This document shows positions 1 to 34,710 of a DNA stretch of 34,710 bases, in pieces (position 1 is the stretch's first letter; each line of letters begins with the position of its first letter). The notes under the pieces were generated by a model. It did no database searches, was not told the DNA's origin, and saw nothing but the letters and a program-made list of their open reading frames with translations. The DNA is from Lachnospiraceae bacterium (lineage in GTDB: Bacteria > Bacillota > Clostridia > Lachnospirales > Lachnospiraceae), in contig JAFUTQ010000060.1 in the NCBI GenBank assembly GCA_017484135.1, forward strand, positions 1 to 34,710, given 5' to 3'. Made by a program: the position numbers and the translations under genes.

Positions 1-136
1 ACTCAGTCAGAAACTCAAGGCTGAGATGTGTAGATAACTTTTCCGGCAAACCGGCCAAACGGGCGGTCTATTTGTTGTACCTAAAATCCGCACTCAAAAT
101 TTCTTCAATTTCCCCTTGACTTTTTATTAGCAGGCT

Positions 137-1009
137 TTACTGATTCTCTTCACGTCTTTTTACATCATCAACAATCATCTTCATAACCGTCTGATTATCC
201 ACACGCAAAGAACCATTCGCCTGCAATTCCAAAATCATTCTACCATTCAGCTGATTAACTAATCCTCCCGCTGCAACCCAGACTTCTTTTGTCTTAGCTT
301 TTTGATCAAAATACTCTTTTACCAAATAAAGATTTCTAAATTCCGTGGGATTATTTTGTTCGTAGACTGCACCAAGCAACACCTCAATATTTTCAAGGCG
401 ATCATCTTTAAATTTTATAACCATTTCTCTATGTTTATTGAGTGTTACTGTTTGCGCTTTTCCACATAATGTTGTCATTATTCCTATATCTGATGTTGAT
501 ACTTTATATCGACGTCTCATCCTGCCATGAACTCCGTCTTCTCCTTCATCGCCATATACGATACGACCACCCGCTGCGGTTTCAACTGTTGTTGCACCAG
601 TTCCCTTTCTCTGACCAGTATTTTTCTTTTTATTGTCAGAGTTTTTATCTTTTTCTTTTTTAGGCTGGACAGGATTCATATAGTCGTTAGAAATACGTCT
701 CACTGCATCATTTACCTGCTTTTCAGTAAATACTCCATCCATACGTACACTTGACATACGTTCTTGATAATTTCCAATCTTGTAATCACAATCTGGATGA
801 TGTTGTTTGTCATCTACTGCCTTCAAAAAACAGGTCTTTCCACCATTTTTAGAACTATGAACTAAGCACAACCTAGCATTACATTTTTTACCAGGGCAAA
901 GGAATGCTCCTTGTGTTTCATGCTTTTCAAGTTCTTCCGTTGACATATTCGTGACATCCATATCTTGAACAATGCCATCTCCTACATATTTAATTCTCTT
1001 ATACTTCAT
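137..1009 (-). CDS. Hypothetical protein with N-terminal Cys/His zinc-binding cluster
   Basis: This 290-residue protein is not one I can assign to a family. The N-terminal part holds C38, C43, C48, C60, H70, H71 and C74, spaced like a structural zinc site. Residues about 115-140 form a Lys/Asn-rich, probably disordered linker, followed by a C-terminal mixed alpha/beta region of about 140 residues. There is no signal peptide or membrane segment. The start is supported by an AGGTGAT ribosome-binding sequence ending four bases before the ATG. It lies on the same strand as the ATPase/TOPRIM pair but behind a terminator and a long leader, so it is probably transcribed separately. Its base composition is AT-rich like that pair and unlike the ribosomal genes. 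It could be an accessory gene of the same island; the function is unknown. Confidence 0.75.
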   Translation of the reverse strand: MKYKRIKYVGDGIVQDMDVTNMSTEELEKHETQGAFLCPGKKCNARLCLVHSSKNGGKTCFLKAVDDKQHHPDCDYKIGNYQERMSSVRMDGVFTEKQVNDAVRRISNDYMNPVQPKKEKDKNSDNKKKNTGQRKGTGATTVETAAGGRIVYGDEGEDGVHGRMRRRYKVSTSDIGIMTTLCGKAQTVTLNKHREMVIKFKDDRLENIEVLLGAVYEQNNPTEFRNLYLVKEYFDQKAKTKEVWVAAGGLVNQLNGRMILELQANGSLRVDNQTVMKMIVDDVKRREENQ

Positions 1010-1011
1010 TA

Positions 1012-1187
1012 AATCACCTATAGCTACATCACTACAAAGGCGTTATTGCATAACATAGCACACAATCATTGTTATGGAGGAATGACCAACCTCCTGGGCG
1101 AATGTCAGTTCTGGATTGTATATTAGGTTCAGTAATGTTATAATTTTAATGCACATCACTGTAGTCATTAGCACTACAAAAACGCCT
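1012..1187 (-). other. Structured intergenic leader before the zinc-finger gene
   Basis: This non-coding stretch separates the TOPRIM-like gene terminator from the zinc-finger gene. It contains GGAGG and CCTCC nine bases apart (about 1076-1094), an inverted TGTAGT/ACTACA pair near 1158-1178, and a direct repeat of CACTACAAA at both ends (about 1029 and 1172). GGCGTT at 1039-1044 is complementary to AACGCC at 1181-1186, so the ends could pair and enclose the inner hairpin. I recognise no RNA family. It may be a 5' leader or the boundary of an inserted module. Confidence 0.3.
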
Positions 1188-1211
1188 GAGTTGAAGCTGC
1201 AACTTCAACTC
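1188..1211 (-). terminator. Intrinsic terminator after the TOPRIM-like gene
   Basis: A perfect 9-bp stem (GAGTTGAAG/CTTCAACTC) with a 6-base loop starts 40 bases past the TOPRIM-like stop codon. On the minus strand it is followed shortly by GTTTTT, and on the plus strand directly by TTTTGTTTT, so it could work in both directions. Confidence 0.7.
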
Positions 1212-1250
1212 TTTTGTTTTGCCTTCCTCTCCAGATAGCTTTCCCTCCTT

Positions 1251-1961
1251 TCACTGACACATCTTTTTTCTAACCTTTTCTTTAATATATAGATAAAAAT
1301 TAGTTTTTCGTTTTAATGAGTTTGTACTTGCTCTAATAAAATCCCATGATTCTATGTATGTTTTCCCTGAAAATAATTGCTCATCATCAAAAAATTCTGC
1401 AAATTCTTGGGGTTTATTTATGTACGTATCTTCAAACTTCCGCGCTAATTTATCTTTCTCTTGCTTCGATAAATTAGCTTGGCTATGTAGAACATGATCC
1501 ATATTACACGAGAAAAAATAAACACTATACGGAATACATGTCCAAACTTTTGATATACTAAGCATTTTATTAACCACTTCTTGCTTCTGATGATTTCTCT
1601 TTTTGATTCCTGACACATCCTTACATCTTATTGTATCAAGTTCATATATCAATCCGCCATTTTCTGATTCACTTACATTTTCATCCGGAACAAAAGCACC
1701 ATCCATATCTATCAAATGAACAACCTCCAAATAGTCATTTTGTTTAAATACTCTTCCACTATGCTTTTTTACAATATCTCCAACTTTGGCTGCTATATTT
1801 ATCGGATTCGTCCCAATCCTTGTTGTGATATCTCCGTCTGTGATTTCGAAATGAATTTCATCGTCGTTTAATAGTTGACTAAGACACAACGCCAAACTGG
1901 TTTTATCATTAATTCCTTCTACAATAAACAAAATTATCTTCTTTCTATTCGGCATTTTCAT
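1251..1961 (-). CDS. TOPRIM-like protein paired with the ATPase; candidate defence effector nuclease
   Basis: The protein has 236 residues from the chosen ATG. It begins with a hydrophobic strand and a VEG..D motif (E15, D19), and carries an IDMDG motif (D85, D87) after a beta-alpha region. Glutamate followed by DxD is the acidic signature of TOPRIM folds as in OLD-family nucleases and the DUF4435/AriB effectors of PARIS. The C-terminal half is charged and not recognised. The start overlaps the end of the upstream ATPase gene by about 17 bases, implying translational coupling. A TTG start at 1988 is also open but lacks a ribosome-binding site, and an ATG at 1955 is a close alternative placed after GGTGAT. 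The nuclease role is inferred from motif and pairing. An RloB-type or other TOPRIM protein is possible. Confidence 0.75.
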   Translation of the reverse strand: MKMPNRKKIILFIVEGINDKTSLALCLSQLLNDDEIHFEITDGDITTRIGTNPINIAAKVGDIVKKHSGRVFKQNDYLEVVHLIDMDGAFVPDENVSESENGGLIYELDTIRCKDVSGIKKRNHQKQEVVNKMLSISKVWTCIPYSVYFFSCNMDHVLHSQANLSKQEKDKLARKFEDTYINKPQEFAEFFDDEQLFSGKTYIESWDFIRASTNSLKRKTNFYLYIKEKVRKKMCQ

Positions 1962-3366
1962 CACCGGCCAATCTAAATGCTCTAGCAATCATATATGGAT
2001 TTGTTGCCTCATAAATACATTCATTCTGTCCGCCAAGTACAATATCATGAAAATATACATCTCTGAAATTATTATTTGCTTTTACATTCTTAAATCTAAT
2101 ATAACGATTATTTTCATTGGTGGTTGTAAACATGATATTTTTGTTATTCAGTACTTCCAATGCCCTTAAATTGTGTGATGTAAAAATCAATTGTCCTTTT
2201 CCTGATTCTTCAACAACTCTTAAAATCTCACCTAACAGGTATTCGAAAATTCCAGAATCAAATTCATCAACTACCAGTGTCATAGAACTATCATTAAATA
2301 CTAAAATCAAACAATATAAAATTGACACTAATTTCTTCACTCCATCTGACTCATAACGCAATGGAATTTCTACATTCGTTCTTTTAGCAATAATCTCAGC
2401 TTTAACTATTTCTTCGCCTTTCTTATTTAAGCTACTACTCAACTCTTTCAAACTAATTGTTAATCTAGGAATAATTTCTTTTAATACTAAACTAATAGCA
2501 TCCATTTTTGCCTGAATATCTCCAAAAAACTTTCTAGGAATTGGAGATACTCCATTCAAATTCAAGCACCCTTTAAGCAAGGATATTCTATCTTTTTCTT
2601 TTGAAACAATTGAAAAAGGCAGTGCAATATTTGCATTAATCATTCCAGTATCTTCACTACTAAACACATGGAGATTATATATTGCATATTCCGTTAATAC
2701 TTTAAAAATAAACTTATATTCATCTTCCCATTTCGAATCCCGAATCATCTTCCTAAGCTCTTTAGAAAACAAAAAGGAACGTTCTTCTTTTGCTGCCAGT
2801 AACCTCAATACCCTTATTTCATCTATTAATTCTTGCTTTCCCTCTGTCAATAAATTATATCTATTTTTGGGCAAAATTTCATTACTACCAGCATTATAAT
2901 ACAAAATTGGTGTCATCTTTGTCCATTTATCATTTATCACCCTTGCCATTGATATTTTTTCTGATACAAGATAAGCCCCATTACGCTTTTCATGTTCCTC
3001 TTCATCAATATCATCATTCTCTTCAATATGTTCATCAACCACTTTTCTTACCAAATCAAATTCGTAGATAACTTTATACAAATCATCTTCGCTACTTGTC
3101 ACAGAAAATTCAACGGTAGCTCCAGCTGTTGATTCACCAATCTTAATATAATTACCTAAATCTTGTACTAGACTTTTCCCCGTCAAAAGATCTTTAAGTA
3201 CATCAATTGCATATACCAAAGTTGTCTTTCCAGAGCCATTCTGTCCATACAGTCCTAATATATCGGATGCTACACTATTCTTAGTCGCAAATTTAACACA
3301 TCCATATCCTACATTTTTCAAATTTCTTAATTCTACTTTTTGAAGCCTAACAATTTCCCGTTTCAT
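1945..3366 (-). CDS. AAA/ABC-type ATPase (OLD/AriA-like), upstream partner of the TOPRIM-like gene
   Basis: A 473-residue soluble ATPase of the SMC/ABC-like AAA class seen in OLD, RloA and PARIS AriA proteins. Walker A is GQNGSGKT at residues 41-48, an ABC-signature-like SDGVKKL lies near 337, Walker B VVDEFD has its acidic pair at 367-368, and a switch histidine sits in TSH at 398. A negatively charged insertion (DDIDEEEHEK) lies near residue 120. The start is set by GAAGGAG nine bases upstream. A longer frame opening at 3408 would begin upstream of the predicted transcription start and is rejected. The downstream gene overlaps its end, so the two form one unit. By analogy the ATPase would sense a phage trigger and release or activate the nuclease partner. 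The family is clear; the defence role is inferred. Confidence 0.85.
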   Translation of the reverse strand: MKREIVRLQKVELRNLKNVGYGCVKFATKNSVASDILGLYGQNGSGKTTLVYAIDVLKDLLTGKSLVQDLGNYIKIGESTAGATVEFSVTSSEDDLYKVIYEFDLVRKVVDEHIEENDDIDEEEHEKRNGAYLVSEKISMARVINDKWTKMTPILYYNAGSNEILPKNRYNLLTEGKQELIDEIRVLRLLAAKEERSFLFSKELRKMIRDSKWEDEYKFIFKVLTEYAIYNLHVFSSEDTGMINANIALPFSIVSKEKDRISLLKGCLNLNGVSPIPRKFFGDIQAKMDAISLVLKEIIPRLTISLKELSSSLNKKGEEIVKAEIIAKRTNVEIPLRYESDGVKKLVSILYCLILVFNDSSMTLVVDEFDSGIFEYLLGEILRVVEESGKGQLIFTSHNLRALEVLNNKNIMFTTTNENNRYIRFKNVKANNNFRDVYFHDIVLGGQNECIYEATNPYMIARAFRLAGDENAE

Positions 3367-3406
3367 ACGTATATACTCCTTCAATTGTATTCTTCTTACA
3401 TTTATC

Positions 3407-3435
3407 ATAGTATACTATTCTGCCCCACTTGTCAA
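3407..3435 (-). promoter_or_regulatory. SigA-type promoter of the ATPase/TOPRIM unit
   Basis: On the minus strand TTGACA (3430-3435) is followed after 17 bases by TACTAT (3407-3412). Transcription would start near 3400, about 35 bases before the ATPase start codon. The pair therefore has its own promoter and does not depend on the tuf operon. Confidence 0.6.
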
Positions 3436-3633
3436 TCACATTTTGATTTCAGTACAAAATGTTCTATTTTTCATTTTTATTATATTCATTGTTTTTGATA
3501 TTATACCAATTAGAGATTTTACTATTTTTATAATGATATTGTTCTTATACTTATGTAGGACATTTTTTCTCTTCTTGGCACCGTTTCGACACCGCTTACG
3601 CTTATTTTCATTCTTACATACGCGTAAAATAAA
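3436..3633. other. AT-rich spacer between tuf terminator and accessory patch
   Basis: About 200 bases of very AT-rich sequence without a credible gene, repeat or att-like site. It marks the junction between the GC-richer tuf operon and the AT-rich accessory genes. I see no integrase or transposase remnants. Confidence 0.4.
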
Positions 3634-3663
3634 AAGGCCTCCGAGGGAACTCTCGGAAGCCTT
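3634..3663 (-). terminator. Intrinsic terminator of the str/tuf operon
   Basis: A 12-bp stem with one mismatch (AAGGCTTCCGAG/CTCGGAGGCCTT on the minus strand) and a 6-base loop is followed by TTTATTTT. It lies 22 bases after the tuf stop codon and closes the ribosomal supercluster. Confidence 0.9.
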
Positions 3664-3685
3664 GATTTTACTGTATTATTTACAA

Positions 3686-4873
3686 TTACTCAATGATCGT
3701 AGCCACACGACCAGAACCTACGGTTCTACCACCCTCACGGATAGCGAATGTAAGACCCTGCTCCATTGCTACCGGATGAATCAGCTCGATGGTCATCTCT
3801 ACGTTATCACCAGGCATGCACATCTCTGTGCCGGACGGCAGCTCGCAAACACCTGTAACGTCGGTTGTTCTGAAATAGAACTGCGGACGATAGTTATTTA
3901 AGAACGGTGTATGACGACCACCCTCGTCCTTTGTCAGAACGTATACCTGAGCGGTAAACTTTTTGTGGCAGGTTACCGTACCCGGTTTTGCAAGAACCTG
4001 TCCACGAACGATCTGATCACGGTTGATACCACGAAGCAGAGCACCGATGTTATCTCCGGCCTGAGCCTCATCCAACTGCTTGCGGAACATCTCGATACCG
4101 GTTACAACGGTCTTCTGAGTCTCTTCCTTCACACCAAGGATCTCCAGTTCCTCATTCAGATGCAGAGTACCACGCTCTACTCTACCTGTTGCAACAGTAC
4201 CACGACCGGTAATCGTAAATACGTCCTCAACCGGCATCAGGAACGGCTTATCTGTATCACGCTGAGGATCCGGAATATAGTCATCAATTGTTGACATTAA
4301 TTCCATGATCTTATCGCCCCACTCTCCGTTCGGATCTTCCAGAGCCTTTAATGCAGAACCCTGAATGATCGGGCAATCTGTGAAGCCATACTCCTCCAGC
4401 TGCTCCGTTACTTCCATCTCTACCAGCTCGATCAGCTCAGGATCGTCTACCATATCACACTTGTTCAGGAAAACAACGATGTAAGGTACACCTACCTGAC
4501 GAGACAACAGGATGTGCTCCTTTGTCTGAGCCATAACACCGTCAGTAGCAGCTACAACAAGGATTGCACCATCCATCTGTGCAGCACCGGTAATCATGTT
4601 CTTTACATAGTCAGCGTGGCCCGGACAGTCAACGTGTGCATAGTGTCTCTTCTCTGTCTCATACTCAACGTGAGCGGTAGAGATTGTGATACCTCTCTCT
4701 CTCTCTTCCGGAGCCTTGTCAATGTTCTCAAAGTCAGTAGCTTCGTTACCTGCAACTCTCTCTGCCAACACCTTTGTGATCGCAGCGGTCAGGGTTGTTT
4801 TACCATGATCGACGTGACCGATGGTACCAATATTACAATGTGGTTTGGTTCTTTCAAACTTAGCTTTAGCCAT
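3686..4873 (-). CDS. tuf: Elongation factor Tu
   Basis: EF-Tu delivers aminoacyl-tRNA to the ribosomal A site with GTP hydrolysis. The 395-residue protein is full length. G1 is GHVDHGKT at 19-26, the switch II DCPGH motif follows near 81, and the NKCD guanine-specificity motif lies near residue 136. Domains 2 and 3 are complete, ending in the usual GRVATIIE-type tail. It is the last gene of rpsL-rpsG-fusA-tuf, separated from fusA by 101 bases that contain a promoter of its own. AGGAGG precedes the ATG by 10 bases. No second tuf copy is visible here. Confidence 0.99.
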
Positions 4874-4936
4874 TTTTTTAGTATCCTCCTTAATTTATGC
4901 CCCTTCTCCGGGCTATTAAATTTACAACTATTTTTG

Positions 4937-4965
4937 ATTATATATAATAATCATAATATTTTCAA
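4937..4965 (-). promoter_or_regulatory. Internal promoter for tuf
   Basis: TTGAAA (4960-4965), 17-base spacer, TATAAT (4937-4942) on the minus strand in the fusA-tuf gap. The predicted leader is about 55 bases. This would allow EF-Tu to be made in excess of the other str products. Confidence 0.7.
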
Positions 4966-4974
4966 GCACTTTTA

Positions 4975-7092
4975 TTATTTCGCTTTGGATGCGACAATCT
5001 TATCCTGTACAGACTTCGGAACCTGCTCGTATCTCTCAAAGAACATGGAGTAGTTTCCGCGTCCCTGTGTGCTGGAGCGCAAGTCCGTTGAGTAGCCGAA
5101 CATCTCTGCAAGCGGTACAAATGCTCTTACAATTTTACCGCCGCCAATGTCGTCCATACCTTCGATACGTCCGCGCCGGGAATTGATATCGCCGATTACA
5201 TCGCCCATATATTCCTCCGGCATTGTAACCTCGACCTTCATAATCGGCTCTAAGATTACGGCTCCTGCCTTCTGCATTGCTTCCTTGAATGCCATAGATC
5301 CTGCAATGTGGAATGCCATCTCGGATGAATCCACCTCATGGTAGGATCCGTCATATACGGTTGCATGAATGCCCACTACCGGGAAGCCTGCCAGAACACC
5401 GGCCTTTGTCGCCTCCTCGATACCTTCGCCGACTGCCGGAATGTATTCCTTCGGAATCGCACCGCCGACAACCTCGGAATCAAACTTAAACAGCTCTTCT
5501 CCGTTGGCATCCATAGGCTCAAAACGCACCTTACAGTGTCCGTACTGTCCACGACCACCGGACTGCTTTGCATACTTGTATTCCTGGTCAACCGGCTTGG
5601 TAAAGGTCTCCTTGTAAGCAACCTGCGGTGCACCTACATTTGCCTCTACCTTGAACTCGCGCAACAGACGGTCTACGATAATCTCCAGATGCAGCTCGCC
5701 CATACCGGCGATAATGGTCTGCCCGGTCTCCGGATTGGTGTGTGCACGGAAGGTCGGATCCTCCTCTGCAAGCTTTGCCAATGCCTCGCCCATCTTGCCC
5801 TGGCCATCCTTGGTCTTCGGCTCGATTGCAAGCTCGATAACCGGCTCCGGGAACTCCATGGACTCTAAGATTACCGGATGCTGCTCATCGCAGATTGTAT
5901 CGCCTGTCGTGGTAAACTTAAATCCAACCGCAGCCGCGATATCTCCTGAGTAAACCTTGTCAAGCTCGGCTCTCTTATTTGCATGCATCTGCAGGATACG
6001 TCCTACACGCTCTTTCTTGTCCTTTGTCGCATTCAATACATAGGATCCGGAGTTACATACACCGGAATATACGCGGAAGAATGCCAGTTTTCCTACAAAC
6101 GGATCCGACATGATCTTGAATGCAAGTGCGGAGAAAGGCTCCTCATCCGAGGAATGTCTCTCTACTTCATTGCCGTCAAGGTCAACACCTTTGATTGCAG
6201 GGATGTCCGTCGGAGCCGGCATATACAAAAGGATTGCATCCAGCAGCTTCTGAACGCCTTTGTTTCTGTATGCAGAACCGCAGCATACCGGAACTGCCGT
6301 ACATTCACAGGTTCCCTTTCTCAATACTGCCTTCAGCTCGTCCGCACTAGGCTCCTCACCCTCTAAATAAGCCATCATCAGATCATCGTCTAACTCGCAG
6401 ATCTTCTCAACCAGCTCTGTGTGATAAAGCTCAGCCTCCTCTGCCATATCCTCCGGGATATCAACGATCGAGATATCATCGCCCTTGTCATCATTGTAGA
6501 TATACGCCTTCATCTCGAACAGATCGATGATTCCCTTGAAATCATCCTCTTTTCCGATCGGAAGCTGAAGAACAATTGCGTTTTTTCCCAATCTGGTACG
6601 GATCTGATCAACTGCTCCGTAGAAATTTGCACCTAAAATGTCCATCTTATTGATAAATGCCATTCTCGGTACATTGTATGTGTCAGCCTGACGCCATACA
6701 TTTTCTGACTGTGGCTCCACTCCGCCCTTTGCACAGAAGACGCCGACAGCGCCATCCAATACACGAAGTGAACGCTCTACCTCAACCGTAAAGTCAACGT
6801 GACCCGGTGTGTCAATAATATTGATACGATGCTCTGCAGCACCCGGCTTTTCCTTGCAGTTTTCCTGCTCGGTCCAGTGACACGTTGTAGCGGCTGAAGT
6901 AATTGTGATACCTCTTTCCTGCTCCTGCTCCATCCAGTCCATGGTCGCAGTACCCTCATGAGTATCACCGATTTTGTAATTTACACCGGTATAGTATAAG
7001 ATACGCTCGGTCAATGTAGTTTTACCCGCATCGATATGCGCCATAATACCGATATTTCTGGTTCTCTCCAATGGATATTCTCTTCCAGCCAA
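4975..7092 (-). CDS. fusA: Elongation factor G
   Basis: EF-G catalyses GTP-dependent translocation and, with RRF, ribosome recycling. The 705-residue protein has G1 AHIDAGKT near residues 18-25, DTPGH and NKMD motifs in the G domain, and complete domains II-V including the GGGQYG-like loop (here SGGRGQYG) of domain IV. The start codon is TTG, seven bases after AAGGAGG, and no nearby ATG fits the conserved [10 protein letters not shown]-terminus. It follows rpsG by 38 bases in the str operon. I see no changes suggestive of fusidic acid resistance, but this was not checked residue by residue. Confidence 0.99.
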
Positions 7093-7130
7093 GGTTTTTC
7101 CTCCTTACCAATACTGTGAAAATATGCGGA

Positions 7131-7601
7131 TTAAAATCTGTAATGGGCAAATGCCTTGTTTGCCTCTGCCATCTTGTGCATATCTTCTTTTCTTTTTACG
7201 GCTGCGCCTGTATTATTTGCCGCATCCATAATCTCATTTGCCAATCTCTCTTCCTGAGTTTTCTCGCCTCTCTTGCGTGAAAACATGGTAAGCCAGCGAA
7301 GTGCCAATGCCTGACGGCGCTCCGGTCTGACCTCAATCGGCACCTGATAGGTTGCACCACCAATACGTCTTGCCTTTACCTCCAGTACCGGCATGATGTT
7401 GTTCATGGCCTCCTCGAAAACGTCAAGCGCAGGTCTTTCTGTCTTCTCTGCAACCCTCTCAAAAGCTCCGTATACAATCTTCTGTGCGACACCCTTCTTA
7501 CCATCTAACATAATGTTATTGATAAGCTTGGTAACCACCTTGTTATTGTAAATCGGATCTGCTAATACGTCTCTTTTCTGAGTATGTCCTTTACGTGGCA
7601 C
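7131..7601 (-). CDS. rpsG: 30S ribosomal protein S7
   Basis: S7 nucleates assembly of the 3' domain of 16S rRNA and lies at the tRNA exit site. The mature frame of 156 residues starts with a GTG codon giving [12 protein letters not shown], the family N-terminus, seven bases after GGAGGGA. A frame open seven codons further upstream begins before that site and is not used. The [11 protein letters not shown] segment is intact. Second gene of the rpsL-rpsG-fusA-tuf operon. The 153-base gap to rpsL holds a 7-bp hairpin (ATTGTTT/AAACAAT near 7732) without a U-tract; it may be a processing or S7 regulatory site, but this is weak. Confidence 0.98.
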
Positions 7602-7754
7602 GTTACTTCCCTCCTTAATCATCTAATTTTTCGATTAATTCAACGGTACTCACATGTGTCTCTAAAATGTGTTCGTGCGGAAATATATCCTGAAAAATAA
7701 TTCCAACACTTACCTTTAGCGATGTGATACTATTGTTTGCTCTAAACAATCAAA

Positions 7755-8174
7755 TTATTTAGAAGCCTTCGGTTTTTTCGCTCCGTACTTGGAACGAGCC
7801 TGCTTGCGGTTTGCAACACCGGCAGTATCAAGAGTCCCGCGGATAATATGATATCTGGTACCCGGCAGGTCCTTCACACGGCCTCCACGAATCAGAACCA
7901 CGCTATGCTCCTGCAGATTGTGACCTTCTCCCGGAATATAGCTTGTTACTTCGATTCCGTTGGAAAGACGTACTCTGGCAATTTTTCTGAGCGCTGAGTT
8001 CGGCTTCTTCGGCGTAGCAGTCTTTACGGCTGTACAAACACCTCTCTTCTGCGGAGAAGAAGTATCGGTCGCTTTCTTTCTCAGGGAATTGTATCCCTTC
8101 TGCAGAGCCGGTGCTGTAGACTTCTTTACAGATGTCTGCCGTCCCTTTCTTACTAACTGGTTAAATGTTGGCAT
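7755..8174 (-). CDS. rpsL: 30S ribosomal protein S12
   Basis: S12 is a decoding-centre protein. The 139-residue product starts [11 protein letters not shown] after GGAGGTGA with a 5-base gap; a GTG three codons upstream overlaps that site and is rejected. The streptomycin-relevant PKKPNSA segment (K56, K57) and the second [18 protein letters not shown] loop have wild-type residues, so no streptomycin resistance is suggested. It is the first gene of the str operon. No L7Ae-like (ybxF) gene lies between rpoC and rpsL, unlike in Bacillus. Confidence 0.99.
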
Positions 8175-8198
8175 TATTTTCACCTCCTGTATAATTTA

Positions 8199-8226
8199 AT
8201 AGGCATGTATACGCATACATGCCTAT
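8199..8226 (-). promoter_or_regulatory. Perfect 12-bp palindrome over the str operon transcription start
   Basis: ATAGGCATGTAT and its exact complement flank a 4-base loop. The predicted start site (about 8222) falls inside the first arm, so the mRNA would begin with a GGCATGTAT hairpin at its extreme 5' end, 14 bases before the rpsL ribosome-binding site. It could protect the mRNA from 5' decay or, as DNA, be a repressor operator. No U-tract follows, so it is unlikely to be a terminator for rpoC. Confidence 0.7.
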
Positions 8227-8228
8227 CT

Positions 8229-8257
8229 ATTATACATATGTTTTTGTGTCGTGTCAA
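8229..8257 (-). promoter_or_regulatory. Consensus promoter of the str operon
   Basis: TTGACA (8252-8257), 17-base spacer, TATAAT (8229-8234) preceded by TG, on the minus strand immediately after rpoC. All 12 core bases match SigA consensus. There is no clear terminator behind rpoC, so read-through from rpoBC may add to this promoter. Confidence 0.85.
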
Positions 8258-8277
8258 GATTTTTTGATCCGTAAGAT

Positions 8278-11200
8278 CTATAGTTCCGTCGTCTGGGCTT
8301 CCACAGTCACTTCTTCTGTTTCCTCGTCCTGTCCGGGCAATTCCTCTGTCTCCGGCCGCAGCTCTGATTCCTCTGAAATCTCCTCATCCTCCGGCACAAA
8401 ATCTGCCACATTCGTCAGGTCATCCTCATCAAAATCAAAGTCTTCCTCGTCAAAGTCCTCAAACGAAATCTCTGCATTCTGCTCAAGATCGGTATTTAAT
8501 CTGATATTGCGATACCGTTTCATACCGGTTCCGGCAGGAATCAGCTTACCGATGATGACATTTTCTTTCATACCAATCAGCGGATCCACTTTTCCCTTGA
8601 TTGCCGCTTCCGTGAGAACCTTTGTCGTCTCCTGGAAGGATGCAGCAGACATAAATGAGTTCGTCGCCAGAGATGCCTTTGTAATTCCCAACAAAATCTG
8701 TGTTCCCTCAATTGGTGCTTTTCCTTCTGCCTCCAGCGCTTCATTTGTCTCATCGAAGTCCAATACATCGATCATGGACCCCGGCAGATATTCCGAATCA
8801 CCGTTGTTTTCTATACGGATTTTTTGCAGCATCTGACGCACAATTACCTCAATATGCTTATCATTGATGTCTACACCCTGCAGACGATATACACGCTGTA
8901 CCTCGCGAAGCAGATAATCCTGTACGGCCCGTACACCCTTAATTCTCAGAATATCATGGGGATTCACAGAACCTTCTGTCAGCTCATCACCTGCTTCCAG
9001 CTCTGCACCGTCCAGTACCTTGATACGCGAGCCATACGGAATCAGATACGCTTTCGACTCTCCGGTTTCCTTGTTTGTTACAATAACCTCTCTCTTTTTC
9101 TTTGTATCTTTTATGGTAGCCGTTCCGGCAAACTCCGTAATAATCGCAAGTCCCTTCGGCTTTCTTGCTTCAAACAACTCCTCCACACGCGGAAGACCCT
9201 GCGTGATATCATTTCCGGCCACACCGCCGGTATGGAAGGTTCTCATGGTCAGCTGTGTACCCGGCTCACCAATGGACTGCGCTGCAATAATACCGATTGC
9301 CTCACCTACCTGTACTGCCTGACCCGTTGCCATGTTGTTACCATAGCATTTTGCACAGACACCGATGTGTGAACGACAGGTCAGAATCGTACGGATCTTT
9401 ACTCTGGTAATCCCCTTGCCATTCTGGTCAACACCCTTATTGACAATTGCCGCAGCACGCTTGGGCGTGATGATGTGATTCTTTTTCACAATCATATTGC
9501 CGTCTTCATCGTAGATCGTCTCACATGAAAAACGTCCGGTAATACGCTCCTGCAGGCTCTCGATTTCCTCTTTTCCATCCATAAAGGCTTTTACATACAT
9601 GCCCGGAAGCTCTCTGTCTGTTCCTTCACAGCAGTCTGATTCGCGAATTGTCATATGCTGAGACACATCCACGAGACGTCTTGTCAGATAACCCGAGTCA
9701 GCGGTACGCAACGCCGTATCCGAAAGTCCCTTACGGGCTCCGTGTGCCGACATAAAGTACTCCAATACGTCCAATCCCTCACGGAAATTCGATTTAATCG
9801 GCAGCTCAATGGTTCTACCGGTGGTATCGGCCATCAAACCACGCATTCCGGCAAGCTGCTTGATCTGTTTGTCGGAACCGCGGGCACCGGAATCCGCCAT
9901 CATAAAGATGTTGTTGTACTTATCCAGACCGGAAAGCAGTGCCTCTGTCAAAGCGTCGTCCGTGTCCTTCCATGTCTCAACAACTTCCTTATAGCGCTCT
10001 TCCTCCGTGATAAGACCGCGCTTATACTGTCTGGATATCTGATCCACAGTTTCCTGCGCCTTTGCAATCATCTCCGGCTTCTGAGGCGGAACGGTCATGT
10101 CGGAAATAGATACCGTCATGGCTGCTCTGGTCGAATATTTGTAGCCCATCGCCTTGATATCGTCCAGCACCTCTGCCGTTTTCGTTGCCCCGTGAGTATT
10201 GATTACCTTTTCCAGAATCTGCTTCAGCTGCTTCTTTGCCACCAGAAAATCAACTTCCAGCAGCAATGCATTTTCTTTCTTTGTGCGGTCTACAAAACCC
10301 AGATCCTGCGGAATAATCTCATTAAAAATAAATCTTCCCAATGTGGATTCTATGAATCCTGATACCTGTGTTCCATCCGGGAGATTTTTCGTTACCCGCA
10401 CACGAATCTTAGAATGTAAGGTTATGATTTTATTCTCATATGCGAGAATTGCCTCATTCACATTCTTAAAGCACTTTCCTTCACCAGTTGCTCCCGGTCT
10501 CTCCTGTGTCAGATAATAAATGCCGAGCACCATATCCTGAGAAGGAACCGCCACCGGTCCGCCATCTGACGGCTTCAGAAGATTGTTCGGTGACAACAGC
10601 ATAAAGCGACACTCAGCCTGTGCCTCCTGGGATAACGGCAAATGAGCCGCCATCTGGTCTCCGTCGAAATCCGCATTAAACGCCGTACATACCAGCGGAT
10701 GCAGCTTAATGGCCTTTCCTTCTACCAGAATCGGTTCAAACGCCTGAATACCCAGTCTGTGAAGAGTCGGGGCCCGGTTCAGCATTACCGGATGCTCCTT
10801 GATTACCTCCTCCAGTACATCCCAAACCTCTGTCTGAAGGCGCTCAACCATCTTTTTCGCGCTCTTGATATTGTGTGCTGTGCCGTTGGCCACCAGCTCC
10901 TTCATAACAAACGGCTTAAACAGCTCAATGGCCATCTCCTTGGGCAGACCGCACTGGTAAATCTTTAACTCCGGTCCGACCACGATAACAGAACGCCCGG
11001 AATAATCCACACGCTTTCCTAACAGGTTCTGACGGAAACGTCCGGATTTACCCTTCAACATATCGGAAAGGGATTTCAACGCCCGGTTACCCGGTCCGGT
11101 TACCGGTCTTCCTCTTCTGCCGTTATCGATGAGTGCATCCACTGCCTCTTGCAGCATTCTCTTTTCATTTCTGACGATAATATCCGGTGCGCCCAGCTCC

Positions 11201-12039
11201 AGCAGTCTGCGCAGACGGTTATTTCTGTTAATGATTCTCCGGTACAGGTCGTTCAGATCGGATGTGGCAAAACGTCCGCCGTCCAGCTGAACCATCGGCC
11301 GGAGATCCGGCGGAATAACCGGAATCACCGTCATAATCATCCACTCCGGTCTGTTTCCGGACTCACGGAAGGATTCTACTACCTCAAGTCTCTTGATGAT
11401 TCTCGCACGCTTCTGTCCGGTAGCATCTTTCAGCTCGGCCTTCAATTCCTCCGAATCCTTTTCCAGATCAATCTTCTCAAGAAGCTCTAAAATCGCCTCT
11501 GCACCCATTCCTACCCGGAAATTATTTCCGTATTTCTCTCTGAAATCCTGATACTCCTGCTCAGAGAGAACCTGCTTTTCAATCAGCTCCGTAGAGCCTG
11601 CATCCAATACAATATAAGACGCAAAGTATAAAACCTTCTCCAGCACCCGCGGAGAAAGATCCAGAATCAGACCCATACGGGACGGAATCCCCTTGAAATA
11701 CCAGATATGGGATACGGGCGCCGCCAGCTCAATATGTCCCATACGCTCCCTGCGCACGCTTGCCTTGGTGATTTCTACCCCGCATCGGTCGCAGACAACA
11801 CCTTTATAACGGATTTTCTTGTACTTTCCGCAATGACATTCCCAATCCTTGCTCGGTCCGAATATCTTTTCGCAAAACAGACCATCCTTTTCCGGCTTCA
11901 ACGTTCTGTAATTGATCGTCTCGGGTTTTTTTACCTCACCCCGGGACCATTCCCTGATTTTTTCAGGTGACGCCAGACCAATTTTGATTGCATCAAAACT
12001 AATCGGCTGGTATGTCTCTTTATTCAATACATCCGGCAT
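8278..12039 (-). CDS. rpoC: DNA-directed RNA polymerase subunit beta prime
   Basis: The catalytic large subunit of RNA polymerase. Of 1253 residues, C68, C70, C83 and C86 form the N-terminal zinc ribbon, the Mg-binding NADFDGD motif is at 455-461, and the second zinc site includes the [11 protein letters not shown] segment in the C-terminal third. The trigger-loop region is present. The last 65 residues are an unusually acidic, low-complexity tail (FDFDEDD, EETEE), longer than I expect for the family core. The gene starts 20 bases after the rpoB stop and is co-transcribed with it. ATG follows a GGGAG ribosome-binding site. Confidence 0.99.
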
Positions 12040-12059
12040 CTGTAGACACTCCCTTCCCT

Positions 12060-15000
12060 CTATTCTTCGTCAAACATTTCATCATCTGATACATCAAAGC
12101 TGAAATCGTCTTCCTCTGACTCCTCTTCCTCGATGCTGTTTAATTCTCCGCTTTCCTCATCAAATTCCTGCTTTGTAAAGCCCAGTGCTCCAAACGACTC
12201 ATCATTATCAAACGCAGCGTAATCCTTATCTCCGGAAATAATAGAATTCAAATCCGTATTTCCGTATTCGCTTGTCTCCATCAACTCTACTTCTTCTCCG
12301 GCCTCGTCCAGAACACTGACATCCAGCGCCAGAGACTGCATTTCCTTCAAAAGCACCTTGAAGGATTCCGGAATTCCCGGTTCAGGAATATTATCCCCTT
12401 TGATAATCGCTTCGTAGGTCTTGACACGACCTACTACGTCGTCGGATTTTACCGTCAGGATTTCCTGAAGCGTATAAGAAGCACCATAGGCCTCCAATGC
12501 CCATACCTCCATCTCTCCGAAACGCTGTCCGCCGAACTGGGCTTTTCCACCCAGCGGCTGCTGTGTAACCAGAGAGTACGGACCGGTAGAGCGCGCATGA
12601 ATCTTATCATCCACCAGATGGTGCAGCTTCAGATAATGCATGTGCCCGATGGTAACCAGAGAATCAAACTCCTCTCCCGTTCTGCCATCCCGAAGCTGAA
12701 CCTTTCCGTCTCTGGAAATCGGAACGCCCTTCCACACTTCTCTGTGATCGCGATTGTCATACAGATACTGCAAAACTTCCTTTTTCAGGATATTTTTATA
12801 TTTTTTCTCAAAATCCTCCCACTCAGAGTTTACATAATCATTTGCAAGCTCCAGCGTGTCCTGAATATCAATTTCTCTTGCCCCGTCAAACACCGGTGTC
12901 TCGATGTCAAAACCCAGCGCCTTTGCCGCAAGGCTCAGATGGATCTCCAAAACCTGACCGATATTCATACGGGACGGCACACCCAGCGGATTCAACACGA
13001 TATCCAATGGCCGTCCGTTCGGAAGGAATGGCATATCTTCCACCGGCAGCACACGGGAAACAACACCCTTGTTTCCATGACGACCCGCCATCTTATCACC
13101 CACGGAAATCTTTCGCTTCTGGGCAATGTAGATCCGAACTGCCTGATTGACTCCCGGAGACAGCTCATCTCCGTTTTCACGGGTAAACACCTTTGCTTCC
13201 ACTACAATTCCGTATTCTCCGTGAGGCACCTTCAGGGAGGTATCCCTTACCTCTCTTGCCTTCTCACCGAAAATCGCGCGAAGGAGCCGCTCCTCCGCAG
13301 TGAGCTCCGTCTCGCCCTTGGGGGTTACCTTGCCCACAAGGATGTCACCGGCACGAACCTCCGCACCGATGCGGATGATTCCTCTTTCATCCAGATCCTT
13401 TAACGCATCATCACCGACACCCGGCACATCTCTGGTAATCTCTTCGGGCCCCAGCTTGGTATCTCTGGCTTCCGCTTCGTATTCCTCAATATGCACAGAG
13501 GTATATACATCATCCTGCACCAGACGCTCGCTGAGCAGAACCGCGTCCTCATAATTGTAGCCTTCCCAGGTCATAAATCCGATCAGAGGATTCTTTCCCA
13601 GTGCCAGCTCGCCGCCTGAAGTCGAAGGTCCATCGGCAATCACTGTCCCTGCCTCCACATGATCTCCTTTGAATACGATGGGTCTCTGATTATAGCAGTT
13701 GCTCTGATTGCTTCTGGTAAATTTGGTTAATTTATATATATCCTTTGTGCCGTCATCATTTTTTACGGTAATCTGGCTCGACTCCGCCTTCTCTACAGTA
13801 CCGGATTTTCTCGCCACGACACAGACTCCGGAATCCACTGCAGCCTTTGTTTCCATACCGGTTCCCACTACCGGAGATTCCGTAGTCAAAAGCGGTACGG
13901 CCTGGCGCTGCATGTTTGAGCCCATCAGCGCACGGTTTGCATCATCGTTCTGCAAAAACGGAATCAGCGCCGTCGCAACCGAGAACACCATCTTCGGAGA
14001 TACGTCCATATAATCAAACATGTGCTTGTCGTACTCCTGGGTTTCCTCCCGGTAACGACCGGAAACGGAATTTCTTACAAAATGTCCGTCCTCATCCAGC
14101 TTTTCATTAGCCTGCGCCACATGATAATTATCCTCTTCATCCGCCGTCATATAGACTACTTCATCTGTGACGCGGGGATTTTGGGGATCTGTCTTGTCAA
14201 TCTTGCGGTATGGTGCTTCCACAAATCCATACTCATTGATTCTCGCATAGCATGCAAGCGAATTGATCAGACCGATGTTCGGACCTTCCGGCGTCTCAAT
14301 CGGGCACATACGTCCATAATGGGAATAATGCACATCACGAACCTCAAATCCGGCGCGGTCTCTGGACAAACCACCGGGTCCAAGTGCAGACAAACGTCTT
14401 TTATGCGTCAGCTCACCCAACGGATTGTTCTGATCCATAAACTGGGATAGCTGTGAGGAACCAAAAAATTCCTTTACCGCTGCTGTTACAGGCTTGATAT
14501 TGATCAGGCTCTGAGGCGAAATTCCCTCCTGATCCTGCGTTGTCATGCGCTCCCGGACCACACGCTCCATTCTGGACAGACCGATCCGGTACTGGTTCTG
14601 TAATAGTTCACCCACTGCACGGATACGCCGGTTTCCCAAATGGTCAATATCATCGTCGTGACCGATTCCCCACTCTAAATGCATGTTATAATTGATAGAT
14701 GCAAAAATATCATCCTTTGTGATATGCTTTGGAATCAGTTCTCCGGCATTCCTGCGGATCACCTCCAAAAGCTCCTTCTGGTCTGTAGTTTCATCCAAAA
14801 GTTTCTTAAGTACCGGATAATATACCAGCTCGGTAATTCCCAGTTCCCTGGGATTTTCAATATCCACATAATTTCTGATATCCACCATCATATTGGAAAG
14901 AATCTTTACATTCCGCTCCTCAGCCGCAATCCACACATATGGTACGGCCGCATTCTGAATCTGCTCGGCAAGCTCTCTGGTAAGCTGTGTTCCCTTCTCA

Positions 15001-15920
15001 TATACCTCACCGGTTATGGGATCCACAACATCCTCTGCCAGCACCTTTCCACTCAGGCGGTTCCGAAACGACAGCTTTTTATTGAACTTATAACGTCCGA
15101 CCTTCGCCAGATCATAACGTCTCGGATCAAAAAACATCGCTGTTACAAGGCTTTCCGCGCTGTCTACGGATAGAGGCTCACCCGGTCGGATCTTCTTATA
15201 CAGCTCCAGAAGACCTTCCTCATAATTTGTTGCCACATCCTTGCCAAAGCTTGCGACTATCTTGGGTTCTTCCCCGAACAGATCAAGAATTTCCTGGTTC
15301 GTTCCGACCCCAAGCGCGCGAATCAATACCGTGATCGGCACTTTTCTTGTCCGGTCCACGCGTACATAGAAAATATCGTTAGAATCTGTCTCATACTCCA
15401 GCCATGCACCCCGGTTGGGAATTACCGTACAAGAGTAGAGCTCTTTTCCGATTTTATCGTGTGCAATCCCGTAATAGATACCCGGAGAGCGCACCAGCTG
15501 ACTTACAATTACACGCTCTGCGCCGTTAATTACAAAAGTTCCCGTCTCTGTCATAAGAGGTAAATCGCCCATAAAGATCTCATGTTCATTGATCTCTTCC
15601 GTCTCCTTATTGTAAAGCCTTACCTTGACTTTTAAGGGCGCCGCATAGGTTGCATCTCTCTGCTTACACTCCGGAATTGTATACTTTACATCATCTTCAC
15701 ACAGTGTAAAGTCTGAAAATTCCAGACTCAGATGCCCGCTGTAGTCCTCAATCGGGGAGATATCTGCAAATACTTCCTTCAGACCTTCGTCCAAAAACCA
15801 TTGATAGGAGTCCTTTTGAACCTCGATCAGATTCGGCATTTTCAATACCTCTTTCTGTCTTGAGTAACTCATACGTATGCCTTTTCCGGCCGGCACCGGA
15901 CGTATTCTGTTTTTCTCCAT
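12060..15920 (-). CDS. rpoB: DNA-directed RNA polymerase subunit beta
   Basis: The beta subunit forms the other half of the polymerase active-site cleft. The chosen start gives a 1286-residue protein beginning [12 protein letters not shown], seven bases after GAGAGGTGA. A frame open 19 codons further has no ribosome-binding site. The rifampicin pocket [25 protein letters not shown] carries the sensitive-type Q, D, H and S residues. The C-terminus ends in an acidic tail ([14 protein letters not shown]) matching the acidic end of rpoC. It is cut off from rplL by a terminator and a repeat element and has its own promoter. Confidence 0.99.
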
Positions 15921-16025
15921 TGACGTTTCACCTCTCGTTTTTATTTCATTCAAGACACACTCCTGCGCATCCTGCACATGAGCCGCGTCGTAACCACTCT
16001 GTCTCTACACAAAAGTGCACTGTAT

Positions 16026-16055
16026 ATGATATCACAAAAGATTCCCAGAAGTCAA
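16026..16055 (-). promoter_or_regulatory. Promoter for rpoBC
   Basis: TTGACT (16050-16055), 18-base spacer, TATCAT (16026-16031) with an extended TGA element just upstream, on the minus strand. It lies downstream of the repeat and the rplL terminator, giving a leader of about 100 bases to rpoB. Confidence 0.6.
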
Positions 16056-16076
16056 TAACAAATTTTATCCTGCCCG

Positions 16077-16269
16077 TTACTATTCACAGTCGATATAGAT
16101 TCATGCTCTGTTTTGTCATGCTTGCATGTAAGAAACATAGCATGATTCTATATCGTACCTGCGAAGCAGGAACCTCCGCCAAATGAGCAAAACCTGCACG
16201 CGCACGCGGGCAGATAAGTGCCGAAGGCACGGGTTTTGCGAATGCCGGTGGAGGGACTGTGAATAGTAA
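16077..16269. repeat. 193-bp palindromic repeat element between rplL and rpoB
   Basis: The ends are a perfect 15-bp inverted repeat (TTACTATTCACAGTC at 16077-16091, complement at 16255-16269). Inside are nested complementary segments: a 23-base arm (16091-16113 with 16133-16155, imperfect), a CCTGC-GAA-GCAGG hairpin (16158-16170), CCTCCGCC pairing with GGTGGAGG (16173-16180 with 16247-16254), GCAAAACC with GGTTTTGC (16187-16194 with 16232-16239), and a GTGCC-GAA-GGCAC hairpin (about 16219-16231). The result is a branched, cruciform-like fold. It resembles a MITE or REP-type dispersed repeat. Frames open across it are probably not proteins. Confidence 0.75.
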
Positions 16270-16283
16270 CCCCACGCATAAAA

Positions 16284-16323
16284 AACGGCTGCTACACGAG
16301 TTCTCCTTCGTGTAACAGCCGTT
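16284..16323 (-). terminator. Intrinsic terminator after rplL
   Basis: AACGGCTG-TACACGA pairs with its complement across a short loop, with one internal mismatch, and on the minus strand runs into TTTTTT. It lies 25 bases after the rplL stop and separates rplJL from rpoBC. Confidence 0.88.
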
Positions 16324-16348
16324 CCGCTCATAAAAATCGCACATAAAA

Positions 16349-16726
16349 TTACTTTAATGTAACCTTTGCTCCCTCTGCTTCCAGTTTTGCCTTGATGTCG
16401 TCTGCCGTAGCCTTGTCAGCCTGCTCTTTTACGATCTTCGGAGCACCGTCTACCAGCTCCTTTGCTTCCTTTAATCCCAGACCTGTTGCCTCACGGACAA
16501 CCTTGATTACCTTAACCTTGTTCGGTCCAACCTCGGTCAGCTCTACGTCGAACTCGCTCTTCTCCTCTGCTGCACCAGCTCCGTCTCCGCCTGCTGCTGC
16601 AACTACAACACCTGCTGCTGCGGATACGCCGAATTCTTCCTCGCATGCCTTTACTAAATCATTTAACTCTAATACACTTAACTCTTTGATTGCTTCGATA
16701 AACTCTGCTGTTGTCAATTTAGCCAT
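16349..16726 (-). CDS. rplL: 50S ribosomal protein L7/L12
   Basis: L7/L12 forms the flexible stalk that recruits translational GTPases. The 125-residue protein has the N-terminal dimerisation region ([16 protein letters not shown]), an Ala/Gly-rich hinge near residues 38-55, and the C-terminal domain with [17 protein letters not shown] and VEGAP-like (VDGAPK) motifs. GGAGGG precedes the ATG. It lies 59 bases after rplJ in the L10 operon and is followed by a strong terminator. Confidence 0.99.
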
Positions 16727-16785
16727 TTTTATTTCCCTCCGTTTTTGTTTTCATTACATAATCGTTAAAATGAATGGTTTCCGTA

Positions 16786-17340
16786 TTACTCTGCAGATTC
16801 TGCTGCCGGTTCTGCTTCCGCTGCAGGTTCCTCTGCCTTTGCTTCTGTATCTGCGGCACCGCCCTTTTCGGCGATCTGATTCAGAACGCGGGCAAAATTT
16901 GTAATCGGGGACTGAATGCTTCCCAGGAACTTGGATAGCAGCTCTTCTCTGGATGGAATACTAGCTACTGCCTTCATTCCGTCCGCATCGTAAAAGGTTC
17001 CCTCTACAATGCCTGCCTTGATCTCCAGGTTTGGAGCCGTCTTCGCAAATTTTGCAAGAATTCTCGCCGGTGCTGTTGCATCTGTCTTTGAGATTGCAAA
17101 AGCATTCGGTCCTTCCAGTGAATCTGCAAGACTTGCATATTCCGTTCCCTCAATCGCACGGTTTACCAGTGTATTCTTATATACCTTATAGGTCACACCG
17201 GCTTCTCTCAACTGTCTGCGCAGCTGCGTGTCCTCTGCAACAGTAAGTCCGCGATAGTCAACCACTACGACTGACTGCGCATCCTTGATCTGATCAGAAA
17301 TTTCCTGTACGATAGGCTGTTTTAGTTCAACTTTTGCCAC
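16786..17340 (-). CDS. rplJ: 50S ribosomal protein L10
   Basis: L10 anchors L7/L12 dimers to 23S rRNA and represses its own operon. The start is a GTG giving MAKVELKQPIVQEI, eight bases after GGAGGTG, for 184 residues. An upstream ATG in frame would place that ribosome-binding site inside the gene and is rejected. The RNA-binding N-terminal domain (VVVVDYRGLTVAE) and the helix 8 region for L7/L12 are present. The last 25 residues form an Ala/Glu-rich acidic tail (AEEPAAEAEPAAE), longer than the family core. It is preceded by an L10-type leader with attenuator. Confidence 0.98.
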   Translation of the reverse strand: MAKVELKQPIVQEISDQIKDAQSVVVVDYRGLTVAEDTQLRRQLREAGVTYKVYKNTLVNRAIEGTEYASLADSLEGPNAFAISKTDATAPARILAKFAKTAPNLEIKAGIVEGTFYDADGMKAVASIPSREELLSKFLGSIQSPITNFARVLNQIAEKGGAADTEAKAEEPAAEAEPAAESAE

Positions 17341-17611
17341 GAATCGTGCACCTCCTTTTTTATATTCCATGCTGTCCGAATATTTCTCTGCAATCAGGCA
17401 GGGGTGATATTTTCTCCCCCTACTCGTCGCGCGGGCTGCATTTCGGCGATAGCCGAAGTATTTCCTTGTGCAGCCCTGCGCATAGAAAAAGAAAATCCTC
17501 CCCCGGAAGACGGGGAGGATTAAAATTCAATCAACAAATACCAGTGTATCTGTGTCCCTCGGTAGGTTCTACGGTTACGCCTTACGGCACCTACTGTCTT
17601 CGGCAACATGC
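17341..17611 (-). promoter_or_regulatory. L10 autoregulatory leader of rplJL
   Basis: The leader runs from the predicted start (about 17611) to rplJ. GTAGGT and ACCTAC (17562-17594) close a stem that encloses CCGTAAGGCGTAACCG-like sequence, the shape of the L10(L12)4 binding site in Firmicute rplJ leaders. The attenuator hairpin at 17494-17521 follows. A further palindrome (17433-17440 with 17469-17476, inner TTCGGC/GCCGAA hairpin) lies between attenuator and gene and is not part of the L10 leader I know. L10 excess would favour termination. Confidence 0.8.
17494..17521 (-). terminator. Attenuator terminator in the rplJ leader
   Basis: A perfect 10-bp GC-rich stem (AATCCTCCCC with its complement) is followed on the minus strand by TTCTTTTT. 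It can also stop transcripts arriving from rplKA, since no other terminator lies between rplA and rplJ. Confidence 0.88.
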
Positions 17612-17617
17612 TTTGCT

Positions 17618-17646
17618 ATTATAACAATGAATTACTATGATGTCAA
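17618..17646 (-). promoter_or_regulatory. Consensus promoter for rplJL
   Basis: TTGACA (17641-17646), 17-base spacer, TATAAT (17618-17623) on the minus strand, beginning ten bases after the rplA stop codon. All 12 core bases match SigA consensus. Confidence 0.85.
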
Positions 17647-17655
17647 TCAAAAATT

Positions 17656-18348
17656 CTAAGCCAATTTAACGGTATTCACCTTCACGCCCGGTCCCATAGT
17701 GGGAGCAACGGATACGCTCTTCAAATACTGTCCCTTTAAAGTGCTTGGCTTTGCCTTGTTGATGGCATCAATAAGAGTCTGGAAGTTGTCCGCTAACTGT
17801 TCTTCTGTAAAAGAAGCTTTTCCAATTGGCACATGGATAATATTTGCTTTGTCTAATCGGTACTCAATCTTTCCGGCTTTGATATCATTCACTGCTTTGG
17901 TAACATCCATCGTAACGGTTCCCGCCTTAGGGTTTGGCATCAATCCCTTCGGACCCAGAACACGACCGAGACGTCCGACAACACCCATCATGTCAGGTGT
18001 GGCTACAACCACATCAAAATCAAACCATCCCTCATTCTGAATCTTCGGAATCAATTCCTCGCCCCCAACGAAATCGGCTCCTGCCGCCTGCGCCTCATCG
18101 AGTTTCGTTCCCTTTGCAAATACCAGAACCCTTACCGTTTTACCGGTTCCATGCGGCAGTACAACCGCACCGCGGATCTGCTGGTCTGCATGACGTCCGT
18201 CACATCCCGTTCTGATATGAACCTCAATTGTTTCATCAAACTTAGCAACTGCCGCTTTCTTTGCCAATGCAATCGCTTCTGCCGGATCGTATACGGCTGC
18301 TCTGTCAATTGCCTTCGCAGCTTCTACATATCTTTTTCCTCGTTTCAT
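17656..18348 (-). CDS. rplA: 50S ribosomal protein L1
   Basis: L1 forms the mobile stalk at the ribosomal E site and in many bacteria represses the rplKA operon. The 230-residue protein is full length, with the KRGKRYVEA start, the family segment [17 protein letters not shown] near residue 125, and the two-domain layout intact. AGGAGG precedes the ATG. The 79-base gap from rplK contains GGGAG-TG-CTCCC, a small hairpin just upstream of the ribosome-binding site that might be an L1 target; this is only suggestive. Confidence 0.99.
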
Positions 18349-18427
18349 AATAAATTACCTCCTGTGGTTTTATCGGGAGCACTCCCTCCCACTCAATTTG
18401 CTTCGTTTTTTAATCTGATTACAGATC

Positions 18428-18853
18428 TTAACCTTCTACTTCAATTCCCATACTTCTTGCCGTTCCCTCGATCATGCTCATTGCCGCCTCAAGCGAACCT
18501 GCATTCAGATCCGGCATCTTCAGTTCTGCAATCTCCTGTATCTTCGCCTTGGAAATTTTTGCAACCTTCGTCTTATTCGGCACAGCCGATGCACTCTTTA
18601 AGTTGCAAGCCTTTTTTAATAATACTGCAGCCGGCGGAGTTTTCGTGATAAAACTGAAGCTCCGGTCTGCATAAACAGTGATGACTACAGGAACAATGGT
18701 GTCTCCCATATCCGCTGTCTTTGCGTTAAACTGCTTCGTAAACTCTACGATATTCACGCCGTGCTGTCCGAGCGCAGGACCAACAGGCGGTGCCGGTGTA
18801 GCTTTTCCGGCAGCAATCTGTAATTTGATATAGCCTTCTACTTTCTTTGCCAT
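18428..18853 (-). CDS. rplK: 50S ribosomal protein L11
   Basis: L11 binds the GTPase-associated centre of 23S rRNA and is needed for RelA-type stringent signalling. The 141-residue protein has the N-terminal [16 protein letters not shown] segment, which includes the thiostrepton-site prolines, and the C-terminal RNA-binding domain ending in ARSMGIEV. It follows nusG by 16 bases. GGGAGG precedes the ATG. Confidence 0.99.
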
Positions 18854-18869
18854 TTGGATTTGCCTCCCT

Positions 18870-19388
18870 TTAATTCATCTTCTTTACATCAGAAAAACTG
18901 ATTTCAACCGGTGTCTCCCGGCCGAATAATTCCACATTGATTGTACAAATCTGTTTTCCCTGATCCATTCGCTGTATAACGCCGATGGTATCCTTCCACA
19001 CACCACCGATCACAACGACCGAATCTCCTTCCTCGAAATCTACAACAATGTTGTCCGATTTGATCCCCAGTGTTCTCATTTCAGCATCAGTGAGTGGTAC
19101 CGGCTTGGATCCCGGTCCAACGAATCCGGTAACGCCTCTGGTATTTCTCACAACATACCATGTGTCATCATTCATGAACATATTGATAAGCACATAGCCC
19201 GGAAACATTTTCTTCTGAACCTGCTTTCTCACGCCGTTTTTGATTTCCTCAACCTCTTCCATCGGAACTCTGACCTCAAGAATCTGTTCCTCCAGATGCC
19301 GATTGGCAATCGTCTTATCAATGTTCGCCTTTACCTTATTCTCGTAACCTGAATAGGTATGAACCACATACCAGTTAGCCTCTGCCAT
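18870..19388 (-). CDS. nusG: Transcription termination/antitermination factor NusG
   Basis: NusG binds the RNA polymerase clamp and couples transcription to Rho or the ribosome. The protein (about 172 residues) has the NGN domain ([14 protein letters not shown], then FPGYVLI) and a C-terminal KOW domain ([19 protein letters not shown]). The chosen ATG gives the usual MAEANWYV start but lies 11 bases from GGAGG. A GTG two codons upstream, five bases from GGAGG, is an equally good start. It follows secE by about 17 bases. Confidence 0.98.
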
Positions 19389-19405
19389 AATCACCTATGC
19401 CTCCA

Positions 19406-19615
19406 TTACAAATTCACCAGGAAATTCACACCATACTGGATCAAAACATCCGCAATTGCGATAATCAGACCAATTACAACTGACACGACAACTACCGCTG
19501 TCGTCTGACGAGCAAGTGATTCCTTCGTCGGCCAAATAATCTTCTTAAATTCAGCCTTAAGACCGGTAAACCAATTTTCCTTTCGAGCTACGCTCTGCTT
19601 TTCGGTTTCTCCCAT
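19406..19615 (-). CDS. secE: Preprotein translocase subunit SecE
   Basis: SecE is the essential clamp of the SecYEG channel. From the ATG seven bases after AGGAAG the protein has 69 residues, the short single-spanning Gram-positive form. The conserved amphipathic segment (FKKIIWPTKESL) is followed by one membrane helix (VVVVSVVIGLIIAIADVLI). A GTG six codons upstream overlaps the ribosome-binding site and is rejected. Its place between rpmG and nusG is the usual order. Confidence 0.97.
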   Translation of the reverse strand: MGETEKQSVARKENWFTGLKAEFKKIIWPTKESLARQTTAVVVVSVVIGLIIAIADVLIQYGVNFLVNL

Positions 19616-19643
19616 ATTGTCACTTCCTTTCACTCAGCACACA

Positions 19644-19793
19644 TTACTTGGTTTCCTTGTGCAATGTATGAGTCCTGCAGAATCTACAATATTTTTTTGT
19701 TTCCATTCTGTCCGGATGTGTTTTTTTGTCTTTCGTCAGGTTATAATTACGCTGCTTGCATTCCGTGCATGCTAATGTAATCTTTGTGCGCAC
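19644..19793 (-). CDS. rpmG: 50S ribosomal protein L33, zinc-binding form
   Basis: A 49-codon gene starting with GTG that encodes [18 protein letters not shown] and ends THTLHKETK. Two CxxC pairs (CTEC and CRFC) identify the zinc-binding L33 paralogue. GGAGGTGG lies five to six bases before the start. It is the first gene of the rpmG-secE-nusG-rplKA operon and has a clear promoter upstream. Confidence 0.96.
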
Positions 19794-19868
19794 AACTTCC
19801 ACCTCCATTATTTTCTTTGTGGTGCCTATTTTTAGGCATAAAAAAAAGACTTACTTCCAAGCCAGTCT

Positions 19869-19897
19869 ACTATAGCACAAACAACCAAGACCGTCAA
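19869..19897 (-). promoter_or_regulatory. Promoter of the rpmG-secE-nusG-rplKA operon
   Basis: TTGACG (19892-19897), 17-base spacer, TATAGT (19869-19874) with upstream TG, on the minus strand. The leader contains a small GCCTA/TAGGC hairpin near 19825-19838. The rest of the gap up to 20100 holds the divergent FliD-like promoter. Confidence 0.75.
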
Positions 19898-20018
19898 CTC
19901 TTTTTTGACTGTCATTGCCGTTTTTCCCGCAATTTCAATATTACCACAACATCTTGTAGGATGCAACAATAAAATTGTAGATGACAATTGCATCGGGATA
20001 TGTTATATTAGACTTGTA

Positions 20019-20044
20019 TAAATGGATTTAGTATACCCCGATGT
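20019..20044 (+). promoter_or_regulatory. SigD (sigma-28) type promoter
   Basis: TAAA (20019-20022), 15-base spacer, CCGATGT (20038-20044) closely matches the motility sigma factor consensus TAAA-N15-CCGATAT. It is 56 bases upstream of the FliD-like start codon. GCATCGGG near 19990 and CCCCGATG at 20037-20043 form an inverted pair around it. Confidence 0.7.
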
Positions 20045-20100
20045 CATTCTTATTATAAAAGAATCACAGGCAAATTTCAAGGAAGAAAGGAGGGGGAATT

Positions 20101-21402
20101 ATGGCAAATGCAATTATGGACAACATGTACAACTATTATCTGGCTACCTATGGAACCACTACCGTTTCACGATACGATGCCCATAAAAAGAGCGAGCTGC
20201 GGTCTGTTTACAATAATATTGTAAAGGCAAACAAGGAGTCTCCGTTATATAAGATAAAGAACTCCACCGACATGCAGCGGTTTGCCATTGACATTAAAGA
20301 AAATGCCAGACAACTCAGTAATGTGATTGCCTCTCTGTCTACGGGTGAAAATCTGCGGGATGCATTTCAGAAAAAAGCTGCCGTATCAGATCAAAGTGAT
20401 GTAGTGGATGTTACTTATGTAGGAAATGGCTCCGAGGATGAAAATACCGACAGCTTTACGATTCAGGTAAAACAGCTGGCTTCTGCACAGATCAATGAAG
20501 GCAAATACATGAAAGAATCCGATTTGAATTTCAGACCGGGTAATTATTCGTTTGACTTGAATACAAATACAAATTCCTATGAATTTCAGTTTACGGTCAA
20601 TGAAGACGATACCAACCGAAGTGTGCAGGATAAACTTGTCCGCCTGTTTAATACCGCAAAGATCGGCATTCAGGCAGAAGTTTCAGAAGACGGAAATGGA
20701 TCTTCCGCACTCCGACTGACATCAAGCCAGACCGGATTAAGCGATTCGGAGAATTATCTGTTCCGCATCACGCCGGACGGCTCCAGGGAATCAGCGGATG
20801 CCATCGGAAAGCTGGGAATCGGCGAAGTGACAACTCCCGCCTCAAACTCACTTTTCCTGCTGAACGGTATGGAACGCAGCTCCTATTCAAATACATTTAC
20901 TATCAATCATACTTTTGAAGTGCATTTGAAGGGCATCAGTGAGGGTGATACCCCCGCAACACTGGGATTTAAGACAAATATTGACGCGGTGTCAGACAAC
21001 ATTCAGGAGTTGGTAGATTCCTATAACTCTATGATCCAGACCGCAGACAATTACCGGAACAGTCAGGAGGAAAGCAACAAGCTTCTGCATGATGTCGGAA
21101 GTGTCGCCTTTCATTATAAAAACGACTTTGAAAACATTGGTCTGATCGTACATGATGATGCCCACATTTCCGTGGATCGCGAGAAGCTGGCTGAAGCAGT
21201 AGAATCAGGCGATGCGGAAAAGAATTTTTCTGTTTTGAACAATTTCAAGAACGGATTAAGCACGAAGGTTTCACAAACATCGATTGATCCTATGCAATAC
21301 GTCAATAAAGTAGTCGTGGCATACAAAAATCCGGGTCGGAATTTTGCAACACCCTATATTACATCTATGTATTCCGGAATGATGCTGGATAAATACTTAT
21401 AA
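20101..21402 (+). CDS. FliD-like flagellar hook-associated protein 2 (filament cap) homologue
   Basis: A 433-residue protein. An N-terminal helical part (residues 1-80) is followed by the FliD_N-like DSFTIQVKQLASAQ segment near 120 and a FliD_C-like region (TFTINHTFEVHLKGISEGDTPATL near 265), then helical heptad-rich sequence. There is no signal peptide, as expected for a flagellar type III export substrate. It is shorter than most FliD proteins and stands alone, far from other flagellar genes in this window. A SigD-type promoter and GGAGGGGG before the ATG support expression with motility genes. It may be a second cap protein or a divergent adhesin. The FliD family call is good; the cap role is inferred. 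Confidence 0.82.
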   Translation: MANAIMDNMYNYYLATYGTTTVSRYDAHKKSELRSVYNNIVKANKESPLYKIKNSTDMQRFAIDIKENARQLSNVIASLSTGENLRDAFQKKAAVSDQSDVVDVTYVGNGSEDENTDSFTIQVKQLASAQINEGKYMKESDLNFRPGNYSFDLNTNTNSYEFQFTVNEDDTNRSVQDKLVRLFNTAKIGIQAEVSEDGNGSSALRLTSSQTGLSDSENYLFRITPDGSRESADAIGKLGIGEVTTPASNSLFLLNGMERSSYSNTFTINHTFEVHLKGISEGDTPATLGFKTNIDAVSDNIQELVDSYNSMIQTADNYRNSQEESNKLLHDVGSVAFHYKNDFENIGLIVHDDAHISVDREKLAEAVESGDAEKNFSVLNNFKNGLSTKVSQTSIDPMQYVNKVVVAYKNPGRNFATPYITSMYSGMMLDKYL

Positions 21403-21428
21403 GGTTGCTTAATCAGCAGAGTGTATAA

Positions 21429-21457
21429 AAAACCATCCACAAATGTGGATGGTTTTT
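21429..21457. terminator. Bidirectional terminator between the FliD-like gene and rpsR
   Basis: AACCATCCAC and its complement flank a short AAAT-type loop, with A-runs on one side and TTTTT on the other, so it can stop both the plus-strand gene and the convergent rpsF-ssb-rpsR operon. Confidence 0.88.
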
Positions 21458-21476
21458 CTTTTTACCTTATCATTTT

Positions 21477-21704
21477 CTAATCCTGCACATAAGGCATGAT
21501 CGCGATGTGACGCGCTCTCTTGATGGCAACGGTAAGTGCTCTCTGATGCTTTGCGCAATTTCCCGTAATTCTTCTGGGAAGAATTTTGCCTCTCTCAGAA
21601 ATATACCTCTTTAACTTATTGACATCCTTGTAATCAATCACATTGTCTTTGCCGCAAAATACGCAAACTTTCTTTCTTCTGTGCATTCCGCCTCTTCTTC
21701 TCAT
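21477..21704 (-). CDS. rpsR: 30S ribosomal protein S18 (N-terminal extension apparently out of frame)
   Basis: S18 forms a heterodimer with S6 on the platform of the small subunit. From this ATG the protein has 75 residues, including CVFCGK, the [16 protein letters not shown] core, and the usual end. No ribosome-binding site precedes this ATG. The good one (AGGAGGGA) lies upstream of an ATG at 21739 that opens MAFNK in another frame. From memory, relatives carry MAFNK[13 protein letters not shown]; here the DRDGAP codons are present but shifted by one base relative to MAFNK. Either a single base is lost, in the genome or in the assembly, or S18 is made by re-initiation at the ATGA overlap. 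The core protein is intact. Confidence 0.9.
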
Positions 21705-21739
21705 CGGCGCACCATCTCTGTCTGTTTATTGAAAGCCAT
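21701..21739 (-). CDS. 12-codon leader frame overlapping the rpsR start
   Basis: It opens with ATG six bases after AGGAGGGA, encodes [12 protein letters not shown] and stops in TGA that overlaps the rpsR ATG (ATGA). It carries the normal start signal of S18 and is best read as the displaced N-terminus of rpsR, or as a coupling frame. Confidence 0.5.
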
Positions 21740-21759
21740 GGCTGTTCCCTCCTAAAAAT

Positions 21760-22197
21760 TTAATTGAACGGCAGCTCCTCATCAATGCCGTCCGGTATGT
21801 TCATAAATCCGTCTCCGGCACTTTCCGGTAAAGGTCTGTCCACAGGTGCAAAGCCTGCATTGCCGGAAGCTGCCGCTTTACTCTCGGCAAACTCCTGTTC
21901 CTCGACAACAACATCCGTCGTATATACCTTCTGCCCGTCTTTATTCGTGTAGCTTCCGGTTTGGATACGTCCCGACACAACGATCTTGATTCCTTTATGG
22001 AAATACTTTTCCGCATGTTCGGCCGCCCTGCCAAAAGCAACACATCCGATAAAATCTGCCGTGGGACCGTCTCCGTCACGTCTGGTTCTTCGATCCACTG
22101 CAAGTGTGTATCTGGCGATTGCCATCTGATTATCTCCACTTGAATAGCGAACCTCCGGATCTCTGGTCAATCTGCCCATAAGTATTACTTTATTCAT
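21760..22197 (-). CDS. ssb: Single-stranded DNA-binding protein
   Basis: SSB coats single-stranded DNA and recruits repair and replication partners. The 145-residue protein has an N-terminal OB fold (MNKVILMGRLTRDPEVRY, then ADFIGCVAFGRAAE) and a disordered Gly/Pro linker ending in the acidic DEELPFN tip that binds partner proteins. GGAGATC precedes the ATG. It lies between rpsF and rpsR, the usual Firmicute order. Confidence 0.98.
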   Translation of the reverse strand: MNKVILMGRLTRDPEVRYSSGDNQMAIARYTLAVDRRTRRDGDGPTADFIGCVAFGRAAEHAEKYFHKGIKIVVSGRIQTGSYTNKDGQKVYTTDVVVEEQEFAESKAAASGNAGFAPVDRPLPESAGDGFMNIPDGIDEELPFN

Positions 22198-22220
22198 ACT
22201 TTGATCTCCTCTTTCTTGTT

Positions 22221-22511
22221 TTATGCCTCATCTTTTCGAACGCATAAAAACCGAAGAACATTGTCCATGATGCGAACATTCTGCTCGATCTCCGCCGGTG
22301 CAGTCGCTGCTGCCTCGAACTGGATGAAATAGTAGAATCCGTCACTCATCTTCTGAATGTCGTAGGCTAATTTTTTCTTACCCCAATCTTCTACCTCTGT
22401 TACAGTTCCGCCTGCGCGGGTAATATACTCCTTTGCTTTGTCAACTGTAGCAGTTCTGACATCGTCTTCGATCTTGGCATTCACAACTAATGCTAATTCG
22501 TATTTGTTCAT
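22221..22511 (-). CDS. rpsF: 30S ribosomal protein S6
   Basis: S6 pairs with S18 on the 30S platform. The 95-residue protein begins MNKYELALVVNAK and has the ferredoxin-like fold segments (WGKKKLAYDIQKMSDGFYY and VLRFLCVRKDE). The ATG follows AAAGGAGGT by 10 bases; the 17-codon upstream extension of the frame lies in the leader. First gene of the rpsF-ssb-rpsR operon. Confidence 0.98.
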   Translation of the reverse strand: MNKYELALVVNAKIEDDVRTATVDKAKEYITRAGGTVTEVEDWGKKKLAYDIQKMSDGFYYFIQFEAAATAPAEIEQNVRIMDNVLRFLCVRKDEA

Positions 22512-22586
22512 GCTAGATTTACCTCCTTTTGGTCTCTGGCCCCCCGTCTCTGCGGGAAGCAAGGATTTTACATATCACGAGGTTTA

Positions 22587-22615
22587 ATCATAGCACATTT
22601 TATTTATTCTGACAA
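22587..22615 (-). promoter_or_regulatory. Promoter of the rpsF-ssb-rpsR operon
   Basis: TTGTCA (22610-22615), 17-base spacer, TATGAT (22587-22592) with upstream TG, on the minus strand. The roughly 70-base leader contains a CCCG/CGGG hairpin near 22542-22557 close to the ribosome-binding site, a candidate site for S6:S18 feedback, which is known for this operon in many bacteria. Confidence 0.7.
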
Positions 22616-22633
22616 GTCCTTTTTTTCCTTCCA

Positions 22634-22825
22634 TCACATCTCATTGTTCCGGACAAAAACTGTATTTTTTTCTACTATGGAGCGTGCCAGCATCACCTGA
22701 TGACCACAGCCGCAACACTTCAAGCGAAAGTCCGCGCCCACCCGAAGGATTTCCCACTCTTTGCTGCCACAGGGATGTGGTTTTTTGAGACCGACAACAG
22801 CTCCCACCTCGTATTGCTTCGCCAT
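22634..22825 (-). CDS. DUF951 family protein (YyzM-like)
   Basis: A 63-residue protein with the family pattern VVGLKKPHPCGSKEWEILR..AD..LKCCGCG: C19 and a CCGC cluster suggest a small metal or zinc site. Function is unknown. In Bacillus the homologue also lies close to the rpsF operon, and here it is directly upstream of it. It starts 10 bases after the sirtuin stop, so the two are probably one transcript. GGAGG precedes the ATG by six bases. Confidence 0.9.
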   Translation of the reverse strand: MAKQYEVGAVVGLKKPHPCGSKEWEILRVGADFRLKCCGCGHQVMLARSIVEKNTVFVRNNEM

Positions 22826-22835
22826 ACAAAGCCTC

Positions 22836-23582
22836 CTATAATCGATAAAAAACTTCTCCTAAACCAGTCTGAATCACAAGATTGGCATATCGATCCCTGG
22901 GGGTGGACGATTTGTTGATCAGAACCAGCTTATCTCCATGATAATAATTGATTAACCCTGCTGCAGGATATACTGCCAGCGATGTTCCTCCGATAATGAG
23001 CATCTCTGCCTGGCTGATATAAAAAACCGCCTTGTCCATCAATGCGTGATCCAGATTTTCCTCATACAAGACAACATCCGGCTTGATCGTTCCTCCACAG
23101 GCATCACACTTTGGAATCCCCGTACTTTTCCGAATGTACCGGGCATTAAACATTTTTCCGCATTCCTGACAATAATTCCGGTGCACACTTCCGTGAAGCT
23201 CCAGCACGCACTGACTGCCTGCTGCCTGATGAAGACCATCAATATTCTGTGTGATAATTGCCTTCAGTTTCCCCTGACGCTCCAGCTCTGCCAGCTTTTT
23301 ATGTACGGAGTTTGGCTGTGCATCCAGATACAGCATTTTGTCGCGATAAAATTCATAGAACTCCTCCGTTTTCATCTCATAAAAGGTGTGACTTAAAATT
23401 CTCTCCGGCGGATATTTATATTTTTCATTGTAAAGTCCGTCCACGCTTCTGAAATCCGGGATTCCACTCTCTGTAGACACTCCCGCACCACCGAAAAATA
23501 CAATGTTATCCGATTCCTGCACCCATTGTTTGAGTTTGTTTTCCAGTGCTCTGCTTTCTTCCTTCGTTATTCTCGGTCCCAT
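22836..23582 (-). CDS. NAD-dependent protein deacylase, Sir2 family
   Basis: Sirtuins remove acetyl or other acyl groups from lysine using NAD. The 248-residue protein has the NAD motif GAGVSTESGIPDFRS near residue 32, the TQNIDGLH motif, the catalytic histidine in ELHGSVH, a four-cysteine zinc site (CQEC and CDAC), and the GTSLAVYPAAG motif. The ATG at 23582 follows GAGGTGGATGAT. A longer open frame runs backward through a tRNA gene and is not used. Cytosolic, about the size of CobB. It is followed by the DUF951 gene. Confidence 0.95.
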   Translation of the reverse strand: MGPRITKEESRALENKLKQWVQESDNIVFFGGAGVSTESGIPDFRSVDGLYNEKYKYPPERILSHTFYEMKTEEFYEFYRDKMLYLDAQPNSVHKKLAELERQGKLKAIITQNIDGLHQAAGSQCVLELHGSVHRNYCQECGKMFNARYIRKSTGIPKCDACGGTIKPDVVLYEENLDHALMDKAVFYISQAEMLIIGGTSLAVYPAAGLINYYHGDKLVLINKSSTPRDRYANLVIQTGLGEVFYRL

Positions 23583-23618
23583 ATCATCCACCTCAATCTG
23601 TATGCAGTGGTTCTTGCA

Positions 23619-23692
<74 letters not shown>

Positions 23693-23772
23693 GCATAATT
23701 ACCATATATGATATGCATAAAAAAATAAAACTATGCATCCCCACTGACGCCATCTCAAACGATAAACCACCC

Positions 23773-23989
23773 CCGCAGCACACGCTCGGAAATGCTTCGC
23801 ATTTCCGAGCTGACGGGCTTTGGGATCGGCACGCGCCGCTACGCGTCACCTGCCATGTCGTCGGAAGCCATCCTAAAATGAGCTTCGCTCATTAGGCTTC
23901 CTCCTCTCGCCCTATCAAAATCAAATCTGCTCATTTCGTCTGCAAGCAGCCGGATTATCAGCTTATGATTTTGGTGCTGCTCAATGCTT
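23773..23989. repeat. Palindromic repeat, copy 1 (long form)
   Basis: It begins with a 49-bp block, shared with copy 2, that contains GCTCGGAAATGC-TTC-GCATTTCCGAGC, a 12-bp perfect hairpin. An 86-base insert unique to this copy (23822-23907) follows, with its own TGAGC-TTC-GCTCA hairpin at about 23879-23890. It ends with about 80 bases, from CGCCCTATCAAAATC to CTCAATGCTT, shared with copy 2. Confidence 0.8.
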
Positions 23990-24003
23990 GTCCATAATAT
24001 ACT

Positions 24004-24134
24004 CCGCAGCACACGCTCGGAAATGCTTCGCATTTCCGAGCTGACGGGCTTTCGCCCTATCAAAATCAAAGCTGATAATCTCGTCTGCAAGCAGCCGGAT
24101 TATCAGCTTATGATTTTGGTGCTGCTCAATGCTT
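24004..24134. repeat. Palindromic repeat, copy 2 (short form)
   Basis: The same 49-bp hairpin block (24004-24052) runs directly into the second shared block. Here AAGCTGATAATC (24070-24081) pairs with GATTATCAGCTT, a perfect 12-bp stem that copy 1 has lost in its left arm. It lies between copy 1 and the end of spmB. The two copies are offset by 231 bp. Confidence 0.8.
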
Positions 24135-24146
24135 ACGCACATTATA

Positions 24147-24677
24147 TCACGTTGCCCACATACGGGCAAGGCAAATGCTCGCGGCAATCCCTGCCACTGT
24201 GGCCACCAGCGCGCCCGCCAGGGTGAACCTTGTTTTTTTTATCTTAACGGACAGGAAATATACCGACATCGTGTAAAAGATCGTCTCTGTGGAGCTTAGC
24301 ATAACTGACGCTGCCATCCCCAAAAAGGAATCACAGCCGTGCTCCTTATAGATATCCAGCAAAAGCCCGGTGGCTGCCGAGGAGGAAAACATTTTTATCA
24401 CTGCCAGCGGCATCAATTCAGGAGGAATGCCCAAATAAGAGGTCCATGCCATGCATTTTTCGGAGAAAAACTCCAAAAATCCCGAGGCACGCAAAATCCC
24501 CACCGCTATCATGAGCCCGATGAGCGTGGGCAGGATCCCTGCCACCGTTCGGAGTCCCTCTTTCGCCCCTGTCAGGAAATCATCATACACATTCTGTTTC
24601 ATCAGCAGACCAAAGCCTATGATATAGAACAAGAGCAGCGGAACAATCGCATTGGAAATAAAATTGATAATCTGCAT
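24147..24677 (-). CDS. spmB: Spore maturation protein B (gate-domain membrane protein)
   Basis: SpmB acts with SpmA in dehydration of the spore core. The 176-residue protein has about four to five membrane helices (NAIVPLLLFYIIGFGLLM, LIGLMIAVGIL and a C-terminal GALVATVAGIAASICLA) and the conserved segment SSSAATGLLLDI followed by SSTETIFYTMSVYF, typical of nucleoside-recognition/gate domains. It starts two bases before the end of the spmA frame region, so translation is probably coupled. It implies that the organism can form spores, or descends from one that could. Confidence 0.92.
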   Translation of the reverse strand: MQIINFISNAIVPLLLFYIIGFGLLMKQNVYDDFLTGAKEGLRTVAGILPTLIGLMIAVGILRASGFLEFFSEKCMAWTSYLGIPPELMPLAVIKMFSSSAATGLLLDIYKEHGCDSFLGMAASVMLSSTETIFYTMSVYFLSVKIKKTRFTLAGALVATVAGIAASICLARMWAT

Positions 24678-24679
24678 TC

Positions 24680-25270
24680 CTACCTGCCTTTCCGGTCTGC
24701 CAGCTTACAGAATACAATGGCTGCAGCCGTGCTGGCCAGTGTTGCAAGCAGTCCCAGTGTGATAACCGCAGAGGGTGTCACACTTCCGTATTCACTGCGA
24801 TAGGCCACAATGTTCATGGGAATCAGCTGCAGCGAAGAAATATTCAGAATTAAGAATATGCACATTTCATTGCTTGCCACGCCCTTTGGCTTCCCCTGCT
24901 CTTCTGCCAGCTCCGAGAGTGCCTGCATCGCCTTTAAGCCTGCCGGCGTGGCTGCCCATCCAAGTCCCAGCATGTTTGAGATCACATTTACGGCAATATA
25001 GTGATTCGCCTCGTGTCCCGATGGGATTCCCGGAAAAAGAAACCGAAGCAGCGGCTCTAATTTTCTGGTTGCAGCTTCTGTGATTCCGCTGTTTTCCGCC
25101 ACCTTCATGATTCCCGTCCAAAAGGACATGATTCCCAGCATGGCGATGGCAAGTGTTACTGCCTCTTTTGATGAACTGATTGCCGCATTCGTTACCTCCG
25201 GCAAAGTTCCGTTATAAGCCGCATAGGCGACTCCAATCAAAATCATAAATCCCCAGAGATAATTTAACAT
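24680..25270 (-). CDS. spmA: Spore maturation protein A (gate-domain membrane protein)
   Basis: Partner of SpmB. The ATG at 25270 after GGGAGAA gives 196 residues starting MLNYLWGFMILIGV. A 23-codon upstream extension has no start signal. Membrane helices alternate with the conserved FWTGIMKVAE segment and the MLGLGWAATPAGLKAM motif. The upstream 208-base gap to the divergent DUF885 gene shows no SigA promoter that I can defend; a sporulation sigma factor is likely but was not identified. Confidence 0.92.
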   Translation of the reverse strand: MLNYLWGFMILIGVAYAAYNGTLPEVTNAAISSSKEAVTLAIAMLGIMSFWTGIMKVAENSGITEAATRKLEPLLRFLFPGIPSGHEANHYIAVNVISNMLGLGWAATPAGLKAMQALSELAEEQGKPKGVASNEMCIFLILNISSLQLIPMNIVAYRSEYGSVTPSAVITLGLLATLASTAAAIVFCKLADRKGR

Positions 25271-25478
25271 AGGAATTCTCCCACCATGAACATTGGCAGC
25301 TGCGATTCGACGCTTACCCCTATGCGCCCGAGACGACAATTTGCAGACTGCTTAAGCATAATTGTTGGTACAGCTTATGTAAGCCGGTTAAGGATTAGAA
25401 CCGTTCAAATTAAATGGCATTTTTTCCGTGATATTTCAATAAAATGAATGAGACCTATCCTACTGGAGCAGAACCAAT

Positions 25479-27230
25479 ATGAAAAAATTTATTTCCGTAT
25501 TATTTTCACTACTCTCACTCTCCTTAACCCTACTTACCAACGGTTGTGCCGTCCGGCAGGATAGTGCTCTATCTTTTTCTGAATACACAGATCGGCTCTT
25601 CGTCAATGAACTGAAGCAGGATACCTTAAGCATGCACTATACGGTTCGGGATCCGGCTTCCTACGGCATTACGGATTATCAGCCGTCTCTGCCGGATTAT
25701 TCTCCCCAAAACCAGGAGACGCAACTGTCGATTCAGGAAAATATTGCTTATGCACTGAATAGCTATGATCCCGATGAGCTTGACCTGCAGGAACGGATCA
25801 CCTACGACATTCTGGCAGATTCCTATACATCCGGTTCCGATACCGACACCTCCCTTTATGCGGAGATTCTGCGTCCCTCCACCGGCTTCAGTGCGCAATT
25901 ACCGGTTCTTTTTGCAGAATACAGCTTTTACTGCGAGCAGGATATCAAGGATTATCTGCTTCTTCTGCAAAAAATGCCGGACTGCTTCGCTTCCATCTGC
26001 GAATACGAAACCGAAAAGTCGGCAGCAGGCCTTTTCATGTCAGATCGTCAGGCAGACCGTCTGATCTCTGATATCAACGCCCTGTGTGAAACCTCAAAAA
26101 AGCATTATCTTCTGGAAACCTTTGAAAAAAAGATTGACGCGCTGGATTTTCTGACCGCGATAGAAAAAAAGGATTACATTTCAGAGAATGAAACATATTT
26201 TTACCAGTTTTTTCTTCCCTCCTACCAGATGCTTGCAGACTGTCTTTCTGAATTGAAGGGAAGCGGCACCAATGATGCCGGTTTATGCTATTTTCCGAAT
26301 GGAGCGGAGTACTATGCAAATCTGGTGTATCAGTCCACCGGCTCTTCTCATACGGTCGATGAATTGCTGGATATGGTGGAAGCGAGACGCACAACGGACA
26401 TTTCTGCCATGGCAAAGCTTCTTGCCAAATATCCGGATATCAGTCTGGAACCAACGGATTATGCTTACAAGGATGCATCCCCCGAGGAGATTCTGGCACA
26501 TCTTACCGATTGTATCGGAGATTCCTTTTCTCCGCCGGTATCTACGGATTTTACGGTCAATTATGTGGACGACTGTATGCAGGAATCCATGGCTCCGGCC
26601 TTTTACCTCACTGCCCCGATTGACGCTGTGGATCAGAATGTCATCTACATCAATCCTTCTGCGGGCTATGACGGTATCAGCCTCTTTACCACACTGGCTC
26701 ATGAGGGCTATCCCGGGCATCTGTATCAAACCACCAAAACAGCCTCCGCGGAGCTTCCCGTCATACGAAACCTCTTAAATTATCCCGGATATGTGGAGGG
26801 ATGGGCAACCTATGTGGAGCTTTTGTCTTACTCCTATGCCGGTCTGCCCGAGGAACAGGCAGCGTTTCTCATGCACAATCAATCCGCCATCCTCAGTCTG
26901 TACGCAACTGCTGATTTGTCAATTCATGCAAAGGGATGGACACTGGGGGACACCATCTCCTTTTTCTCTGATTACGGAATTTCAGACGCCGCCACCGTCA
27001 CTGAAATCTATTACTATATTGTATCGGAGCCTGCCCATTATCTGAAATACTACATCGGTTATCTGGAATTTCTGAACTTAAAGGCGTATGCACAAAAAGA
27101 GCTTGGCGACAGCTATACCGATCAGTGGTTTCACGATGCCGTTCTTTCGATCGGTCCTGCACCGTTTGAGATCATTCGTCGCTATCTTCCGGACTTTGCA
27201 GCAGGCTCTGATATACCTCCCGCTTGCTGA
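25479..27230 (+). CDS. DUF885 lipoprotein, putative zinc peptidase-like
   Basis: A 583-residue protein. The N-terminus is a lipoprotein signal (MKKFISVLFSLLSLSLTLL) with lipobox LTNGC, cysteine 23 as lipid anchor, so it sits on the outer face of the membrane. The C-terminal half has the DUF885 hallmark HEGYPGHLYQ near residue 407 and the later helix-rich region with GYVEGWATYVE, resembling metallopeptidase HExxH-type sites. Its substrate is unknown. Its last 59 bases overlap the 3' end of rsmI on the other strand. The ribosome-binding site (GGAG, 10 bases from ATG) is weak. Confidence 0.88.
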   Translation: MKKFISVLFSLLSLSLTLLTNGCAVRQDSALSFSEYTDRLFVNELKQDTLSMHYTVRDPASYGITDYQPSLPDYSPQNQETQLSIQENIAYALNSYDPDELDLQERITYDILADSYTSGSDTDTSLYAEILRPSTGFSAQLPVLFAEYSFYCEQDIKDYLLLLQKMPDCFASICEYETEKSAAGLFMSDRQADRLISDINALCETSKKHYLLETFEKKIDALDFLTAIEKKDYISENETYFYQFFLPSYQMLADCLSELKGSGTNDAGLCYFPNGAEYYANLVYQSTGSSHTVDELLDMVEARRTTDISAMAKLLAKYPDISLEPTDYAYKDASPEEILAHLTDCIGDSFSPPVSTDFTVNYVDDCMQESMAPAFYLTAPIDAVDQNVIYINPSAGYDGISLFTTLAHEGYPGHLYQTTKTASAELPVIRNLLNYPGYVEGWATYVELLSYSYAGLPEEQAAFLMHNQSAILSLYATADLSIHAKGWTLGDTISFFSDYGISDAATVTEIYYYIVSEPAHYLKYYIGYLEFLNLKAYAQKELGDSYTDQWFHDAVLSIGPAPFEIIRRYLPDFAAGSDIPPAC

Positions 27231-28032
27231 TCCCCCGATCCAGTGCTACGGATTTCATGGCTTCCTTGTGCGGCACTCCCTGCTGCTCATAGTATGCCAT
27301 GTGCTCCTTCAGACTCATAGCCTCCCATGCAAGCTGCTTCTCCCGTTCCTTGTCCTGGAAGGTCTTCCCTTCGACTACAAGGACATATTCTCCCCGAGGT
27401 TCATGGTCTTTATAATATTCTATGACATTTTCTAATGTCGTTTTTGTCGCTTCTTCATGTTTTTTGGTCAATTCACGACAAACACTTAAGGTTCGGTCAC
27501 CCAATATCCCATAGAGCTCATCCAGTGTTTTTTTCAGCCGATGCGGCGCTTCATAAATGACGATGGTTCTCGTTTCTTCCCTTAACTCCTCGAAAATCCT
27601 CTGCCGATCCTTTTTTTCTCTGGGGAGGAAAGCCTCGAAAGCAAATCTACGGGTGGGCATCCCGGACATGGTAAGAGCCGTCACGCAGGCAGCAGGCCCC
27701 GGCAACGAGGTAACTTCAATTCCTTCATCCAGACAGATGCGAACCAGCTCCTCTCCGGGATCCGAAATTCCCGGAGTGCCGGCATCGGTGACCAAAGCAA
27801 TATTTTCTCCTTCGTTAAGCTTCTCGATCAGTTTATAGGCTTTTTCGATCTTATTGTGCTCATGATAACTGGTCATCGGAGTCTTAATCTCAAAATGGTT
27901 TAACAGCTTCATGGAGTTTCTCGTGTCCTCTGCCGCAATCAGGTCAACCTCCTTTAGCACCCGCAGCACCCGCAGCGTAATATCCTCCAGATTTCCGATT
28001 GGTGTGGCACATAAATATAATTTCCCCGCCAT
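27172..28032 (-). CDS. rsmI: 16S rRNA (cytidine-1402 2'-O) methyltransferase
   Basis: RsmI uses SAM to methylate the ribose of C1402 in the 16S decoding centre. The 286-residue protein has the LYLCATPIGNLEDITLR start, the AEDTR motif, and the VTDAGTPGISDPG loop typical of this tetrapyrrole-methylase-fold family. AGGAGGTAAG precedes the ATG. It is last in the yaaO-to-rsmI cluster, the same neighbourhood as yabC in Bacillus; yabA and yazA are missing. It converges on and overlaps the DUF885 gene. Confidence 0.96.
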   Translation of the reverse strand: MAGKLYLCATPIGNLEDITLRVLRVLKEVDLIAAEDTRNSMKLLNHFEIKTPMTSYHEHNKIEKAYKLIEKLNEGENIALVTDAGTPGISDPGEELVRICLDEGIEVTSLPGPAACVTALTMSGMPTRRFAFEAFLPREKKDRQRIFEELREETRTIVIYEAPHRLKKTLDELYGILGDRTLSVCRELTKKHEEATKTTLENVIEYYKDHEPRGEYVLVVEGKTFQDKEREKQLAWEAMSLKEHMAYYEQQGVPHKEAMKSVALDRGISKREVYQSLLQSPEDSDE

Positions 28033-28079
28033 CTTACCTCCTCACTTTCACTGTCCCGGTTGCATTTGATCATAGAATT

Positions 28080-28823
28080 TTAATATCCATAGATCTCATA
28101 AATTTCATCGGTGTACACACCGGGCTCTTTGTATACAATCAAGGGTCTCTCCACGGTCATTCGGGATTTTCCGCCGCGGCATCCCTCCAGAAGAACCATG
28201 TTTGGCTCCTTGTCTACATACGGATACACCAGCTTCATCCGTTTCGGCTCAATACCGTGTGCATGCATTCCGCAAATAATCTCCGCCAGACGAAACGGCC
28301 GATGAACCATAAAAAAGTGTCCGCCCGGTCTTAGGATGCGGGCACTCTCCCGCAAAATATCCTCCAACGTACATAGCACCTCATGACGGGCAATTGCCTT
28401 TGCCTCATCGGGATTCTTTAACCCGTGCTTTCCGATCATATACGGCGGATTCGTGGTAATTACATCAAAAGAAGATGCCCCAAAGATTGTGGAGGCATCC
28501 CTTATATCCGCTGTCACAATATCAATTTTATGTTCCAATCCGTTTAGGGCAACACTACGCCTTGCCATATCTGCACTTTCCGGCTGAATTTCAATCCCGG
28601 TAAAATGACCGCCCTCGGTCTTTGCCTCCAGTAAAATCGGAATGATTCCGGTTCCCGTACCCAGATCCAGCACCGTTTCCCCTTTTTTGATCTGCGCAAA
28701 GCCGCTCAAAAGAACGGCATCCATCCCGAAGCAAAAACGCTTTTTATCCTGTATGATCTGATATCCGTTGCGCTCCAGGTTGTCCAACCGCTCGCCGGGT
28801 CTCAACTTACTTTCTGTCTTCAA
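28080..28823 (-). CDS. SAM-dependent methyltransferase, TrmN6/YabB-like
   Basis: Likely tRNA1(Val) adenine-37 N6-methyltransferase or a relative. The 247-residue protein has motif I DLGTGTGIIP near residue 53 and motif IV NPPY near 125, which marks N-methylation of exocyclic amino groups. Its start overlaps the ricT end by 17 bases. The order ricT-trmN6-rsmI matches yaaT-(yabA)-yabB-yabC of Bacillus. The exact target is inferred. Confidence 0.9.
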   Translation of the reverse strand: MKTESKLRPGERLDNLERNGYQIIQDKKRFCFGMDAVLLSGFAQIKKGETVLDLGTGTGIIPILLEAKTEGGHFTGIEIQPESADMARRSVALNGLEHKIDIVTADIRDASTIFGASSFDVITTNPPYMIGKHGLKNPDEAKAIARHEVLCTLEDILRESARILRPGGHFFMVHRPFRLAEIICGMHAHGIEPKRMKLVYPYVDKEPNMVLLEGCRGGKSRMTVERPLIVYKEPGVYTDEIYEIYGY

Positions 28824-29718
28824 TCTTGGATTTTTCTCCCTTGTCTTCTAATACGGACAGCTCCTTCATCTCTGCAGCGGACAGTTTGTTGCGGTCCTTT
28901 TTTCTTCTGGGCTTAAATTTGAGCTCGTCCGCCTTGTATTCACGGATCTCCTTCTCATCATCCATCTCCACGATTACCTTTACCAGCTGCCGCAGCACGC
29001 TCACATTCTGAACCTCACCCTTTAAACCGTCCGGGGTTGTCACGGTATCCCCCACATTTGGCAGACGGCTGTTGAGATATTCATAGGTTTCCTCTTCATT
29101 CTTCAGACAGCACATCAATCTGCCGCAGGCGCCGGAAATTTTGGTCGGATTCAGGGAAAGATTCTGCTCCTTCGCCATCTTGATGGACACCGGGGCAAAT
29201 TCCGACAAATACGCTTTACAGCACAGCTCCCGTCCGCAAATACCGATTCCGCCCACCATCTTCGCTTCATCACGGACTCCGATCTGCCGCAGCTCGATTC
29301 TGGTTCGGAATATGGCCGCCAGATCCTTTACCAGCTCACGGAAATCAATCCGACCGTCTGCGGTAAAATAAAACAGCAGCTTGTTCCGGTCAAACGTATA
29401 TTCCGCTTCCACCAATTTCATATCCAGCTTATGCTTTGCAATCTTTTCCTGACAGATTTTGTAGGCCTCGCGTTCCTTTTCCCGGTTTTTTTCTACGGTT
29501 TTTGCATCCTCCTCCGTAGCCACCCGAATAATAGACTTTAACGGCTGTCCTCCCCCGTCTCTTTCCACCTCTCTCGGCGGAATCAATACGGTTCCGTATT
29601 CAACACCCCGGGCTGTTTCCACAATCACATGCGTACCGGTAGTAATCTGATACTTTCCCGGATTGAAATAATAGATCTTCCCCGCACTCCGAAATCTTAC
29701 TCCAACTATTTTTGCCAT
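28807..29718 (-). CDS. ricT: PSP1-domain protein RicT/YaaT
   Basis: In Bacillus RicT is part of the RicAFT complex that binds iron-sulfur clusters and affects RNase Y processing, sporulation and competence. The 303-residue protein has the PSP1 C-terminal core with the cysteine pairs CGRELCC and CGRLMCC, and a Lys-rich tail. Start at AAAGGAG before ATG. It is directly downstream of holB (1-base gap) and overlaps the methyltransferase gene. Confidence 0.92.
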   Translation of the reverse strand: MAKIVGVRFRSAGKIYYFNPGKYQITTGTHVIVETARGVEYGTVLIPPREVERDGGGQPLKSIIRVATEEDAKTVEKNREKEREAYKICQEKIAKHKLDMKLVEAEYTFDRNKLLFYFTADGRIDFRELVKDLAAIFRTRIELRQIGVRDEAKMVGGIGICGRELCCKAYLSEFAPVSIKMAKEQNLSLNPTKISGACGRLMCCLKNEEETYEYLNSRLPNVGDTVTTPDGLKGEVQNVSVLRQLVKVIVEMDDEKEIREYKADELKFKPRRKKDRNKLSAAEMKELSVLEDKGEKSKIEDRK

Positions 29719-29719
29719 G

Positions 29720-30709
29720 TCAATTCTCCTTTATTGTCTGCAGTAATAATTCCAGTGTCAAGTCAAAGTTTACGTTGGCTCTCAGACGTATCTTCGCTTT
29801 TTCCAATGCTTCAAGCACTGCCTCGATTCCGGAATACGAACTCCTGCTTGCCTGTTGTTTTATGTCGTAAACAGCATCCTTAAAGATAAGCCGGTTTACA
29901 TCTGTGGTTGCTTTGTACATCAGCATATCCCGATACCAGATCATCATGATGTCAAAATAATCCTGAATCTCCAGCTTAAATTCACTGATCTGCTTTACAG
30001 CCTCCTTAAACTCATACAGCTCAATGTCGTGTATGCGCTTTAGGAGCTGCATTGCAGCCGCCTTCAGCTCGTGAAAATCCTCGGAAGCTGCCAATGTCAT
30101 GGCTTTCCCCACATTTCCCTGGGCAAATGCCACACATATATCTGCCTGATAATCCGGTATCCCGCATTTTTCCATTAAAAAGCTTTTGATCTGCTCATCC
30201 CCCACCGCCTTTAAGTTCAGCGTCACACATCGTGACGTGATGGTGGGCAGGAACGTACCCGCATTGGAGGTCAAAAGCAGGATGACCGCATAGACCGGAG
30301 GCTCTTCAATAGTTTTCAGCATCGCATTTTGCGCCTGTGGATTCATTTTTTCTGCTTCATCTACAATATAAATTTTATATTTACTGCTGTAGGGCTTGAT
30401 GTCCACATCATTTACGAGCTGTGCCCGGATGTCACCCACTGAAATCGTGTTTGGCTTTTCATGCGTTACATACACGATGTCCGGCTGATTGTGATTCATC
30501 GCCTGTCTGCAGGAATGACACTGCAGACATGGCTCCGACTTGCCTTCCTCGCACTGCAATGCCATGGCAAAAGCCTCTGCCAGCATCTTTTTTCCGGATT
30601 TATCCGGACCGTTTAAAATATATGCATGAGAGATTTTATCTGCTTTGATCGCATTCTGTAAATGCTGTATGATCTGTTCATGCCCTATGATGTCTGCAAA
30701 ACCTGCCAT
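29720..30709 (-). CDS. holB: DNA polymerase III subunit delta prime
   Basis: Part of the clamp loader that opens the sliding clamp. The 329-residue protein has an AAA fold with a modified Walker A (GPDKSGKK), zinc-module cysteines CLQCHSC, the VDEAEKM and ITSRC motifs and a TIEEPP segment. GGAG precedes the ATG. It sits between yaaR and ricT as in Bacillus. Confidence 0.93.
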   Translation of the reverse strand: MAGFADIIGHEQIIQHLQNAIKADKISHAYILNGPDKSGKKMLAEAFAMALQCEEGKSEPCLQCHSCRQAMNHNQPDIVYVTHEKPNTISVGDIRAQLVNDVDIKPYSSKYKIYIVDEAEKMNPQAQNAMLKTIEEPPVYAVILLLTSNAGTFLPTITSRCVTLNLKAVGDEQIKSFLMEKCGIPDYQADICVAFAQGNVGKAMTLAASEDFHELKAAAMQLLKRIHDIELYEFKEAVKQISEFKLEIQDYFDIMMIWYRDMLMYKATTDVNRLIFKDAVYDIKQQASRSSYSGIEAVLEALEKAKIRLRANVNFDLTLELLLQTIKEN

Positions 30710-30720
30710 TCTGCGCTCCT

Positions 30721-31161
30721 TTATGTGAAAATATCCAGTAATAGCCCGGCTATCTCACCGATTTTGTTTAAGATTGTAATATGATCCGATTCATCCTTCA
30801 TCAATTCTGCTGCCAGCTCATCCAGATTCTTATCTACCAGCCGGACAATTCCGTACACCCGGTGTCTCCCCTTGCGGTCAAGAAAATTTTCTCTGGAAAA
30901 TTTATGAGAACGGTTGACCACTTCATTCAGGAAATCCTTGACCAGGCCGCGGTATTTTTTCATATCCCGAATATCCATATGCTGGGCAATGACATTTCCC
31001 TGCGTGGTAATATCGTTCAAAAGACTGTTTAATTTCTGCTGCAGCTCCGCCTCCTCAATATTACTTGCAAGCGTAAACTTAAAGCTTCCATCCGCTTTAT
31101 CCGTCTGATTTGTATCAGGTGTCTGTGTAACCGGAGCTATATGATTTACCTTTATATCCAT
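30721..31161 (-). CDS. yaaR: DUF327 protein YaaR
   Basis: A 146-residue helical protein of the YaaR family, of unknown function. The core [19 protein letters not shown] and the segment [13 protein letters not shown] are family marks. No signal or membrane segment. It starts near the gmk-like stop and ends 11 bases before holB, inside the conserved cluster. Confidence 0.9.
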
Positions 31162-31165
31162 CTCA

Positions 31166-31750
31166 TCACCTGTCCATTATAAATGCCGCAATTTCTTTTG
31201 TGGCTTTCTCGATATCCTGATTTGAGAAACGGTATGTGACGTTGGCATCTGCCAGTCTTTCCTCAGAAAAATCCTTTTCATCAGCCAGAAACCGCCGACA
31301 CAGCTCTGCATATTTCGGCCGACTCTGCTCCCGCTCCCGATCCAGTGCACGCTGGAGCCGGATTCCATCCTCTACCTCTATATAGATCGGAAGAATCCGA
31401 TTCACTCCATAATATTTTTTTAACCGCAGGAATGCTTCCAGAGTTCCGATCATAAGATAGCTTTGACCGGAAAGATCGATCTGCCCATCCTCCACGGTGG
31501 CATACCTCCATGTTCCGTGAACCGTCTGATAGGCTCTCATCTCTATGATCTTTCCTTTCCTGTCAAACTCGTCCAATACATCATCCGTCACAAAATGGTA
31601 TTCCATACCTTCTTTTTCGCCTGCACGGATGGGTCTGGTTGTATACAGAATAATTTTTTTGCAGGGAAGCTCTGGATTTTCCAACAGCCGCTTGTATATC
31701 GTGTCCTTCCCGGAAGCACTCTTTCCCATCATGCAAAAAATGTATCCCAT
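31166..31750 (-). CDS. Guanylate kinase-like protein
   Basis: A 194-residue P-loop kinase with [10 protein letters not shown] (residues 8-17), the [19 protein letters not shown] nucleotide-monophosphate site typical of GMP kinases, and a lid-like segment with LQRALDRER. It stands where Bacillus has tmk (thymidylate kinase). The YTTRP and EYHF motifs fit GMP kinase and not TMP kinase. Another gmk probably exists elsewhere (near rpoZ), so its specificity is uncertain. GGAAGG before ATG. It has its own promoter overlapping the end of the decarboxylase gene. Confidence 0.85.
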
Positions 31751-31811
31751 ATCTATCCTTCCCTGTTATTTCATATCTTATCGGTAATCATTCGTTGATT
31801 TTTATGTCTCC

Positions 31812-31840
31812 AGTATAATGGATTCCTTAAGAAATGACAA
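31812..31840 (-). promoter_or_regulatory. Promoter for gmk-like-yaaR-holB-ricT
   Basis: TTGTCA (31835-31840), 17-base spacer, TATACT (31812-31817) on the minus strand. The -35 element lies in the last codons of the decarboxylase gene, so the housekeeping genes downstream can be expressed without it. Confidence 0.7.
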
Positions 31841-33230
31841 CTTCTATCTGATCATTGTCAGTAATCCCCTGAATCGAAAAGGAGTATTCCCGGCAAAGGC
31901 GAATGGTCTCTAAAACATTTTCATCGATATACTCTCCCGGCAGCAAAATGGGAATCCCGGGCGGGTAAAGGCTGACATAGACGGCACTTACCTCTCCGTT
32001 TGCCGATGTCAGATCACAAAGTCTGTGCTCGGAATCCATTGCTTCCGCAATGGTCAGCGCTTGCCTCCTCCGCTGATATGCCTGTCTGACAAAGGAACGG
32101 ATCCTGTCATCGTCAGATTCCCGGCTGCCACTCTCAGAAGCCTGATCCAGCTTCCGTAGTGCCTGATAAAGCCGGTCAAAGCCCTCCTGTGTATCCATTA
32201 TGCTGCTCATTGCAAGCACATAGTTTCCCTGACTCATTTCCGGCTGAATATGATCCTGTGTTCTCAACCGATCATAGATTTGTTTTCCCGTCATGCCTGC
32301 TGCCATAATCAAAAGCTTGGAAGGGTCAAAATTATAACTATCCGGTCTGCAAATTCTGACCTTCGTAAATTTCTCTGTGTTTTGGTAAAAATCCCTTAAT
32401 CGCCCTGCAAAATTTGAAAATAAGCGGTCTCCTTCTTTTTCCAGCATACGGATACAGTGTTCCATCCGCATCAGAAACAGATAGGAGGGCGAGCTGGTTT
32501 CATAAATGTCCAAAAACTGCTGCAATTTTCTTCGGGAAATCCGTTCCGAACAGCTGTGCAGAATGGCAGTCTGCGTGGGAGCAGGAAGTGTTTTGTGAAG
32601 ACTTTGGACAACAATATCTGCTCCAAGTGTCACCGAAGATTCCGGAAAGTAATTGTGAAATCCGAAATGTGCGCCGTGTGCCTCATCCACAATCAGAGGC
32701 ACTTGATAACGATGTGCAATATGTGCTATTTCCGTAATATCGCTGACCACTCCGTCATAGGTAGGAGATGTGATCAGAACAGCCTCAATATCAGCATTTT
32801 CCTCCAGCTGCTTTTTTACTTCCTCCGGTCGGATCTGCCCCTGTATTCCTTCCTTTGTGAGAACCGGATATAAAAAAGAAGGCTTTAACTCTCTTAAGTA
32901 TACGGCATGATATGCCGATTTATGACAATTTCTCGCCATCAGGATATGTCCCTTTTTCTTTACAGCCGCACTGACTGCCGCTAAAATTCCACAGGTACTT
33001 CCGTTTACCAAAAAATAAGAATTCGCCGCGCCCCACAGCATTGCTGCCCGTTTCTGCGCATCTGCAATAATCCCGCGTGCATCATGTAAGTTGTCAAAAC
33101 CGTCAATTTCCGTAATATCATAGGCATATTCCGCTTCTCCACATGCCATGTTCCGTTTATGTCCGGGCATATGGAACGGATACAGATCAGATTCTGCCAA
33201 TTCCTGTAATGCATCTGTAATAGTTTTCAT
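31827..33230 (-). CDS. Orn/Lys/Arg decarboxylase family protein (YaaO-like)
   Basis: A PLP-dependent fold-type I enzyme, probably making a polyamine precursor from arginine or lysine. The 467-residue protein has the DEAHGAHFGFH segment (Asp and His contacting PLP) and the Schiff-base lysine in SLHKTLPAPTQ. The HMPGHKRN start is the family mark. It is shorter than the acid-inducible enzymes, lacking their N-terminal wing domain, as in YaaO/SpeA-type forms. AGGAG before ATG. First gene of the cluster, with its own promoter. Confidence 0.93.
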   Translation of the reverse strand: MKTITDALQELAESDLYPFHMPGHKRNMACGEAEYAYDITEIDGFDNLHDARGIIADAQKRAAMLWGAANSYFLVNGSTCGILAAVSAAVKKKGHILMARNCHKSAYHAVYLRELKPSFLYPVLTKEGIQGQIRPEEVKKQLEENADIEAVLITSPTYDGVVSDITEIAHIAHRYQVPLIVDEAHGAHFGFHNYFPESSVTLGADIVVQSLHKTLPAPTQTAILHSCSERISRRKLQQFLDIYETSSPSYLFLMRMEHCIRMLEKEGDRLFSNFAGRLRDFYQNTEKFTKVRICRPDSYNFDPSKLLIMAAGMTGKQIYDRLRTQDHIQPEMSQGNYVLAMSSIMDTQEGFDRLYQALRKLDQASESGSRESDDDRIRSFVRQAYQRRRQALTIAEAMDSEHRLCDLTSANGEVSAVYVSLYPPGIPILLPGEYIDENVLETIRLCREYSFSIQGITDNDQIEVVIS

Positions 33231-33291
33231 ATATTACTCCTGTCAGCGGTTTTTTAATTTAGTGAAAAGGTCATGCCCTTTTTCCCACATC

Positions 33292-33320
33292 ATTTTATAA
33301 AGAATACCAGCATCTGTCAA
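33292..33320 (-). promoter_or_regulatory. Promoter of the decarboxylase gene
   Basis: TTGACA (33315-33320), 17-base spacer, TAAAAT (33292-33297) on the minus strand, 62 bases upstream of the start codon. Confidence 0.7.
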
Positions 33321-33350
33321 TTTGTGTAACAGTTTCATCAATCAGCTGGC

Positions 33351-33379
33351 TGGACGCTGAATTGCAACTATGATACAAT
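33351..33379 (+). promoter_or_regulatory. Probable promoter of the mobA-like gene
   Basis: TGGACG (33351-33356), 17-base spacer, TACAAT (33374-33379), 35 bases before the start. It is divergent from the decarboxylase promoter, about 30 bases apart. The -35 box matches only partly. Confidence 0.5.
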
Positions 33380-33414
33380 CTATAAGATTTTATTACAATC
33401 AAGGGGGAACTGAC

Positions 33415-34467
33415 ATGCCATATGCACTGGTCATACTCTGTGGTGGAAAAAGTACCCGGATGGGAACGGACAAAGCGCTGCTTCCATTCGGTCAAAAAAG
33501 CCTGATTGAGTATCTTGTAGATAAATTTCATCCTTATTTCTCCAGTATTTATCTGTCCGTACAGCAGCAGGGAGATTACAGCAGCCTGCAGCTTCCCGTA
33601 AAATATGTTGCAGATATTTACCAGAATGCCGGAGCATTATCCGGTATTTTCAGTGCGCTTTCCATGATGAAGGAGGATCGTGCCTTTTTTATTACCGTGG
33701 ATACACCCTTTGTCGAACCACAGCTTGGAATCTCCCTTTTAACGGCATCTGAGGGCTATGATATCTGTGCCATCCGGCGCAAGAATCTGCAGACAGAAAC
33801 ACTGTCTGCCGTATATAGCAAAAATGTAACCCCCAGAGCCGGAAAAGCTTTGATTCTTAAGCAATATTCGCTAAACCTGTTTCTCGAGAACTGCAGCACA
33901 ACCTACGTGCCGGAGGAAGACTTAGACGGAAAGTGCAGCACTCCTGTTTCTCTGCAGTTTTTCAACATGAACACACGCAGTGATTATTATCGGGCACTCC
34001 ATTTCCTCTGGCGGGATGGAAAGCTTCCCACCTCTAACCATTCAGACGATACCTCCTCACTGTTTCGCAGACAGGAATCCTCCATTCCGATCCTGTCCTT
34101 TGTGGGAGATTCCCTGATTGATAAAAAAAACTATGTGGAACAGCTTTCCTCCGTATTGGATAAGGATAACATAAAAAATGCTATTTTCCACTATGATGAA
34201 AATCAGGATCCCGCAGCACAGCGGGATGCCCTGCGCCGCATTACCAATGTGGATCTTATTCTTACCTATGATTTGAAGGATCTGGCTTGCTTCAAAATCG
34301 AAATGCTGCTTCAGGAGACAAACCGAAATCCTCTGTATAAGGAGAATGAACTGATGGCATATGTGACGGATTTCAACTATAAATCAGTTCTTCCCACATA
34401 TGATTATCGGAAACTTCGTTCGATTGTTCCGTTTATCCGAAATTTTGTAAAAGATTATGGAAACTGA
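33415..34467 (+). CDS. MobA-like nucleotidyltransferase with C-terminal domain possibly a degenerate MobB
   Basis: MobA attaches GMP to molybdopterin. The 350-residue protein starts at the ATG seven bases after AAGGGGG. Residues 1-190 carry the nucleotidyltransferase signature LCGGKSTRMGTDKALL and the metal-binding TVDTPF. From about residue 215 a second domain begins SIPILSFVGDSLIDKKNYVEQL, laid out like MobB but without the Walker A lysine-threonine pair (GDSLIDKK in place of GxxGxGKT). The C-terminal domain may therefore bind no nucleotide. No other molybdopterin gene is in the window. The MobA domain is solid; the MobB relation is inferred. Confidence 0.82.
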   Translation: MPYALVILCGGKSTRMGTDKALLPFGQKSLIEYLVDKFHPYFSSIYLSVQQQGDYSSLQLPVKYVADIYQNAGALSGIFSALSMMKEDRAFFITVDTPFVEPQLGISLLTASEGYDICAIRRKNLQTETLSAVYSKNVTPRAGKALILKQYSLNLFLENCSTTYVPEEDLDGKCSTPVSLQFFNMNTRSDYYRALHFLWRDGKLPTSNHSDDTSSLFRRQESSIPILSFVGDSLIDKKNYVEQLSSVLDKDNIKNAIFHYDENQDPAAQRDALRRITNVDLILTYDLKDLACFKIEMLLQETNRNPLYKENELMAYVTDFNYKSVLPTYDYRKLRSIVPFIRNFVKDYGN

Positions 34468-34518
34468 TGTATTGTGGATTTAGGTCATGATGCCGGGGAC
34501 AGGATGGAGGATCGACGG

Positions 34519-34541
34519 TTCACATCGTGAAACGATGTGAA
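34519..34541 (+). terminator. Probable terminator of the mobA-like gene
   Basis: A perfect 9-bp stem (TTCACATCG/CGATGTGAA) with a 5-base loop, then CTTTTG. It lies 52 bases after the stop; the U-tract is short. Confidence 0.6.
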
Positions 34542-34636
34542 CTTTTGCGCAAGAAATCTCTGGGGAAAGCTAGGGAAACGCTGATTAATTGACCTAATTC
34601 TCTGCATTATCCCTGTTTGTCAAGTTTTTATAAAAA

Positions 34637-34677
34637 GCAAGAGGTATGTACCACATATACATGCTCTCCACCTCTGC
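34637..34677 (-). terminator. Terminator of a minus-strand gene beyond the window
   Basis: On the minus strand GCAGAGGT and ACCTCTTGC flank an inner TGTA/TACA pair and are followed by TTTTTAT. It would end a gene entering from the right edge. Positions 34468-34710 show no gene that I can support. Confidence 0.5.
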
Positions 34678-34710
34678 TATTTATACTTTTTTGAGGATAT
34701 TTCCTCATAA

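Follow-up and report, generated by a model that had tools for sequence, protein, structure and literature searches.

Organization of the locus

The stretch of DNA analysed here (the window) comprises 34,710 nucleotides of contig JAFUTQ010000060.1 from a Lachnospiraceae bacterium. Directly past tuf (positions 3686 to 4873) lie two genes on the minus strand that we call A and S (Table 1). In the ORF listing of the window, the open frame of A spans positions 1945 to 3408 (487 codons) and that of S positions 1251 to 1955 (234 codons). The original prediction, made from the letters of the window, of an ATPase gene followed by a separate, overlapping TOPRIM-like gene holds at this level: both frames are present and overlap by 11 nt, a length seen more often than any other in relatives (43 of 74 rows). 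S has an alternative start 6 nt upstream, at position 1961, which gives the residue numbering used in that prediction.

The sequence TTGACA-17-TACTAT is found at positions 3435 to 3407. Because the ATG at 3408 is overlain by the −10 box of this motif, whereas that at 3366 has AAGGAG just upstream, and because most A genes of relatives start near the point matching 3366, A more likely begins at the latter position, giving a protein of 473 residues. The same site had been proposed as the pair's own promoter. The motif is indeed there and is kept in a close relative, L075, as TTGACA-17-TATTAT, but promoter-like sites in the region are not in excess (12, for a mean of 14.5 in shuffled sequences). 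Terminator-like sites number 3 for a shuffle mean of 1.0, and they include the proposed hairpin at 1188 to 1211, which was detected on both strands. The description of the locus as an AT-rich patch was also correct: the G+C content of A and S together is 31.2%, and none of 145 overlapping, equally long segments across positions 3686 to 34710 falls below 41.3%.

Table 1. Features of the A-S locus and the observations on which each is based
Feature	Coordinates	Strand	Basis or remark
Gene A, ABC-type ATPase	1945..3366	−	AAA_21 and AbiLi matches; ATPase motifs; start from −10 box and AAGGAG
Gene S, divergent TOPRIM-like protein, 234 aa (alternative start 1961)	1251..1955	−	Conserved acids; profile scores
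A/S overlap, 11 nt	1945..1955	−	ORF coordinates; commonest value in relatives
Promoter-like TTGACA-17-TACTAT	3407..3435	−	Motif scan; kept in L075
Terminator-like hairpin, 40 nt past the end of S	1188..1211	−	Scored on + strand as well
290-codon gene adjoining the pair	137..1009	−	96% nt identity to L075, versus 85% for tuf; no family at E 0.01
17-base imperfect repeat past tuf, one mismatch versus GGTGCCNAAACGGTGCC	3577..3593	−	Possible integration site (inferred)

Conservation of the pair and properties of its proteins

Both genes were present in the window and in all of the first 44 loci fetched. In the complete set of 128 loci, all found through S and with duplicates included, 127 have A on the same strand as S and upstream of it; the sole exception is a contig that starts 68 bases before S (L130). 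The recurrence of the same order argues that the pairing is not due to chance. The pair is a unit on its own, as predicted. The distances among A proteins and among S proteins correlate at 0.84 over 59 pairs, and none of 2000 permutations gave a value above 0.20. This correlation shows that A and S are co-inherited, not that they are in contact. When 975 neighboring ORFs of 120 to 400 residues were clustered, the largest cluster other than the pair had 13 members, so that no third component is apparent in this size range. Neither a conserved helicase nor a conserved reverse transcriptase partner was seen among these neighbors.

After removal of duplicates, the 128 loci were reduced to 121 distinct ones. 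Both genes are intact in 109 of them, including one with a single intact ORF and a split match (L144). S is broken and A intact in 6, one of which is borderline (L046); A is broken and S intact in 2 (L127 and L255); both are broken in 1, and 3 run into contig ends. As A is twice as long as S and the loci were found through S, one would expect more broken copies of A than of S, and by our own arithmetic the probability that 6 or more of 8 broken copies are those of S is about 0.02. Draft-genome errors could lie behind some of the broken copies. L255 is a viral contig in which only the last part of A precedes an intact S, beside phage-like frames (positions 1831 to 2575), reflecting either recombination or an assembly junction.

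The A protein contains a P-loop, GQNGSGKT (residues 55 to 62), an ESDG signature (residues 353 to 356), a Walker B sequence, VVDEFD, and a TSHN switch. Our alignments comprise 25 pairs (A1 and A2), 64 S proteins (A3) and 59 A proteins (A4); in the last of these the P-loop, the ESxG signature, the Walker B Asp-Glu and the H-loop vary little or not at all. The Pfam AAA_21 model matches A with an E value of 1.8e-13, and sequences of solved structures gave ABC-type or RecF matches. Among PADLOC models, AbiLi came first (3.1e-27), followed by AriA (8.2e-15) and mad3 (2.9e-13), and AbiLi (PDLC02335), AriA and mad3 were each matched by all 25 A members at E 0.001. The AriA-type ATPase of the initial proposal is borne out by the model match, though the AbiLi model scores better. 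The reference ATPases for a tree were taken from RloB (22), DUF4276 (4), HEC-01 (1) and OLD (5) loci, leaving out 3 of 25 RloB loci that gave no ATPase. The 25 members of the A family formed one group with a support of 1.0, and the 22 RloB-paired ATPases formed a separate group (support 0.999), the node joining the latter with the A family having a support of only 0.66.

No Pfam, NCBIfam or PADLOC model recognizes the S protein of the window, the few matches listed being weak and unrelated, and its comparison with sequences of solved structures gave nothing usable. In 64 relatives Glu13, Asp42, Asp83 and Asp85 are invariant, and Asp17 is found in at least 90%. We take Glu13 and the Asp83/Asp85 couple to represent the TOPRIM motif, i.e., a Glu after strand 1 and a DxD after strand 3. 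The acids initially singled out as E15/D19 and D85/D87 correspond to E13/D17 and D83/D85 in the 234-codon frame, and are therefore among these conserved positions. When 25 S members were searched singly against Pfam, DUF4276, Toprim and OLD-like_TOPRIM were the commonest among the best 25 of 35 families (11, 9 and 7 members, with best E values of 0.0011, 0.0011 and 0.011, respectively). At E 0.1, 4 of 10 members searched singly gave a TOPRIM-type match starting at residues 7 to 13. Chance families score just as high in these searches, and single S sequences therefore prove little about TOPRIM.

A profile of 86 S members scored 34.2 against OLD TOPRIM (probability 36%), 28.0 against RloB (10%) and 24.3 against DUF4276 (4%). 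The highest score with 10 unrelated clusters used as decoys was 18.4 (11 clusters were available, one being S itself, and some are antisense frames), and reversed references reached at most 17.4. As yardsticks, OLD scored 34.3 against RloB and 27.1 against DUF4276, and RloB scored 17.6 against DUF4276. The RloB score covers the S core only, residues 4 to 88. The single DUF4435 sequence compared with the S profile scored 12.1, i.e., at decoy level. RNase M5, tried as a reference TOPRIM protein, gave a weak match in 1 of 40 genomes and was dropped, and HEC-01B was found in 1 of 148 genomes, too few for a profile. Among the families suggested for such a search by the original prediction, OLD TOPRIM and RloB thus stand above the ten decoys, with low probability, and DUF4435 gives no signal. 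These profile matches are weak but agree with one another, and we take S to be a putative, divergent TOPRIM protein. The second half of S is conserved as well: N151, H154, K167, W204 and S213 are invariant in the 64 members, and R216 and N219 nearly so. This part was not aligned to OLD, RloB or DUF4276 in the profile comparison.

Distribution, mobility and genomic context

Of 397 genomes of the taxonomic family, 41 carry S, counting that of the window, as do 7 of the 398 genomes in a phylum sample. When a single genome was scanned for each species, 348 relatives of S were identified among 366 candidate stretches; the 80 that we kept are mostly from Clostridia, with records from Fibrobacter, Desulfovibrio and Ruminobacter among them. 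The A-S pair belongs to a large family, numbering in the hundreds, that has not been named. Four of eight genomes of the genus carry S, namely the window's, G925, G926 and G924; in G925 and G926 it lies on contigs other than that of tuf, and the G924 copy is partial and contains a stop. Presence of the pair is thus patchy, which disposes of the possibility, raised with the original prediction, that every strain of the family has it at this locus. S was also found on three plasmids, partially on a fourth, and in one Clostridioides phage record. In viral contigs, an alignment search identified four relatives of S, and a single-protein search none.

A near twin of the locus, L075/L250, occurs in a metagenome-assembled genome of an uncultured Acetatifactor sp., where tuf is followed by the A-S pair, the 290-aa gene, and genes for an XRE-type repressor, a tyrosine integrase and an AAA_25 protein. 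The next gene presumably codes for a relaxase, judging from a motif; it matches three small plasmid records. Identity between the window and L075 is 79 to 89% in tuf, 79 to 82% over most of the gap and 88 to 98% from about position 3441 to position 148. The dS value is highest in tuf (0.83), followed by A (0.34), the 290-aa gene (0.19) and S (0.10), which argues that the cargo moved later than the chromosomes diverged. The 290-codon gene has a dN/dS of 0.055 against L075 and, from its identity to L075, was transferred along with the pair; it matches nothing in phage or plasmid records.

The 17-base site GGTGCCNAAACGGTGCC past tuf is exact in L075, G056 and G366. A search of nine genomes found four exact copies, in three of them, and none of the reversed control. 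The imperfect direct repeat is located at positions 3577 to 3593 in the window, 3359 in L075, 1259 in L233 and 87 in L236. G366 is devoid of S, and the sequence past its site looks by eye like the end of the XRE-type repressor gene seen in L075. The repeat past tuf in several congeners is possibly the target of a tyrosine integrase, and we infer that an integration site lies past tuf and that the A-S pair is the cargo of an element. A second exact copy of GGTGCCNAAACGGTGCC was observed in L251 (G929:C38, positions 1253 to 4122), where the contig also carries a further tyrosine-integrase-like frame and an XRE-like gene, both named by reading. No repeat was seen to mark the far end of the element. 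Its remaining parts were not found in the genome of the window, an 83% complete assembly in which the contig stops at this point.

Among the neighbors of the pair are four genes with TraG/VirB4-type ATPase matches, five with NlpC/P60 matches and two with phage integrase matches. These fit a location on mobile elements, and the A-S unit was apparently brought in by such an element. In four Clostridia loci (L085, L100, L102 and L103) the pair is flanked by similarly laid-out genes, including NlpC/P60 and TraG-type matches, a layout that suggests a conjugative element.

A link to defense islands had also been considered. At E 1e-10, 132 neighbor genes (of 195 called in 51 loci, from 150 of the 195) match 55 PADLOC families, and 119 control genes, drawn from a different set of genomes, match 39. 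The best 25 of the 55 families include JetD, AbiE, Lamassu-type and AbiLi matches among the neighbors, and the best 25 of the 39 include retron-type reverse transcriptases, AbiL and PDC-S01 among the controls. As only the best 25 families were compared per set, both sets contain defense genes and the genome sets differ, we claim no enrichment: the neighborhood of A-S is not clearly richer in PADLOC defense genes than control stretches. Elsewhere in the window's genome, an RloB-family stretch above the Pfam cut-off is found at a contig end (G000:C74:221-526, L189), and an AbiL-type system may also be present in this genome.

Possible function and relation to known systems

The interpretation that we favor, with moderate confidence, is that A-S is a split, OLD-like ATPase-TOPRIM abortive-infection unit with an effector family for which no model exists, carried as the cargo of an integrative element inserted past tuf. 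A would assemble, sense a phage product and, presumably in a complex, normally keep S inactive. Once released, S would act as a metal-dependent TOPRIM nuclease cutting cellular nucleic acid, most likely tRNA as does AriB, and its activity would stop growth before phages mature. The unit thus would probably work as a sensor and a nuclease against phages. In favor of this interpretation are the fixed order of the genes and their correlated distances, the matches of all 25 A members to the AbiLi, AriA and mad3 defense ATPases, and the weak matches of S to the partners of such ATPases and to TOPRIM families, its profile score with OLD TOPRIM being about that between OLD and RloB. The patchy presence, the plasmids and phage record, the transfer shared with L075 and the 6-to-2 pattern of broken copies also support it. 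Against it stand the chance-level E values of single S members for TOPRIM, a profile probability of 36% at best, the lack of a DUF4435 signal and the absence of clear defense enrichment among the neighbors. In addition, the NetFlax authors offer a phage-defense role of such pairs as no more than speculation, and an AAA-neutralized pair of theirs was negative in a phage screen (PMC10440598). For one OLD protein, the TOPRIM domain was reported to be dispensable for anti-phage phenotypes (PMC13261556).

A mechanism like those of PARIS and AbiL is our best reading, with DNA cleavage and addiction as its main rivals. The same immune unit might use S to cut phage or plasmid DNA rather than tRNA, a reading that we consider less likely. 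OLD proteins cleave DNA (PMC10568477), and S has its best profile match in OLD TOPRIM; on the other hand, the split ATPase/TOPRIM architecture fits PARIS, whose effector is a tRNase (PMC12409363), and the present data favor neither substrate. Alternatively, A might be an antitoxin and S a toxin whose role is to keep the mobile element in the cell, with no phage sensing. Neutralization of toxicity has been reported for AAA:TOPRIM_OLD pairs (PMC10440598), and the excess of broken S over broken A is suggestive in this respect. On the other hand, A has the make-up of a full ABC-type ATPase and is most similar to those of defense systems, and errors in draft genomes may account for some of the broken copies; we regard addiction as improbable. 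Still more improbable is a housekeeping or DNA-repair pair of the element, with a RecF/SMC-like ATPase, a RecR-like TOPRIM protein and no immune role. SMC_N and RecF do match A (9.5e-08, below the cut-off of SMC_N, and 0.00029), but AbiLi is far better (3.1e-27), the pair is free-standing among the clustered neighbors, and it is missing from most relatives.

Among known systems, AbiL of Lactococcus (AbiLi/AbiLii) resembles A-S in having two genes, and its AbiLi model is the best match of A. However, AbiLii is an RloB-type effector (PMC10440598), none of 25 S members matches AbiLii, and the A clade is separate from the RloB-paired ATPases. In PARIS, AriB is held by AriA and, once freed by a phage protein, cuts tRNA (PMC12409363). 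Like A-S, PARIS combines a gene for an ABC ATPase, whose AriA models match A, with a separate TOPRIM gene. In contrast, AriB is absent from all 15 PADLOC families matched by 25 S members, DUF4435 is absent from the best 25 of their 35 Pfam families, and the window's S has no DUF4435 match at E 1. The gene order, likened originally to that of PARIS and split OLD systems, is therefore not matched by support for PARIS membership, which would also imply that a phage trigger such as Ocr sets a tRNase free. As S matches no AbiLii, AriB, RloB or DUF4435 model, we file A-S under neither AbiL nor PARIS.

OLD nucleases, Gabija GajA and the OLD protein of Retron-Eco8 likewise have an ABC ATPase working with a TOPRIM domain, but in one fused chain. 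A-S has separate, overlapping ORFs in the window and two ORFs in the relatives scored, and so does not belong to OLD classes 1 to 3. A GajB helicase or PtuB HNH partner, as in Gabija or Septu, is missing, with no shared third cluster among ORFs of 120 to 400 residues and no HNH match for the window's S. A matches the ATPases of the PADLOC candidates HEC-01, PDC-M12 and MADS (mad3/mad4), and some S members weakly match their partners, i.e., HEC-01B (4 of 25, best E value 0.0029), PDC-M12B (2 of 25, 0.00075) and mad4 (3 of 25, 0.001), unlike the S of the window itself. Also comparable is the NetFlax pair of TOPRIM_OLD D60 and AAA D29 from Streptococcus agalactiae 2603V/R, an AAA ATPase and a separate TOPRIM_OLD protein for which toxicity neutralization was tested, as it was for an RloB-type counterpart, D44 of Clostridium algidicarnis (PMC10440598). 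By description, the D60 pair might belong to the same family as A-S.

Among the papers listed in searches of the literature available, none was recognizable as describing the A-S family. A 2025 paper states that the function of TOPRIM nuclease domains is largely unknown (PMC12409363). More tentatively, and with less than even confidence, we propose that A-S represents a separate, unnamed ATPase-TOPRIM immune family, spread in Clostridia and beyond by mobile elements, whose effector has a second conserved half. If so, that half would imply a new substrate or a new mode of holding by the ATPase. Standard defense annotation would miss S and at best label A as AbiLi or AriA. If active, A-S would tie integrative elements of Clostridia to phage defense and add another TOPRIM effector to the group formed by PARIS, AbiL and OLD.
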